From a virus: DNA of 64,000 bases. Under the pieces are notes generated by a model. That model worked only from the letters and a program-made list of their open reading frames with translations. It was not told the origin of the DNA and searched no databases. The stretch spans positions 1 to 64,000 of IMG/VR virus record IMGVR_UViG_3300042554_000362. One strand, written 5' to 3'. Both the position numbers and the translations under genes were made by a program. Positions 1 to 64,000 of this stretch are shown in pieces (within the stretch, counting starts at the first letter, position 1; each line of letters starts with the position of its first letter).

Positions 1-620
1 GCTGTTGACCCTGATATAGGATTGGCTGCACCAGTGCCTCCGTTGCCACCGCGTTCACCACATTCTGAGCCACCGGCTCCATTACCTCCTGCTGAACCAG
101 CTCCGCCCCCACCACCTGCACCGCCAAATGGTGAACTAGCCGATGAGCCACCATTGCTGCCTTGGCCCGGCGTAGTGGCTGGTGTATTACCTGCACCGCC
201 AGGATTAGCAACATCGCGACCAGCACCACCACCCGAACCTCCAGCACCACCTGGGCTGTAACGTACTGCACCATAACCACCGCCAGCTGAAGTCACTGTG
301 TTGAAATAACTGCTGGTACCTTGTGTACCATTGCTACTATCTGAATTAGGACTGGCAGCACCACCACCACCCACTTGAATATTATAAGCAGTCCCTGGAT
401 TTAATACCACACTACCAGTTCTGAATCCGCCACCACCTCCACCTCCAGCACTTGCTCCTCCACCGCCTGCTACTACCAAATACTGTGTGTTAAATGGTCC
501 CAGTGTGGTGGTTGTGGTAGTTGTAGTCGTGGTTGTGGTAGTAGTTGTGGTAGTAGTGGTTACTGGGTAGCGTTTTACCCTGGTAAATGTTTCATAAGCA
601 AGACTGGCTAACTTGGGCAT
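1..620 (-). CDS. Glycine-rich tail adhesin, C-terminus beyond the window edge
   Basis: The reading frame starts at ATG (618-620) and stays open to position 1, so only the first 206 residues are seen. After about 20 ordinary residues there are 19 consecutive threonines (residues 21-39), written with all four ACN codons. A glycine-rich domain follows, opening with YLVVAGGGG. It contains the [11 protein letters not shown] motif shared with the neighbouring adhesins and many GG/GGG runs broken by Ala, Ser and Asn. Such domains are known in phage adhesins, where glycine-rich stretches pack as polyglycine-II helices (S16 gp38 type); that fold is inferred here. The N-terminus differs from the FPxNP module of its neighbours, so it may attach elsewhere. 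It starts 3 bases after the stop of the preceding gene and has no clear ribosome binding site. It probably serves in host recognition. Confidence 0.8.
   Translation of the reverse strand, partial: MPKLASLAYETFTRVKRYPVTTTTTTTTTTTTTTTTTTTLGPFNTQYLVVAGGGGASAGGGGGGGFRTGSVVLNPGTAYNIQVGGGGAASPNSDSSNGTQGTSSYFNTVTSAGGGYGAVRYSPGGAGGSGGGAGRDVANPGGAGNTPATTPGQGSNGGSSASSPFGGAGGGGGAGSAGGNGAGGSECGERGGNGGTGAANPISGST
500..560 (-). repeat. Run of 19 threonine codons
   Basis: The minus strand encodes 19 threonines in a row, using ACC, ACT, ACA and ACG in irregular order. Mixed codons argue against simple slippage as the only origin and for selection on the peptide. Similar shorter tracts occur at about 42895-42920, 43240-43290, 31480-31500 and 38402-38435. 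Confidence 0.9.
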
Positions 621-623
621 GGT

Positions 624-1703
624 TTACCCAAATGAGCTTAAACTGCCATGCACTGTCCATGCAGAATTTACTCTAACCAATGAAAATGAGTAAATTTCCT
701 TTTTATTGGCTGTGTTGGTAGGAACCACACTGTCAAACCAATTAATGGTTTGACCTACGCCATCTATTTGTACTGCTGTAATACCATATGGTGTAGCACC
801 TTGATAGAAAAACAGCACATAAGTAATCACTGCATTGTTATTGGTGCTGACATTGGTAAAGTTTGCTGTGACATTGCCTGATATGCTGCTAAAATGCCAA
901 AGCGTGCCCACGTTATAACTGCATGCCACTGTGCCACTGCTAAAAGTCAGTGTGCTGAATACTTCTGCATTGGCCACAATACCAGTGGCTCCTGTTAATC
1001 CAGTGGCTCCTGTGACACCAGTAGCACCAGTGGCTCCTTGTGTGCCTGCTGTGCCAGTGGCTCCTGTAGCTCCTTGTGTTCCTATGCCGGTGGCACCAGT
1101 GGCACCCGTATTCCCAGTGATACCTGTTGATCCAGTGGCTCCTTGTGTGCCTGCTGCGCCAGTTGCTCCTGTAGCTCCGGCTGCACCAATGTTACCAGTG
1201 ATACCTGTAGCGCCCGGTGTTCCGGTAGCTCCAGTAGCACCATTGGTGCCTGCAGGACCAGTAGCTCCAGTGGCTCCTGCTGTGCCTGCACCTGCTTCTC
1301 CGGTGCTACTAGTACTGGCAATACCGATCCAGACATTGCTTAATAGTATTGCTAGATCGCCAGAGTCTGAATCCAGCCAAAGTGCACCATTGGTTTGATT
1401 AGATGGCGCTGTGTTACTGACTGTGACTGTGGCACCTGATCCACCTGATCCACCACCAGCCGCTGTGATAAAATCTGCCCATTGCCCACCATAGTAAGCA
1501 GTCATTTCTGCTGTATCGCTGTTGAGCCATAAACTACCCAGGGTTGTGGTTGTTGGTGCTGTGTTACTTACTGTAACTGATGCGCCACCCGTGCCTGTGC
1601 CTGTTACCAAGCTGGTCCAGCCTGATCCATTGTAGGTCCAGGTACGGCCACCTGTGGTATGCTCTTGATTTACAGTAGGGTTTGATGGAAATAATAAGGG
1701 CAT
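624..1703 (-). CDS. Collagen-like tail fibre protein
   Basis: This 359-residue protein starts with the module shared by the fibre genes ([10 protein letters not shown], residues 1-32, with spaced Trp and Gly). Two copies of a short module follow, of the form SNTAP...[12 protein letters not shown]...W (about 43-80 and 93-129). Next is a collagen-like run of Gly-X-Y triplets, mostly G-A-T (about 140-245). The C-terminal domain of about 110 residues is rich in beta-forming residues and has no glycine repeats. The Gly-X-Y run implies a trimeric shaft, with the C-terminal domain as the likely tip or trimerisation unit. The ATG has no Shine-Dalgarno sequence. Instead CGTAAATACTAGATT lies directly before it and includes the stop codon of the preceding gene. 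A role as a virion fibre is well supported; the receptor is unknown. Confidence 0.85.
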
Positions 1704-1713
1704 AATCTAGTAT

Positions 1714-4431
1714 TTACGCTAGGCTAAATGAGACAGTGCCTGTGCCGGCTGTGACTGAATATATCCGAGAACCAACTACAGCAGTGGTATTAGCTGTGGT
1801 AGTCAAGCCTGCTGAGAACGTGGCTGTATATGTGCTTGGAATACGCAGTATAACTATGCCTGACCCTCCAGTGGCAGGAGTATTATTGGCTCTGGAACCA
1901 CCGCCACCGCCACCGGTATTTGCTGTTCCTGCTGTAGCAGCTCCTGAATTATTTCCAGCGCCGCCGCCTCCAATACCTCCAGTGCCCGCAGGCCCTGAAT
2001 TAGTAGATCCGCCTCCGCCTCCAGCGTAATTAACCGACGAGCCTGTTATTGAAGAACTTAACCCTGCGCCACCATTGCCTCCACTTGAATTAGTTCCATT
2101 GGTTCCTGCTGCCCCTGCACCACCACCGCCGCCGGTTCCATAGCCTGGTGCACTATTTTGACCACTGCCTCCATTATTACCTTGACTAGGAGTAGTAGAC
2201 GGAGTATTCCCAGCACCACCAGCGCCTCCATTGCCACCGCCACCACCAGATCCACCAGATGCCCCGTTTCCAGGATACGCTGCATATCCACCTGCTCCAC
2301 CACCTGTTGAAGTTATAGTAGAAAAAATAGAATTGGTACCGCTGGTTCCAATTGATCCTCCAGATCCAACTGTAACATCGTAAGCGGTTCCAGTGTTTAA
2401 GGTGGTAAAAGTTCCTGTTCTAAACCCACCGCCACCACCGCCACCGCAATTTTCATTAGTAGTAGTGCCGCCTCCGCCTCCGCCGGCTACCACTAAATAA
2501 TCCACTGTAAGTGCGGGTGGTGTGGTTTGTAGCGCAAAAGTACCAGTACCAGCTGTGAATCTGGTATGTCTAAATCCATTGCCTTGACTGACGGTTTCCG
2601 CAGTTAGGCCAGTACCAACATTGGCATAATAAGTGTCTGGATAACGCACAATGACTACACCAGAACCACCTGCCGCCCCAACACTAGAGGGCCCTCCTTT
2701 GCCGCCCCCACCACCAGCCCCAGAATTAACCGGCCCCGGAAGTCCATTTAGCACTGAAGGACCTCCTGCGCCATTATTACCTAATCCAGATCCCCCCGTT
2801 CCACCGGTAGTACTTCCACCACCACCCCCACCACTGGCATAAGTTACAGTGGTGCCAGATATTGATGAACTAGATCCGGCTCCCCCAGCACCGCCTGTAG
2901 GCCCAGAGCCATTTGATCCTGCTCCGCTTGCGCCACCGCCACCGCCACCGCTATTACCTACACCGCCAGTAACACCTCCGTTTCCACCACTACTGCCTTG
3001 GCTTGGGGAAGTTGAAGGGGTATTACCAGCGCCACCAGTACCAGTATCGCCACCACCTCCACCACCAGAGCCACCGCTTGCCCCTGCTTGGCTTGATCCA
3101 GCCCCGCCGTATCCACCACCAGTTGAAGTTATTGTGCTAAAAATACTATCAGAACCATTTGCACTAACAGCACCTCCAGAACCAACAGTAACAGTGTAAC
3201 TAGCACCAGCGGTAATGGTAAATCCTGTTCCCGTTCTAAATCCTCCAGCACCACCTCCACCTGCTCCTGATGGGCCCGAATTACCACCACCCCCACCAGC
3301 AACTACCAAATAATCCACCGAAATCGGAGGACTTGATGTAAACGCTACATTACCAGTACCAGCTGTGAATGTAGATACTTTATTCTGACCTATGGTAACT
3401 GTACTAGTAGTCAGGCCTGCATCTGCAATCATGTAGAAAATTGAGGGATAGCGTAGGATAACAATGCCAGAACCACCGCTACCACCCACTGACACAGTTG
3501 TCGCTGGACCGCCGGTGGTTCCCCCGCCACCCCCGCCGCCGGTGTTGGTTGACCCTGCTGTGCCAGTGGTTATTGTACCTGTATCTCTGCCCCCTGTACC
3601 TCCTACTGCATAAGTGGTAAGAGTTCCTGTGATAGATGAAGTTCCTCCAGAGCCGCCTGTACCTCCGCTGGTGTTTGTTCCATTATTACCTGTGCCCCCG
3701 GCACCTCCACCACCACCTGCACCATAATTAGGGCCACTGTAATTTCCTGCTCCTCCGTTATTTCCTTGACTAGGTGTTGTAGATGGAGTATTACCTATAC
3801 CTCCGGTACCACCTGCTCCATGAGCACCTCCCCCGCTTCCACCAGAACCACCGTTTACATTACCACCACCACCTGCGCCAAATCCCCCACCGGTTGCTGT
3901 AATTGTTCCAAAAATACTGTTACTACCACCGGCACCCGGACCACTTGTAGCACTGGAGGCTCCGCCTCCACCTACTGTTACAGTGTAGGTAGTTGTAAAA
4001 TTTACAGACTGCGTTCCTGACCGAAATCCCCCTGCACCGCCACCGCCACCACCGGCACCTATGGTTGCTGCGTTAGATCCTGCGCCACCGCCACCAGCCA
4101 CAACTAAGTAATCTAGACTCATTGTGGTGGCTGAACTGGTAACGCCCGACACTGTGATCCAACTGCTGAGCGTGACATCATAGTATTCTACACGATCTAG
4201 GTCGGTGTTGAATCGCATGTAACCGTCATTAACTGAAGTTGGACGTTGGGCTGTGGTACCGCGAGGTAGGCTGAAGAATCCTGTTGATGTATTAGCACGA
4301 TCTGACACATCAGCTGGCCCGGTTATGCTGGTTCCAGATTTCACCCAGGAATTACCATCATAACGCCATACAGAATTATTGTAGGTATATGTTTGATTTG
4401 TGGTGGGATTGGCTGGGAAACTTATGGGCAT
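1714..4431 (-). CDS. Tail adhesin with three glycine-rich domains
   Basis: The product has 905 residues. Residues 1-32 are the shared N-terminal module (MPISFPANPT...). Residues of about 48-96 form the common fibre module GTTAQRPTS...RFNTD..VEYY. Three glycine-rich domains of roughly 220 residues follow, beginning near residues 107, 375 and 640. Each opens with [10 protein letters not shown], carries a GNTPST.PSQG motif in the middle and ends with a strand such as GIVILRYP. Linkers of about 45 residues between them contain FTAGTG and end in PP. The C-terminus is a beta segment also found on the paralogues. There are no enzyme motifs. The layout suits a receptor-binding adhesin with stacked glycine-rich sandwiches (inference). 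It abuts the next fibre gene and has no Shine-Dalgarno sequence. Confidence 0.85.
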   Translation of the reverse strand: MPISFPANPTTNQTYTYNNSVWRYDGNSWVKSGTSITGPADVSDRANTSTGFFSLPRGTTAQRPTSVNDGYMRFNTDLDRVEYYDVTLSSWITVSGVTSSATTMSLDYLVVAGGGGAGSNAATIGAGGGGGGAGGFRSGTQSVNFTTTYTVTVGGGGASSATSGPGAGGSNSIFGTITATGGGFGAGGGGNVNGGSGGSGGGAHGAGGTGGIGNTPSTTPSQGNNGGAGNYSGPNYGAGGGGGAGGTGNNGTNTSGGTGGSGGTSSITGTLTTYAVGGTGGRDTGTITTGTAGSTNTGGGGGGGTTGGPATTVSVGGSGGSGIVILRYPSIFYMIADAGLTTSTVTIGQNKVSTFTAGTGNVAFTSSPPISVDYLVVAGGGGGNSGPSGAGGGGAGGFRTGTGFTITAGASYTVTVGSGGAVSANGSDSIFSTITSTGGGYGGAGSSQAGASGGSGGGGGGDTGTGGAGNTPSTSPSQGSSGGNGGVTGGVGNSGGGGGGASGAGSNGSGPTGGAGGAGSSSSISGTTVTYASGGGGGGSTTGGTGGSGLGNNGAGGPSVLNGLPGPVNSGAGGGGGKGGPSSVGAAGGSGVVIVRYPDTYYANVGTGLTAETVSQGNGFRHTRFTAGTGTFALQTTPPALTVDYLVVAGGGGGGTTTNENCGGGGGGGFRTGTFTTLNTGTAYDVTVGSGGSIGTSGTNSIFSTITSTGGGAGGYAAYPGNGASGGSGGGGGNGGAGGAGNTPSTTPSQGNNGGSGQNSAPGYGTGGGGGAGAAGTNGTNSSGGNGGAGLSSSITGSSVNYAGGGGGSTNSGPAGTGGIGGGGAGNNSGAATAGTANTGGGGGGSRANNTPATGGSGIVILRIPSTYTATFSAGLTTTANTTAVVGSRIYSVTAGTGTVSFSLA

Positions 4432-4440
4432 AATTAGTAT

Positions 4441-7400
4441 TTACGTGAATGTTACAGTACCGGTTCCGGCTGTAACTGAATATACTCGATATCCAGTTAC
4501 TGCGGTATTTGATGTAGTCACAGTAAGACCAGCTGAGAATGTGGCTGTGTAGAGATTTGGTATGCGTAAGACGACTATGCCAGAACCACCTGCGCCGCCA
4601 TTATTACTAGCAGTAGCACTTCCGCCACCACCACCGCCACCACTATTTGAACTTCCTGCACCACCAGGATTTCCACCGTTGCCTGCTCCGCCTTTCTCAC
4701 TTGTAGTAGATGTCCCGCCACCTGCTCCTCGTAAAGGGGACGAAGTTAAATTGTCTCCACCTCCACCACCTCCTCCGGCGTAAAATACAATCGATCCTGT
4801 GATAGTTGAACTCTGTGCTGCTCCACCATTCGAGGTGGATCCACCAGCCCCTACACCACCAGCCCCTCCACCTCCACCACCACCATAGTTAGGTGCTACT
4901 AATTCTCCTGCTCCACCGTTGTTTCCTTGGCTAGGAGCGGTTGAAGGAGTGTTTCCTGTACCTGCAGATCCGGCTGTAGTGGAAGGTGTATTAGTTGTAG
5001 CTCCGCCTCCCCCAGAACCGCCTGACGCACCCGAAAGAGTACTACCTGTTGGATGATAACCGCCACGTCCTCCACCAGTTGATGTGATTGTAGCAAAAGT
5101 CGAATTACTACCATTATTCTGAGCGGCGCCACCTGCTCCTACACTTAAGGAATAAGATATACCTGTAAGTATATTTGTTAATAGACCGGTAAGAAAACCG
5201 CCGGCTCCACCTCCTGCTGCATTAGAAACTCCAGAAGTTCCATGGCCGCCACCCCCACCACCAGCAACGACCAAATAATCCACTGTGAGTGGTGGTGTGG
5301 TAGTGAATGATATCGATCCTGTGCCAGCTGTGAATCTTGTGTATTTTTCTGATGAACTTATGGCAACTGTTTCTGCTGTGAGACCGGTACCAATATTGAT
5401 ATAGTAGTTAGTAGAATAGCGTAGTACAACTACACCAGAACCACCTGCGCCGCCTGTGTTTACTGTATTAGGAGGCCATCCTGATCCACCGCCGCCGCCA
5501 CCTAAATTTGTAGTTCCAGCAGTTCCGGGCGCAGCAGTAGCACCAGCACCGCCACCGCCCGTGCCTCCTGAGCCTCCTGTACCACCATTATAGGTTCCTC
5601 CACCGCCTCCACCTGCGTAAAATGTGCTTGAACCAGTGATAGAATTACTTGTTCCAGCCCCACCGGTACCACCAACAGTACTAGATCCATTTCCACCTAC
5701 TGCACCAGCTCCTCCTCCACCACCACAACCATAATTTGGTGCAGCAGCCCCGGTGCCGCCGTTATTACCTTGACTAGGTGTGGTACTCGGTGTATTACCT
5801 GACCCAATTGATCCCCCAGAGCCACCTCCACCTCCTGAACCTCCGTTGCCGCCTGGTCCATTGCTAGAATGTCCGCCGCCGCCACCACCAGCAGTCTGAA
5901 TAGTATCAAACAGTGAAAGGCTGCCTGCTGATCCTTGTACAGCATTACCGCCACCTGCGCCACCACCCCCAACCGTGACCGTGTACAAAGTGTTTAGTCG
6001 TGCAGTGCTTTGAGTACCAGTTAAGAGTCCTCCTGCACCGCCTCCGGCGCCTGCTCCGGCAGCATTGCCAGCTCCGCACCCGCCACCGCCACCGGCTACC
6101 ACTAGATATTGTACAGAGATAGGGGGTGAAGTTGAAAAACTTATAGTACCAGTACCAGCCGTGAATGTGGTGATTTTGTAACCAGTTGTTGTCACTGTAG
6201 AATATGTAAGACCGGCTGATACAGTTTCATAATATAGAATAGGGTATTTGATGATAACTATACCAGAGCCGCCATTACCACCTGCTGCGTTCAATCCGCC
6301 ACCGCCACCACCACCACCACCGGTATTAGCAGTGGCGGCAGTTCCTGCCACACTGGGAGTATTAGAACCTGTACCGCCACCACCTACTCCACCTGCGCTG
6401 TTTGGCCCCGGCGGGAAACCACCACCACCTCCACCACCTGCATAAGCAACAGTTGTTCCAGAAATAGCCGAGTTGGCACCTGCGCCTCCGGATCCACCAT
6501 TTTGCGGGGACGCACTCTGTCCATTTGACCCTACAGCACCAGCGCCACCACCACCTCCACCACCGCCACTTGCTGAACCACCATTATTTCCTTGACTTGG
6601 AGTTGTAGCAGGTGTATTTCCTGATCCACCAGCTGGGTTACTGATTCCCCATCCTCCGCCTCCTCCTGAACCCCCGCTTCTACCTATACCCGAATTAGCA
6701 CCATCTGCTCCACCGCCTCCGCCACCGCCCGTTGAAGTTATAGATGAAATTACCGAATTACTACCATTGGAACCATCTCTATAGGTGCCGCTTGGCCCAC
6801 CGCTACCAGTGCCCCCGGCACCAACAGTTACAGTATAGTCAGTTCCTGCCGAGACAGATAAATTAGTTGCTGCTCTGAATCCTCCTGCCCCGCCGCCACC
6901 GCCGTTGCTTCCACCACCACCACCACCAGCTACTACAAGATATTCTAGGTCAAAAGTAGTAGCTACTGCACCGCCTGCGGTTTGTTGTAGCGCCATCCAC
7001 GACTGATATGTACCGTTGTAGTATTCTATCTGTAGGGTAGTAGTATTGTATCTTGTATAACCTGATTGCGGGCTAGTTGGACGCTGTGCAGTAGTACCAG
7101 CTGGTATGCTAATAAAATCTGTTGCTGAATTAAATTGTCCACTCACAGCCACAATATTGGCTGCGCCTGATCCACCGCTGACCACAGCCCAGGCATTACC
7201 AAAATATACATTGAGATCACCGGTTTCTGAATTCAACCATAGGTTACCTTCTGTGGTGCCACTGGGCTTTGTGCCGCTTACTGTAACACTCGCTCCGCCG
7301 CCACCTCCTGATCCTGCTGGACCAGTTGCTCCTGTTAAGCCAGTAGCGCCTGCTGCGCCTGTTGCGCCAGTGGATCCGATACCAGTAGCACCTGTGGCTC

Positions 7401-7677
7401 CTATGCCAGTGGCACCCTGAACACCTGTTGCACCAGTCGCTCCGATACCAGTAGCACCAGTGGCACCCACATTACCTGTGATACCAGTAGAGCCAGTAGC
7501 GCCTACATTACCTGTGATACCAGTAGCGCCGGTAGCGCCTGCACCGGTAGCTCCAGTGGCACCAGTTAGCACTGTGCCTAAACCCACTTGCCAGCGCGAA
7601 CCAGTCCAAAACCAGCTTACGCCTGCGTAGACATAAGTTTGATTTACTGTGGGATTTGATGGAAAATTTGCTGGCAT
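4441..7677 (-). CDS. Tail adhesin: collagen-like stalk plus three glycine-rich domains
   Basis: This 1078-residue protein begins with the shared module ([10 protein letters not shown]...W). A collagen-like run of G-A-T triplets (about 38-130) follows, then a [18 protein letters not shown] module and a GTTAQRPTS...[12 protein letters not shown] module. After these come three glycine-rich domains with the same start ([10 protein letters not shown]), centre (GNTP[AS][10 protein letters not shown] or [11 protein letters not shown]) and end strand (VIIKYP, VVLRYS, VVLRIP) as in the other adhesins. It combines the stalk of the collagen-like fibres with the head of the glycine-rich ones, so both types probably belong to one structural family built from exchangeable parts. 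There is no Shine-Dalgarno sequence; TTAAATATTAGATT precedes the ATG. Function in host binding is inferred. Confidence 0.85.
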
Positions 7678-7687
7678 AATCTAATAT

Positions 7688-10600
7688 TTAACTGAATGTA
7701 ACTGTTCCGGTGCCAGCCGTAACCGTGTAGATTTTGAATCCTGCTACAGCCGTTGAAGCTGCACTTGCAGTTAGTCCACCAGAAAATATAGCTGTATATG
7801 TATTCGGTATTTTAAGTATGACTATACCCGAACCGCCGCTACCAGATGGTTGATAAGTAGGGGATCCAACGCCTCCACCACCACCACCACCGCCGGTATT
7901 CGCCAATCCCGCAGCACCATAATTATTACCAGCTGGGCCATAAGTACCATTTTGTAAACCCGGAGGTCCCCCTGGACCGCCCGGCCCTGCACCGCCCCCG
8001 CCGCCTCCACCAAAACCACCTCTGCCACCTTGACTGGCTTCATAACTATGTCCACCTGCGGCTCCACCCCCGCCACCATAATAAAGATTTGTTCCGGTAA
8101 TAGTGCTTTGTGTTCCGTGACCGGCCCTTCTTAGTTCTAGGGTATTTCCAGAAACCGGATAGGTATTAAGACCACCAGAGCCGTTGGCAAATGATCCAGA
8201 AGCAGCATTTTCTGGTGGGGGACCGGTTCTACCATTTCCAGCGGCAGCAGTTAAACTATTAAATGATGATGCATTACCGGCATTATAAGTACCTGCGGTA
8301 GTTGCAGTTGAGCCACCAGCACCAATGGTAATTGAATAAGGCACCGAAGTTGATAATGTTGCTGTATCAATAATTACTTGGCCCCCAGCTCCACCATGTG
8401 AATGCCCAGCGTAACCACTACTACCACCACCAACTATAAGATATTCTACATATAGTCCAGAAACTGCTGTATAGGTAAATGTTCCTGTACCTGCTGTAAA
8501 CCTTGTATATCTAATGCCCGATGCACCACTTGCAGAAGTGAATGTAAGTCCATTGGTAGCACTTACAATATATGTATTAGGATAACTTATTATAACAACA
8601 CCAGATCCTCCGCCTCCGCCATGCGTAGCAGATGGATTTCCAAATCCTCCACCGCCTCCGCCACCTGTATTAGCTATACCAGGACTTCCCGAAGGTCCAG
8701 TATGAGTTTCACCACCTAGTCCACCTCCGTGACCGCCCCCACCGTCACCACCAAATCCCACATTCTGAGTGCCATTTGCACTTGAACCACCGCCACCGCC
8801 ACCGCCGCCATAATAAACCTGGCCTCCAATTATACTAGATACGATACCAACACCGCCTGCGCCAGAGTTAGCTCCGGAGCCTGTTGATCCTACTGCTCCT
8901 GCTCCGCCACCACCACCGGCAGGATACGGACTAGATGTTGAATTTTGTCCACCAGCATAACCTTGTGCCGGTGTTACAGACGGTGTGTTACCAGATGCTG
9001 CTGCGGCAAGACTGCTGCCAGCACGACCATTTCCACCGCCAGAACCACCAGATGCACCACCCGAAGGATCATAATCGCCGTTGCCTCCTCCACCACCGCC
9101 CGCTGAAGTTATAACGTCAAATACAGAATTTGATCCCGATAGTCCGGTTCCAGCAGCCGATGGAGACGCACTTCCAGTACCTACTGCACCGCCGGCACCG
9201 ATAGTGACTGTATACGATGTTCCGAGAAATATCGAATACCCAGTTCCAGTTCGTACACCACCAGCACCGCCCCCGCCACCTCCTGATTTTCCTCCGGATC
9301 CGCCACCAGCAACAACGATATAATCTGTAGCGATTGGCGGTGGCCTTACTATAATACTGAACTGTCGAGTAGACTGATTTCCTGCATTATCTGTGGCAGT
9401 AATTGAAAAAGTACTTGTTGTTGCGGAAGCTACGTCAGTGGGATCTCCACTTATAACTCCTGTAGATGAATTTAGACTTGTTCCAGGAGGTAATGATCCT
9501 GATGTCACTGAATATGATATAGTAGCCCCATTATCTGGGTCGGTAGCGACTACCGTCGCTATATTTGAATAATTTTCTCCGGAATGATTTATTGTAGCTA
9601 TTAGACCAGCCGCAGTCACCCAAGTTGGCGCACTTCCGCAATCAATACAATCTAATTTCACAACTTGACCACTAATTTGAATAACTTTGATATCCAATGG
9701 TTCTTGTGCAACTGTGAAATCTTGCGGAGTTGAGGCGGTCAAGGTTCCACTATTTACAAACGTTGTAACTGCTGCTGTATACTCTATGTTATTGTTATCA
9801 ACAAACTTTACCACAGCATCGGATGTAAAATTAGCGCCGTTGATAGTGAATATGGTACCTGCTTCACCATTATATGTAGCAGGAGTTACTGTAGATATAC
9901 TAGGCGGTTGGGCTCCAAAGCTGCCCCAACCTGCTGATGTATACACTTCTGCGAAACCAGTAGTAGTATTATATCTGATCGCGCCAGTAGGAGGTGATCC
10001 CGGTCTCTGCGCCGTAGTACCGCTTGGCAAATCAAAATACCCAGTACTGGTGTTAATTTGATCACTAACTGTGGTAGCGTTAGCTGATGCATTTGAGCCA
10101 GCTGGCCCTGTAGCACCTGTAGCACCGTTTATGCCTGCCACGCCAGTTGCACCTGTGGCACCTGTGGCACCTACGCCAGTTGCACCTGTGGCACCGTTTG
10201 CGCCAGCTGAGCCAGTCGCCCCAGTAGCACCAACAATACCACCATCGCCGGCTGGTTCTATCCAAATGCCAGTGGATCCTAGATCAGCAAACACAAACTC
10301 TTTGAGTGTTTCTGTGTCTAACCAACGATCCCCCGCTGTGGGCAATGTAGGAGCCGCATTACTATAAGTAAACTTGCCACCGCCTGATATAGGCACTGCA
10401 TTACCCGAACTACCAACTGTTTGTAGCCCTGAGGCTGATGCCTGCAAAGTTATTACATTACCACCTGAACTTAGCTGTATGCTGCTGACTGTGAGTGGTA
10501 CTGTGGCGGCAGCATTGGCCGCCGATGTAAAACTTACACCATTGGCCGTACTTTTAATAGCAGTACCACCTAGGTCAATGGTATTACCAGATAAAAATAA

Positions 10601-10795
10601 GTCCCGCCAACGAGCTGCTGCTGCACCTAGGTCATAGGCAACATTGGCAGTGGGCACAATGGAACTTGAAACTGCCAACAAATTGGCCACTGCTCCACTG
10701 GCTGGAAACCATCCTTTACCAGTGAATGTCCAAGCTCGACCGCCAAATGTATAGACCTGACCCTGTGTAGGGTTGGTCGGGAAACTTATGGGCAT
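7688..10795 (-). CDS. Tail adhesin with IPT/TIG-like and Ig-like domains and two glycine-rich domains
   Basis: The 1035-residue protein has the shared N-terminal module, then a YDLGAAAARWRDLFLSGN module common in aquatic-phage fibres, a short G-A-T run (about 190-230) and a GTTAQRPGS module. Next is a segment resembling an IPT/TIG immunoglobulin-like domain (PPSISTVTPATYNGEAGT, GANFTSDAVVKF). A second segment resembles a putative Ig domain of the He_PIG kind (SLPPGTSLNSSTGVISGDPT). Two glycine-rich domains close the protein. The second is atypical: it opens YLIVGGGSSG and lacks the [11 protein letters not shown] motif. The first has a variant, GNTPSVTPAQGYAGG. The Ig-like modules are a common way for phages to decorate surface proteins with weak carbohydrate-binding units (known for the families; the role here is inferred). 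The start reads TAAACTAAATG without a Shine-Dalgarno sequence. Confidence 0.82.
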   Translation of the reverse strand: MPISFPTNPTQGQVYTFGGRAWTFTGKGWFPASGAVANLLAVSSSIVPTANVAYDLGAAAARWRDLFLSGNTIDLGGTAIKSTANGVSFTSAANAAATVPLTVSSIQLSSGGNVITLQASASGLQTVGSSGNAVPISGGGKFTYSNAAPTLPTAGDRWLDTETLKEFVFADLGSTGIWIEPAGDGGIVGATGATGSAGANGATGATGVGATGATGATGVAGINGATGATGPAGSNASANATTVSDQINTSTGYFDLPSGTTAQRPGSPPTGAIRYNTTTGFAEVYTSAGWGSFGAQPPSISTVTPATYNGEAGTIFTINGANFTSDAVVKFVDNNNIEYTAAVTTFVNSGTLTASTPQDFTVAQEPLDIKVIQISGQVVKLDCIDCGSAPTWVTAAGLIATINHSGENYSNIATVVATDPDNGATISYSVTSGSLPPGTSLNSSTGVISGDPTDVASATTSTFSITATDNAGNQSTRQFSIIVRPPPIATDYIVVAGGGSGGKSGGGGGGAGGVRTGTGYSIFLGTSYTVTIGAGGAVGTGSASPSAAGTGLSGSNSVFDVITSAGGGGGGNGDYDPSGGASGGSGGGNGRAGSSLAAAASGNTPSVTPAQGYAGGQNSTSSPYPAGGGGGAGAVGSTGSGANSGAGGVGIVSSIIGGQVYYGGGGGGGGSSANGTQNVGFGGDGGGGHGGGLGGETHTGPSGSPGIANTGGGGGGGFGNPSATHGGGGGSGVVIISYPNTYIVSATNGLTFTSASGASGIRYTRFTAGTGTFTYTAVSGLYVEYLIVGGGSSGYAGHSHGGAGGQVIIDTATLSTSVPYSITIGAGGSTATTAGTYNAGNASSFNSLTAAAGNGRTGPPPENAASGSFANGSGGLNTYPVSGNTLELRRAGHGTQSTITGTNLYYGGGGGAAGGHSYEASQGGRGGFGGGGGGGAGPGGPGGPPGLQNGTYGPAGNNYGAAGLANTGGGGGGGGVGSPTYQPSGSGGSGIVILKIPNTYTAIFSGGLTASAASTAVAGFKIYTVTAGTGTVTFS

Positions 10796-10800
10796 TTAGT

Positions 10801-11172
10801 TTACTGCGGTGCAGGAATTTCAACCCAGCTGGTAGTGTCCTCATCCCAACGATACATTTTACCGTCTGTGGGCATGGGAGTTGGTGGATCCCACAAGCAT
10901 GAAGTTTCATTGAGCACCCAGCTGGCAAACGGCTTGGGTGGAATAAAAGCATCGCGCTGTGGATCATAGCTGTATCCTATGCCAGCATAATTTTTACGGT
11001 ATGGAGTACCGCCACCAGAATGTACACCACCATGTGTGTTGTAGCTGGTGCGTTTGCACAATTGCCCACGGAATTGCCCGTAGTGTGCTTCCCAATCATA
11101 ATTTGACTCATCTTTACCTACAATAACTTCAGTAACGATGTAGTTTTCATCCAAAAATGCATAATGTGCCAT
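10801..11172 (-). CDS. Small conserved phage protein of unknown function
   Basis: This 123-residue protein begins MAHYAFLDENYIVTEVIVG and contains RKNYAGIGYSYDPQRDAFIPP and the ending DGKMYRWDEDTTSWVE. From memory, this pattern is frequent in T4-like phages of aquatic bacteria, often as a stand-alone gene near fibres, with no assigned role. It is rich in Tyr and Trp and has no signal peptide, membrane segment or repeats. Unlike most of its neighbours it has a strong ribosome binding site (AAGGAG, eight bases before ATG), so it is probably translated much more efficiently than the adhesins around it. A chaperone or a minor virion component would both fit; neither can be shown from sequence. 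Confidence 0.8.
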   Translation of the reverse strand: MAHYAFLDENYIVTEVIVGKDESNYDWEAHYGQFRGQLCKRTSYNTHGGVHSGGGTPYRKNYAGIGYSYDPQRDAFIPPKPFASWVLNETSCLWDPPTPMPTDGKMYRWDEDTTSWVEIPAPQ

Positions 11173-11216
11173 TTATTACTCCTTGTTTGAAATGAAATAG
11201 CGTATTGTATTTAAGC

Positions 11217-14096
11217 CTACGAGAAGGTAACTGTACCAGTTCCTGCTGTAACTGAATACACTCTGTAGCCGGTTACTGCGGTATTTGAGGTTGACACAGT
11301 TAAGCCAGCTGAGAATGTGGCTGTGTAGGGATTAGGTATGCGTAAGACGACTATGCCAGAACCACCCGAACCTGATGATCCTGCTGTATTTGCTGCTGAT
11401 CCATTACCTGTTCCACTAGCACCACCACCGCCACCTCCGGTATTGGCTGTACCATCAGCTCCACTATTAGCCACACTACCGCTTACAGAATTTCCACCGG
11501 CTCCGCCGCCACCTAAACCACCTGAGGATCTTGTGTATGTTCCTGTACTATTTCCTATTCCACCTCCACCACCACCTGCATAGTAAGTTGCGGTTCCATT
11601 TATGGAACTTAAAAATCCTATTCCACCATTGGCGCCAGTGGTCCCGGAAACTGCATTAGACCCTGCTGCGCCTGCTCCACCACCGCCACCCCCACCACCG
11701 CTACTGTAGAGTAGACCTGTTCCGCCGGCAAACCCTTGTCCAATTGTTGCTGTTCCTCCTGCTACTGTTCCAGCCGTACTATTATAGGCACCGCCACCGC
11801 CACCAGAACCACCTGTTTTACCAACTGTGGGCGGTTCATTTCCTGTAGTACCTTCAGAACCCCACATACCACTTCCACCACCGCCAATTGCAATAAATGA
11901 TGAGAATTGGCTATTCGATCCGTTGTTGCCTGACACGCATGTCCCTAAACTGGCTGCTAGTCCTGCTCCACCGCTGCCTATAGTAATTGTATATGGGGTG
12001 GCAGAGGATATGTTAGTAGCGGTTCCAGTTAGTAAACCTCCTGCTCCGCCTCCACCACCGTATGGTCTTCCTCCACTACCCCCGCCAGCAACAACCAGGT
12101 AATCCACTGCAAGTGGTGGTGTGGTAGTGAATGCGATTGATCCTGTGCCCGCAGTAAATCTTGTGTATTTTTCTGCTGCGTTTATTGCTACTGTTTCTGC
12201 GGTTAGTCCTGTACCAACATTGACATAGTAATTGGATGAGTAACGTAGTATAACTATGCCGGAACCACCTGCACCTGAAGTAAATCCATTACCTGTGCCG
12301 CCTCCGCCACCACCCAAATTAGATGACGCCGCGGTAGCAGACGATCCAGTCGATCCTGCGGTACCTCCACCGTTACCTCCTGCGCCACCAGTTGAATTAT
12401 TACTTCCGCCTACTCCATATCCTGCGCCACCGCCACCGCCAGCATAGGCTACCGACACACCAGTGATACTACTATTAGATCCTTGTCCACCAGCGCCATT
12501 GGTGTATGGAGTTCCTGATGTACCATTTGCTCCTACTGCCCCGGCGCCACCACCTCCACCGCCTGCTGCACCAGTACCCGACACACCAGTACCAGTTCCG
12601 CCTGAATTTCCTTGACTTGGTGAAGTTGAAGGTGTGTTACCAGCCCCAGCCCCAGCTGTACCAGTACTACCTCCACCGCCACCACCACCTGACCCGCCAC
12701 TGCTTCCAGAAGTTGGAACTTGCCCGCCACCACCTCCACCCCCTCCGGCTGCTGAAATTGATGAAAAACTTGAGCTGCTTCCAGAGCTACCAGACCCCGA
12801 CGATGACACGGCAGCGCCGCCTGCTCCAACTGTGATCGAATAAGTGGTGTTTAATGTAATATTGTTTAGTGTAGAGGTTATAAGCCCACCTGCACCGCCC
12901 CCGCCCCCGGCTGCTGCACCACCTGCACCGCCACCGGCTACCACAAGATATTGCACAGAGATAGGGGTTGAAGTTGAAAAACTTATAGTACCAGTGCCAG
13001 CTGTGAATGTGGTGATTTTGAAACCACCTACTGTGACTGTTGAAGCAGTTAAACCTGCAGATACAGTTTCGTAATATAAGATAGGATATTTGATGATGAC
13101 GATACCGGAACCACCTGCACCGCTTATGAAACTTGATGGTGCGGTGTAACCACCTCCGCCACCTCCGCCACCAGTGTTTGCAGTTCCTGCTGTACCGGCC
13201 GCACCAGTACCCCCTGCACCACCACCACCTAATCCGGCTGTTCCACCTGTTCCTGGAGGTCTACACCCACCACCACCACCACCTGCGTAAATAACAGAAG
13301 ATCCGCTTATGCTGGAGGCTGTTCCGTTGCCACCTGCACCGCCTCCACCAGGGCCGCTAGCGTTACCACCTGCTGCGCTTGCACCGCCACCACCACCACC
13401 AGCATAGGATGGTGCTGAATTTCCAGATCCACCATTGTTTCCTTGGCTTGGAGATGTAGATGGAGTATTTCCAGATCCACCAGCGGGTGTCCCTGGATAT
13501 CCGGCGCAACCGCCGCCACCACTACCGCCCGAGCCTGCTGTATTTTGAGAAGGTCCTGAATTAGCCCCACCACCTCCGCCTGCAGAAGTAATTGTAGAAA
13601 ATACGGAATCCCCACCATTTCCTCCTTTAGTGGTAGCTCCTACTGTTCCACCAGCGCCAATAGTAACTGTGTAATCAGTCCCAGCAGTAACAGTTAATCC
13701 TGTTCCGGTTCTAAATCCACCCGCACCACCCCCGCCACCATCACCAGGGCCACCCCCACCACCACCAGCCACTACAAGATATTCTATGTCAAAAGTAGTT
13801 GGTGTATTAGCACCCGCGGTTTGTTGTAAGGCCATCCAAGACTGATAGGTGTTACTGTAATATTCTAATTGTAAAGTTGTAGTATTTTGTCTAATAGCAC
13901 CATTGGGAGGTGAAGTAGGTCGTTCGGCTGTAGTCCCTGAAGGTAAGTCAAAGTATCCGGTACTGGTGGTTGCGGTGTCATAGGCTATGCCAGTAGATCC
14001 GGTTCTACGCCAATTTTGTCCAGTCCATGAGTAGACGATACCATTGTAAGTATATGTTTGGCCTGAAGTGGGGTTTGAGGGAAATTGGATTGGCAT
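11217..14096 (-). CDS. Tail adhesin with three glycine-rich domains
   Basis: The product has 959 residues. The shared module (MPIQFPSNPT..QTYTYNG..W) is followed by a GTTAERPTSPPNG...[15 protein letters not shown] module. That module is nearly the same as in the gene at 4441-7677. Three glycine-rich domains follow (near residues 108, 390 and 670). The first two carry GNTPSTSPSQGN; the third has TIGQGFAGGTG at the same place, a divergent form. Linkers contain the YETVSAGLT and TAETV...[10 protein letters not shown] patterns. The C-terminus ([36 protein letters not shown]) matches that of the 4441-7677 protein closely, so the two genes share both ends and differ in the middle. It has no Shine-Dalgarno sequence; the junction CGTAAATACTAGATT is the same as at the 1714/1703 boundary. 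Confidence 0.85.
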   Translation of the reverse strand: MPIQFPSNPTSGQTYTYNGIVYSWTGQNWRRTGSTGIAYDTATTSTGYFDLPSGTTAERPTSPPNGAIRQNTTTLQLEYYSNTYQSWMALQQTAGANTPTTFDIEYLVVAGGGGGGPGDGGGGGAGGFRTGTGLTVTAGTDYTVTIGAGGTVGATTKGGNGGDSVFSTITSAGGGGGANSGPSQNTAGSGGSGGGGCAGYPGTPAGGSGNTPSTSPSQGNNGGSGNSAPSYAGGGGGGASAAGGNASGPGGGGAGGNGTASSISGSSVIYAGGGGGGCRPPGTGGTAGLGGGGAGGTGAAGTAGTANTGGGGGGGGYTAPSSFISGAGGSGIVIIKYPILYYETVSAGLTASTVTVGGFKITTFTAGTGTISFSTSTPISVQYLVVAGGGAGGAAAGGGGGAGGLITSTLNNITLNTTYSITVGAGGAAVSSSGSGSSGSSSSFSSISAAGGGGGGGGQVPTSGSSGGSGGGGGGGSTGTAGAGAGNTPSTSPSQGNSGGTGTGVSGTGAAGGGGGGAGAVGANGTSGTPYTNGAGGQGSNSSITGVSVAYAGGGGGAGYGVGGSNNSTGGAGGNGGGTAGSTGSSATAASSNLGGGGGGTGNGFTSGAGGSGIVILRYSSNYYVNVGTGLTAETVAINAAEKYTRFTAGTGSIAFTTTPPLAVDYLVVAGGGSGGRPYGGGGGAGGLLTGTATNISSATPYTITIGSGGAGLAASLGTCVSGNNGSNSQFSSFIAIGGGGSGMWGSEGTTGNEPPTVGKTGGSGGGGGAYNSTAGTVAGGTATIGQGFAGGTGLLYSSGGGGGGGGAGAAGSNAVSGTTGANGGIGFLSSINGTATYYAGGGGGGIGNSTGTYTRSSGGLGGGGAGGNSVSGSVANSGADGTANTGGGGGGASGTGNGSAANTAGSSGSGGSGIVVLRIPNPYTATFSAGLTVSTSNTAVTGYRVYSVTAGTGTVTFS

Positions 14097-14106
14097 AATC
14101 TAGTAT

Positions 14107-17100
14107 TTACGCTAGGCTAAATGTCACAGTTCCGGTACCGGCTGTAACTGAGTACACTCTATATCCAGCTAATGCTGTATTAGCAGTAACAGTTAATCCA
14201 GCGGAGAAAGTAGCTTGGTAAACCGTTGTCGTTCTAACAATTACAATACCTGAGCCGCCGGCACCTCCTGGGTATGATCCATGAGTGCTCACATTGCTAC
14301 CAACACCACCCCCTCCACCACCGGTATTTGTTGAACCTGCCGGAGGTGTAGCACCAGCACTATTAATACCTGCTGCACCGCCACCTACACCACCTGAGCC
14401 TGCTGATCCGCCAGTATTACGCACACCACCACCTCCACCACCAGCGTAAGCTACGTTGGCACCAGTGATTGTAGAATAAATACCGCTTCCACCAGGCGCA
14501 CCAGGAGCAGTAGTAGCATTGCCTCCAGCTGCACCAGCTCCCCCGCCTCCGCCGGCGCCATAACCATCAGATACTCCATTTGAATAACCTCCAGAGTTAC
14601 CTTGACCTACAGTACCCGACGCCTGAACTACGTTCCCGCCACCTGATCCGCCACCTGACCCACCAATATTTCCTGCCCATGAGCCCGATGTTCCTAATCC
14701 CGCTACTCCTTGATACCCGCCACCTCCACCGCCGATAGCTGTGAGTGCGTTAAAAATACTGTTTGATCCAGATCCACCTACTAGATTGTTTACGCCGGCA
14801 CCACCAGCACCGACTGTGATATTATAAGTAGTACCTAGTGTCAAACTAGAAATTGACCCAGTTAATACTCCACCGGCTCCACCACCTCCACCTAAAATAC
14901 TACCACCACCTGCACCACCACCTGCAACTACCAAATAATCAACTACCAAGCCAGGAGGCGTTGTTTGTAACACAAAAGTACCAGTACCAGATGTGAATCT
15001 TGTATGTCTATATCCGTTGCCTTGGCCGACAGTCTCAGCAGTTAGGCCAGTGCCAACATTGGCGAAATAAGTGTCTGGATAGCGTATGATGACTACACCT
15101 GAACCACCTGAACCGGAGTTACTGCCATTATTTATACTACCACCACCCCCGCCACCAGTATTGACAGTGCCGCTCAATGTAGCTGCTCCACCGCCACCAA
15201 GTCCTCCTGAGCCGGTAGTACCTCCATTAAAAGTTCCTCCACCACCCCCACCTGCGTATGCAACCGAAGTTCCAGTAATAGTGCTGTTAGAGCCAATGCC
15301 CCCATTGCCCGCTACTGTACTTGTACCACTTCCACCAACTGCACCAGCTCCGCCTCCTCCACCACCACCAAAATTTGGCGTACCACCTGCACTGCCGCCG
15401 TTGTTGCCTTGACTCGGTGTAGTTGAGGGCGTATTTCCTGCACCTCCTCCCCCACTTGCACCGCCCCCGCCACCGGAACCACCAGCAAGCCCGTTATTAT
15501 TATTAGTAGAACCGCCGCCGCCACCGGAGGAAGTTATAGCAGAAAAAACCGAATTTGAACCATTACTTCCATTGTTATTACTTGCGCCACCTGATCCGCC
15601 ACTACCGATAGTGACAGCATAGGTTACATTAACAAGTGCTGTGATTGTACCAGTTCTAAGACCGCCGGCTCCACCACCACCCCCTGTTCCTCCGCCACCG
15701 CCGCCGCCTCCAGCCACCACCAAGTATTCTACTGAGACAGGGGGATTGTTACTAAAATATACATTACCAGTGCCAGCTGTGAATGTGGATACTTTGTTAG
15801 CGCCAATGGTCACTGTTGACGCAGTTAATCCTGCATCCGGAATCATATAGAAAATTGAGGGATAACGTAGGATCACTATGCCAGAACCACCTGCTGCACC
15901 CGATCCAGCCCCACCAGCACCACCCCCACCACCGCCACCAGTATTAGTAGTTCCAACTGTGCCAGCAGCAGCAGGTGCTGATCCTCCACCGCCACCACCT
16001 CCCAAGCCGCCTTGACCGGTGGCATAACTGAATGGAGAATATCCACCGCCTCCTCCGCCACCAGCATAATAAGTTAGCGTACCTGTAATTAAACTGGTAC
16101 CACCTACGCCACCATTACCCGCGAAAGCCTTGGTTGTTGTTGTACTTCCTATCGCACCGCCACCGCCACCACCTCCTCCGCCTGTTCCATTGGGATTCGT
16201 TCCTTGACCGGATCCTCCACCATTATTACCTTGACTAGGAGTTATACTAGGGGTATTACCAGACCCACCAGAAAAAGGTCCTGTGCTATCTATATCACCA
16301 CCAGCACCGCCACCGGATCCGCCGGATCCACCGATAGTTTTTAATTTTCCACCAAATCCTCCGCCAGTTGAAGTAATTGTAGCAAACACAGAGTTAGATC
16401 CATTAGTTCCATTCGCTCCTGGATTTCCTAATCCACCCCCGCCTCCTGCTCCAACTGTAACTGTGTAAGTATCAGTAAAATTAACTGTACTCGTGCCAGT
16501 TCTAAATCCACCGCCACCTCCGCCACCGGCTAAGTCACCACCGCCACCTCCGCCACCAGCCACCACTAAGTATTCTACCGTCATTGTACTAGCTGTACTG
16601 GTGGCTGTGACGGCTGCCCACGCACTAGCTGTACCGTCATAGTATTCAACTCGAGCAGTGTCTGTGTTATATCTAATTAAGCCAGCCACCGGTGCCCCAG
16701 GACGCTGTGCTGTGGTCCCTGTGGGTAAATCAAAAAATCCTGTTGATGATGTTAGTATATCGTATACTGCTGCTCCACCAGCTGCACCACCCACTGTGGC
16801 CCAGGCATTGGCAAAATATACATTAAGTTCGCCGGATTCGGTGTCTAACCACATGCTGCCTACATTGGCTGAGATTGGTGCCGAATTGCTTACAGTAACA
16901 TTGGCACCGCCACCTGATCCACCTGAACCAGCTGGTCCGGTAGCTCCTGTAACGCCAGTGGCACCCTGTACACCTGTTGCCCCAGTGGCACCTAAGCCAG
17001 TTGCACCAGTCGCGCCAATGCCTGTAGCACCAGTGGCTCCTACATTGCCAGTGACGCCGGTTGCACCTGTAGCTCCGATAGCCACACCAGGTTCCCACCC

Positions 17101-17181
17101 TTCGCCGTCCCAACGCCAACTTAAACCGTTATAGGTATAAGTTTGATTTAAAGTTGGATTAGCAGGAAATTGTATAGGCAT
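14107..17181 (-). CDS. Tail adhesin: collagen-like stalk plus three glycine-rich domains
   Basis: This 1024-residue protein has the shared N-terminal module (MPIQFPANPTLNQTYTYNG), a G-A-T collagen-like run (about 37-85), a MWLDTESGELNVYFANAW module and a GTTAQRPGAPVAG...VEYYDG module. Three glycine-rich domains follow. The first and second contain GNTPS[IT]TPSQGNNGG; the third replaces this with GTVGQGNSGGYSNG. The linkers resemble those in the 1714-4431 protein (YPSIFYMIPDAGLTASTV and [18 protein letters not shown]). Like its relatives it is probably a trimeric or multimeric surface adhesin. It begins without a Shine-Dalgarno sequence; the bases before ATG are TTAAATAAATT, overlapping the stop of the preceding gene. 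No enzymatic residues are seen. Confidence 0.85.
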   Translation of the reverse strand: MPIQFPANPTLNQTYTYNGLSWRWDGEGWEPGVAIGATGATGVTGNVGATGATGIGATGATGLGATGATGVQGATGVTGATGPAGSGGSGGGANVTVSNSAPISANVGSMWLDTESGELNVYFANAWATVGGAAGGAAVYDILTSSTGFFDLPTGTTAQRPGAPVAGLIRYNTDTARVEYYDGTASAWAAVTATSTASTMTVEYLVVAGGGGGGGDLAGGGGGGGFRTGTSTVNFTDTYTVTVGAGGGGGLGNPGANGTNGSNSVFATITSTGGGFGGKLKTIGGSGGSGGGAGGDIDSTGPFSGGSGNTPSITPSQGNNGGGSGQGTNPNGTGGGGGGGGGAIGSTTTTKAFAGNGGVGGTSLITGTLTYYAGGGGGGGYSPFSYATGQGGLGGGGGGGSAPAAAGTVGTTNTGGGGGGGAGGAGSGAAGGSGIVILRYPSIFYMIPDAGLTASTVTIGANKVSTFTAGTGNVYFSNNPPVSVEYLVVAGGGGGGGGTGGGGGAGGLRTGTITALVNVTYAVTIGSGGSGGASNNNGSNGSNSVFSAITSSGGGGGSTNNNNGLAGGSGGGGGASGGGGAGNTPSTTPSQGNNGGSAGGTPNFGGGGGGGAGAVGGSGTSTVAGNGGIGSNSTITGTSVAYAGGGGGGTFNGGTTGSGGLGGGGAATLSGTVNTGGGGGGSINNGSNSGSGGSGVVIIRYPDTYFANVGTGLTAETVGQGNGYRHTRFTSGTGTFVLQTTPPGLVVDYLVVAGGGAGGGSILGGGGGAGGVLTGSISSLTLGTTYNITVGAGGAGVNNLVGGSGSNSIFNALTAIGGGGGGYQGVAGLGTSGSWAGNIGGSGGGSGGGNVVQASGTVGQGNSGGYSNGVSDGYGAGGGGGAGAAGGNATTAPGAPGGSGIYSTITGANVAYAGGGGGGVRNTGGSAGSGGVGGGAAGINSAGATPPAGSTNTGGGGGGVGSNVSTHGSYPGGAGGSGIVIVRTTTVYQATFSAGLTVTANTALAGYRVYSVTAGTGTVTFSLA

Positions 17182-17188
17182 AATTTAT

Positions 17189-18934
17189 TTAATTACTTTG
17201 ATATCTGATAATTACTACCCCCGAACCACCGCTACCGCCGGAATAGTTTGTTCCACCAACAAAGCCTCCAGCGCCTCCTCCACCACCTGTGTTGATAGTA
17301 CCACTTGTACCTGCTGATGCGCCCATACCACCGGTACCACCGCCCCCTATACCACCAGGACTTGTGCCGCTGCCACCACCACCACCGCCCCCGCCGCCGG
17401 CCAAGTAATACTGACTATTTGATAATTGGCCAACAGTTGAACCCGAAATTGGATTTACGTTGCCTGCACCGCCATCACCTGAATTACCCGAAGCTCCAGC
17501 AGTTCCTACTGCCCCTGCACCACCGCCACCGCCACCTTGATAGATTTCCTCAGAACCCACTGATCCGTTACCGGAACCACCATTGTTACCCTGCCCTGCT
17601 GTGCCAGTGCCCCCACCTTGTTGGTTTCCACCTCCACCACCACTGCCGCCGGTGCTACCAGCTGCACCACCACTGCCACCTCCACCACCACCAACAGCAG
17701 TTAATCCAGAATTAACGCCACTGGCTGTTAAATAAAGCCTCGATGGACTTCCTGAAACACCTTGAACATTTACTCCCGAATTACTGCCGCCGGCACCTAC
17801 TGATACTGTATATTCTCCTGTTTGAACAATATAAGCTGAGTTATATAACATACCCCCAGCTCCTCCGCCTCCAGCATGCCTTGTTGACCCACCACCGCCG
17901 CCAGCGACTAACAAAACTTGAATAGCAGAATTTGGTGGAGCAAATACTACATTAAAGGTTCCAGTTTCATAAAACGTATGAATTTTATATCCGCCAACTG
18001 TAGTAACAGTTCCACCTGTAGCTGCGAATCCACCAAAAGATCCCATATTATACCAGGATCCTGAATAATAGACTTCAAAAAAGCCAGTGGTTGTGTTTAA
18101 TCTGGCAGCACCGTTTACTGGACTTCCTGGACGTTCTGCTGTGGTTCCAAACGGTAAACCAAAATATCCGGTTGTGTTAGCAGATACATTATAAACATTA
18201 GCAACACCTCCGGCACCAGCCGGACCAGTGGCTCCTGTTAAACCAGTAGCTCCTGCTACTCCAGTAGCACCAGTGGCACCTAGGCCGGTTGCACCTGTGC
18301 TGCCTACATTACCTGCAATACCAGTGGCGCCAGTGGCACCTACATTACCTGCAATACCAGTGGCGCCAATTGGTCCAATGGCTACGCCAGCCCAGCTGCC
18401 ACCATAATAAATTCTAAGTTTTCCAGTTTCATTGTCTAGCCATAAACTACCCACTGTGGGGTTACTTGGGGCATTATCAGCCACAGTTACAGTGGCGCCA
18501 CCAACTGGCGCAGCATTACCAGTGTTACTTACTGTTTGTAGCCCAGATGTACCTGCAACCAAGGTCACTATATTTCCGCCAGTGGTGATTTGCAAACTGC
18601 TGACCTGCAAAGCCACTGCTACATTGGCGTTAGCTGCCGAAGTAAAACTCACACCGTTAGCCGAACTCTTGATAGCAGTACCACCCAAGTCAATGGTATT
18701 ACCACTCAAGTACAAATCACGCCAACGCAGACTAGCTGCCCCCAGATCATAGGTAACGTTAGCACCAGGTATGATACTGCTGCTAACCGACGATAAATTG
18801 GCGCCAGCTCCAGTGGCTCCAGTGGCACCAATGGCAGTGCCCGGTGCCCACCCTTTGCCATCGTAGGTCCAGGTACGGCCATTAGCAGTATAAGTTTGTC
18901 CTTGTGAGGGATTATCTGGAAAATATATTGGCAT
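17189..18934 (-). CDS. Tail fibre/adhesin with one glycine-rich domain
   Basis: The 581-residue product has the shared module (MPIYFPDNPSQGQTY..W). Next are the YDLGAASLRWRDLYLSGN module, a SLWLDNETGKLRIYYGGSW module, a G-A-T run (about 195-240) and a GTTAERPGSPVNGAARLNT module. A single glycine-rich domain ends the protein. It opens IQVLLVAGGGGGS, has GTAGQGNNGGSG instead of the full GNTPST motif, and stops directly after the strand GVVIIRYQSN. It therefore lacks the C-terminal beta segment of the three-domain relatives. It may represent the basic form of the family: module, stalk, one head. The start ATG lies one base after the stop of the preceding gene, so translation may be coupled. Confidence 0.83.
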   Translation of the reverse strand: MPIYFPDNPSQGQTYTANGRTWTYDGKGWAPGTAIGATGATGAGANLSSVSSSIIPGANVTYDLGAASLRWRDLYLSGNTIDLGGTAIKSSANGVSFTSAANANVAVALQVSSLQITTGGNIVTLVAGTSGLQTVSNTGNAAPVGGATVTVADNAPSNPTVGSLWLDNETGKLRIYYGGSWAGVAIGPIGATGIAGNVGATGATGIAGNVGSTGATGLGATGATGVAGATGLTGATGPAGAGGVANVYNVSANTTGYFGLPFGTTAERPGSPVNGAARLNTTTGFFEVYYSGSWYNMGSFGGFAATGGTVTTVGGYKIHTFYETGTFNVVFAPPNSAIQVLLVAGGGGGSTRHAGGGGAGGMLYNSAYIVQTGEYTVSVGAGGSNSGVNVQGVSGSPSRLYLTASGVNSGLTAVGGGGGGSGGAAGSTGGSGGGGGNQQGGGTGTAGQGNNGGSGNGSVGSEEIYQGGGGGGAGAVGTAGASGNSGDGGAGNVNPISGSTVGQLSNSQYYLAGGGGGGGGGSGTSPGGIGGGGTGGMGASAGTSGTINTGGGGGAGGFVGGTNYSGGSGGSGVVIIRYQSN

Positions 18935-18935
18935 A

Positions 18936-20387
18936 CTATGTCGGTAACAAATATCTTATAATAACTACACCGGAACCGCCAGTTCCACCAGGAACTCCAC
19001 CACCGCCACCACCGCCGGTATTGGCAGTTCCCGCCGCAGCAGCATTGCTAGTATTACCGCCGCGTCCCCCGCCGCCGTTACCACCATTGGCAAATGATCC
19101 AGAATATGAACTGCCTCCACCACCACCGCTGTAAAATACATTACTGCCACTGATAGCAGTGTTTGCACCTATTCCACCAATGCCGCCACCATTAGTAGTG
19201 CCATTACTACCTACTGCTCCTGCACCACCTCCGCCTCCGCCTCCATCTGCTGTATTTTGCAACCAACCTAGGCCACCATTGTTACCTTGGCTAGGTGTTG
19301 TAGCAGGTGTATTACCCAGACCTATTGTACCTGCTCCAGTGAGTGATCCGCTGCCCCCGCCCCCGCCTGCTCCACCTCCGGAACCGCCGTCATTGCCTTT
19401 GGATCCCACACTTTGTGTTTGACCCCCGCCACCACCTGCACTAAAAATACTAAATACTGACGAATCACTGCCATTAGCGGCTGCGCTTCCTCCTGCACCA
19501 ATGGTTACCAAATACGTTGTATTGATTATCACATTGCTGGAAGTTCCAGTTCTATAACCACCAGCACCTCCACCAGCGCCACCATTTCCATTACCGCCGC
19601 CCCCACCACCGCCTACAATGAGATATTCATACCCGCCGGACGGAACAAAAGAACTAGTGACAAAATTACCAGTAGCATTGAATGTATGTATTCTGTATGA
19701 GGATGCCACAGTAATATTACCACCAGTGGGCAAACTTGCCACAGTAGTTACATAAGAATTAGAGACTTGCCCGGCTCCAGTTATAACATTTATGGTAACA
19801 CTGGTTCCTGCGGCTAGATTATATATAGTAGCAGGCACCACTATAGATATAGTAGATCCATTCCCAGTTGGAGTAGTTGAACTATCAACAATCGTAGCTC
19901 CTGAGGTAAATCTAACTATCACTGCGCTGGTTCCAAAATTAACACCATAAATTGTGAGGGTAGACGCATAGCCGGGTATGATTATACCATTAAGTATATT
20001 AATTTGAGCAGCACTACCAATGGTACTAGTTTTCAAACTACCACCTGTGTCGTAGCTACCATCCGGAGTCCAGGTTTCTCCTGCTCCCAATGTTATTCTC
20101 TGCACAATTCTCTGAGTACTACCGTTATCATACTTGATATTTACTGTAACTGAAGCCGAATCACGATTATGCACACGAGCAAATTTAACATATCGTTGGT
20201 TACCACTGGATGGGGCTGCTGCTAATGTTACGTCGGTGGTTCCATTAAATGCACCGTCTGTACCACCACCTACAAATGTTGTTCCATTACTATCGGCCCA
20301 GGCAGTTACAAAATCGGGATTTACAGTGGCCGCAGCAGCAGACAAATTTGCCTTAAGTGATTTTGAAGTCGAATCTAATATAAACAT
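18936..20387 (-). CDS. Virion protein with IPT/TIG-like domain and one glycine-rich domain
   Basis: The 483-residue product has an N-terminus different from the FPxNP fibres. Residues 1-100 (MFILDSTSKSLKANLS, then PDFVTAWADSNGTTF) form a small domain ending in ITLGAGETWTPDG. An IPT/TIG-like segment follows (about 118-210: IIPGYASTLTIYGVNFGTSAVIVRF). A VASSYRIHTFNATGNF linker leads to one glycine-rich domain with [15 protein letters not shown], and the protein ends right after the strand GVVIIRY. The different N-terminus suggests another attachment point or partner. A recognisable ribosome binding site (AAGGA) precedes the ATG. Host-surface binding is inferred from the domain types. Confidence 0.82.
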   Translation of the reverse strand: MFILDSTSKSLKANLSAAAATVNPDFVTAWADSNGTTFVGGGTDGAFNGTTDVTLAAAPSSGNQRYVKFARVHNRDSASVTVNIKYDNGSTQRIVQRITLGAGETWTPDGSYDTGGSLKTSTIGSAAQINILNGIIIPGYASTLTIYGVNFGTSAVIVRFTSGATIVDSSTTPTGNGSTISIVVPATIYNLAAGTSVTINVITGAGQVSNSYVTTVASLPTGGNITVASSYRIHTFNATGNFVTSSFVPSGGYEYLIVGGGGGGGNGNGGAGGGAGGYRTGTSSNVIINTTYLVTIGAGGSAAANGSDSSVFSIFSAGGGGGQTQSVGSKGNDGGSGGGAGGGGGSGSLTGAGTIGLGNTPATTPSQGNNGGLGWLQNTADGGGGGGGAGAVGSNGTTNGGGIGGIGANTAISGSNVFYSGGGGGSSYSGSFANGGNGGGGRGGNTSNAAAAGTANTGGGGGGGVPGGTGGSGVVIIRYLLPT

Positions 20388-20396
20388 CTTTAATCC

Positions 20397-21101
20397 TTAA
20401 CTCATATACCAAGAAAATATGCTGCTTCCACCACCAGCTGCGGCATTACCAGCTGGACCGGCCGGTCCAGTTGCACCAGTTAATCCAGTGGCACCTGTAG
20501 CTCCTAACCCAGTTGCACCAGTAGCACCCGATCCTGTGGCACCTGTACTGCCTATAGTTCCTTGCGGCCCAGTGGCGCCTGTGGGACCAAAGCCTACACC
20601 GGCCCAGTCGCCGCCAAAATATACACGAAAGTCACCGGTATCTGAATCTAACCATAAGCTACCTTCTGTAGTTCCTGCCGGTATAACATTACTTACCGTA
20701 ACAGTAGCACCACCTGATCCTATAGTGACATTACCGATCTGACTGCCTTCAGGCAATACCACCGAATTATTACTAGCAGTGATTACAGCACCACCTAGAT
20801 TAATACTATTGCCACTCAAGTATAAATCACGCCAACGCAGGCTAGACGATCCTAGGTCATAAGTGACATTGGCACTGGGTATAATACTGCTGCTTACTGA
20901 CGATAAATTAGCACCAGCTCCTGTAGCTCCTGTGGCACCTGGGTTGCCTGTGGCTCCAGATAATCCAGTGGCGCCAGTGGCTCCTGACGCACCACTGCTA
21001 GCAGTGGCTAACCACTTTTGGCCATCCCAAATATAGGTAAACACACCGGTCACAAAGACTTGGTTTACACTGGGATTAGCTGGAAAATTGATAGCTGCCA
21101 T
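20397..21101 (-). CDS. Short collagen-like fibre protein
   Basis: This 234-residue protein consists of the shared N-terminal module (MAAINFPANPSVNQVFV..W), a short G-A-T run, the YDLGSSSLRWRDLYLSGN module, and an [23 protein letters not shown] stretch. A SLWLDSDTGDFRVYFGGDW module, a second G-A-T run (about 170-220) and the ending GGGSSIFSWYMS complete it. It has no glycine-rich head, so it may be a stalk or connector, or a fibre whose tip is supplied by another chain. The LPEGSQIGN stretch recurs in the 2282-residue fibre. AATAAATA lies seven bases before the ATG and there is no Shine-Dalgarno sequence. Confidence 0.82.
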   Translation of the reverse strand: MAAINFPANPSVNQVFVTGVFTYIWDGQKWLATASSGASGATGATGLSGATGNPGATGATGAGANLSSVSSSIIPSANVTYDLGSSSLRWRDLYLSGNSINLGGAVITASNNSVVLPEGSQIGNVTIGSGGATVTVSNVIPAGTTEGSLWLDSDTGDFRVYFGGDWAGVGFGPTGATGPQGTIGSTGATGSGATGATGLGATGATGLTGATGPAGPAGNAAAGGGSSIFSWYMS

Positions 21102-21108
21102 AACTTAG

Positions 21109-21116
21109 TATTTATT
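21109..21116 (-). promoter_or_regulatory. Late promoter-like box AATAAATA
   Basis: Seven of eight bases match TATAAATA. It lies only seven bases before the ATG at 21101, so a transcript starting at the usual distance would have almost no leader. Unlike similar boxes at the adhesin junctions it does not include a stop codon. Confidence 0.45.
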
Positions 21117-21118
21117 GG

Positions 21119-22744
21119 TCAAGTTCTACGTATTCGAGGTCTAGGCCAGGCCGCTCCTGCACTGGGTCTAACGAAAAAGTTCTGTTTAGGCCAAGTATTA
21201 CCAGTACTAGCACGCTCTTCCTTGTAGTACAAGTATCTGTTGGTAGCACCTTGTAAACTGGTTAAATCTGTGTAGCTGCCACCAGTGTCGGTCATTTGTG
21301 CTAATTTAGCGTAGGCCGACAAATATGTACGTGCCGCTGCTTGATTCATAGCAGGATATATTTCTAGAGCACAGGCCAATGCTCCACATACCTGCGGACT
21401 AGCCATACTGGTTCCTGATATTTTACCAATAATATAACTGGCATTTCTGGGATCTGTGGTTCCACCATAACTGGCACTAGTATTAAAACTGCTCATGATG
21501 TTGCTGCCTGGAGCAAACACATCTATTCTAGGACCGCACATGCTGTAGGTTGCCTTGGTTTCGTTTGCAGTAGTACCCACTGCACCTACACAAATAAAGT
21601 TTGGAGCAGAAGCAGGCGAACCACCTTGATGATAGTATACTCCATAGTTTACACCGCCTGATGTCCAAATGAAAAAGTTATTGTAGTCGTTGCCAGTAGG
21701 TAGATCAATTTTAGCTGAGTAATTACTGGCGGCTCCTACCATAATTACACCGTCTGTGATGGCGTCAGCGATATCAGCTTCCATTGCAGTACTACGAGCC
21801 ATAATATAGGCATATCCACCGGTGCTGTATATTCCATAATTTAATAGCTGTGCTTCTGTATAAGGTGCGCCACCTACATAAGCACCACGATAATAGATGT
21901 TGGTAATTAAGGTAATATCTAACTGATATAGTGATCCCCAGCTGTTGTTGGCAATGGTTGGATTACGTCGACCAGTCGCTGGATTTACTGATTTGGAATT
22001 GTGAAACGCTCTAACATAATCAAACACTGTTTGACCATTGTAGTTGTTTGGGTTGGTACCATAGGGGTTGATATTGTAAATATTAGCCTTGCGTGCCCAT
22101 CCTTGTGTGTTTCCACAGGCTGTACCAGCCACATGTGCGCCATGATTATTGTCAGCTTCACCTGTGCCAGTCAGAGGAGTATATACATAAGTTCCTGTAC
22201 CTGCTCCTAGATTATGCTGAAACCAATTGTATTGTATCACACGACTGCCACCTGTGCCATCTGAATTAGCAGCATACTCGGGATGTGCAGGGTTAATATG
22301 CCCATCCACGATTACTACATCTACATTACGTGCTTCAGCGTTTACTGCAATGGTTCCTGACTGATTAGCAGTACTGTCACTACCCCAATTAGATCTTTGT
22401 GCGCCTTCTACACAGCGTAACAAACCCCAGTTTTTATGTGTATTAGTGTTAGTACTGCTTTTATTCCAGGTAGTTTCTGTTTGGGTGTACATGGGCATGA
22501 TTTTAATGCCTAATTCTTCAAACGTTAAACTAACATCTAACACTCTGGGATCTTGTTTAAGCAGTTCGGCTTCCTCGGCAGTAAGCATGTAGTGTGTGTT
22601 TCTACTGTTGCTTCTGCGTAGGTATACACCTACCACACGATCAGGTATATACAAATCTCCACCGGGCGTTTCCATGTCATCGTAGAAAGCATCCAGGTCT
22701 TCATAATTTTTCAGTGTGACTATGTACTCTTTGAGTTCTGCCAT
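21119..22744 (-). CDS. Subtilisin-like serine protease (peptidase family S8), virion-associated
   Basis: The 541-residue protein has the three S8 signature blocks in the right order and spacing. Asp147 lies in VVIVDGH, His201 in NNHGAHVAG and Ser446 in GTSMASP; Asn341 in GAASN is the likely oxyanion residue. Residues 1-80 resemble an inhibitory propeptide (KEYIVTLKNYEDLDAF ... ITSRN-type strand, then LLKQDPRVLDVS). There is no signal peptide, so it would act in the infected cell or ride on the virion. The C-terminal 30 residues (WPKQNFFVRPSAG, WPRPRIRR) look like an attachment tail. Its ATG shares a base with the stop of the collagen-like fibre gene at 22744 (TAATG), which indicates translational coupling. 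It could mature fibre proteins or cut host surface proteins; sequence cannot decide. Confidence 0.9.
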   Translation of the reverse strand: MAELKEYIVTLKNYEDLDAFYDDMETPGGDLYIPDRVVGVYLRRSNSRNTHYMLTAEEAELLKQDPRVLDVSLTFEELGIKIMPMYTQTETTWNKSSTNTNTHKNWGLLRCVEGAQRSNWGSDSTANQSGTIAVNAEARNVDVVIVDGHINPAHPEYAANSDGTGGSRVIQYNWFQHNLGAGTGTYVYTPLTGTGEADNNHGAHVAGTACGNTQGWARKANIYNINPYGTNPNNYNGQTVFDYVRAFHNSKSVNPATGRRNPTIANNSWGSLYQLDITLITNIYYRGAYVGGAPYTEAQLLNYGIYSTGGYAYIMARSTAMEADIADAITDGVIMVGAASNYSAKIDLPTGNDYNNFFIWTSGGVNYGVYYHQGGSPASAPNFICVGAVGTTANETKATYSMCGPRIDVFAPGSNIMSSFNTSASYGGTTDPRNASYIIGKISGTSMASPQVCGALACALEIYPAMNQAAARTYLSAYAKLAQMTDTGGSYTDLTSLQGATNRYLYYKEERASTGNTWPKQNFFVRPSAGAAWPRPRIRRT

Positions 22745-23901
22745 TATTCAACCTGTACCACAGTTAGTGTTACTGTAACAGTGCCGGTGCTGCCACTCTT
22801 ATTAGTTACTGCCATAGGTATATTAGTAGTTGGTGTGGCTTCATTGTTGAACCCAATTGCAGCCGGTGCAATCACAATGGTATTAGCACCTGTGGTAATA
22901 ACTTCGGCAATTACACCGCTGTTGGTGCCAGGATCTGTGTTTTCGGCACGTGCACTATCAGCACTACGACTGGCTTGATCTGTGTAAATTCTAACCCAGC
23001 TAGCTGCGCTGGTTTGTATTTTGTACAGTGCATATCCTTTAAATCCAGTGACATCAAGATTGCCTGTGGCAGCATTGGCCAAACTAGCAGTGGTTCCTGC
23101 TATAGTATTTCGTTGATATCCTGGTCCTGTTGCTCCTGTAGCACCTATGTTACCCGAAATGCCTGTGGCACCAGTTGCACCAGTTGCTCCTATGCCAGTG
23201 GCACCAGTAGATCCTTGTGCGCCTGTTGCGCCTGTTGCTCCATTTACACCAGCAACTCCTGTAGCGCCAGTGGCTCCATTTACACCAGCCACTCCTGTAG
23301 CGCCTGTCGCTCCATTTGTTCCAGATACGCCTGTTGCACCAGTCGCTCCTGTAGCACCAGAGCCGCCACCGCCAACATTGCCAGTTATGGTCAAGTTACC
23401 ACCGTAGCCTGCACCAACAGCAGACACCCATTGGCTACTGTCTATGTCTTCATAGTAGAAAAACAGTGTTCCTACATTGCTGCTCCACCATAATGATCCT
23501 ACATTGGGGTTAGTCGGAGGATTTTCACCAACGCTGATAGTGTATTCTGGACCAGCTGGACCACGTGATCCCACTGGACTAACCCATTGGCTGCTGTCGC
23601 CATCGTTGTAGTAAACGAAAAATTCACCGGTGTCACTGTTGAACCACATGGCTCCTGAACTAGCCGACACTGGTGCAAGATTACTAACTGTGATACTGGC
23701 GCCACCGCTTTGAAATGGTGAGCCATTGGCAAAGTAATAACTGCCTGCATATACATTGGCAGCATGTACATTGCCAGCGATACCAGCACCACCAGCTACT
23801 CGTAGTGCACCAGTGCTGGTACTGGTAGACACAGAGGTATTGCTGACAAAGAATGCCGCATTAGAATCTAAACCTCTAGTATCAAACCTACGAATTGCCA
23901 T
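22744..23901 (-). CDS. Collagen-like tail fibre protein with beta-rich C-terminal domain
   Basis: This 385-residue protein has an N-terminal part ([17 protein letters not shown], then [24 protein letters not shown]) built of segments also found in the 2282-residue fibre. Two [22 protein letters not shown]-type modules follow. Next are about 90 residues of G-A-T collagen-like triplets and a C-terminal domain ([37 protein letters not shown]...[10 protein letters not shown]). From memory, that C-terminal domain type recurs on fibres of aquatic T4-like phages. AAAGGT before the ATG is a usable ribosome binding site. The stop codon overlaps the start of the protease gene, so the two products are made in linked amounts and may be physical partners (inference). 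Confidence 0.85.
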
Positions 23902-23904
23902 GTA

Positions 23905-26900
23905 TTAAACCTTTACATAAGTCTTTTGTAACTTCACTGTATTACCTGAACTGACACCTGTTCCCCACAGAGTCACTGTATTACTTACTATATTTGCATC
24001 AAAAGTCATTAGCACATTGGCACCTGTGTATACAGTGGCATAGGTTACCAATTGTGCTGTGGTTCCATTGTGTACCAACATGGCTTCAGTGGCCTGATAA
24101 CTGGTATTACCTGTTACACTGATCACATATTTGGCTGTTCTATACACATTGGCACCAAAACTGTCTATGGCCACTGGTGCTGTGTTAACCGAAGTTGGAG
24201 TAACAGCATCAGCTACTATACTGGCCACTGTAACATTGTCACGCAGTGTGTTATTGAAACTTTGAATTACAATGTCAGCATTGGCATCTGGTACAGCATT
24301 AGCACCAATAAATGTCAGTGTGGTGCCAGAAATTGAGAAATCTACATCAGGAATTTGATAAATGCCATCAACAAACACTACCATGCTGGTACTGCTTACA
24401 GTAGCACCCGACATAGTGTAAGCAGTTTGTACTCCGTTGCCGGTAAATCTATCTACAAATCCAGCTGAACTGCTGTAATTACCAAATGTGCGTACACCAA
24501 TTACCGAACTAGCCACAGGTGCTGCTAGGAAAGTTAGTATGTTACCAGACAGTGTATAGTTTGTACCTGGCCTTTGTAGCACTGTGTCTACAGTAACCAA
24601 CAAATCTGTAGCAGCATTTACATTGGCACTAAGTGTAAACTGTGTTTGACTGCCATTGGCTGTAAATGTATCATTGATAACTGGCGTTCCAAATCCAACA
24701 CTGGCATTTGATATATTGTATATGGTGTTATAAGTATTGCCACTGCCTGAACCAGTGGCAGTTACAGTAACAGTGATATTGCTGCCAACATTGCTAGCAG
24801 TGATTCCTGCACCAACAAAATTAATACTGGTTACTGCTGTGGTTAATACATTGCCTTCATCGGATATAATAATATTAGCTGCACCACCACCAGCTGGTCC
24901 AGTTGCACCTTGAGGCCCGGTAGCCCCTGTTGCGCCAATACCAGTGGCTCCAGTAGCTCCAATATTACCCGAAATTCCTGTGGAACCCGTGGCTCCAACA
25001 TTACCAGTTAGTCCAGTGGCTCCTAATCCTGTAGCTCCGGTAGCTCCTGCTGGTCCTGTGGGTCCAGTGGCACCTTGTGGACCGATTTGACCACCAATTC
25101 CGGCCCAAGCCGTGCTATAATACACCAATAAGTCGCCGGTATCTGTGTCAAACCAAAGTGAACCATCAGAAGGTGTACTTGGTGCTGTATTACTGGTAAC
25201 AATACTGGCTCCACCTGAACCGATTACAGTATTACCAACTTGACTACCGGGTGGTAGTACAATGGTATTTCCAGTACTGGTGATTGTGGCACCACCTAAG
25301 TAGATACTGTTACCACTTAGGTAAATGTCGCGCCAACGAAGTGAGTTGGTTCCTAGATCGTATGTTACATTTGCACTGGGTATAATACTTTGAGCAACTG
25401 CTGCTAAATTACTACTAGCGCCAGTAGCTCCTTGCGGTCCAGTGGCACCTGTTGAGCCTATATTACCTGCTATACCAGTGGCACCAGTTGCACCTAATCC
25501 TGTGGCTCCTGTTGCTCCTTGTGTTCCTGCTGTACCTGCCGGGCCAGTAGCTCCCGTTGCCCCATCAGCACCGGCTACACCTGTAGCACCTGTAGCTCCA
25601 TTTATGCCTGCTACGCCTGTAGCACCAGTAGACCCAACTAAGCCTGTGGCACCAGTGGATCCTGCTGCTCCAGCAACTCCAGTGGCTCCTGTGCTACCTT
25701 GCGGACCAGTAGCTCCTGTTGCGCCTGCTGGCCCTGTGTTAGCAAATGGCGCACCATTGGCAAAATAATAATTGTTACTGTAAATTCCAGAATTGGCAAT
25801 AAAGTTAGCTGCTCTGACATTACCAACCGAATCAATGCCAGCTACTGTGATAAAATCGTTACCGCTAAGAGTAGTACTAGCACCACCAACTTCAACCCAG
25901 GAATTACTAAACAGCACAGCCAATTTGGCATTATCAGAGTCTAACCATAAATCACCAGGATTGGCTCCTGCTGGTGCAGTGGCACTGATTGTAACACTAG
26001 CACCACCCGCTGCGGTATTACTGCTGGTAATGGCATGTTGTACTACAATTTCTGTATTGGCTTCTAGTACTTCGCTGAAACTGATCCAGCTAGTATTAGC
26101 TGTAAAGTTAACTTCTGGAACTTGGTAAATGCCGTTAACGTGTACTATCAGCTGATTAGCGGTGAATATGTTGCCTTGGAAATCAAAACTGGTATTAACA
26201 CCATCAGCTAGGATAACTCTACTAAAACTGAATAAATTGCCTGGTGTTCCGCTTCCGGTTCCTGTGGCATTTACAATAACTGTGATATTACCGTCTGAAC
26301 CCGATGCAGAGATACCTGGTCCTACAAAATTAATACTGCTTAGTGACCCGGTGACTTGTGCGCCTTCATCGTAGACAATGATATTAGCTGATCCACCACT
26401 ACCCGCAGGACCAGCTGGTCCTGTAGCACCTTGTGGGCCAGTAGCACCTGTTGAACCCGAACCTGTGGCTCCTGTGGGACCTGTTGATCCTGTAGCGCCT
26501 GCTACACCTGTAGCACCCGTTGAACCTGAACCAGTAGCTCCCACTGGTCCTGTAAATCCTGTACTACCGCGAACACCAGTGGCGCCCGCCGGTCCAGTTG
26601 CTCCGGTAGCGCCTGTTAAACCTTGTACACCAGTGGCACCTGTGCCACCGTTAGCTCCAGCCTGACCTGTGGCTCCTGTAGCACCACCTGGGTCGCCTTG
26701 TGGACCGGTAGCGCCTGTACTTCCTGGAACTCCAGTAAAACCAGTGGCACCACGTGGTCCAGTTGCTCCTGTTGATCCTAAACCACCAGTTGCTCCTGTA
26801 GCACCGCCTGGATCACCTTGTGGTCCTTGTGACCCTGCAGGCCCAGTTGCGCCAGTTGCTCCCGGAGGTCCGTTTAATCCCAATGGTCCTGTAGCACCAG

Positions 26901-29900
26901 TGTCGCCTTGTGGTCCTGTAGCACCAGTAGCACCCCCAGGATCACCAGCTGGTCCAGGTATACCAGTGGCACCTGTGCTACCACGGAATCCTCGTTCACC
27001 AGTGGCACCAACGGGTCCGCTTGCCCCTAATGGGCCTGTGGCTCCTGTGGCTCCACCCGGATCCCCAGTTTCGCCCTGTGGGCCTGTGGCACCAGTCGCT
27101 CCGAATCCTGTGGCACCAGTGGCACCTATAACACCAGTAGCTCCTGCAGGACCTGATAAGCCTGTGGCTCCCGTTGCACCTGTGGCACCACCAGGATCTC
27201 CTGTGTCACCTTTGGGACCTGCTACACCAGTAGCACCAGTGGCACCACCCGGAGAACCTGCTGGACCACTGGGTCCAGTAGCACCTGTGGCTCCATCTGG
27301 TCCCGGTGTTCCTGGGGGACCTTCTGCTCCTGTGGCACCTGTGGCGCCTGATCCTGTGGCACCCGTAGCTCCCGCTTGACCTGTTTCACCGTCACTGCCT
27401 GGTTCACCAGCTGGACCTTGAATACCAGTAGCACCTGTAGCACCTAGTCCTGTAGCACCTGTAGCACCTACAGCGGCTACCGCGCCTTCTAAGTTAACTT
27501 CCCATACATCATAAGTGCCTGACCCAAATACTGTGTAAACATTGGCCTGCATGGCACCAGTCACTGGACTGTAACTGATGGTGCGACCAATCATGTATTG
27601 TGTTATGCTGTTGGCAACTACAATTTCTTGAGCAGTGGTATAGCTTAGATTAGCTCCAACTGTAAATGTTTTAACACCAGTACCAATGGTTAACGAATTA
27701 GATGTGGTAGTTTGATAAGTATCGCCCTTGGGACCAGTACTACCTGTACTACCTTGCAATCCTACATTACCTTGTGCCCCAGTGGCACCCATTGGTCCTG
27801 TGCTACCAGTGGCACCCGAAGCACCTATACCAGTAGCACCAGTTGATCCAGTAGCACCTAAGCTACCAGTGGCACCTGTTGCGCCCGATGCTCCAATACC
27901 AGTAGCACCTGTACTGCCCAATGGTCCAGTAGCACCTGTTGCGCCTGTGGCTCCCGATGCTCCAGTGGCTCCTGAAGCACCTTGTTCACCCGTGAGTCCA
28001 ATTTGTCCTGTAGCACCTGTGGCACCTAAACTACCCGTGGCTCCTGTTAAACCAATGGGCCCTGTGGCTCCTACTGGTCCAGCTACTTCTGTAGTGATAT
28101 CTAACCAAAACTGATCTGTGCCACTGTTGATATAAATGTATAATATGTCAGTGCTAGTATCATACCACTGATCACCAGCACTAGGCGATACTGGTGCTGT
28201 ATTGCTCTGCGTAAATCCGCCACCGCCGCTGACAAATGGCGTGCCGTTGGAGAAAAAGTAAGCATTGGCATAGACATTGGCAAAAGTTGGATTGGAGTTA
28301 ACGCTGAATGTTATGCTTTGATATGGTGTAGCATTGGCATTACTGGTAATAGTAATGTTATTGCCTGACAGTATGCTAACATGATCTAGCCCAGTGGCGA
28401 CCAGCGTATCGCTGCCGTCAACTTCCCAGTACTTAAATGTACTGTTCATGGCAATCTTTACATTGCCGTTACCTTGATTAATTACGTCAAAGCCAGATTC
28501 TTCATCAAAATTAATGGTAGTAACATTGGCTACTGTGACATTAGGTGCTGCATTGCCAATGTACAAACTCTGAATAGTAACTGCTGACGGCCCAGCTGGC
28601 CCAGTGGCACCTTGCTCACCTTTGTCACCAGTTCTAGCAAATGTTACTATAACATTTTCATCATTGGTAAATGACGTTACTGAACCACTTACATAAGCGC
28701 AGTTTACAGTAAAATAACCAGATTGTTCAACAGCATCACTAATAGTATAAAGCGCAAATCTGCTGTTGTCTTGATAAGCACTGATTTTAAAATGACCCTT
28801 GATGGTGCTGGTACTGTCATCAATGGTACGCAAATATGCCTGTATGTCAAAGGGACCGGATTGTTCATCGTCAACATACAGTGTGGTAGCAGTGGTAATG
28901 TTATTAGCGTTAAACTTGACATAACCACTGGTTGGATCAAAATCTTGTGTGTCAGTAGAGAACTTGTACTGGAAGGTAGCTCCACCAAATCCACCTGATG
29001 GTCCGCTTGCACCAGTGGCACCTACGCCGCCGGTAGCACCTGTACTACCTTGTATGCCTCGTAGGCCTGTAGCTCCAGTGGCTCCAATTACACCGGTCGC
29101 ACCCGTAGCTCCTGCATCACCGGTGTCCCCAGTGGCACCCTGACTCCCAGTAGCACCTTGTGGTCCACTGGCGCCTGTAGCTCCTGCTCCAGTGGCGCCT
29201 TGTGGTCCTGTTGAACCAGTAGCACCTTGAGTTCCGCCCGCACCAACAGGGCCTTGTGGTCCTGTTGATCCAGTAGAACCTTGTTCACCTCGAGGACCAG
29301 TGGATCCACGTGGTCCTGTAGCACCTTGTTGCCCTATACCAGCAGGACCCGTGGCACCTGTTGCACCACCTGGTGATCCTGCAGGTCCAGTAGCACCTGT
29401 AGCACCTGCTCCAGTAGCACCTGTAGCGCCTAAATCACCTTGTATACCCTGAGGTCCTTGTGGGCCTGTAGCACCAATACCTGTTGCACCAGTGGCACCA
29501 ATACCACCTTGAGGACCAACTGGTCCTATACCACCGGTCGCTCCTGTACTACCTGCAGGCCCTGCAGGACCTAATGGTCCTGTAGCACCGCTAGCGCCTG
29601 TGGAACCTGTGGGGCCACCAATACCAGTGGCACCTGTAGCACCAGTGGTTCCTAACGGACCTTGTGGACCAACCGGTCCTATACCACCTGTGGCTCCTGT
29701 ACTACCTAACGGACCTTGTGGTCCCACTGAACCAGTTGCGCCACTAGCACCAGTTGCGCCAGTAGGCCCTATTTGTCCTGTGGCACCTGTGGCACCTGTG
29801 GTACCAATGGGTCCTTGGGGACCAACTAAACCTGTTAAACCAGTGGCACCTGTGCTACCTTGTACCCCGGCAAGACCTTGTACACCTGTGGCACCAGTTC

Positions 29901-30753
29901 CACCTGCAGCTCCTACTGGTCCAGTTAAACCAATTGGGCCTGTGGCTCCTGACGCTCCTACTGGACCACTGGCACCTTGTTGGCCAGTGGCACCTTGTAT
30001 ACCAGTTGCACCAGTTAGGCCAATTGGACCAGTAGCCCCCGAACTAGACCATGGAGCACCATTGGCAAAATAATAATTATCTGAATAAACTCTAGCTACA
30101 TGTACATTACCACTGACTCCTACACCGCCGGTGATTCTAAACGCACCCGAACTGGTATTTGTGCTGTCCTGTCCCGAAGTAATCAGTACATTGCCAATCT
30201 CCAGTGTGCCCGGAGTACCTGTTACTTGTCCAGCATTAACCGTGGCATTGGTTAAAAATACCAGTCTACCAGTTTGGTTATCCCAACCAATAAAGGCAGC
30301 ACTGGCTGCGCCGGATTTATAATAGTATAAGCGAATACCAAGATCTTGGCCATCATCTACTGTGGGTGCACCACCACCAGCAGCGGTGTGTAGATCAAAC
30401 AGTGCATTGGTAAGATAGGTATTACTGGTAGATACTGTAGTGGTGTTACCCAACAGTGCTAGATTGCCAGTAACAGTGAGATTTACAGCAGTTAGGTTCT
30501 GTTGTACGCCAATTTGTGTGATTAAGGGTTGGCTAGCAGTGCCGATAGTACCAAATACAGTAGTGGCCGCTATGTTGCCTGCATTGATGTTTCCAGTTAC
30601 TCCTAGTCCACCACGTACTTGTAGTTGACCGGTAGTGGTGCTAACACTGGCTGCATTGCCAGTTATGGTAAGTGGAGTACCTAGTACTGTGTTGGTAAGA
30701 TTGCTAGCACTGAAGCTAGACAGTACAGCAGGCTGGCGTAGATACCTAAGCAT
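23905..30753 (-). CDS. Giant collagen-like long tail fibre protein
   Basis: At 2282 residues this is the longest product in the window. Residues 1-240 form a non-repetitive head ([45 protein letters not shown]). At least five blocks of Gly-X-Y triplets follow, dominated by G-A-T and G-P-Q, and separated by folded insertions. One insertion (about residues 580-690) has no glycine repeats; another has the fibre segment [16 protein letters not shown]. The last 300 residues contain two further copies of that motif ([14 protein letters not shown] and [14 protein letters not shown]) and a beta-rich tip ending KLQKTYVKV. Long Gly-X-Y shafts broken by globular knobs are typical of trimeric phage fibres. 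Codons for the repeated residues vary, so the repeats are kept by selection on the protein. No Shine-Dalgarno sequence is evident. Confidence 0.88.
24880..30055 (-). repeat. Blocks of collagen-like Gly-X-Y repeats in the giant fibre gene
   Basis: Five main blocks of nine-base units encoding Gly-X-Y lie at about 28980-30050, 27730-28085, 26400-27480, 25430-25740 and 24890-25075. G-A-T, G-P-Q, G-S-T and G-P-I triplets dominate. The nucleotide repeat is imperfect because codons vary. Recombination between blocks could change the length of the fibre shaft. Confidence 0.85.
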
Positions 30754-30759
30754 GTTGGA

Positions 30760-31116
30760 TTAGCTCATTACCTCATAACTGAGTAGGTATTGTAATATAC
30801 CTGCTTGGCTAGCTGATATTCTTAGGCTGTCCCCTTCTTCTAAATAGATTCCGGTGTCTTTACCAATAGCCACTGTGCTGGCACCAATGGGCACAGGCAA
30901 GTTATATAATATCTTATAACTAACGCCACCACGATATAGATCTATGGTAGCTGTGGCATCAGCAGCACCTAAATTGGTAATAAACAAGGTGTTAATACGA
31001 TATACTTCAGAACTGTTCAGCGCATTAGATGCAATGGCCAGTGGGGTAGCTGTTATCCACTCTCCTACAGATTTGCCAGTGATTGATGATGCGCTAATTA
31101 AATTCGGTGCGGCCAT
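30760..31116 (-). CDS. Small structural protein of unknown role, resembling the protein at 44193-44516
   Basis: The 118-residue product has alternating hydrophobic residues typical of a beta sandwich: RINTLFITNLGAADATATI, ILYNLPVPIGASTVAIG, then DTGIYLEEGDSLRISAS and LLSYEVMS. The same order of elements occurs in the 107-residue protein at 44193-44516 (TTMYFCNSGNVTAYISVY, IPICHHDTYVVEHEKLALDNGDAICA, VRVVATVSSYGV), so the two look like distant paralogues. It sits just before the giant fibre gene in the transcript. CATAAATA, 25 bases before the ATG, is a good late promoter match and may drive the fibre genes. It could be a fibre attachment collar or a small cap; unproven. Confidence 0.8.
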   Translation of the reverse strand: MAAPNLISASSITGKSVGEWITATPLAIASNALNSSEVYRINTLFITNLGAADATATIDLYRGGVSYKILYNLPVPIGASTVAIGKDTGIYLEEGDSLRISASQAGILQYLLSYEVMS

Positions 31117-31140
31117 ACCAGATCCAGTACAATAATATTG

Positions 31141-31148
31141 TATTTATG
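31141..31148 (-). promoter_or_regulatory. Late promoter-like box CATAAATA
   Basis: Seven of eight bases match the T4 late consensus. The position, 25 bases before the ATG of the gene at 30760-31116, equals that of the perfect box upstream of gp20. It could start transcription of the small protein and the giant fibre gene. Confidence 0.6.
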
Positions 31149-31153
31149 GTATG

Positions 31154-32548
31154 TTATTCACACAATGGTATAGTCAAAGTGTTACTGGCTTGAGTTACGT
31201 AGGAACCTTTATAGCCTGCTGCTTGCGGTATTCTCAGAGTATATGTTGGCTTGATTGTGCCCAATCTACGGCATCTTATCCTATAAGTAGTAGGGCCAGT
31301 CTGCGTCGGTGTTCCAAATATGCTGATTCCGGTGTAATATGGCTCAAAAGGAGCAGGATTAAACGAATCCAGGACCTGATTTGCCTGCACATCTATGTAG
31401 AAATCTGTTGTACCATCCAATGGTATACAAGTACCACCATAGCTAATTCGCAAGGTCAAGATGTTAGGTGATGCTGTGGTAGTAGATGTTGTAGTGCTGG
31501 GTGTAGGCGCTCGACTGGTATCTATAATACGCACATTGGCAGTGATAGTAGGATAGCCATCCAAAGTCAAGCGCATGATTTCATTGGCTTCAGTTTTGAG
31601 ATCTTCTGTGGCCACATAGGTAACTATGCTTTCATTGTTTACAGTGGTAAAAACGCCTGTTAGGGCAACATTACCAATGTCTGCGCTTTGTATACCTGTG
31701 CCCGAAAGCGTAAACGGAAAATCTAATCCATCTGGCACTGGACGTCGTGCGAAAAATCTAAATGTTATGGTTTCGCCTTCATTGACCACATTAGGTAATG
31801 CTTCTACACCATACAGAGGAGTATCTTCAACCACGGTAATAGAAATGTATTTGGGTTGACCAATTTGTCCATGCTGTGTGATCAAGGTATAAACAAACCC
31901 ATCATTGCCTTTAAAATTACGATTAGGTACATATAGAAAGTTTCTACGATCTTCAGTTAAACGCACATATCCATTCATGGGCTGTGTTATAGCTATGGGA
32001 TCAGACCAAAGTGCATCACCTACTCTATAAGTAAGATGTGTATTGTATAATCCCAATGTACTTACTGTATTACCTAGTATGGTATTGTTAGCATAGCCAG
32101 ATGCTTTGCGGTCTGAAGTAAATCTCTGTTTATAAATGTCGTAGTTTTGCACGTTGACCATGGGAATAACCAGGCCACGCTTTTTCTCATCAGTGCTGTA
32201 TTCAGCCTCGGGTTTGATTATTTCATCACAGATCACTCTAACTGTGCCCGTGACACTGTTGGCGAATATAATGGTATTACCGGCTATGTTGTATTCTTCA
32301 AAAGGAATACCGCTGGTTTTCTTGGTAACATATCTGGGATTAATTACTCGATAACCATTTAAATAAACTTCTACCCAGTGTGAGCTAACAGGAGTAAAGG
32401 ATAATTCTAGTTCATTTTGATTGCTCATCACAGTGGTTTGTTGCTGAGCATATCTGGCCACATTAGTAGACGTCACTGTGTTAACCATGTAAAACGCTAG
32501 GTCTTCAGTCTTGGGCACAATCACATGATGATTAGGTACTACTAACAA
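31154..32548 (-). CDS. Virion structural protein with cadherin-like and Calx-beta-like segments
   Basis: The 464-residue product starts at TTG (32546-32548), chosen because GAGGAGG lies five bases upstream; an ATG-only search would miss about 20 residues. A fibre segment WVEVYLNGYRVINPRYV (about 58-75) is followed by a cadherin/VCBS-like stretch (VPNRNFKGNDGFVYTLIT, about 205-235). A Calx-beta-like repeat comes next (about 250-345; NEGETITFRFFARRPVPDG through TEANEIMRLTLDG). A Thr/Ser linker (STTTSTTTAS) joins these to a C-terminal domain of about 110 residues with two Cys-containing strands. Such domains are common on extracellular and virion surface proteins and can bind calcium. It follows the 1936-residue protein with its ribosome binding site inside that gene's 3' end, so the two are probably translated in series. 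Confidence 0.83.
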   Translation of the reverse strand: MLVVPNHHVIVPKTEDLAFYMVNTVTSTNVARYAQQQTTVMSNQNELELSFTPVSSHWVEVYLNGYRVINPRYVTKKTSGIPFEEYNIAGNTIIFANSVTGTVRVICDEIIKPEAEYSTDEKKRGLVIPMVNVQNYDIYKQRFTSDRKASGYANNTILGNTVSTLGLYNTHLTYRVGDALWSDPIAITQPMNGYVRLTEDRRNFLYVPNRNFKGNDGFVYTLITQHGQIGQPKYISITVVEDTPLYGVEALPNVVNEGETITFRFFARRPVPDGLDFPFTLSGTGIQSADIGNVALTGVFTTVNNESIVTYVATEDLKTEANEIMRLTLDGYPTITANVRIIDTSRAPTPSTTTSTTTASPNILTLRISYGGTCIPLDGTTDFYIDVQANQVLDSFNPAPFEPYYTGISIFGTPTQTGPTTYRIRCRRLGTIKPTYTLRIPQAAGYKGSYVTQASNTLTIPLCE

Positions 32549-32549
32549 G

Positions 32550-35500
32550 TTAGCCTCCTCTGATCAGCCATTCGCTGGGCCATAGATAACCTGTTCTAGC
32601 TGTTAACATGGTAGTGGTGTTAAAGTGAATTCTATAGTTCCAGTAGGCTGTGCCAGTGATTTGGAAAGCAGTGGCACTAACATACTTACCTGCGAAAAAT
32701 GCCGCAATATACTGTTGACTGTAACTGCCCTTATTATACAAATAAGTACGCTCATAAAACACAAATGGTAGTTTGCTAGGCGGATTACCTCGACCAGTAA
32801 TAGAATCTCTGGCACGACCATAAGGTGCAAATGCTCCTATATAAGTATAGGTAGCACCCACTTGTGTAAATTGATCCATTTCCCATAACACATCTTGATA
32901 GTGCACAGGTTGATTAAAGATTGTTAAATGATTAGCTCTAGGCATAATCAAAGCTGGAAATTGTAAAGTTACAGGCTCATTTAGATAAAATACAGGATCC
33001 AGGTTCCTAAGTATTGGATCAACTTGAGGTTGCATTAAGGGTTCAAAGTCTTTCAGCAGCTGAGGTATTACTTCAGGCATTAAAGGATCAAATTGTTTCT
33101 CAATTGACGGCACCGGAGAAATTATTTCTGCAGCCATTTGTACTTCCAATGGATCTGTTGTCATGGTGAATTCATAGACCGGAGTATCTAGCATACTAGT
33201 AAAAATAAAGTCAGGCGCGGGTGCTATGTTACCTTCTACGACATCATAGTTAAAATCTTGACTGGACATTGAGCTCACAAAACTGGTGTCAATGTTTTGA
33301 TAAATGAATCCGTTGTCCTGAGTAAAATTAGTAGCGGCTTGTAATAGATCAACTTCATCATTAAATCTATAAAATTCAGTTCCAGGCAGTGTTCCGCCTG
33401 ATGCAATGAGCCCTTGAAATTCTGTATGAGTTATTTGATTTGCAGCAGTTCTAGTAGGTGATATGATATCACCGTGAGGTCTGGTTAGTAAATTACCAAC
33501 AAGTTGATCACTTTCTGGGTCAAATTTGCCAGGTAACACATTACCACGAGCTGCTTGATTTACTATATATGTGGTATTTGTTGCCTGCCCTTGGCCAACA
33601 AGACTATTGCTAAAAAATACTGTAAATTTCGGTATGGTGTTAGACACACTAACTAATCCACTAACCAAACTATATTCGTTAACCAAATTGGCCTGAATAT
33701 CGTCGCTGCTAATAAAGGTTGGCGATTTAACTGCTTCAAAACTTACATTAGAACGTAATTTATTGAATTGTTCTACAAACAATGAACTAATACTGCTATA
33801 GACATTGGTAGCTGCATGCCCTCGTTCTGCAGTCATTGACTTGGTAATAACAGTTACATTTGTAAAAGCTGTACCAAGTTGTTTATACAACCAGGTTGGA
33901 TTTGATCTCAACACCGGCCCTGAAATACTGCGATTATTAATGCTCCAACGTCCCACTGGTATACGCACATTGCCGCCATCAACATCAGTTTTGATTTGAT
34001 ACAGTATGGCATCTTGCTGGTAATAATTAGGCACCAACCATTCTAGGGCAATCTTAGCGCCGGTGCTGACACTGCTGACATACGGTCCAACTGTGGTACC
34101 ATTAACCACAAGATTAACACCTATTCTGTCCACTAGCAGCGCACTAGTCAATGTAGGCACAGTGGCAGTTAGTGTGAGATTGGCAGATCTATAAGCAGGC
34201 TCTTCAAAAATTTGCGTGCCTGTTTGATTCATGTTGCGTAATCTAACAAATGGATTAACCAAGGGCAAGTAATTCATAGCATTGAATTTTGGCCCCGGAG
34301 CTGTTAACAGTGTATTCAGATACCAATGCGGTCCAATTATGGCCACTTCTCTAGCATCGTAGATACGTCTGCTGGTAAATTGATTGGTGATCATAATACG
34401 ATCACCTACTACAAAGTTATGATATTGACCACTTAGCACTGTGCTGATACCACCAGAAACTCTAGTAAAAGTTTGGCTAATACCGGTTTCTATGTCAGTG
34501 CTTCTATAATAATCAGGAATATAGTATAGACCACTGGTAGTAATTACCACATTGCTGTTAGCGTAGGTGATAGGTGGTTGATCAACATAGACATTAGCAG
34601 TGGTACTATAGGTACTAGCCAGGCTGTCTTTTACTGTAGGGATCACCTGTTGATAATCACCGATGCTAAACATAGGCGCAATAGGACGCTGAGTAGTACC
34701 CAATGGTATTTGCAATTTTACTCTATCCCCAGAAGCTACGTCATCTAGTCCTGTGTACACACGATCATTTAGGTATAATCTACCATAGTCGGCAGCTAGT
34801 TTGATATTAACCAAAGGTGGTATGCGTTGATCTACCACAAACTCATAGGCAGTTTCAGTGTCAGATTCGGCCAGACTTTTAATAACATCAACATATCTAG
34901 CAGTGAATCCTTGTGTGTCTTTGGTAAAGCTACCAGATCCTAGTGCTACCCAACGCCCATCAATGATTTCACTGCCAAACAAATAACTGGTTCCTGCTGC
35001 TATACCTGAAATATTGGCACTGTCATAGATCACATCAGCGCCGCTGATTCCTACATTGGCTGTGGAATTGTGTCTGGTATTGTCATACCAAAATTCAATG
35101 TACTGGAATCTACCTCCAGTGTAAACCCCCACTTCATAGGTATAAGCAGGAGCTAAAACATTGCTTTTAAACAGCACCGCAGTATTAGCTGTTAGTGTTT
35201 GATTATTGGTAACTGTGGCATAATTGCCCATGAACTTTACAGTAGTGGGTGCTGTGATTGTGGCACCAGTGCCATTATACAAATTGGCTCTGTTATATTG
35301 GTAACTGATTGTAGTACTCACTGGTGGCGGATTTGTGCCAAAATCTATCACAGTCTTTTCTACTGTGAGCGGTACACCAGCAGTGGCACTAATACTAGCA
35401 TTGCTGTTAAAGTAATAGTTTCTAAATAAAGCACTAGCGGCCGAAACTGAAGTAGGTGTGTTAGTAGGTATTCCTTCGTCGATGACCGCAATAGTTCTTG

Positions 35501-38360
35501 CTAAACTTACCCCAGATTCTGCTTGTACACTAACTGTGATAGTTTCAGTACCTTCATAGGCTACGTTAGGTTCTGTGGTCAACGTTAGCACAGCAGCACC
35601 ATTGGCGGCTGTAATAGAACCAGTCATGCCAGTGCCTGCCACAAAGTCTGAGCTGTCTACAGTGCCTGTGATAGCATAATTAAATGTTTCGCCGTCGCTG
35701 AGTGGAACTTCAGTAGCAGTCAAAGTAAATTGCACTGTGTTACCTTCAACTATGACTATGCTGTTAGCGGTCCATACATACTGTCTTGGCAAGGTATACA
35801 AACTGGCAACAGCAGCTCCTGAAGGAACACCACTACCTGACACAGTTTGTTTAACCCAGATTGCTGCATAATCGGCACTGCTAATTCGCACAGTGATACC
35901 ACCACTGTTGGCTAATGGAGTAACACTATAAGGAGTTCGAACAATGCTGGAAGCTCCACCAACTCCGGCGCTGGTATAAAATGCCCAGGTAGTATCTACT
36001 GAATTACTGGTAATGCCATCAATGGTAAACACATTACCAGTAACTGCAAGTATGGCATTACCGCTGACAGTGGTACTGGTTACTGTGTCTACAAATCCAA
36101 CCTGTACATTGTTAACCAAGACATTTGCATATTTCTTTATAGCAGTATTGGTTAATAAAAGCATGTAATTGGGCACAGTTTCAGCCATATACACAGTGGC
36201 GTTGACATTGAAAAATTCTGTAGCAGTTACATAGCTGCTTACTGTAATATTGTTGCCGCTGATATAATCGCCTACTTTGACATTAGCTAGATTAGGTAAT
36301 ACCACTTCAGGCCAATTAGTAGTGGTAATCACTGTGTTTACTGTGTTACCCAATGGATAGCTGTCCCAGCTGGTTCCGACCCAGCGTATACGCTTGCCTA
36401 CAAATTCACCCAGGCTTTGATCTTGGAAATAAACACCAGGAGTTTCATAGGTTTCTAAATTACCATCAACGATGTTCAGCGGGTTCACATTGATAATGGG
36501 TTTGCCTTGATACAAATTCTTTGGCTCTACATACACAGCATCAGTCTGCAGACTTCCGAATGTGGGATTCATTTGAACAGGTGTATTTTCAAAGGTTATA
36601 GTTCCGTTGGTATGCACATAAAGGTTACCAAATATGTTACCATAACTTTTAAGATTAAATGGCAATGGGACTAGTGTAAAACCTTCATCGATGTCTCCGG
36701 AATCTGGTAGACTATAAAAGCCCACTGGTGGAGCAACACGATTCAGAGCAACTGTACTAGGCAATAAATAATCGCGTAAAAAGGTCGAACTTATAACGGT
36801 TACTGTATAATCTATAGCAGTTTCGCCCAAAATTACAGGACTTCTAAACACACCGTTGTTGGTTGCTTTGTAGCTTACAGTAAAGTAGTCATTGGAGTTT
36901 ACAGGAGCATCACTGATACCATTGGCCCAGTATCTCAGACCTGTGCCTAATTTAGGATAAATTCCTTCCTGTCCTAGCATTACAATTTGTCTTAGTTCAG
37001 TGCCAATGTGTGTAACTGGTCCAGTTCTAGGTTCTAAACTGAATGGCACAATCTTTTGTATGCCAGTGAGATTCAGTGTTACTGCTGGTCCTAGGTAGTG
37101 TGTGGCCAACATATTACCATTTACTGAACTAACCAGTGTGACTTTGTTAGAAAAACTGACTGCGTTGTACACACTATCTGCATAGTACTGTAAAACCAAG
37201 TTGGTATTATGTCCGGTAACATGCAAATAACCATTAAACAACTTACAGTAAGCCGGAATAAAATCCGGTGTGTTCCAGATAGCATAAGCAGGATTATTAC
37301 CGGTAAACACCAATAATCTTTGATTATTAGAATCCGGTACTGCTACTCTGGCACCATCTGCCAGCGTGGCCGGCGACCCAACAGCAGAGCCAGTATATAA
37401 AACATTGGTTGCGCCACTGAGACTTACATAGATAACTTTCTGAGTACGTGTGACTACTATGGCGTCGTTATTTACACAGGCAATGTCTAGTATTTCTTCA
37501 TCGGCTAGTGTTATGGTAGTTTGTAGTGCAAAATTTATACCTAGCACATATATTTGACTAGCGCCAGCTATCCAAATTTTATTTGCCCTGACATCCATGG
37601 CAGTCACTGCCGGGAATAGTGCACTTAGAAATTTCTTTCTGGCAGCGTCTAAAAATGATCCACTGCCAGGAATATCTTCTTGAAATGGTAAATCATCTAA
37701 GATAATAGTAGGAGTTACTGTGGGTTCAAACTTGTCGCTTTCATAAAAACGTGTACTAAATACCACACGATAAATTTTACCGTCGTTGCCTAACAGTAAT
37801 AAATCTTGCTTGTAACCTCCTGAAGGTGTAACACTGGTAATTTTTCTATAGTCGATGGGACCTGCTGGCAACATCAATCTATTAATTGCTTGCCCAGTGG
37901 TAGAGTACAGCACTGCTGAGTTCTTCAATGGGTCCATGACCACATGCATGTTTTCTACATCAATAAATCCTTTGCCGAACCCTATAGGACTATTTTGTAG
38001 AAATTCAGGTAACTCTGAAAAACTAATTGTGGGACTAAATTGAATATAATTATACCAGCGTCGGCGAGCATCTGCTGATTTGACAGTGGCGTTGTAATTG
38101 TTGCGATTAACTACGGCAAAGTTCTGTAGTTTATCGTCTAGATAGTAAGGATAAAATTGATATCCTAGATATCCTGCAGGTGTGGTAACTGTGGCAGTGA
38201 CAATATCATTGTTACTCAATACAATAGGACGAGCAGTTACACCGATACCGTTAACTTGAATTGATACATTAGACCATATATCAAACTTTTGACGACGGGT
38301 TGATGTAAACGCTAAGGTAACTACACTATTGGGAACGCATGACGATACACTGGTGAACAT
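32550..38360 (-). CDS. Giant multidomain virion structural protein
   Basis: The frame could start at TTG 38372, but ATG at 38360 has GGGAAG four bases before it and is preferred, giving 1936 residues. Visible parts, with rough positions: a region of repeating short strands with a propeller-like look (about 120-420; DLLLLGNDGKIYRVVF, ANKIWIAGASQIYVLG, NDAIVVTRTQKVIYVS). A segment like extracellular beta domains follows (about 560-600; DEGFTLVPLPFNLKSYG, LYVHTNGTITF), then a Calx-beta-like repeat (about 870-965; IVEGNTVQFTLTATEVPLSDG). A long C-terminal part contains a Pro-rich stretch with repeated DPLM/DPIL/DPVF motifs (about 1745-1800). The tip has many aromatic residues and ends WPSEWLIRGG. 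No catalytic motifs were recognised. Position among fibre genes suggests a baseplate-associated fibre or large adhesin; the family is not recognised with confidence. Confidence 0.8.
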   Translation of the reverse strand: MFTSVSSCVPNSVVTLAFTSTRRQKFDIWSNVSIQVNGIGVTARPIVLSNNDIVTATVTTPAGYLGYQFYPYYLDDKLQNFAVVNRNNYNATVKSADARRRWYNYIQFSPTISFSELPEFLQNSPIGFGKGFIDVENMHVVMDPLKNSAVLYSTTGQAINRLMLPAGPIDYRKITSVTPSGGYKQDLLLLGNDGKIYRVVFSTRFYESDKFEPTVTPTIILDDLPFQEDIPGSGSFLDAARKKFLSALFPAVTAMDVRANKIWIAGASQIYVLGINFALQTTITLADEEILDIACVNNDAIVVTRTQKVIYVSLSGATNVLYTGSAVGSPATLADGARVAVPDSNNQRLLVFTGNNPAYAIWNTPDFIPAYCKLFNGYLHVTGHNTNLVLQYYADSVYNAVSFSNKVTLVSSVNGNMLATHYLGPAVTLNLTGIQKIVPFSLEPRTGPVTHIGTELRQIVMLGQEGIYPKLGTGLRYWANGISDAPVNSNDYFTVSYKATNNGVFRSPVILGETAIDYTVTVISSTFLRDYLLPSTVALNRVAPPVGFYSLPDSGDIDEGFTLVPLPFNLKSYGNIFGNLYVHTNGTITFENTPVQMNPTFGSLQTDAVYVEPKNLYQGKPIINVNPLNIVDGNLETYETPGVYFQDQSLGEFVGKRIRWVGTSWDSYPLGNTVNTVITTTNWPEVVLPNLANVKVGDYISGNNITVSSYVTATEFFNVNATVYMAETVPNYMLLLTNTAIKKYANVLVNNVQVGFVDTVTSTTVSGNAILAVTGNVFTIDGITSNSVDTTWAFYTSAGVGGASSIVRTPYSVTPLANSGGITVRISSADYAAIWVKQTVSGSGVPSGAAVASLYTLPRQYVWTANSIVIVEGNTVQFTLTATEVPLSDGETFNYAITGTVDSSDFVAGTGMTGSITAANGAAVLTLTTEPNVAYEGTETITVSVQAESGVSLARTIAVIDEGIPTNTPTSVSAASALFRNYYFNSNASISATAGVPLTVEKTVIDFGTNPPPVSTTISYQYNRANLYNGTGATITAPTTVKFMGNYATVTNNQTLTANTAVLFKSNVLAPAYTYEVGVYTGGRFQYIEFWYDNTRHNSTANVGISGADVIYDSANISGIAAGTSYLFGSEIIDGRWVALGSGSFTKDTQGFTARYVDVIKSLAESDTETAYEFVVDQRIPPLVNIKLAADYGRLYLNDRVYTGLDDVASGDRVKLQIPLGTTQRPIAPMFSIGDYQQVIPTVKDSLASTYSTTANVYVDQPPITYANSNVVITTSGLYYIPDYYRSTDIETGISQTFTRVSGGISTVLSGQYHNFVVGDRIMITNQFTSRRIYDAREVAIIGPHWYLNTLLTAPGPKFNAMNYLPLVNPFVRLRNMNQTGTQIFEEPAYRSANLTLTATVPTLTSALLVDRIGVNLVVNGTTVGPYVSSVSTGAKIALEWLVPNYYQQDAILYQIKTDVDGGNVRIPVGRWSINNRSISGPVLRSNPTWLYKQLGTAFTNVTVITKSMTAERGHAATNVYSSISSLFVEQFNKLRSNVSFEAVKSPTFISSDDIQANLVNEYSLVSGLVSVSNTIPKFTVFFSNSLVGQGQATNTTYIVNQAARGNVLPGKFDPESDQLVGNLLTRPHGDIISPTRTAANQITHTEFQGLIASGGTLPGTEFYRFNDEVDLLQAATNFTQDNGFIYQNIDTSFVSSMSSQDFNYDVVEGNIAPAPDFIFTSMLDTPVYEFTMTTDPLEVQMAAEIISPVPSIEKQFDPLMPEVIPQLLKDFEPLMQPQVDPILRNLDPVFYLNEPVTLQFPALIMPRANHLTIFNQPVHYQDVLWEMDQFTQVGATYTYIGAFAPYGRARDSITGRGNPPSKLPFVFYERTYLYNKGSYSQQYIAAFFAGKYVSATAFQITGTAYWNYRIHFNTTTMLTARTGYLWPSEWLIRGG

Positions 38361-38398
38361 CGTGCTTCCCAATCAAGATAATAAGTCTACTAGACATA

Positions 38399-39583
38399 TC
38401 ACACTGTGGTAGTGCTGGTTGTGGTTGTAGTTGGTACTACACCGCCCACGTATATATGACTGTCTTCCACTGCTGTATTGGCCTGTGTTAACACCATTAG
38501 TCTAACACCCACACCATAGGCTTCGGTAGCATATAGTGCAGTATATCTGCGTGTAGCTGCTTCATTGTACACTGTAACATCAATGCTGGTACCAGGTCCA
38601 ACAACCTCAGCACTAACTGTGCCAATCATGTCTAGCTCATCACCATAACGATAACGCGGAGTACTCAGGTTATTGAAAAATGTAACAACGAATTCCCCAG
38701 TTTCAGTTAGGCTTTGCTGCTGGAAAGGGTTCATTAGAGCAGCACTGTCTGTGCTGTCAACTACTGCGTATTTCTTACGACTAGGACTTAGCACATCATT
38801 TTCACGTACAATAAATTTATAAAATTGGTCATATAGTATTACTGCTGCGGATACCGTAGTGGGAGTGCTGGTTCCGCCTACAGCGTATACAGGACACTTA
38901 CTGGTTTCTGTGGTTGGATCATTGCTACCCCTAAATGCTCCGCCGCCGCGAACATGCCCTGTTAAACGATCAACAGGACGTTGTACTAAAAACCAACGAA
39001 ATGGACTATTACCATGACCTGTAGTAGCACTAACCGAGCTAGGAATTTCTTCTTGACTGTCTTCCCATACTGCTAAAAATATACCACGATTAGTCAACGT
39101 TAGCGTGTAACTCATTGGGTAAGCACCTTCGCTGCCCACGCTCACAGTTCTGTTGATCCAAACCTGTGTCACTGACCCGGTGCCGCTATCAGCTGGAGCA
39201 CCGCTGTTGTTCCACGTAGCACTAAAGTTTCCTGGTGGCTCAACTGGCTCAGTGGAAGTGGCGCTTCTATTATTTAAAAATGCTATAGTACCAGAATCTG
39301 GAAACTGTAGCGCAGTTCCTGCATGCACTGCCAATCTGTTACTGTCTATTAGATTGAATACCAATCGCCAAGCAGCAGTAATTGTAGTACCCGGCGGAGT
39401 ATAGCTGGCCAGTGGATCTACGTCGGTGGTTCCTTCATAGATAACCTTACCAGTGCCCGCAGTGCCAAACTTTTTAATAAAATAGGTTTTCCCACTGTGC
39501 GCCGTAGTAAGTTCGGTATTGATATCTATCAGCATGGCTGATAGTGTGGTATATCCATGTTTTGTTACTGAGTAAACGGCCAT
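38399..39583 (-). CDS. Virion structural protein, paralogue of the 39601-41745 product, ending in a Thr tail
   Basis: The 394-residue product is clearly related to the next protein upstream. Both start with a short segment (MAVYSVTKHGYTTLSAML here). Both contain YPMSYTLTLTNRGIF..WE and FRWFLVQRPVDRLTGH, then a block with FIVRENDVLSPSRK and one with YRYGDELDMIGTVSAEV. Here the large insertion of the paralogue is missing. The protein ends in PTTTTTSTTTV right before the stop codon. In other proteins of this window such Thr tracts join two domains, so this one may have lost a C-terminal domain or may end in a flexible, possibly glycosylated tail. GGAG lies about 11 bases before the ATG. A baseplate or tail surface location is inferred from its neighbours. 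Confidence 0.8.
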   Translation of the reverse strand: MAVYSVTKHGYTTLSAMLIDINTELTTAHSGKTYFIKKFGTAGTGKVIYEGTTDVDPLASYTPPGTTITAAWRLVFNLIDSNRLAVHAGTALQFPDSGTIAFLNNRSATSTEPVEPPGNFSATWNNSGAPADSGTGSVTQVWINRTVSVGSEGAYPMSYTLTLTNRGIFLAVWEDSQEEIPSSVSATTGHGNSPFRWFLVQRPVDRLTGHVRGGGAFRGSNDPTTETSKCPVYAVGGTSTPTTVSAAVILYDQFYKFIVRENDVLSPSRKKYAVVDSTDSAALMNPFQQQSLTETGEFVVTFFNNLSTPRYRYGDELDMIGTVSAEVVGPGTSIDVTVYNEAATRRYTALYATEAYGVGVRLMVLTQANTAVEDSHIYVGGVVPTTTTTSTTTV

Positions 39584-39600
39584 TTTATTCTATACTCCAA

Positions 39601-41745
39601 TTATATAATTTGCTTCAGCACCGCTATTCTTAACCCCGAGTTATAAGTGCCATTGGCTGGCAATGCCTTATAAACTCGTTGTGTTGACTCTTGGTATGCT
39701 GTTACAGAAATTTCATTGCTGGCCATACAAACATCAGCACTGGTTTGACCTAACATGTCTAATTCTTCACTGTATCTAAATCGTGGTGTGGTTAGGTTGT
39801 GCAGGAAGCTGACTAGATATTTGCTGTCCTCAGTAAGTGAAATTTGATTGCTACTGTTAATAACAGCAAAACTATCTTTCCAATGAGCATCCGCTGGCAC
39901 TCGATATGGACAGGTTTCACTGGTAACAATAACTCCAGTATCTGGATTAGCATATAAACGTCTTGCGTCTGCATCACCTTGGCTAGGATGTAGTACATCG
40001 GTTTCACGTACTATAAACTGCCAATACCTATATCCTACACTGTTAATACAAAATACCGGACTCTTACCAGTGGTAAGTGTTTTGCCAGTTACACGATCCA
40101 CTGGACGCTGAATCAGGAACCAATTGAAATAGTTGTCTGTGGTCAATCTGCTGGTTCTTTGCAGCACACTAAAGCTACCCTCCCAACATCCGAAAAATAC
40201 ACCGCGATTAGTTATAGTTAAACTATAATTCAATGGATAAGCATTACCGTCAGTGCCTACTCTGGTTTTTCTATTTAAAAATCCTTGAGTTGGCTCACCT
40301 GCATCGGGTGTACCCGATGCACCAGTGGGCGCTTTACCAAACGCACCCGACCGATCAATAATAGCTCCGGATGCATCACGCACATAGCTGATATTAGCCT
40401 TATCATCAATCTGTATTGGAGTGGCTGCATAAAAACTTACCACTTGTTTGTCAGTGACATCTATGCCGATTCGCCATGGTTCAGTTTCTTCAAACTTAAA
40501 TTGCAGTGTTTCACCACCAGTTAAACTTTGATTGCTGCTTAGTACCACAGTGGCTTCTGTATTGGTACTGTTGATGTTAGCAGATACCACTGTGACATAG
40601 CCAGATACCGATCCTGGTAATACTGCACTGGTCACACGCTGTCCTGCATAGATAATAGGTTTCCAGCTTTGGCCAGGTGTAGTCATTCCGTTGACCTGAA
40701 CAATGGTGTTGCTGGTAGTACTAGATACCACGTTAGCATAAACACCAACTTGATCATTCTTAGGATCAACCATGCCAGTGGCTTCTAGTGCCACAGCAAA
40801 TTTACTAGGTACCGTTGTGGTATTGCTGGTAAATGCAGCGCCGTTACCTCTGGTTAACAAAGTAGTATTACCACTAATGGTTACGTTTGCACTGAGTTCT
40901 ACCCATGTAGCTGAAGCTGTTGTTTCACTATAGGTATACCATGGAGGCCCATTATAAACTACTCCAACTGGAATATTAAATGTACCCGTATTAACAATGG
41001 TAGTTCCAGCTGGAATAGTTGATAGTCCCGAAGGATCAAAAATTTCTTGACCCTTTTTAACAGTGCCAATTGGGCCTTGTCTGTCGCCTGAGGTAGTCGT
41101 CCAATACCAAATTTTATCAGTGGGCCATCTAGTGCCCTTTGTTCCGCCGGAGCCGTTAACTCCCCAAGCTGCATCCCAATTAGTTTGTGTTCTTTCATCG
41201 CTAGGAACACTATTTCCACTTCTAGCCAAAAGATTAGCAGTAGCAGCACCACCTTTGGTGCTGGTTACAGAGGTAGTAAGGAAAAAGCTACCGGCACGAT
41301 AATCTACATTAGCCTGTCCATCTAGTGTTCCGTGAACTAGGTATGCCGGCTGCGGAATACCTGCAATACTATTATAAGTAGCAGGCACGTTGTACTGATA
41401 GCTAGTAATTTCTCCTACGGCTGTGCCAACAGCAGTAACATTAATCATAAATGGAGTATCGTAGGAACCACCTAATAGAACTAGTCTGTCACCGACCCTA
41501 TAACCACTGCCTTTATTAACCATGTTAAACACTCTGATAGATGGCGGCCAAGTACTAGTATAATCAGTGATGTCAGGATCCACAGTATCATTGATGAATC
41601 TGGTGTTAACTACCCTAAACCCATGATTCTGCATGTCAGCAACCATTCTAAATACCATGTCGCTGACTGTAACAAATCCTGCACGTTCTACCGAGTAGAA
41701 CCCTTTGTCTGCATTAGTATATTCATAAACTGTACGAATAGACAT
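39601..41745 (-). CDS. Virion structural protein, longer paralogue of the 38399-39583 product
   Basis: The 714-residue product begins MSIRTVYEYTNADKGFYSV, followed by a segment with RVFNMVNKGSGYRVGDRLVL (about 85-105), a motif frequent in large aquatic-phage structural proteins. The C-terminal 230 residues match the paralogue downstream: YPLNYSLTITNRGVFFGCWEG, FNWFLIQRPVDRVTGK, FIVRETDVLHPSQG and YSEELDMLGQTSADV. The middle has beta-rich repeats without a known family. The ribosome binding site GGAG lies nine bases before ATG and a late promoter match GATAAATA is at 41788-41795, so a transcription unit may start here. It is probably part of the baseplate or tail surface. Function is unknown. 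Confidence 0.82.
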   Translation of the reverse strand: MSIRTVYEYTNADKGFYSVERAGFVTVSDMVFRMVADMQNHGFRVVNTRFINDTVDPDITDYTSTWPPSIRVFNMVNKGSGYRVGDRLVLLGGSYDTPFMINVTAVGTAVGEITSYQYNVPATYNSIAGIPQPAYLVHGTLDGQANVDYRAGSFFLTTSVTSTKGGAATANLLARSGNSVPSDERTQTNWDAAWGVNGSGGTKGTRWPTDKIWYWTTTSGDRQGPIGTVKKGQEIFDPSGLSTIPAGTTIVNTGTFNIPVGVVYNGPPWYTYSETTASATWVELSANVTISGNTTLLTRGNGAAFTSNTTTVPSKFAVALEATGMVDPKNDQVGVYANVVSSTTSNTIVQVNGMTTPGQSWKPIIYAGQRVTSAVLPGSVSGYVTVVSANINSTNTEATVVLSSNQSLTGGETLQFKFEETEPWRIGIDVTDKQVVSFYAATPIQIDDKANISYVRDASGAIIDRSGAFGKAPTGASGTPDAGEPTQGFLNRKTRVGTDGNAYPLNYSLTITNRGVFFGCWEGSFSVLQRTSRLTTDNYFNWFLIQRPVDRVTGKTLTTGKSPVFCINSVGYRYWQFIVRETDVLHPSQGDADARRLYANPDTGVIVTSETCPYRVPADAHWKDSFAVINSSNQISLTEDSKYLVSFLHNLTTPRFRYSEELDMLGQTSADVCMASNEISVTAYQESTQRVYKALPANGTYNSGLRIAVLKQII

Positions 41746-41787
41746 TAAAAATTCTCCATTCCTAGGATAGATCCATAGATATACAGT

Positions 41788-41795
41788 TATTTATC
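41788..41795 (-). promoter_or_regulatory. Late promoter-like box GATAAATA
   Basis: Seven of eight bases match TATAAATA, in the 71-base gap before the gene at 39601-41745. This gene also has a ribosome binding site, so a separate transcript is plausible. Confidence 0.5.
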
Positions 41796-41813
41796 AAATG
41801 CACAGTTTTGAAT

Positions 41814-42542
41814 TTAAGGAGTAACCATACCAGAGTCAGTAACAGCCGGGTAATAAAATATACTCAGTGTCACTGGACCACCGGCATTATAAGGGTCAAT
41901 ACTGGATATGGTACAGTAAACATTAGGTACTGGTGGCTCTTCAAAATTAGCAAATATGCTAAACTGTCTGCTTTGAAAACTGCTGCCATCGTTGAAAAAC
42001 ACTGTGCCGTCATCGGTGAGATGGTCTGGTGTTGCAATAAAAGTATAAGGATTGGGTTCTGCCTTAAGCGGCGTAGAAAACACTTCAACCTTGCAGGCAC
42101 GACTCACTGTAAGACCATACACAATACTGCTAACTCCAAGTGGTAATACCACTTCAGCACTGCCATAACCAGGCACTGACACTGTGGTGGTGTACCGTCT
42201 GCGCCTAATAGCAGCTTCGGGTGGTGCTGGAGCCCAAAACATGTTGAGGCTACCACCGCCTTCTGCAACCATCATCTGATTAGTACCAGCTGGAGTATAA
42301 TTAGGTAAAGTATAAGCTGCTACACCCACATTACCTACTGTTACCAGATTGCCTACAAACAAGTTACCAGTGATGCTGGTATCACCAATAACATCTAAAC
42401 TGACATTTGGATTCCAATTGTTGATACCAACACGACGATTAGTAACATCAAAATAAATTAAGTTGCCGTCGATGGCTAAATCTAGACCCTGGCGTTCTAG
42501 ATTACGCAACAACATTGGACCTGAAATTCTACCGATAGCCAT
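41814..42542 (-). CDS. Virion structural (neck or fibre-associated) protein
   Basis: The 242-residue product begins MAIGRISGPMLLRNLERQG, then DLAIDGNLIYFDVTNRRVG and SLDVIGDTSITGNLFVGN. This opening (an ordered list of short strands with GNL/GNV repeats) is typical of fibre and neck proteins of aquatic T4-like phages as I recall them. The C-terminal half has a different beta-rich character (FVGN..., VSRACKVEVFSTPLKAE, FANFEEPPVPNVYCTISSIDPYNAGG). The ATG lies one or two bases after the stop of the preceding gene and has no ribosome binding site, so it is likely translated by coupling. It could be an attachment protein for one of the fibres. Confidence 0.8.
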   Translation of the reverse strand: MAIGRISGPMLLRNLERQGLDLAIDGNLIYFDVTNRRVGINNWNPNVSLDVIGDTSITGNLFVGNLVTVGNVGVAAYTLPNYTPAGTNQMMVAEGGGSLNMFWAPAPPEAAIRRRRYTTTVSVPGYGSAEVVLPLGVSSIVYGLTVSRACKVEVFSTPLKAEPNPYTFIATPDHLTDDGTVFFNDGSSFQSRQFSIFANFEEPPVPNVYCTISSIDPYNAGGPVTLSIFYYPAVTDSGMVTP

Positions 42543-42544
42543 GA

Positions 42545-44191
42545 TTATGTCACTGTAATTTCTAATCTAACAAATGGGAACGTATTACCATAGTAAGTCA
42601 TAATAGTTCCTGAGAATCCTGTAAAGGTATAATCAACTTGATATACCCCAGCTGCTGAGTATTGGATAGTACCTACACTGGCTGTGCCACCACTGGCGAT
42701 TGTACCACCACCCGATCCTACATACAATCTATTAGGCCCAGTAACACCACTTATTGCCCATGTAGCCCCCGGAGGTGCATCTTGCAAATCTAAATAAATC
42801 GACTGGCCAACTGTGGCCACATAGTTATAGACCTTAAATGGTGCTGTAGTAAAGGTATTGTAAGGATTAGCCACCACTGAATAGTTAGCTGGAGCGAGAG
42901 TAGTTGTAGTGGTAGTGATTGGCAGGCCGGTTACGTTAATGCTAATCACCCTGGTATTGTTAGTACCATCAAACACACAGATAAATCTATAAGATCCGCC
43001 TACACTGAGCGCAGCTGGAGTACTAATAAACGTACCTCCACCGTTGAGTGTTCTTAGACCTTGAAATTCAACCACTGGATCAGCATCAGCTATTATGGTA
43101 ACGTTGCTGTTTGGAGCACCACCACTGATAACCATTGTTGTAGGTAATGCTCCTGCTGCAACGGTATAAAATACTTCATTGCCCACTGTGCTAGTTAAAG
43201 TTCCTGGACTAATGCTGACTACTTCATTGTAGGAAATAGTGGTTGTGGTTGTGGTTGCTAGTGTGGTTGTGGTTGTAGTTGTACCTTTCTGATACCAAAT
43301 AGCATTCATCCAGCTGGTGTCATTGACTTCGATATCGTAATAGCCAATTTGGCTGGTCATAGCGGAATCAATAAACGCAGCTACTCTAAAGTCTTCGCTG
43401 ACCTCGGGATTAGCATCATTGGCTATGTCCAACAAATAACTGTGTACAGTGGTATTACCTCTAAAATCAAGATTAGCAGTGAGTTGGTTTGAACTCACTG
43501 TGTAATTCACAGTGTCCCCATACATGTCCTTGAAATTGCCAAAATCTGCAGACTCGATGTTGCCGCGATTTGGTGTAATTTTCAAATAAACATTTTGTGG
43601 GAAACTCAAGCCTGCGCTTAATCCTGCTGTGGTTAAGCCGAGTTCGACACCAATGTACTTGCCTTCTCGAGCAGGATATGGACTAAAGTTGCTGATAGTC
43701 CAGTGTGTGGTACTGGCTGCTGGAGGCGTCAGTGCAGGAGGTGTAAAGATAAATGGCGCCAATGGTTCTGCGTAGTCGAAGAACGGTATTCCATATAAAA
43801 TCACAATAGGATGATACATGGGCGGAGGGCTGGTGAAATTAATTTCATAGCCGTCTACAATGTAGGCCAAGCCAGGCACCTGATAAACGTTGTGTATGAA
43901 TACCAATATCAGTATTTCATTGCCAGTTGGGTAACTGTATTTCATTGGGCCAAACACAGTTTGTTTGGCATCACCGTAGAATATGTCTTTGTCAGGATAA
44001 GGAATTTCACCAGTGATAGCAAATGGTCTCCAACGTCCTTTCATATAAATCTCAGGACGCTTTTTCTCGTCGTTAAATCGAATCAAACCATCCACTGGAC
44101 AATTTGGACCCACACTGGTACTACAAGTCACTGGCATTCTAATGCTGTAACTGGCAGACTCTAATTCGCGATTCTTAAGATAACGACCCAA
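42545..44191 (-). CDS. Virion structural protein with Calx-beta-like domain and Thr-rich linkers
   Basis: The 548-residue product starts at TTG (44189-44191); CGGAG six bases upstream supports this. Residues 1-60 (RMPVTCSTSVGPNCPVDGLIRFNDEKKRPEIYMKGRWRPF) resemble the GTTAQRP..RYN fibre module. A VYQVPGLAYIVDGYEINF segment and a Calx-beta-like segment follow (about 165-290; AREGKYIGVELGL, NDANPEVSEDFRVAAFIDS). A linker with GTTTTTTTLATTTTTT (about 303-318) leads to an Ig-like domain. A second linker ITTTTTTLAP (about 420) leads to another beta domain. This alternation of folded domains and Thr tracts suits an extended surface protein. The stop of the upstream gene and this start are one base apart. 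Confidence 0.82.
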   Translation of the reverse strand: MGRYLKNRELESASYSIRMPVTCSTSVGPNCPVDGLIRFNDEKKRPEIYMKGRWRPFAITGEIPYPDKDIFYGDAKQTVFGPMKYSYPTGNEILILVFIHNVYQVPGLAYIVDGYEINFTSPPPMYHPIVILYGIPFFDYAEPLAPFIFTPPALTPPAASTTHWTISNFSPYPAREGKYIGVELGLTTAGLSAGLSFPQNVYLKITPNRGNIESADFGNFKDMYGDTVNYTVSSNQLTANLDFRGNTTVHSYLLDIANDANPEVSEDFRVAAFIDSAMTSQIGYYDIEVNDTSWMNAIWYQKGTTTTTTTLATTTTTTISYNEVVSISPGTLTSTVGNEVFYTVAAGALPTTMVISGGAPNSNVTIIADADPVVEFQGLRTLNGGGTFISTPAALSVGGSYRFICVFDGTNNTRVISINVTGLPITTTTTTLAPANYSVVANPYNTFTTAPFKVYNYVATVGQSIYLDLQDAPPGATWAISGVTGPNRLYVGSGGGTIASGGTASVGTIQYSAAGVYQVDYTFTGFSGTIMTYYGNTFPFVRLEITVT

Positions 44192-44192
44192 G

Positions 44193-44516
44193 CTATACTC
44201 CGTAACTGCTTACAGTGGCCACAACTCGCACATTAGCATCAATGGTAGGACTGGTAATATTGGCGCATATAGCATCACCATTGTCTAGTGCTAGTTTTTC
44301 ATGCTCTACTACATAGGTATCGTGATGACAAATAGGAATAGTATAATAGATAGCATTATTGGCACTGGCTGTATTACCTGCTGGCACTGCATAAACACTG
44401 ATGTAAGCAGTGACATTACCCGAGTTACAAAAGTACATGGTAGTAACAATATTTTCACCATTGCTGACAAAAATATTACTAACAGTGTTATCTAATACAG
44501 TGCTATAAAGTGACAT
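44193..44516 (-). CDS. Small structural protein of unknown role
   Basis: The 107-residue product is beta-rich and resembles the 118-residue protein at 30760-31116 in the order and spacing of its strands. Recognisable parts are TTMYFCNSGNVTAYISVY near residue 25, a central PICHHDTYVVEHEKLAL, and a C-terminal VRVVATVSSYGV. It has no signal peptide or membrane segment. AGGAT eight bases before the ATG is a fair ribosome binding site. The 3' end of the gene contains the ribosome binding site for the next gene. Being part of the same transcript as fibre and neck proteins, it is probably a virion component. Confidence 0.78.
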   Translation of the reverse strand: MSLYSTVLDNTVSNIFVSNGENIVTTMYFCNSGNVTAYISVYAVPAGNTASANNAIYYTIPICHHDTYVVEHEKLALDNGDAICANITSPTIDANVRVVATVSSYGV

Positions 44517-44524
44517 GCTAAATC

Positions 44525-45184
44525 CTATAATAACAACGAATAGGCAATGGCCTTTCGCTTGGTAATTAGTTCATCGTCTCGCTTGGGCGGAGGTGCAGCT
44601 ACATACACGCCGCTTTCTCCTTCACCGGGTGCAGCAAAATAAAGCACAGTAGCACTAGTAACAGGTTTAGGAACATTAGCAGTGGGTGGATTGTGATTAA
44701 TTTGAAAAGCTGTGGTAGCTGTGTTACCATCCCAACCTGGACTAAAAATTATATTGTGTGGTGCAAGTGAACGTATTTCCCAATTGGTATTGCTATGATA
44801 TACACCAGTGGTGTACAAATTACCACCTAGGTGAGGATCGTAGTCGTCCTCAACACGAATCATAATGTTGGCCCAATGATAACAATCGTCAGTTAGCTGC
44901 CAACGATCTACAGCTTCAGTCCAACGTAGTCCTACTGTACAATAATCTCCACGTATGACATTAAATCCAGAGTTCAATACCGGAACGCCAGTGGTATTAG
45001 AACTAAGTGTAATTATGTTATCATCTACTATGGTCTCTACACTTTTGACTTCACTGAAGCTGCCAATCACCCATAAATTACCGTAGAGAAATATATCACC
45101 TTTGCCAGCATCGCTGGTAATGGTAACATCTCCATTGTAGGTGTCTAGGCTGTAACCGCCAGTGATACGATCAAAAGATGACAT
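44525..45184 (-). CDS. Virion structural (neck or fibre-associated) protein
   Basis: The 219-residue product has an N-terminal half of short strands (TYNGDVTITSDAGKGDIFLYG, NLWVIGSFSEVKSVETIVDD). This pattern is common in proteins of the cyanophage neck and fibre region. The middle is rich in Trp, Tyr and Asp (VGLRWTEAVDRWQLTDDCYHW). The end is basic and proline-containing (APPPKRDDELITKRKAIAYSLLL). It is the first gene of the fibre block in transcription order. CATAAATA at 45202-45209 fits a late promoter, with an expected leader of only about 11 bases and no Shine-Dalgarno sequence. The preceding gene ends in a terminator, so a promoter here makes sense. Confidence 0.8.
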   Translation of the reverse strand: MSSFDRITGGYSLDTYNGDVTITSDAGKGDIFLYGNLWVIGSFSEVKSVETIVDDNIITLSSNTTGVPVLNSGFNVIRGDYCTVGLRWTEAVDRWQLTDDCYHWANIMIRVEDDYDPHLGGNLYTTGVYHSNTNWEIRSLAPHNIIFSPGWDGNTATTAFQINHNPPTANVPKPVTSATVLYFAAPGEGESGVYVAAPPPKRDDELITKRKAIAYSLLL

Positions 45185-45201
45185 AGTTTGCGAGTTTTAG
45201 A

Positions 45202-45209
45202 TATTTATG
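45202..45209 (-). promoter_or_regulatory. Late promoter-like box CATAAATA
   Basis: Seven of eight bases match. It lies between the terminator at 45224-45249 and the first gene of the fibre block (start 45184), exactly where a new promoter is needed. Confidence 0.6.
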
Positions 45210-45223
45210 ATTAAACTAGGTAC

Positions 45224-45249
45224 AAAAAAATAGCACCCGAGGGTGCTAT
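45224..45249 (-). terminator. Rho-independent terminator behind the small head-region gene
   Basis: On the minus strand ATAGCACCC and GGGTGCTAT form a strong stem (45230-45249) followed by seven T (45224-45230). It lies 20 bases after the stop at 45269 and separates the head transcript from the fibre block. Confidence 0.85.
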
Positions 45250-45268
45250 CTTGTTAGTTGAAGCTAGA

Positions 45269-45715
45269 TTAAGATACGTTACCAGCAAAATCAGTGTTGC
45301 CAGTAGTAACAGCAACGTTACCACGTTCTGCACCAGCTGCCATACCACCAGATTCTTCAAGTTGAATAAATCCGTCTGTGGTACTAACACCAAAGTTCCA
45401 TGGACCTGTGCCAACTACTGTGCCTGCTAGATTGACCAGAGTACATTTACGACTGCTGATTTTAATAACAAAACCGTTGGTTCCAGCATCTAGTTTACCG
45501 CGAATGGTCATATCTCCATTGGCTAAACCGCCGTTGTTCTTGTTGGTTAAAATGCAAGTAGCTGTAACTGTGCCATCAGTTACTGTGAATTTTCTATCAC
45601 CACGTTGTCTTACAACATATCCATCGTATTCTGTGCCACCAGTTTTGAATCTGCAACGTAAATCACCTTGAGTTGCACCGGTTCCGAAAAATCTCTTTGC
45701 TATAGGACGACCCAT
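45269..45715 (-). CDS. Small head-region protein, possible capsid decoration
   Basis: The start is taken at ATG 45715, not at the longer open frame to 45808, because AAGGAG lies six bases before it and the sequence MGRPIAKRFFGTGATQGDLR reads as a natural N-terminus. The product has 148 residues with beta-rich segments (GYVVRQRGDRKFTVTDGTVTATC, GFVIKISSRKCTLVNLAG) and ends with VTTGNTDFAGNVS. It has three cysteines and no known motif. It lies next to the major capsid gene, has its own late promoter match (GATAAATA, 45787-45794) and a strong terminator behind it, so it is probably made in large amounts. A head decoration or accessory capsid protein is a reasonable guess, not a demonstrated role. 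Confidence 0.8.
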   Translation of the reverse strand: MGRPIAKRFFGTGATQGDLRCRFKTGGTEYDGYVVRQRGDRKFTVTDGTVTATCILTNKNNGGLANGDMTIRGKLDAGTNGFVIKISSRKCTLVNLAGTVVGTGPWNFGVSTTDGFIQLEESGGMAAGAERGNVAVTTGNTDFAGNVS

Positions 45716-45786
45716 TTGTTTCTCCTTATAAGGTGTTCTAGACCTACGCGGTGGGTGCCGCATAAACTCTGTTGAGCGAACAAATA

Positions 45787-45794
45787 TATTTATC
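45787..45794 (-). promoter_or_regulatory. Late promoter-like box GATAAATA
   Basis: Seven of eight bases match. It lies 72 bases before the ATG at 45715 and downstream of the terminator that ends the capsid transcript, so the small head-region gene probably depends on it. Confidence 0.55.
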
Positions 45795-45801
45795 AAAATC
45801 G

Positions 45802-45830
45802 TTGACAACTACTCACGGCCATGCTAGCAT
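45802..45830 (+). promoter_or_regulatory. Sigma-70 type promoter of the lipoprotein gene
   Basis: A perfect -35 box TTGACA (45802-45807) is followed after 17 bases by TAGCAT (45825-45830), which matches four of six bases of the -10 consensus. It points to the lipoprotein gene and would work with host polymerase early in infection or in a carrier state. Confidence 0.6.
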
Positions 45831-45837
45831 TACTGTG

Positions 45838-45845
45838 GATAAATA
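45838..45845 (+). promoter_or_regulatory. Late promoter-like box GATAAATA
   Basis: Seven of eight bases match the late consensus, 25 bases before the ATG of the lipoprotein gene. Together with the sigma-70 type promoter just upstream it could allow expression both early and late. Confidence 0.5.
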
Positions 45846-45869
45846 TAAGATAACCCAAGAGGTATCATT

Positions 45870-46130
45870 ATGAGATCAATTATTATATTAGCGGCCTCGA
45901 CACTATTACTTACTGGTTGCCTTACTACCAAAGAGCAACTTTATTATGAAACTGCTAAATCAATCAGCAGAGACAACACCGTAAGCCAGACAGCTTGCTG
46001 GTCAGCTATTTCAGACATTGCCAAAGGTGGAGCCGAAGGCAGCAAAGTGGGCGCCATTGCCTTAGCTGAAAAATGTAAAAATGAAACTGTAAAAATCGAG
46101 CCACCCAAGCGTAACTGGATGGGCCTATAA
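45870..46130 (+). CDS. Small phage-encoded lipoprotein (moron-like)
   Basis: The 86-residue product begins with a lipoprotein signal peptide (MRSIIILAASTLLLTGC; lipobox LTGC with Cys17 as the lipidated residue). The mature part of about 70 residues is helical in character, ends in KRNWMGL and has two further cysteines. It is the only plus-strand gene among 54 kb of minus-strand genes. It has TTGACA-17-TAGCAT and GATAAATA promoter matches, AGAGG before ATG, and a terminator behind it. That independent unit is the layout of a moron gene. Phage lipoproteins with such layout often change the host envelope, for example to block superinfection. An outer-membrane spanin is another possibility, but no partner spanin is visible nearby. 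The exact role is unknown. Confidence 0.85.
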   Translation: MRSIIILAASTLLLTGCLTTKEQLYYETAKSISRDNTVSQTACWSAISDIAKGGAEGSKVGAIALAEKCKNETVKIEPPKRNWMGL

Positions 46131-46151
46131 TCCGATATTTTTCAACTCAAC

Positions 46152-46176
46152 AAAAAAGGGCCTTGCGGCCCTTTTT
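46152..46176. terminator. Bidirectional terminator between gp23 and the lipoprotein gene
   Basis: AAAAAGGGCC and GGCCCTTTTT (46153-46162 and 46167-46176) pair around the loop TTGC. T runs follow on both strands, so it ends the lipoprotein transcript on one strand and the gp20-gp23 transcript on the other. Confidence 0.88.
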
Positions 46177-46204
46177 GTTTACTTCCCATCCCGATTGAAG
46201 TAAA

Positions 46205-47404
46205 TTAGCTAAAGCTGAGTGTATTCTGTGGAATATCAACTTCGCCAAGGTAGTCACCAGCATTACCAAGCGAGCTGGCAGTATTTGTTAGCTCAACATA
46301 ACCATATCTGGTCATGAAGCCAACTACTGGCTCGAATGTTGCTGGATCTAGTACAACACCACTGCTCATCAATGGTACATATGGGCAATAGAAAGCGGCT
46401 GCATCAGCTTCGCTTGTACCCTTATATCCAACTAGAACAGGTGTAGCATCACCAGCGTAGCTGTCAACATAGATCTTCATAGCGCCGTTTAGTGTACCAA
46501 CAAACTTGGTGTTGGTTGGAGCTTCGAAGGTACCTTCTGTTGTACGAGCAAATGCTGAAGTTGTTGCGCTTTGTAGCACTGTTAGAGCTGCTGGACTTAC
46601 AACTGCCCAGTTGCCTGCGCCACGACGTGTACGCTGAGCGATCTTGTTAGCAACACGGTTGATTAGAACAGCAAGAGCTGCGTGCTCGTCACCAACGAAT
46701 GTAGCTGTACCGCTAACTAGAGTCTGGTTGTAGGTCTCTTCGATAGCAGCCAATGAACGCAAGCTAGCTAGGATTTCCTGGTCGATTTCAACTGTGATTT
46801 CCTGTGCTAGAGCTGCCATGATTTCGGCCTCAACATCTAGACCATGCATGGCTTGTGCGTCTTGAGCAGCTTCGAATGTCCAACGTGCGCTTAGTTTACG
46901 AGTTTTAGCTTCGACAACTTGCTTCAAAATTTGAACATTGATTCTGTTACCTGCAACACCTTCTAGTGTAGCTGTGCTGTTAGCACGGCTTGCTGCACCG
47001 CTGGCTTGTTGGAATGTAGCACCAGAGTATGCTGTTGCAATGCGGAATGGGCTAAGAGCCTCATCACCAGCTGTTGCACCATCATTGGCCACTGTTGCAC
47101 CAACTGTGTCAGCATAGCGAACACGTAGTGTGTGAATTTGAGCAACAGGACCTGTCATTGGCTGAACACCAACGATCTCGTTAGCGATAACTGTAGGCAT
47201 AACACGACGGATCACTGGCAGAATCACACGGTTTAGAGTAGCGATTTGACCAGCTTGTGTTGAGCCACCTGTAGCAGCTTCTGAAAGGTTTTTACGAGTG
47301 TTCTCGAGGATAACACTCATGGTTGTGCGGCGTGAACCGCTAAGGCCTTCTAACAGGGCTTCTTTAGTTTCGCCCCAACGGCTTTCTAATAGTTCTTGTG
47401 TCAT
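46205..47404 (-). CDS. 23: Major capsid protein, T4 gp23 family
   Basis: The 399-residue product has the conserved gp23 core: TLNRVILPVIRRVMPTVIANEIVGVQPMTGP (described at about residues 56-86), then IHTLRVRYADTVG. This is followed by RKLSARWTFEAAQDAQAMHG, which leads into the acidic AEIMAALAQEITVEIDQEI helix. Later blocks such as RRGAGNWAVVSPAALTVLQ and YCPYVPLM complete the HK97-type capsid fold known for this family. It is shorter than T4 gp23 (521 residues), like those of other aquatic T4-like phages. Possible maturation sites of the L-x-E type for the gp21 protease occur near the N-terminus (ALLEG and VILEN). A strong ribosome binding site AAGGAAGGA precedes ATG. It follows scaffold gp22 and protease gp21, the usual order. 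Confidence 0.96.
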   Translation of the reverse strand: MTQELLESRWGETKEALLEGLSGSRRTTMSVILENTRKNLSEAATGGSTQAGQIATLNRVILPVIRRVMPTVIANEIVGVQPMTGPVAQIHTLRVRYADTVGATVANDGATAGDEALSPFRIATAYSGATFQQASGAASRANSTATLEGVAGNRINVQILKQVVEAKTRKLSARWTFEAAQDAQAMHGLDVEAEIMAALAQEITVEIDQEILASLRSLAAIEETYNQTLVSGTATFVGDEHAALAVLINRVANKIAQRTRRGAGNWAVVSPAALTVLQSATTSAFARTTEGTFEAPTNTKFVGTLNGAMKIYVDSYAGDATPVLVGYKGTSEADAAAFYCPYVPLMSSGVVLDPATFEPVVGFMTRYGYVELTNTASSLGNAGDYLGEVDIPQNTLSFS

Positions 47405-47430
47405 TATTTCCTTCCTTTAAGGTTTAACTA

Positions 47431-48537
47431 TTACTTCAACCCTGCTAGACGCTTAAGCTCAACAACATTGGTATCCTTGGACACCTCTTGAGCTTGGGCA
47501 GATTTAGCAGTTTTATCTCCTGTGACTTCTGCACGGCTTTCAGCTAAAACAGATTTTTCTTCTTTCTTAACTGAACCTGCGTTGAGTACGGCAGGAAGAT
47601 ACTTTTCGAATGCAGTCTTCAATTTTGGAGTCTGCACACTTTCTAGAAGTTCGCGCATGACCGCTTGCTTCTCTTTAACTAGAGTACCTAGCAGCTCGTC
47701 CATTACAGACTTGCGATCTTGGCTCTCCTTGATCACGCGGATCTCGCGTTCCTTGCTTTCAACAATACGTTGAGCACTAACTTTGGCTTCAGCAGCTTCA
47801 GCTAATTGCTGTTCTTGTTGTTCCACAATTTTCTTTAGCTTAACAATTTCTCTGTTCTCATTGAGATGAGTTAACGAGAATTCGCTAGCAAAGGCTTCGA
47901 ATATACGACGGCCAAACATGTTCTCACGAGCAAGTTGGATGTCTTCTTTTAGTTGAGTTAATTCAGCACCTAATTTATTGGCAACCGACTCTTTAACTAA
48001 ACGAGCACTTTGTTCGATAAAACGACGCTGAATGCTTTCCAATTTGGTTCTGGCTTCTGCAACCAGACGTACCTTGGTTTCAACAACGGCTTTTTTATCT
48101 TGACTAAATTCACGGATTTCTTCTGCTAGCGCACGGACAATGAACTTCTCCAGGCGAGCATAGTTTTCCTTTTGAATTTTGCGATCTTGGTGCAGTTCGC
48201 GAACTTCCTCGGCTAATTTCTTAACCATGAAGTCATTAAAGCGACCGGCAGATTCCATCATGTGGTTTTTCATACGCACACGATCTTCTACCATGGCCTG
48301 TTTCTCGCCTACGAATTCTTCAATTTCTTTGGCGAGGCTTTCGGTAACCATCTTGTCTAGTGCTTCAACCATTACCTGCTTGTCATGCTCATAGCGGACA
48401 GACATCTCTTCGCGCAGTTCTGCACGAATTTGATCACGAGCTTCATTTAACTTGGCTTCCCAAGCTTCATTGATAGCTTGCTTAGTGTCTTCATTGATAA
48501 TACCGCTATCTAGCAATGGTTTTAGAGCGTCAAACAT
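47431..48537 (-). CDS. 22: Prohead core scaffold protein, T4 gp22 family
   Basis: The 368-residue product is highly charged and almost entirely alpha-helical, with long heptad-like runs of Glu, Lys, Leu and Ala (for example ELHQDRKIQKENYARLEKF and repeated VRALAEEIREFSQDK-type units). This is what is expected of the internal scaffold that shapes the prohead and is removed by proteolysis. Repeated segments of about 45 residues share the pattern [VM]xxLAEEIREFxxDKxAxVExxVR, so the protein seems to have grown by duplication. It lies between gp21 and gp23, as in other T4-like phages. The ribosome binding site AGGAG is nine bases before ATG. Confidence 0.9.
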   Translation of the reverse strand: MFDALKPLLDSGIINEDTKQAINEAWEAKLNEARDQIRAELREEMSVRYEHDKQVMVEALDKMVTESLAKEIEEFVGEKQAMVEDRVRMKNHMMESAGRFNDFMVKKLAEEVRELHQDRKIQKENYARLEKFIVRALAEEIREFSQDKKAVVETKVRLVAEARTKLESIQRRFIEQSARLVKESVANKLGAELTQLKEDIQLARENMFGRRIFEAFASEFSLTHLNENREIVKLKKIVEQQEQQLAEAAEAKVSAQRIVESKEREIRVIKESQDRKSVMDELLGTLVKEKQAVMRELLESVQTPKLKTAFEKYLPAVLNAGSVKKEEKSVLAESRAEVTGDKTAKSAQAQEVSKDTNVVELKRLAGLK

Positions 48538-48549
48538 TTGCGGTTTCTC

Positions 48550-49185
48550 CTATATTTTCAAGTCTCTAATCAAACGAACCACTTCGTCTTTTAGAAACTT
48601 TTGCACTTTTTGATTTTCCTTGACTTCACCTGCCATTTCTAGCACTCTATGGCCATGACGCATGTTTAATAAACCTTCGTATATGGCTTTAGGATAGGCA
48701 TGTGGAGCACTAGGTTGCGCTACAATGTCTACGGTGACTATTTCAAACTCACTGACGTGCCCAGTGGATTCTGATACATTGCCGCTTCCACGGCTGGATA
48801 CACCCAGTTTCACACCACTTTCTAACATGGTCTTAACTAGCTGTCCCATTGGGGTAGGGAGGATCTTCAACTTTCCGTGTCCTGCAGGACCATCCATCCA
48901 CATTTGTTCAATCATGTGGCTTACACGATCTAGGTTAATCTTTAGATCGTCGGGATGGTCTACTTCACCTAACACTGAATATCCACCTTTAATTTGTTCA
49001 TTGATTGAAGTCACTGCACGAGCAATTTCCTGAACAGGGTAAACACGCTGGTTAGCATTCTTTACCCCGCCTTCAATGAATATACCTTTCATGTACAGGT
49101 TCTTACCGGAGCCGTCACTGTTGTCCTCATGCAAGACCTGCATCTTGGCATGATCAAAAGTTAGCTGTTCTCTTAGGTAAGTCAT
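48550..49185 (-). CDS. 21: Prohead maturation protease, T4 gp21 family
   Basis: The 211-residue product has the expected catalytic pattern of this herpesvirus-assemblin-like family. His77 lies in GEVDHPDD, the nucleophile Ser is 120 or 121 in LGVSSRGSG, and an acidic residue lies in the following TVDIVAQPSAPHAYP block (Asp143). The N-terminus (YMKGIFIEGGVKNANQRVYP) is also typical. It digests the scaffold and trims head proteins during maturation. The start codon follows the stop of the upstream prohead-core gene by about ten bases, without a clear Shine-Dalgarno sequence, so translation may be coupled. Confidence 0.93.
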   Translation of the reverse strand: MTYLREQLTFDHAKMQVLHEDNSDGSGKNLYMKGIFIEGGVKNANQRVYPVQEIARAVTSINEQIKGGYSVLGEVDHPDDLKINLDRVSHMIEQMWMDGPAGHGKLKILPTPMGQLVKTMLESGVKLGVSSRGSGNVSESTGHVSEFEIVTVDIVAQPSAPHAYPKAIYEGLLNMRHGHRVLEMAGEVKENQKVQKFLKDEVVRLIRDLKI

Positions 49186-49195
49186 CGCTGTCTAC

Positions 49196-50017
49196 TTACT
49201 TGGCAACTGGACTATGCTTAACTACAGGCACGCTACCATCTGTGGTGCTGCCTTCATTGTGCTTGGCACCGGCCTTGGCTGTGTAGCCTTTGGTCTTAGC
49301 ACCAGGAACATTCTCATATTGTCCAGCATGTGGCATATTGCCCTTGCCTTTAGCGTACTGATTGTTTGGCTGTGGTGTTGGCTTGCCATCAGCAGCTTGT
49401 TCTGCACCACCTTTAGCGATGTTAGCCGAACTACCGCCCATGTCGTTCTTACCGGCTACAATGCTTTTGGCATTGGTGCCTGGCTTGTCGCTGGCGCCTG
49501 TACCTACAGTGTGACCTTCAGCATTGGCAGGAGCAGCAACTTTGTCTACATACTCACGTACCATGGCAGGATCCATGCCTTCTTCTTTAGGCATTTCCAT
49601 GTCTGCATGCTCTGGCTCATTCATTTCGTCGCTCATGAGTGCATCGAATTCAGCTTTGAGTTCGTCAAGAGCAGCTTCGAGATCCATTACGCGATCTTCT
49701 AGCTCGCCTTCACCTTCTTCGCCGCCCATGTCACCCATGTCATCGCCTGGCTCGCCCATGTCGTCACCGGGCATCTCAGCATCCATTTCCATGTCGCTGT
49801 CCATCTCGTCATCAGCTTCAACCATGCCTTCTTGGTCAGCTTCGATTTCATCAACTAAGCCATTTACTTCGCCTAGCTCTTCATCAACACCCTCTTCGTC
49901 AATGAGATTCTCATAGATTTCACGTGACTTTTCCACGACGATTTGGTGGAACAGTTCGCGAGCCCGATCATCCTGCTCATTGATAATATATTCAATTAGC
50001 TTTTCATATTGGTTCAT
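49196..50017 (-). CDS. Acidic prohead core protein (gp67/gp68-like position)
   Basis: The 273-residue product starts with a helical domain (MNQYEKLIEYIINEQDDRAR, then ELFHQIVVEKSREIYENLID). This opening is familiar from the gene between portal and protease in aquatic T4-like phages. Residues of about 45-140 are extremely acidic and Met-rich, with repeats such as PGDDMGEPGDDMGDMG. Residues of about 140-273 are Gly-, Asn- and Lys-rich and probably disordered. Acidic and helical content fits an internal prohead core component that is digested by gp21 during maturation. No T4 protein is similar enough to name it firmly. A strong ribosome binding site AGGAG and a late promoter match (TGTAAATA, 50058-50065) precede it. 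Confidence 0.82.
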   Translation of the reverse strand: MNQYEKLIEYIINEQDDRARELFHQIVVEKSREIYENLIDEEGVDEELGEVNGLVDEIEADQEGMVEADDEMDSDMEMDAEMPGDDMGEPGDDMGDMGGEEGEGELEDRVMDLEAALDELKAEFDALMSDEMNEPEHADMEMPKEEGMDPAMVREYVDKVAAPANAEGHTVGTGASDKPGTNAKSIVAGKNDMGGSSANIAKGGAEQAADGKPTPQPNNQYAKGKGNMPHAGQYENVPGAKTKGYTAKAGAKHNEGSTTDGSVPVVKHSPVAK

Positions 50018-50057
50018 TATTAGGGACTCCTATAAAATAATATGATCCGTTATTAGG

Positions 50058-50065
50058 TATTTACA
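50058..50065 (-). promoter_or_regulatory. Late promoter-like box TGTAAATA
   Basis: Seven of eight bases match the late consensus in the gap before the acidic prohead core gene, which also has a strong ribosome binding site. Confidence 0.5.
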
Positions 50066-50083
50066 TAATATTGTAATATTATG
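50064..50083. repeat. AT-rich inverted repeat next to a late promoter box
   Basis: CATAATATT and AATATTATG are a perfect nine-base inverted repeat with a GT centre. It overlaps the edge of the TGTAAATA box that precedes the acidic prohead core gene. Too AT-rich for a stable hairpin; a protein binding site is possible. Confidence 0.5.
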
Positions 50084-50114
50084 TGTTATATGGCGGTTTT
50101 TTGAAGGATTTTGA

Positions 50115-50345
50115 TTATAAACCAGGTACTTCGCCGGCTGCTGCCGCAGGTTTATACTGTTTTGATATCTCTTGAACCTTTTTCTGGTTCTCGTATTTCT
50201 TCACGTCATTCATTTGTCTGAGACGCTTGATCTGTGCCAACGTAAGACGGCTCTTACGTAACTCGCCCATCTTTTTCACAGAGTTATCCTGCTTTTCATC
50301 ACGATAACCCGGTAATTCTGCTTCAAATAAGTCAACGATAAACAT
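50115..50345 (-). CDS. Small basic protein behind the portal gene (gp67 positional equivalent)
   Basis: The 76-residue product reads MFIVDLFEAELPGYRDEKQD, then the basic helical block ELRKSRLTLAQIKRLRQMND, then KKYENQKKVQEISKQYKP and a short Ala/Pro/Gly tail. Small proteins with a KSRLTL.QI..LR.MND block are usual at this place in aquatic T4-like phages. In T4 the corresponding place holds prohead core protein gp67. There is no membrane segment. No Shine-Dalgarno sequence is present: GGTAAATAACTAAT stands directly before the ATG, the same arrangement as in several fibre genes. A role in the head core is inferred from position and charge only. Confidence 0.75.
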   Translation of the reverse strand: MFIVDLFEAELPGYRDEKQDNSVKKMGELRKSRLTLAQIKRLRQMNDVKKYENQKKVQEISKQYKPAAAAGEVPGL

Positions 50346-50372
50346 ATTAGTTATTTACCAAACTGATCTTAT

Positions 50373-52112
50373 TTAGGCCGCTGGTGCCGCTACTGGAGCT
50401 GCTGCTGCTCCGCCTAATGGACTAGCTGCTCCTGTGGCTGCTGCGCCGGCTTCTGCTCCAGGTAGGCCTTCGGCACCCGGTAGGCCTTCTGCGCCAGGTA
50501 CAGCGTCAGTGGCTTCTATGTCACCAGCAATGGCGCCTGGAGTAATACCTACACTGCGTAGTCCAACGTCGGCTGCGCCTTGTTCACCAGTTTCACCTTG
50601 CTCTTCTAACCAGAGCTTTTCATTTTCCTGCATTTCTTGTTCGTCAAGTCCTAGATAACGCTTCATTAGAAAACGTTTACTAAAATAAGGAAATGCTTCT
50701 AAGCTGGTATAAGTTTGAATACGGCTAGCATCGATTTCTACCTGACGATACTGTGCAAAGTTCTGTGGCTCATTGAGTTTGAGTTCAAACAGTTGTCCGT
50801 CAATGTTGATACCACGCCAGCGCATGAACATCTTAAACTCTTGATCTAGATGACTGGATATCATGTTTTGTAGTCTTACACAATATCTATTAAAACGCCA
50901 TTCTTGAATCAAGGCTGTGCCTACACGCCCGTCGGTATAGCTTTGACTGCCGTCATCTAGTCCAGTGGGCAAGTAGCTGCTAGGAATACGTAGACCGCGG
51001 AATAACTTGTTGGTGAAAAAGCGTAGGTCTGTGATTTCACCTAGGTTTTGTCCACCTGCCAGTGTTTCTACACTGCTACCACGACCATCTGCGGTTTGTG
51101 GGAAAAAGTAATCTTCATTGGTGCTTAATGGATTATAAGTAGCATCCATCATGTTGTAGCCGCCACCGGTCTGCGTGGGAATTCTACGCTGTGCGATTTC
51201 GTTCTTGATGCGTTCCACAAAAGCCATGGCCATGTGGTTAGGCATATTACCTACGTCAATTTTAAATATTCTACGCTCTGGTGCTCGTTGCACACGATAG
51301 ATAATGATAGCATCTTCTAAGAGTTCCTTTTGCTTGAATACTTTGAAAATGTTTTCTAGCACACTGTTACCAAAGGGCCAAAATATGTCTAGGCCTTCGG
51401 TTAAGCTCAGGTGCACCACATGTTCAGCAGCAATAGCAACTTCATTTTGTGCATGAGTAAATCTTGAACCACCTTGAAATGGCGCATTAGGCATGATATA
51501 AGTGCCTTGTGGTCCGCCAACCTGTGGATGGTTAATATAAGTATCCGAAGTGCTGACAGCGGTCACTGTGAGATTTTGTAAGTTAGGAGCAACTTCCTTA
51601 AGCACATACTGCTCAGGCTCTTTGCCTTCTGCTTCATTTACAATAATCTTAACTACCTTGCTCATTTCAACCCAGTAGAGTTTAAATGTTTCTGGGTCAC
51701 GTACAAATACTTGATCACCGTATTTTAAGGTATTACGCACCACTTTGAATATGCGTCTATTGAATTCGTTAAGAGTTACCCACTGTTGCAGCTGAGTTTT
51801 GATGATTTCTACTTCGGTATCTGTAGGATCATCTTTGTAATAGATGTTAAAAGGCATGCCAGTGGTTTGATCAGGCTGACTGCTGAATTCAGCTAATATA
51901 TCCAATGCAGCGTTTACTTCTGAGTCCATGTCCATTTGTTCGTATTGGTTATAGCGTTCAATACGATTAGGATGTCCTGTGTAAATTTCAGGTAAATTGC
52001 TTTGATAATTTCTGTAGGCAGGAGTACCAGGAGCAGGGCTACCGGGCAAGCCATTGCCCATTGGGCTCATTAACTGAGCATTAGGTGCCTTAAAATATTT
52101 GCGCCAAGTCAT
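50373..52112 (-). CDS. 20: Portal vertex protein, T4 gp20 family
   Basis: The 579-residue product carries the highly conserved gp20 blocks: RVQRAPERRIFKIDVGNMPN, HMAMAFVERIKNEIAQRR, TGGGYNMMDATYNPLS, NEDYFFPQTADGRGSSVETL and RFFTNKLFRGLRIPSSYLP. It forms the twelve-subunit ring through which DNA enters and leaves the head and to which the tail attaches. The last 90 residues are low-complexity, with a tandem GAEGLPGAEGLPGAEAG and Ala/Gly/Pro runs, and are probably disordered. TATAAATA, a perfect late promoter, lies 24 bases upstream of the ATG, with AAGAGAA as a weak ribosome binding site in the expected short leader. Confidence 0.96.
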   Translation of the reverse strand: MTWRKYFKAPNAQLMSPMGNGLPGSPAPGTPAYRNYQSNLPEIYTGHPNRIERYNQYEQMDMDSEVNAALDILAEFSSQPDQTTGMPFNIYYKDDPTDTEVEIIKTQLQQWVTLNEFNRRIFKVVRNTLKYGDQVFVRDPETFKLYWVEMSKVVKIIVNEAEGKEPEQYVLKEVAPNLQNLTVTAVSTSDTYINHPQVGGPQGTYIMPNAPFQGGSRFTHAQNEVAIAAEHVVHLSLTEGLDIFWPFGNSVLENIFKVFKQKELLEDAIIIYRVQRAPERRIFKIDVGNMPNHMAMAFVERIKNEIAQRRIPTQTGGGYNMMDATYNPLSTNEDYFFPQTADGRGSSVETLAGGQNLGEITDLRFFTNKLFRGLRIPSSYLPTGLDDGSQSYTDGRVGTALIQEWRFNRYCVRLQNMISSHLDQEFKMFMRWRGINIDGQLFELKLNEPQNFAQYRQVEIDASRIQTYTSLEAFPYFSKRFLMKRYLGLDEQEMQENEKLWLEEQGETGEQGAADVGLRSVGITPGAIAGDIEATDAVPGAEGLPGAEGLPGAEAGAAATGAASPLGGAAAAPVAAPAA

Positions 52113-52135
52113 GTATGGATTCTCTTAGGATTAAG

Positions 52136-52143
52136 TATTTATA
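52136..52143 (-). promoter_or_regulatory. Late promoter TATAAATA upstream of gp20
   Basis: Perfect match to the T4 late promoter, followed by CTTAA, 24 bases before the portal gene start. It likely starts the head-gene transcript. Confidence 0.75.
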
Positions 52144-52145
52144 GA

Positions 52146-54230
52146 TTAATAACTGTTATTCAAAAGTTGTTGCTGAATACTGCGTATATCAGCCATGGCA
52201 GCAGTGGTTTCGTCAGATTTTGCAACCAGTTGTCTAAGCTGTTCTAGTTGTTCACGCATGACATTAACTAGCTCACCCGAAATAGGTCCTGCTGCTGACA
52301 ACTGATTATTAGGCACAATATTACCTGGGCTATTAGGCTGAAAAAGTTCCGGACCACGCTCGCCTACTAGGTAAGTGGTTGCAGGATTTACTGGTCCACC
52401 TGATGCTCTGCCCGGTGCCAACCAGTTACCAATGGCTCCACCTGCGGCGGCCCCAGCAGCGCCGCCTAGTGCAGCAAGTAAAGGGGACACAATAGGAGCG
52501 AAAGGTCCTGTAAAGAGTCCGGCTATTGCACCGATTAAAGTACCAACCAAAGCACCTATTAGGCTGCCGATTGCCATGTATAGATACTTTTCAATATTTC
52601 TAGGAATGTCTGCCAAAATGTTTAAAAATTTTTCCATCCCTGATGCCATACTCGCTAGAACTCCACTGAATTTAGGTAAAGCCTCATCCGTCAAGAATTT
52701 TTCAAGAGTCAACCTCATATTTTGCATACTAATACTTAAATTATTCATGTTGGTAGTTAATGCATCATTGGTGTTTTTTTGATCTTGGGCGGCTTTTTGT
52801 GCATTACGTGCTGCTTCTTCTGTAAACTTGTCTGATTCGAGTAGCTTTTGATTGGCTAATCGTACTGTGTCCCCCAACACTCCGCTTGCGCCTGCTATTC
52901 CTGCCTGCCCTAAGGCTTCTAGTCCACTGAGATTTTCTCTAAATCGATCGTTGGCTCTTCCTTGTAAAACTTGATAATCTTGTACATTAGTATTACCAGA
53001 GCGCAAGAGGTCAACAAATCCTTCAATGCCTTGCCGTACACCTTGATTGTTAGACATTAAAATATTCATAGTGGTATCAGTAACTGTGCCCAATGTAAAC
53101 ATTTGATTTATAGCTTTTTGTTCTGCTTGGCTTCGCGTAGCTATAGCAGCCTCATAGGCTGCTGTAATGCCTGGAGCACGTTTTTCTAATTCCTGTAGTC
53201 TAATTCGAACTGCAATTTGAGAACTAGCAGCCTTGGCCTCCTCCATTTTCTTGCGTGCATCTTCTCCAGTAATAGCTGCAATAGTACGTAAATTTACTGC
53301 GTAGTCAGACACTGCCCGAGCTACAGCATTAGGGTCTTGCATATAAGAACTGTTAGCTCTACGCATGGTTGATAACACATCTGCGGTAAGTGCTGCTTGC
53401 TCTTCAAAGCTGAAACCTAAATTCATTAACTGCGTTTGAATCCCGCTGGTTCGAATCACTCTACCTACATTACCGATGGCCCTTGCTGCGTCACCTACAC
53501 TTAATCCAGATTCCGCTAAAACCTGTCTGTTAGCACTGATTACTGCACCGAACTGTTGTACGGTCAACCCTGCTGCATTAGCACTATTACGCAGTCCAGT
53601 CATACCATCGGCAAATAAAGCCCCGGCGCTGCTAGATTTAGCAAATGCTTCTTGTGTTTTCTTTAATTCGGTTAGTAAAACGCCTACCCCAAATTGGGCT
53701 AGATCACCAAATGCACCGGCTAATACGCCAGCTACACCAGGAAGTTGTCGGCCTATGTTTGTTAATGCGCCGATCCCTCCTTGTAATACACCACCAATAG
53801 CATCAACATCATTGGTACCGTTTTGCAAAGCAGTAACAAAATTTTTGCCTAATTCGTAGCTAGATTTTACTGCGGTATTGGTAAAATTAACCAGTGCAGC
53901 ATTGGTATTAGCGTGTATTACTTGTCTTTGAAGTTCTCGTCGTTTTTCGTTAAGTTGCTTTCGTTCTTCGAAAGTACCAGAATCTTTATATTTGTGATAT
54001 AACTTGTTAACTTCTTGATTTAGTGTGGAATATTCACGATTTTGGCCTTGTAACAGATCATTGGTCACAGACCACATGCTGTTGGTTTGCTTTATGGTTT
54101 TGCTGATAGCGCCAAAGTTTTTAACAACATCAGCAATACTATTACCCTCGATTCGTTGCCCTGCACCTGACCCGCTTTTAAGTAAACGTTCAAATGTTTC
54201 AGCAAACTTTTCGTAATCAAAATCAGCCAC
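52146..54230 (-). CDS. Tail tape measure-like protein
   Basis: The product has about 694 residues if translation starts at GTG 54230 (GGAT at a suitable distance); the open frame reaches TTG 54242, which lacks a ribosome binding site. Long helical regions with few prolines follow the N-terminus. A hydrophobic, glycine-rich segment of about 60 residues lies near residue 560 (SLIGALVGTLIGAIAGLFTG and further small residues). Near the C-terminus is ATTYLVGERGPELFQPNSPG, a hallmark of phage tape measure proteins. These determine tail length and later enter the cell envelope. It is short for a T4-like tape measure (gp29 has 590 residues), so the length is compatible. It runs opposite to the gp26/gp51-like genes, with late promoter matches in both directions between them. 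Confidence 0.78.
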   Translation of the reverse strand: MADFDYEKFAETFERLLKSGSGAGQRIEGNSIADVVKNFGAISKTIKQTNSMWSVTNDLLQGQNREYSTLNQEVNKLYHKYKDSGTFEERKQLNEKRRELQRQVIHANTNAALVNFTNTAVKSSYELGKNFVTALQNGTNDVDAIGGVLQGGIGALTNIGRQLPGVAGVLAGAFGDLAQFGVGVLLTELKKTQEAFAKSSSAGALFADGMTGLRNSANAAGLTVQQFGAVISANRQVLAESGLSVGDAARAIGNVGRVIRTSGIQTQLMNLGFSFEEQAALTADVLSTMRRANSSYMQDPNAVARAVSDYAVNLRTIAAITGEDARKKMEEAKAASSQIAVRIRLQELEKRAPGITAAYEAAIATRSQAEQKAINQMFTLGTVTDTTMNILMSNNQGVRQGIEGFVDLLRSGNTNVQDYQVLQGRANDRFRENLSGLEALGQAGIAGASGVLGDTVRLANQKLLESDKFTEEAARNAQKAAQDQKNTNDALTTNMNNLSISMQNMRLTLEKFLTDEALPKFSGVLASMASGMEKFLNILADIPRNIEKYLYMAIGSLIGALVGTLIGAIAGLFTGPFAPIVSPLLAALGGAAGAAAGGAIGNWLAPGRASGGPVNPATTYLVGERGPELFQPNSPGNIVPNNQLSAAGPISGELVNVMREQLEQLRQLVAKSDETTAAMADIRSIQQQLLNNSY

Positions 54231-54240
54231 TATTTTATCC

Positions 54241-54248
54241 AATAAATA
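54241..54248 (+). promoter_or_regulatory. Late promoter-like box AATAAATA for the gp26-like gene
   Basis: Seven of eight bases match. It lies 33 bases before ATG 54281 and is part of a divergent pair with the box at 54263-54270. Confidence 0.55.
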
Positions 54249-54262
54249 TAGTTATATCAATA

Positions 54263-54270
54263 TATTTATG
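54263..54270 (-). promoter_or_regulatory. Late promoter-like box CATAAATA for the tape measure-like gene
   Basis: Seven of eight bases match. It faces left toward the tape measure-like gene and lies within the leader of the oppositely directed gp26-like gene. Confidence 0.55.
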
Positions 54271-54280
54271 GGATCAATTT

Positions 54281-55129
54281 ATGCAAACATCAGCCCGTAA
54301 CCCACTCAGTGGTTACTTCAGACAACCTGCTATATTTCTAACATTGCCCAGTAAAGGGCGTTGGTGGGAGCCAGATTCTCTAGAACTGTCAGAAAATGGT
54401 GATATCGCTGTATACCCAATGAGTGCTAAAGATGAAATTACCATACGCACCCCTGATGCATTACTTAACGGACAAGGTGTGGTTAACGTAATACAAAGCT
54501 GCTGCCCAAACATAAAGAATGCCTGGAAAATGCCTAGTGTCGATATTGATGCTGTTTTAATTTCTATTAGAATCGCCACCTACGGCAGTAACATGTCTTT
54601 CGACAGTACCTGTCCACATTGCAAAGCAGCCAACACCCATGAAATTGATTTGGGTGCGCCATTAACCAGTATCAAATGCCCAAATTTTGATCAAACCGTA
54701 AAATACAGAGATTTGGTAATCAAACTTAGACCGCAACATTATTTTGAAGCTAATAGAATAAACATGATTGGCTATGAAGAACAGAAGATACTAGCCACCT
54801 TAAGCAATGAATCTCTAGATGATGAAACTAGAATAGCACAAGTTACTATTATTATGCAAAAGATCGTAGAGATAGGTATAGAGGGTTGCGTAAACAGTAC
54901 CGAATACATACAGCTTCCTAACGGGGATAGAATCATAAACAAGGACCATCTCAATGAATTTTATCATAACGCCGAAAAGACTGTGGTAGCGTCAGTTCAA
55001 GAGGCGGTGGGTGCTATAGCAGCTGAATCTAAAATCCCAGAAATACAACTATCTTGCGATGAATGTTCGTCAACCTATTCAGCAGAACTTACTTTTGATT
55101 ATTCAAATTTTTTCGCAAAAGGCTCTTAA
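54281..55129 (+). CDS. 26: Baseplate hub protein or tape-measure chaperone, T4 gp26-like
   Basis: The start is taken at ATG 54281 (MQTSARNPLSGYFRQPAIFL), because the longer open frame to 54194 runs back through the promoter region and into the opposing gene. The 282-residue product has the block MSAKDEITIRTPDALLNGQG and NVIQSCCPNIKNAWKMPSVD, well known from gp26-like proteins of aquatic T4-like phages (T4_baseplate family as I recall). Two CxxC pairs (Cys111/114 and Cys259/262) could bind zinc. In T4, gp26 is needed to make the central baseplate hub. The 3' end contains A AAT TTT TTC, two overlapping -1 slippery heptamers at 55105-55114. An open frame in the -1 register continues to 55344, so a longer fusion of 354 residues may also be made. 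GGGA before ATG is a weak ribosome binding site. Confidence 0.85.
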   Translation: MQTSARNPLSGYFRQPAIFLTLPSKGRWWEPDSLELSENGDIAVYPMSAKDEITIRTPDALLNGQGVVNVIQSCCPNIKNAWKMPSVDIDAVLISIRIATYGSNMSFDSTCPHCKAANTHEIDLGAPLTSIKCPNFDQTVKYRDLVIKLRPQHYFEANRINMIGYEEQKILATLSNESLDDETRIAQVTIIMQKIVEIGIEGCVNSTEYIQLPNGDRIINKDHLNEFYHNAEKTVVASVQEAVGAIAAESKIPEIQLSCDECSSTYSAELTFDYSNFFAKGS

Positions 55130-55344
55130 CCTTAGATGACGCAGCGATCGTTAATCTAATAGATGCCTACGATCGTGAGGTTAAAGCCTTAAAAAATGAA
55201 TTACTGCGGATGTGCTGGTTTATGCGTGGTAGTATTAGCTATTCTGAAGCTGTAATGTTGAGTCCCAGCGATCGTGCTATTATTGCTGATATTATCAAAG
55301 AGAATTTAGAAACTGCCAAAGAGTCTAAAATGCCTTTCTGGTAA
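55099..55344 (+). CDS. 51: gp51-like segment in the -1 frame, probably made by frameshift from the gp26-like gene
   Basis: After the stop TGA at 55096 this frame is open to TAA 55342-55344. From the slippery site onward it encodes 76 residues: RKRLLTLDDAAIVNLIDAY, REVKALKNELLRMCWFMRG, ISYSEAVMLSPSDRAIIADI and a tail ending SKMPFW. The pattern of acidic helix, MCW.MRG and DR.II...I..N.E..K resembles the short gp51-like proteins next to gp26 in aquatic T4-like phages (recalled, not searched). In T4, gp51 is a catalyst of hub assembly. No ATG, GTG or TTG precedes the conserved part; the first ATG would remove half of it. Expression by -1 frameshifting from the gp26-like gene is therefore the simplest reading. 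An assembly error in the six-T run is the main alternative. Confidence 0.6.
   Translation, partial: LFKFFRKRLLTLDDAAIVNLIDAYDREVKALKNELLRMCWFMRGSISYSEAVMLSPSDRAIIADIIKENLETAKESKMPFW
55105..55114 (+). other. Probable -1 ribosomal frameshift site
   Basis: The sequence AAATTTTTTC holds two overlapping heptamers of the X XXY YYZ type in the correct phase: A AAT TTT (55105-55111) and T TTT TTC (55108-55114). The zero frame ends 13 bases later; the -1 frame continues for 76 codons. No clear downstream stem or upstream Shine-Dalgarno stimulator was found by eye. Confidence 0.65.
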
Positions 55345-55347
55345 TCA

Positions 55348-55406
55348 AGATTTGCTTTCGCAAATCTATTTCTTTCGCTTGCGCTCAGAAATCTTTTTCT
55401 TCTTTA
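55348..55406 (+). terminator. Probable terminator behind the gp26/gp51-like genes
   Basis: AGATTTGC and GCAAATCT (55348-55355 and 55360-55367) pair around TTTC. A second stem ATTTCT/AGAAAT (55368-55373 and 55387-55392) follows, with CTTTTTCTTCTTT after it. The T tract is interrupted, so strength is uncertain. Confidence 0.6.
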
Positions 55407-55420
55407 AGATACTTTTAAAA

Positions 55421-55757
55421 GGGCATTCATCCAGATAATTCAGTCATAATTCGCCCGTTGCCGGGCGAAAAATAGACGACGCCTTCATCCGAGTGCATCA
55501 GCCACTGATCTGGTAGAGTTGTTTTGCAACAGGAGGCGGTTGACCTGTACCCCCATGCTCTAGCCTTCGCGCATGTCAACGGAACCCTAGTCGCACTAAT
55601 CAGCAGCACGATTGGAGCCTACGGTTGTATCTTTTTCACAGAGCCGTAACCATTTGAGACCTAAAGTTAGTTCTATCCTCGCAATGCCCAAGATCCGACG
55701 GTAAATGAATACAGCCTCAATGGGAGTCGAGCAGCCCCGACCAAACGCTATTGCATG
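55421..55757. ncRNA. Candidate structured non-coding RNA, strand uncertain
   Basis: This stretch of about 340 bases has no convincing gene and looks richer in G and C than its surroundings. It contains several inverted repeats. TTCGCCCG/CGGGCGAA (55450-55457 and 55462-55469) would have the stable GCAA tetraloop if the minus strand is transcribed. CATGC/GCATG with GTTGA/TCAAC outside it lies at 55539-55580. TACGG/CCGTA is at 55620-55648, GTCG/CGAC at 55726-55741, and CCAGAT/ATCTGG at 55431-55436 and 55508-55513. No tmRNA, RNase P, 5S rRNA, tRNA or intron signature was recognised. It lies between two converging transcripts. Confidence 0.45.
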
Positions 55758-56267
55758 TTAACGGCACAAGGCCGCGATTGATTGTTGGTTAAGTTTAAGG
55801 AATTGTTCTAGATCGAATATTTGCCAGACTTGGTGTCGTTGAGATCTATATGTGAATGAGCTAAGGGTTTGGTCCCAAGATTGATTATATGGTACTGCTA
55901 CGTATGTGCCTTTGCGATTGAACTTCATGAACAGAATGTTAAAATCACCCTTGTCAGCTACCTCTAACATCTGTTCAATCCATCCGTCTAACTGTTTACA
56001 TGAGCCTGTGAATAATTGATGAAATGGAAAATCTGCGTAACTTTTTGCTTCAGCGTTCATACGACCAAAACTGGGTCCTGGTACTATGTCGCCTTTGCTG
56101 TGCCTAATTTGAGCTTCTGATAATGTGTCTTTTCTTGCAGTATTCTTGCCACCTATGTAAGCACCAGAGTTGGTAACTCGAATGAAACTTTCGCCAAATG
56201 TATCTGACAACAACTTGGCTATGTCACGTTCGAAGCTGCTTCCTTTGTTCTTACTTTTTGATGGCAT
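55758..56267 (-). CDS. PD-(D/E)XK family nuclease, possible Holliday-junction resolvase
   Basis: The 169-residue product has KGSSFERDIAKLL with Glu13 in the first helix, then SKGDIVPG with Asp60 and MNAEAKSYADF with Glu73 and Lys75. This E...D...ExK order is the active site of the restriction-endonuclease-like fold and is arranged as in Hjc-type resolvases. The later part (DFNILFMKFNRKGTYVAVP) gives the expected beta strand and helix. T4 uses the unrelated gp49 to resolve DNA junctions before packaging, so this may be a functional substitute; a different DNA-repair role is possible. It follows gp46 after 82 AT-rich bases. It starts with TAAACTAAATG and no Shine-Dalgarno sequence. Confidence 0.75.
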   Translation of the reverse strand: MPSKSKNKGSSFERDIAKLLSDTFGESFIRVTNSGAYIGGKNTARKDTLSEAQIRHSKGDIVPGPSFGRMNAEAKSYADFPFHQLFTGSCKQLDGWIEQMLEVADKGDFNILFMKFNRKGTYVAVPYNQSWDQTLSSFTYRSQRHQVWQIFDLEQFLKLNQQSIAALCR

Positions 56268-56349
56268 TTAGTTTATTACTTATACTTTTGTTGAGTTTTG
56301 AGGTGGTTTTACTTTATTTTATTAACGTTTATTGTTTAATGTTTCGTCC

Positions 56350-58119
56350 TCAAACCTCTACATCACTGCTATACGTTGTGAACCCATTTTGTTTGGTTAC
56401 ACGCAGTATATTACTGACCCTACTAACTAGCTCGTCTCTGTGACTTACCAGCCATACACTTTTTCGGGCATCCCTACTGATTTTCTTAAGTATGGCTAAA
56501 CTACTTTCCATACCTGAAGCATCCAAGCCCGAATCTACTAATTCATCGACAAATAGTAAATTCATCCTGTGATATAAACTTTCGTAAACATCACGGAATG
56601 CCCAGCTTAGACTCAGTATTAGTCTGTTTCGTTCCCCACGGGATAGATTGTCGAAATCTAAGTCTCTACCTAACTCAGTTATTTCTACACTTAAATCATT
56701 TTGAAATACCACTTGATGCGGCAAACCAATCTTTTCCAAGTAATAACTAAGTCTTGTATTTAAGTAATTCAAGTTCTGATCAATGATTTTCTTGCGAATA
56801 AAGCTGTCTTTGTTGGTTAACAGCTTTAATAAAAATTCTTCGTGGTCACGTTTCTGCGTAAGTTGATTGATCTGATCATAGGTAATTTCCACCAGTGCAG
56901 TGCTACGCATGTCTACAATCTGTTCTAGATATGGATCTTGCTCTGTTTGTTTGGCGGTGATTTGTTGCTGTAATCCAGCTAGAGTAGCACGATGTTCAAT
57001 GGCATCACTTTCTCTGTCATAAAACACAGTGGGTCTAGTGCCTAGTTCGCCTAACTCGGTGAGTTGAACTTGTAGTTTCATTAACTCAGCTTCAGCTGAG
57101 CCAATTAAGCGTTCACTTTCTACACGATCCTGTCGACGTTCTGCCAGTGTTTGGGCTTGTTTATGATCATGGAAATCTTGTCCACAAGCATGACATTTAT
57201 GGTTTTCCAGTGCTAGAATTTCACGATCCAGCCTAGTTAAAGTTTTATGTTCTCGAGAGATTTCAGTTTCGGCTCTGCGAATATCTGCTGTGATTTGAGC
57301 AATCTTCTGTTGACGCTGACTGTACTCAGTTAATGCTCTATGTGCTAGAATTTCAGTATCAATGTCAATTTGGTTCAGCTGATCATAGGCCAAGCGTAGT
57401 TCTTCTATGTCTTGATCATGCTTTTGTAGCCATAGTGTTTGTCTACGCTCCAATGCAGCAATCTGCTCTTGGATGCGTTTGTTAGCATCAATTTGAGCTC
57501 GAATATCTGCTTCAGCCTGTGTGATAGCCTCTTTGCTGTTTCGAATACGCTCTTTAAGTGTATCAGCTTTTTCTGACAGCAAGGTAATTCCCAGTAATTG
57601 TTCAATGATTTCACGCTGTTCATTGGCACGTAAGCTGAGAAACGGCAAGGTATAGGTGTTCAAGGCCACTATGTGCTGGAACATGGTGTGACTCATGCTC
57701 AACAACTTTTCAATAGCTGCTTGCGTTTCTCTGCTGTCACCTTGACTTTCATCAGTGGCTTGCTGCTCTTGCCCGCCCACATAGAATTTAAGTATGTTAG
57801 GCTTTCGACCACGCTCGATGCGATAATCTTGGCCATCCTTTTCAAATTCCACAGTGACCAACATATTTTTATCGTTGGTTCTGTTGATCAAGTTGTCTTT
57901 CTTGATATTGGTCAGCGCAGAACCATACAGTGCATAGCTGACTATGTTCAACAGTGCGCTTTTGCCAGTGCCATTGCGAGCACCGGCATCGTCGCCGCCT
58001 AGGTCTAAGTTTTCGCCCAGAATTAGTGTAAGGTCAGCGCGATCTAGGTTAACACTTTGTGTAACATTGCCCACACTGAGAAAGTTTCGAGCAGTAACGG
58101 ATTTTATTCTAATCATCAA
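56350..58119 (-). CDS. 46: Recombination endonuclease subunit gp46 (SbcC/Rad50-like ATPase)
   Basis: The 589-residue protein has a Walker A motif at residues 46-54 (GARNGTGKS). Two long coiled-coil arms surround a zinc hook (CHACGQDF). The ABC signature NLSRGERNRLILSLS and a Walker B LLFVDELVD lie near the C-terminus. With gp47 it forms the complex that processes DNA ends for recombination-dependent replication and for breakdown of host DNA. The start overlaps the end of gp47 by four bases (ATGA), so both are made in a fixed ratio. Its length is close to that of T4 gp46 (560 residues). Confidence 0.95.
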   Translation of the reverse strand: MMIRIKSVTARNFLSVGNVTQSVNLDRADLTLILGENLDLGGDDAGARNGTGKSALLNIVSYALYGSALTNIKKDNLINRTNDKNMLVTVEFEKDGQDYRIERGRKPNILKFYVGGQEQQATDESQGDSRETQAAIEKLLSMSHTMFQHIVALNTYTLPFLSLRANEQREIIEQLLGITLLSEKADTLKERIRNSKEAITQAEADIRAQIDANKRIQEQIAALERRQTLWLQKHDQDIEELRLAYDQLNQIDIDTEILAHRALTEYSQRQQKIAQITADIRRAETEISREHKTLTRLDREILALENHKCHACGQDFHDHKQAQTLAERRQDRVESERLIGSAEAELMKLQVQLTELGELGTRPTVFYDRESDAIEHRATLAGLQQQITAKQTEQDPYLEQIVDMRSTALVEITYDQINQLTQKRDHEEFLLKLLTNKDSFIRKKIIDQNLNYLNTRLSYYLEKIGLPHQVVFQNDLSVEITELGRDLDFDNLSRGERNRLILSLSWAFRDVYESLYHRMNLLFVDELVDSGLDASGMESSLAILKKISRDARKSVWLVSHRDELVSRVSNILRVTKQNGFTTYSSDVEV

Positions 58120-59132
58120 AGACTTTGGTAAATTTCTAACAGCAGTTTGTTATTATACTGATTGCTTTCTATAGCAGTCAACGATGAATTCACAATTTGA
58201 TCTACGCTTTGAAAAGTAATATTGCCTAACTGTACCTGTGCTTCTAGATCAGCTTGTGTGTTTGGGATCAACTTGATTTCTCTACAATGATAGTCTGACA
58301 TAAAAGTATCGCGTAGAAAGTTAGCTTCTTCGTAGCTGATTTCAATGTTCAAGTTGATCCTAGCATGAGTATTGGGTTTAAGTAATGCAGCAGGATCATC
58401 TAACACTGCGCTGAGATCATACACACGATACACAGGTTGGTCAGGCCAAGCATGATATTTGGATTCCTGACCCCATTCCAGGATCATTAGTCCACGAGCA
58501 TCATCACCAGCATCAGCATAGTTATGTGGAAAACAATTGCCAATGTAGGTAATGTTTCGCTGGGTTTGTCGTTTGTGGAAGTGTCCGGTGAACACATGTT
58601 CAAAACCTCCAAAATGTTCACGCTTGACTTCACCGTGATCTGGCATGGCTACCATGGCATTCATTAAATAACCAGGCAGTTCAAAATGTCCAAAACAGTA
58701 CTTGGCCTGCAACTTAGGAATACGCCGATAGTCGTCGGCTATCAGCCAAGGCGCAATAACTACATCGTCTTGCTCAAACCAATCATTTATTATTTTAACA
58801 CGCGGAAGATGTCTCGCCCATTCAACGGACTGGATATCTCTACGATCGCGATAATAAAGATCATGATTTCCAGGAATAAAATACACTTGGTCAAAATGGT
58901 CATTGAGATGTTCCAGTGCTCGTAGGCTGTAGTTCAGCGTTACGATATTTATACTGGCTCTATTGTTATGCCAATCACCAAGGAACATGGCTGTTTCACA
59001 ACCATGTTCCCGAGCAGTGTCAGTGGCCCATTTGATAAAGTTTAAACAGTCTTCATTGTGTTGTTGACTGTTGCTTTTGAGACCAAAGTGGATGTCTGTG
59101 AAAATAGCAGCGCGGCGAAATAAGTTAGTCAT
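58116..59132 (-). CDS. 47: Recombination endonuclease subunit gp47 (SbcD/Mre11-like nuclease)
   Basis: The start is placed at ATG 59132 (MTNLFRRAAIFTDIHFG) because the further 12 residues of the open frame look like untranslated leader; this gives 338 residues, like T4 gp47 (339). Metallophosphatase motifs are in order: TDIHFG, FLGDWHNN, YFIPGNHDLYY and a late GHFHKRQ. These bind the two metal ions of the nuclease. It works together with gp46, whose start codon overlaps its stop. The gene lies directly downstream of the gp55 gene with 48 bases between them and no terminator, so it may share the gp55 promoter. Confidence 0.95.
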   Translation of the reverse strand: MTNLFRRAAIFTDIHFGLKSNSQQHNEDCLNFIKWATDTAREHGCETAMFLGDWHNNRASINIVTLNYSLRALEHLNDHFDQVYFIPGNHDLYYRDRRDIQSVEWARHLPRVKIINDWFEQDDVVIAPWLIADDYRRIPKLQAKYCFGHFELPGYLMNAMVAMPDHGEVKREHFGGFEHVFTGHFHKRQTQRNITYIGNCFPHNYADAGDDARGLMILEWGQESKYHAWPDQPVYRVYDLSAVLDDPAALLKPNTHARINLNIEISYEEANFLRDTFMSDYHCREIKLIPNTQADLEAQVQLGNITFQSVDQIVNSSLTAIESNQYNNKLLLEIYQSL

Positions 59133-59180
59133 AGACCACAGTATAACAGGCATGCACAGCAAAAGCAACCTTGTAGATGT

Positions 59181-60053
59181 TCATTCATCCCCATCGTGAT
59201 GATGGCCAACATTCATACCTTGTCTGGTATAACTTGGATTAAAACCATTCATCTCAAGTATGTCGTCGCGCAGATTCTGGTTGCGCTTTTCAATGTTGAG
59301 TACACGAGTAAATGAATTGGTTATGGCTGCTGTAAAATAAGCAAATGGATTCTGCGATTTGCTTTCGTCAAACTGTAGACCAATTTGGCTAAGTTGTAGC
59401 AGTGCTTGACTACGCATTTCATCGTTGTAGGTGTATCCACGCCAATTACTACGGGTAGCATAGCGTTCGCAAAGTTTTATAAACATAAAAGCCAAGGTAC
59501 GAGTCATGTTGCCATGGTCTCTACTCCAATGTCCGGTTTCCAAGTCTCCGCGCCAATGACTCTTTCCAACACAAAACGGTGTACCCTCAGTGTCCACTTT
59601 ATAGTGTTGAAATGGAGGAAAGTTACATTTTACATACTTGACTGGCACAGATCGTGCTTCGTCGTCGTCATACTCGGTGTGTACGATTTCATCATCATCT
59701 TCGATTTCTACTGTGAGCACTGGTTTTTTAGGTGCAGCATTGTTGACAGGAACATGTGCCCAGGTCATGACTCGGATTACCACATCTGTGCTTTTGATGC
59801 TGTCCACTGGAATAGCAAACTCATCTAGTTTGCGCTTTTCACCACGGGCAGCAGCTTCATCTAGGGCTAATTTAGCCAAACGTTCTGCTCGATTACTGCG
59901 AGCAGCGTCTACCACAGCTGGAGTAATCATGTTAAGATCATGCACAATAATGTCGTAGTCGGCTACATCTGGTGTTACAAAACTACAGTAAGTGGTTTTA
60001 CTGCGGTGTATCTCCTTGAGTATGTCTTTGTTGTTAAGATAATTGGATTTCAA
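59181..60053 (-). CDS. 55: Late-transcription sigma factor, T4 gp55 family
   Basis: The 290-residue product begins at TTG (60051-60053), supported by AAAGGA seven bases upstream and by the family-like N-terminus NYLNNKDILKEIHRSK. The C-terminal part (LQFDESKSQNPFAYFTAAIT, then NSFTRVLNIEKRNQNLRDDI) matches the region that in gp55 contacts core polymerase and the late promoter. The middle has an acidic insertion (about residues 117-135, EIEDDDEIVHTEYDDDEAR) and is longer than in T4 gp55 (185 residues). The protein replaces host sigma-70 so that polymerase recognises TATAAATA boxes, of which many copies are found in this window. Its own promoter is of host type (60091-60119). Confidence 0.9.
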   Translation of the reverse strand: MKSNYLNNKDILKEIHRSKTTYCSFVTPDVADYDIIVHDLNMITPAVVDAARSNRAERLAKLALDEAAARGEKRKLDEFAIPVDSIKSTDVVIRVMTWAHVPVNNAAPKKPVLTVEIEDDDEIVHTEYDDDEARSVPVKYVKCNFPPFQHYKVDTEGTPFCVGKSHWRGDLETGHWSRDHGNMTRTLAFMFIKLCERYATRSNWRGYTYNDEMRSQALLQLSQIGLQFDESKSQNPFAYFTAAITNSFTRVLNIEKRNQNLRDDILEMNGFNPSYTRQGMNVGHHHDGDE

Positions 60054-60069
60054 TGTGATTCCTTTGTTT

Positions 60070-60094
60070 AGCAGTACTGCTCATGCCATGAGCA
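60070..60094. promoter_or_regulatory. Two overlapping palindromes at the gp55 transcription start
   Basis: AGCAGTACTGCT (60070-60081) is a perfect 12-base palindrome. TGCTCATG-C-CATGAGCA (60078-60094) is a perfect inverted repeat of eight bases per arm. They overlap each other, cover the predicted start site and touch the -10 box, as operators do. A hairpin in the leader is the alternative. Confidence 0.5.
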
Positions 60095-60119
60095 TAGCAG
60101 AACTTGTAATGGTTTGCAA
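60091..60119 (-). promoter_or_regulatory. Sigma-70 type promoter of the gp55 gene
   Basis: On the minus strand TTGCAA (60114-60119) and TATGCT (60091-60096) are separated by 17 bases, each matching four of six consensus positions. TGC directly before TATGCT makes it an extended -10 promoter. Transcription would start near 60084, about 30 bases before the TTG start of gp55. Confidence 0.6.
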
Positions 60120-60134
60120 CCGGTTTTTTATCTC

Positions 60135-60142
60135 TATAAATA
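60135..60142 (+). promoter_or_regulatory. Late promoter TATAAATA for the baseplate operon
   Basis: Perfect match to the late consensus, 22 bases before the ATG of the gp48-like gene. It probably drives the genes from 60164 to beyond the window. Confidence 0.75.
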
Positions 60143-60163
60143 TGTAATAAATCGGGATAAAGC

Positions 60164-60967
60164 ATGAGTTCAACCTTTATACAAGATGTTGTTAGCACTG
60201 TAGCAGCGCCTATTTCGGCTGGTGCTAAAGTATTGAGTCCGCTGTTAGATCCTATTACCAACCGTTTACAGCAAAGTGGGCTACTAGGAGGCGGAAGATC
60301 TCGAAAAACAGCGTCAGCTGGCACTGAAGTGGTGTTTAGGGACGCTCAAGGCCAGGTTGATCGTGATTGGAAAGTTAGAATCAGCGTTGGCGAAAGTTCT
60401 GGTATATTTTATCAAGAGCGTGACAGCGGCATTTTGGCTCCTTTGGCACACAGTCGTGGCGTAATTTTTCCTTATACTCCTGAAATCACTGTGACCTATC
60501 AAAGCAACTATAATCCTCAAAAGTTTACACACAGCAACTATGCTCAATATAGTTATGACCAAAGTGAAGTGCAAGCTATACAAATTTCAGGCGATTTCAC
60601 TGCCCAAAACAAATTAGAAGCCAATTATGTGCTAGCCTGTATTTATTTCTTCAGATCAGCAACCAAGATGTTCTTCGGTGCAGGCAAGAATATCGGTAAC
60701 CCACCACCATTGGTTTTCCTTAATGGCTACGGACGTCATTACTTTCCCAATGTTCCTTGTGTGATTACCAACTTTAGCCACAGCATGCCTGGAGAAGTTG
60801 ACTATATCGAAACTGGATTAACTGGCGGTGTTACTGAAAGTACCAAAATACCCACTGCTAGTAAGATATCAGTGAACCTACAGCCAGTGTACAGCAAAGG
60901 CAGAATTGCTGAATTTAATCTACAGGATTTCAGCCAAGGACGCCTGGTTGACAGAGGATTCCTATAA
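60164..60967 (+). CDS. 48: Baseplate tail-tube cap protein, T4 gp48-like (gp54 possible)
   Basis: The 267-residue product has the block GVIFPYTPEITVTYQSNYNPQKF. It is followed by THSNYAQYSYDQSEVQAIQI, ISGDFTAQNKLEANYVLACI and FFRSATKMFFG. The block PPPLVFLNGYGRHYFPNVPC and SMPGEVDYIETGL end the core. These are familiar from the tube-cap protein on which the tail tube starts in aquatic T4-like phages. T4 has two related proteins here, gp48 and gp54, and I cannot be sure which one this is. TATAAATA at 60135-60142 is a perfect late promoter, with GGGAT as ribosome binding site. The stop overlaps the start of the next gene by one base (TAATG). Confidence 0.75.
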   Translation: MSSTFIQDVVSTVAAPISAGAKVLSPLLDPITNRLQQSGLLGGGRSRKTASAGTEVVFRDAQGQVDRDWKVRISVGESSGIFYQERDSGILAPLAHSRGVIFPYTPEITVTYQSNYNPQKFTHSNYAQYSYDQSEVQAIQISGDFTAQNKLEANYVLACIYFFRSATKMFFGAGKNIGNPPPLVFLNGYGRHYFPNVPCVITNFSHSMPGEVDYIETGLTGGVTESTKIPTASKISVNLQPVYSKGRIAEFNLQDFSQGRLVDRGFL

Positions 60968-61269
60968 TGCCAGCAGAATATAGTAAATTTAGTCCATATT
61001 CTACCACTGAACGCTTTGGTAGGTTTTTAGACATTTTAAACTATAGATCTATAGCTCGTAATCCATTGGATGTACAGTTTACCATAAACGGTATCTATCA
61101 GCATAGACCAGATCTGCTGGCCAACGATCTTTATGGCACACCTGGACTATGGTGGGTATTCGCAGCCAGAAACCCTAATATAATCAATGATCCTGTGTTT
61201 GATTTTTACGCAGGACAAGTTATATATATTCCTAATAAGACTGAACTCATGGCTGCTCTAGGAGTTTAA
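60967..61269 (+). CDS. 53: Baseplate wedge protein, T4 gp53-like
   Basis: The 100-residue product contains HRPDLLANDLYGTPGLWWVF and AARNPNIINDPVFDFYAGQVIYIP. This is the C-terminal LysM-like part conserved in gp53 of T4-like phages. T4 gp53 is a wedge protein that joins wedges around the hub; it has 196 residues, so this form is about half as long, with a short N-terminal part (MPAEYSKFSPYSTTERFGRF). It is coupled to the preceding gene by a one-base overlap and followed five bases later by the hub gene, forming an operon of baseplate genes. Confidence 0.85.
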   Translation: MPAEYSKFSPYSTTERFGRFLDILNYRSIARNPLDVQFTINGIYQHRPDLLANDLYGTPGLWWVFAARNPNIINDPVFDFYAGQVIYIPNKTELMAALGV

Positions 61270-61274
61270 TTCTC

Positions 61275-63788
61275 ATGGCAGACTATAGGTATACAAGTTT
61301 ATTTAGAGGGACCAACAATCAAGGGCAGGTAGACTATAAGTATACCAACGTATTTAAACCAGCCAATGATCCCGGTAGACAAGCAGTAGATGCATCAGCT
61401 GTGGGAGCAGGTATTCCCTCTGGTAATAGTGCACCTTTATCTAATCCTGGGATTTTAGGTTCTACTCAAGCTGAAAGATTACGTAATCAAAAGCGAAGAG
61501 AAGATAATGTACTCAGGCCAACCACTGGCACTGGGCGCACTGAACCTAGTGAGCCAGCTGGACCACGTACACCTAGAGATAAAACTGTATACGACAGTCA
61601 TTCGCAGCGACCCGAAGGTCCGAGACCCAATCCTTTGGACAATTATGTAAATGTAACCTATGGACTTAGTTTACATGCCATTAAACCTAACAGATACAAC
61701 GACATTGTAGGCGGTTCACCATACACTACAGACAGCGCAGGTATTGGTACAGTGTTGATTGCCAGTGGTGGTCGCAGGTCAGATCGTTTTGTTCGCAACA
61801 AGCATTTTCAAACTGACATGTACTTTGAAAGTCTTAAAATGACTTCGGTAATTGGTATGAACAGCAGAACCCGGGGTAGTAATGTGGTTGAAGTCAGTTT
61901 TACCATACTTGAACCATTTAGTGTAAGTTTTGTTGAGAGACTGCTGGCAGTGGCCAATGACCTTGATGTACCAAGTTGGGATCAAATGTTTCTTATGCTG
62001 CAAATTGATTTTTTCGGTAATACCGACGACGGCGAAATAATTAACCCATTGCCAGATCATACCAAATATATACCTGTTAAAATTATAGATGTCAACATCC
62101 GGGTTGATACCAAGGGTGCTGAATACAAGTGTACAGCTATTCCAGCCAGTCATACCAGCATGATGGAATCCAGTGCTAGTACACCGGTTATATTTGAAGT
62201 GCTGTCAAAGAATCTAGGGGATTTTTTCAGCAGCACTGGTGCCGATGTTAATTTGAAACCCGAAAACAATCAACGTGAAGACACCGGGGGCACCAATGCT
62301 AATTCTGCTGCAAATTCTGTAAAAATTTATAGCTTTGTTGATGCCATGAACAAGCATCAGCGAAATTTAAAAGATGACAAACTACAAGACACAGCTGATG
62401 AATATAAATTTGTAGTGCCTAAAAGCATTGCTAGTGCTACTGTACTACACAAACCTAAAATTAATGCTGCTGGCAATTTGCCATCGCAAATCAACAATAA
62501 CCAAACTAAAACCAGTAGCAAGCCAGATTCTGAGCGTGAAGTTACTAGAATCAATGCAGGAACCAGTGTGCTAGATGTTGCTAACCAAATGATCCGAAAC
62601 AGCTCTTATTTTATTGATCAAATAGACACTGAGAACGACGGTGAAGTTAGCACAGATACACCTATTAAAGCATTTAAGTTTCTCACTGAGATAAAGTTAG
62701 GGGAATGGGACAAGAAGAGAAAGAAGTACCAAAAGTTTATAACCTATCATATCAAAGAATATAGTTATTATAACACTAAATTTCTTAAAACTAGACGCAG
62801 CATACCCAGTAAATGGGTCAAAGAGTACTACTACATGTACACTGGGAAAAATCAACAAATCATTGATTTTACCATTGACTTCAATACCATGTTTATTACC
62901 AACGTCAGTGCTTTTGCAGATCGTAAAGATCGAAACCAAGTCAATAATGCAGATAGCAGTCCTAGTCAACCCATTGCTGAAAGCGATTCTGGTAAAATTC
63001 AAACCAATAGACCCAACTATGTGGTCAGTCAAACCAGTGTGCATGCTACCGGAACTGCTAATCTGAGCAAAGAGGCTGTGGCAGCTGGAGACTTGTACAA
63101 AAGCATGATGAGCAGCTCGCGTGGTGACATGATCAATGTGCGTTTGAAAATTGCTGGTGATCCAGAATTGATCAAGCAAGATGACATTTTTATTTCTCCA
63201 AATCGCATGGGCACAGAAGTAATGGTAGGCAACAGCGTCAACATGGATGCTGGTGAAGTGCATGCTTATCTTACTTTTAAAACTCCCGAAGACATAAACA
63301 TGAACACAGGCTTGTACGATGGGTTAGACAGCGGACGCAATGCATTTTCGGGCATATACAAAATTGTAACCGTAGACAATGAGTTTAGTCGTGGACAATT
63401 TACACAAACACTAGAAATGATTAGATTGTTTGATCAAGAAGATCAAACCAGTCCCAGTCGCAGAATTGATCCTAGAAACATACCAGCCAGTCAAGGTGAT
63501 CTAATCGCAAGGGAACAATTTGCCATGGCCAATGAGGCACCAGCAGTACCACCACCGCCTATAGAACAAGGTGATGCTCGTGTGGCAGAAACCATGGCCA
63601 CTAGAACTACCAGTCAAACACAAACTACGCCTACACCCAGTGGATCCACACAGCAATCTAACCCCAGTGGTCGACGTGTGCTGCCTTCGTTTGTACCTGA
63701 TATTAGACCCAATCTAAATCAAAGATTACAAACAGTGCGTGATCAACCTGTGACTCCGGTAACTGGGTTTATACCAAACAGTGAATAA
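61275..63788 (+). CDS. Large baseplate hub protein
   Basis: The 837-residue product has a Pro/Gly-rich, probably flexible N-terminus (residues 1-115). A core follows with VTYGLSLHAIKPNRYND, FVRNKHFQTDMYFESLKMTS, VVEVSFTILEPFSVSFVERL and KYIPVKIIDVNIRVD. Further on are NAGTSVLDVANQMIRNSSYF and the tail-hub-like end FSGIYKIVTVDNEFSRGQFT and QTLEMIRLFDQED. The last 120 residues are Pro/Gln/Thr-rich. It stands between gp53 and a gp5-like OB-fold gene, where gp27-like hub proteins are expected, and the C-terminal pattern fits a hub that ends in a beta barrel. It is much longer than T4 gp27 (391 residues), so it may combine functions. The assignment to the hub is well supported by context, the exact T4 counterpart is not. 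Confidence 0.75.
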   Translation: MADYRYTSLFRGTNNQGQVDYKYTNVFKPANDPGRQAVDASAVGAGIPSGNSAPLSNPGILGSTQAERLRNQKRREDNVLRPTTGTGRTEPSEPAGPRTPRDKTVYDSHSQRPEGPRPNPLDNYVNVTYGLSLHAIKPNRYNDIVGGSPYTTDSAGIGTVLIASGGRRSDRFVRNKHFQTDMYFESLKMTSVIGMNSRTRGSNVVEVSFTILEPFSVSFVERLLAVANDLDVPSWDQMFLMLQIDFFGNTDDGEIINPLPDHTKYIPVKIIDVNIRVDTKGAEYKCTAIPASHTSMMESSASTPVIFEVLSKNLGDFFSSTGADVNLKPENNQREDTGGTNANSAANSVKIYSFVDAMNKHQRNLKDDKLQDTADEYKFVVPKSIASATVLHKPKINAAGNLPSQINNNQTKTSSKPDSEREVTRINAGTSVLDVANQMIRNSSYFIDQIDTENDGEVSTDTPIKAFKFLTEIKLGEWDKKRKKYQKFITYHIKEYSYYNTKFLKTRRSIPSKWVKEYYYMYTGKNQQIIDFTIDFNTMFITNVSAFADRKDRNQVNNADSSPSQPIAESDSGKIQTNRPNYVVSQTSVHATGTANLSKEAVAAGDLYKSMMSSSRGDMINVRLKIAGDPELIKQDDIFISPNRMGTEVMVGNSVNMDAGEVHAYLTFKTPEDINMNTGLYDGLDSGRNAFSGIYKIVTVDNEFSRGQFTQTLEMIRLFDQEDQTSPSRRIDPRNIPASQGDLIAREQFAMANEAPAVPPPPIEQGDARVAETMATRTTSQTQTTPTPSGSTQQSNPSGRRVLPSFVPDIRPNLNQRLQTVRDQPVTPVTGFIPNSE

Positions 63789-63790
63789 TT

Positions 63791-64000
63791 ATGTCAATCA
63801 ACAGCGATAAACGTATTGGTCGTCGAGTACCAGAACATATTAGACGCGAGGACGCCGAAGGTGTTCGTTATGATTCTGGTCCATATATCGGCAAAGTCAA
63901 GAATAACAGCGATCCTACACGCAGCGGAAGGCTGCAAGTATGGATTCCTGACCTAGGTGGCGGCGATGAAAGTGATCCTGCTAACTGGCGCACAGTAAGC
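63791..64000 (+). CDS. 5: Baseplate hub OB-fold protein, T4 gp5-like, continues beyond the window
   Basis: The first 70 residues are visible: MSINSDKRIGRRVPEHIRRE, then SGPYIGKVKNNSDPTRSGRL, QVWIPDLGG and ANWRTVS. The GKV.NN.DP...GR..VWIP pattern is the start of the OB-fold found at the N-terminus of gp5 and VgrG proteins, which sit at the tail tip and carry the puncturing needle. Whether a lysozyme domain follows cannot be seen. The gene starts three bases after the hub gene and is part of the same operon. The reading frame is open to the window end. Confidence 0.82.
   Translation, partial: MSINSDKRIGRRVPEHIRREDAEGVRYDSGPYIGKVKNNSDPTRSGRLQVWIPDLGGGDESDPANWRTVS

Follow-up and report, generated by a model that had tools for sequence, protein, structure and literature searches.

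Sequence evidence for a probable -1 programmed ribosomal frameshift in the gp26-like tail assembly chaperone gene of jumbo T4-like phages

The gp26-like locus described here is very probably a tail assembly chaperone gene that is decoded with a -1 programmed ribosomal frameshift, as judged by comparison of its sequence with those of its relatives. The original prediction, made from the letters of a single virus record, had read the locus in this way and is supported by four features: a conserved slippery heptamer, a coding -1 frame, a covarying RNA stem and a tape measure neighbour. The coordinates of these features are collected in Table 1.

Table 1. Features of the frameshift locus and its neighbour, in positions of the window.
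Feature	Position	Strand	Basis
Tape measure-like gene, 698 aa, likely chaperone client	52146..54242	-	phrog_1538; divergent neighbour
Short form (TAC-N), T4 gp26-like tail assembly chaperone / "baseplate hub", 282 aa	54281..55129	+	PF12322, phrog_150, AF2/Foldseek
Overlapping second heptamer, A AAT TTT	55105..55111	+	in phase; kept in 36/83 non-redundant loci
Slippery heptamer T TTT TTC, proposed -1 frameshift site	55108..55114	+	in phase; invariant among assessable relatives
-1 frame extension, C-terminal domain of predicted long form (TAC-NC)	55114..55344	+	76 codons + stop; open; coding selection
5′ arm of predicted frameshift-stimulating RNA stem, 4-6 nt past heptamer	55119..55133	+	z -4.7; covariation in relatives
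3′ arm of predicted RNA stem	55177..55190	+	pairs with 55119-55133; compensatory changes

The window, the whole stretch of 64,000 nucleotides that was analysed, covers almost the full length of a 64,340-base IMG/VR record from a large T4-like phage and also encodes portal gp20, capsid gp23, gp46/gp47-like genes and a late sigma factor. A series of very large glycine-rich, collagen-like (GATGATG) repeat proteins of up to 2282 aa occupies positions 624-30753 on the minus strand; several have similar Gly-rich modules in common and they are possibly fibres or adhesins. A 541-aa subtilisin-like serine protease (21119-22744, minus strand; phrog_3677 protease, E 1.4e-21) sits amid tail-fibre-like genes. 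The roughly 400 bp between the stop of the -1 frame and the next gene (55345-55757) hold no long open reading frame, no tRNA and no Rfam family above gathering score.

The gp26-like open reading frame matches PF12322 T4_baseplate (E 3e-12; 47.1 bits, above the curated cut-off of 24.5) and phrog_150 baseplate hub (E 8.6e-17). Its AF2 model has a pLDDT of 88 and the Foldseek matches are T4-like baseplate hub proteins, with E-values down to 4e-25. The gene ends GAT TAT TCA AAT TTT TTC GCA AAA GGC TCT TAA. The -1 frame contains no stop between 55099 and the one that ends it at 55342-55344, predicting a fusion of 354 aa, and the frames, coordinates and lengths originally given (282 aa, 76 codons, 354-aa fusion) were all reproduced from the sequence. 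The first ATG, GTG or TTG of this frame is the ATG at 55210 (codon 38), which encodes the M of MCWFMRG; as had been claimed, the frame has no start before its conserved part. Both heptamers noticed at the outset are present and in phase, but only T TTT TTC is conserved among relatives, and the conservation pattern suggests that A AAT TTT is accessory at most.

Searching with the gp26-like protein (tblastn) retrieved 89 phage records, mostly of jumbo T4-like phages; with the -1 product alone only Phosso and Atu_ph07 were found. The gp26 gene ends with the in-phase heptamer in 14 of 14 annotated jumbo relatives from several genera, as T TTT TTC or, in XacN1 (L008:3765-3850) and RAS14 (L009), as T TTT TTT. 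In the same 14 relatives the -1 frame is already open 5′ of the heptamer and extends approximately 71-81 codons beyond it. Two IMG/VR scans, one with the gp26 query and one with the -1 product, gave 100 loci; the peptide patterns were back-translated over all codons and the scans should therefore not favour TTT or TTC. The heptamer is found in 113 of the 113 loci (of 116) that could be scored automatically, by a survey script that demanded it; gene-end listings of annotated and metagenomic relatives were made separately without that demand. The other three loci are cut by contig ends and two of them still show the heptamer. Removing near-copies leaves 83 non-redundant loci, 81 with T TTT TTC and two with T TTT TTT. 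Aligning homologues had been proposed as a check on the slippery sequence, and T TTT TTC or T TTT TTT is indeed in phase in all assessable relatives.

The constraint on these codons is unusual within the gene. Synonymous variation is absent from only 3 of the 270 scorable gp26 codon columns (63 aligned genes), which are the three of the heptamer; the next best column scores 0.88. The codon preceding the Phe pair varies (AAT, AGT, ACT, CAT and others) yet always ends in T. Given the codon usage of each gene, and ignoring shared ancestry, log10 P is -26 for this T-ending and -15 for the first Phe being TTT throughout.

Beyond the gp26 stop, the -1 frame has a median dN/dS of around 0.30 (0.31 for disjoint pairs) against 1.09 and 1.48 in the other two frames, values indicating that it is under purifying selection. 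It is open in every locus surveyed. The broken frame itself is the sole point in favour of one intact gene having been split, whether by an error of sequencing or assembly or by a recent mutation that broke the frame. The same -1 relation recurs at the same place in more than 270 public loci, together with the purifying selection on the -1 frame, and we regard this explanation as having a negligible chance of being correct; independent genomes share the arrangement of frames, which excludes an error of sequencing or assembly.

Many database annotations imply a different arrangement, two separate genes without a fusion product, the downstream protein being translated by re-initiation at the gp26 stop or behind it. 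In the records of relatives the second frame is entered as a hypothetical protein of its own, shortened, or left without annotation. In 121Q, fEgEco12, XbC2, Phosso and S-PM2 an ATG lies a few bases from the gp26 stop and the two frames are annotated as separate genes; in approximately one third of relatives a TTG overlaps or closely trails the stop, and a TTG that overlaps TGA is seen in many relatives. Re-initiation could thus contribute in relatives with such a TTG or ATG. Against a separate start, none precedes codon 38 in the window, ATG, GTG and TTG are absent from the first 30 codons of the -1 frame in 22 of the 83 loci, and the -1 frame of PA5oct has no such codon at all. The missing start, whose conservation had been proposed as a check, is shared by these loci but not by 121Q and XbC2, where an ATG stands at the gp26 stop. 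In three loci (L092, L095 and L096) a -1-frame TAA lies immediately 5′ of TTTTTT; since it touches the heptamer, the frame is enterable only there. The -1 frame conserves FFR and the residues that follow it, which precede the possible starts, and re-initiation would leave both the invariant heptamer codons and the covarying stem unexplained. We consider two separate genes highly improbable, and a frameshift at the heptamer the preferred reading.

The AF2 model of the -1 domain is all-helical (pLDDT 86). Foldseek returned no significant match to this model, and the fold therefore gives no family. Pfam matches of the domain to DUF294 and Lip_prot_lig_C fell below cut-off and were judged to be chance.

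The 80 nt past the heptamer of the window fold with -27.6 kcal/mol into a long stem enclosing an inner hairpin. The median fold z-score past the heptamer is -3.25 in the window's clade and -2.9 over all 83 loci; controls gave -0.1 upstream and -0.5 further downstream. For ten named pairs in 54 sequences, changes on both sides were counted in 60 cells versus 25.8 in shuffles, with compensatory changes in nine of the ten pairs. The covariation score of the named stem is 0.26 against at most 0.135 for slid partners, and a second length class (13 sequences) agrees. These comparisons indicate that there is a covarying RNA stem behind the heptamer in the window's clade. Around 20 of the 54 sequences are without the named stem; in many of these the 5′ arm is unchanged and keeps its spacing from the heptamer, but its 3′ partner is a different one. 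This probably accounts for the failure of RNAalifold to find a consensus structure over all 54 sequences. A helix of at least 7 bp beginning 4-8 nt past the heptamer is present in 68 of the 83 loci compared with 27 of 166 upstream controls, for which the rule was slightly looser. No clear stem was seen past the heptamer in the RaK2/121Q clade, and Rfam matches near the frameshift site were all far below gathering scores. XacN1 has a strong 11-bp stem 6 nt downstream of its T TTT TTT.

Slippage of RNA polymerase would also join the two frames, and in its favour the site is a T run. RNA polymerase slippage usually needs longer runs. The run here is just six T, broken by C, in nearly all loci, and the strict codon phase, two loci with TTTTTTA (below) and a stem at the usual spacing likewise speak against it. 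Transcriptional slippage is, in our judgement, even less probable than re-initiation, and ribosomal slippage remains the reading that we favour.

The arrangement extends to cyanophages. The S-PM2 gp26 gene ends CAG TCT TTT TTC GCA TAA, and the frame at -1 to it holds the annotated gp51 of 57 aa. S-PM2-type phages resemble the window in having the heptamer close to the gp26 stop, in their case three codons ahead of it, and gp51 in the -1 frame, but their gp26 (238 aa) and -1 domain (approximately 60 aa) are shorter. All 160 of 160 cyanophage-like loci, near-copies included, have the arrangement: 157 with T TTT TTC, one with T TTT TTT and two with T TTT TTA. The latter two (L182 and L213) carry the classical retroviral heptamer at the same position. 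The stem is seen in part of the cyanophage-like loci, 37% having z < -2 versus 5% of controls.

The comparison with T4 suggests how its hub proteins relate to this gene. T4 gp26 and the short form of the window share a Pfam family, and T4 gp26 and gp51 both match PF12322 over its full length. Profile comparison of the two aligns 189 columns (98.8%, E 6e-17), which identifies them as paralogues. The cyanophage fusion aligns with T4 gp51 over 239 columns from near its start to its end (E 8e-21), and the cyanophage -1 product with the gp51 C-terminus (98%, E 2e-13). T4 gp51 is thus the counterpart of the long form and gp26 that of the short form, because the fusion spans gp51 and its -1 part matches the gp51 C-terminus. 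The -1 domain of the window's clade aligns with that of the RaK2 clade (97%, E 3e-11) and only marginally with the T4 gp51 C-terminus (37%, E 3.5e-4, in the right register); hhalign of the RaK2-clade domain to T4 gp51 was not significant. The original description of the -1 frame as gp51-like concerns the C-terminal 50 or so residues of gp51, with a clear match for cyanophages and a marginal one for the window's clade; gp51 as a whole matches the entire fusion.

Genes 26 and 51 of T4 (Straboviridae) are separate and divergently transcribed, unlike the single frameshifting gene of the window, and no heptamer is left at the end of T4 gene 26. It appears that T4 has fixed the short and long forms as separate paralogous genes. 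When the shared domain is placed in a tree, 26 and 51 proteins of the T4 type fall on one branch (97/92) with the cyanophage and jumbo proteins outside; the tree is unrooted and fits a frameshift that is older than a single duplication within the T4 lineage. A broader proposal is that the frameshifted single gene is ancestral in T4-type phages and 26/51 a derived in-frame duplication, and that the jumbo phages have a dedicated stem whose 3′ partner shifted repeatedly while its position behind the heptamer stayed constant; we see this proposal as evenly balanced between right and wrong.

As predicted, a tape measure-like gene lies nearby. The adjoining minus-strand gene matches tape measure families, its C-terminal part aligning with the phrog_1538 tail length tape measure protein (E 3.7e-11). 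The two genes are divergent and 38 bp apart, and they are likewise divergent neighbours in most jumbo relatives. Like lambda G/GT and P2 E/E+E′, the locus has a short chaperone gene adjoining the tape measure gene, a -1 slip (here predicted) towards the 3′ end of that gene and a minor form with a C-terminal extension; no sequence similarity is claimed. The P2 tail chaperone frameshift also occurs at a T-run heptamer. In lambda and P2 the chaperone gene is directly upstream of the tape measure gene in one operon, in contrast to the divergent genes of the window.

In the mechanism that we propose, the majority of ribosomes would make the short form and terminate at the TAA at 55127. A minority, slowed by the RNA stem, would slip -1 on U UUU UUC and add the 76 codons of the long form. 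The slippage, its rate, the two proteins and their roles are what we infer from the locus, the chaperone role being proposed from homology and from the parallel with lambda. If the two forms act as gpG and gpGT do, the domain common to both would coat the tape measure protein, the helical domain found only in the long form would bring in the tail tube subunit, and the virion would retain neither form. The lambda gpG and -1 slip product gpGT bind the tape measure protein and the T part recruits the tube protein (PMC5009743). A similar division of labour between short and long forms is most likely here. T4 gp51 is needed for assembly yet absent from the particle (PMC3004832), which fits such a division.

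The principle of the frameshift is already known for tailed phages, including some T4 relatives. Vladimirov, Gautam and Davidson (Virology 2022, 566:9-15) reportedly assigned gp26 as TAC-N and gp51 as TAC-NC in T4-like phages; their abstract is said to state that frameshifting is conserved in several T4-like groups and that T4 itself uses genes 26 and 51. The original prediction knew of no description for the T4 gp26/gp51 pair; the arrangement had reportedly been described by these authors. A 2016 review still treated T4 as an exception to the rule. Two later papers cite Vladimirov et al., one for poly-T slippery sites within the TAC-N genes of T4-like phages (the Adele paper, PMC12846349) and the other for the occurrence, in some T4-like phages, of the short form and the long fusion as genes of their own (the PRFect paper, PMC10274946). 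Our search, which did not extend to the full text of Vladimirov et al., found no earlier description of the jumbo lineage with its covarying stem. What this work seems to add is the jumbo-phage lineage and its RNA stem, together with the survey of loci and the annotations found to have been missed.

The frameshift at this locus looks real and ancient. The tail chaperone frameshift would span jumbo T4-like phages and cyanophages, and in the annotated genomes examined it has been overlooked, the second frame being given as a separate "hypothetical protein" or "gp51", or as nothing. U UUU UUY and a covarying stem are two readable features for annotation and testing. The frameshifting gene would also explain in simple terms the T4 hub proteins gp26 and gp51, which have long been puzzling.
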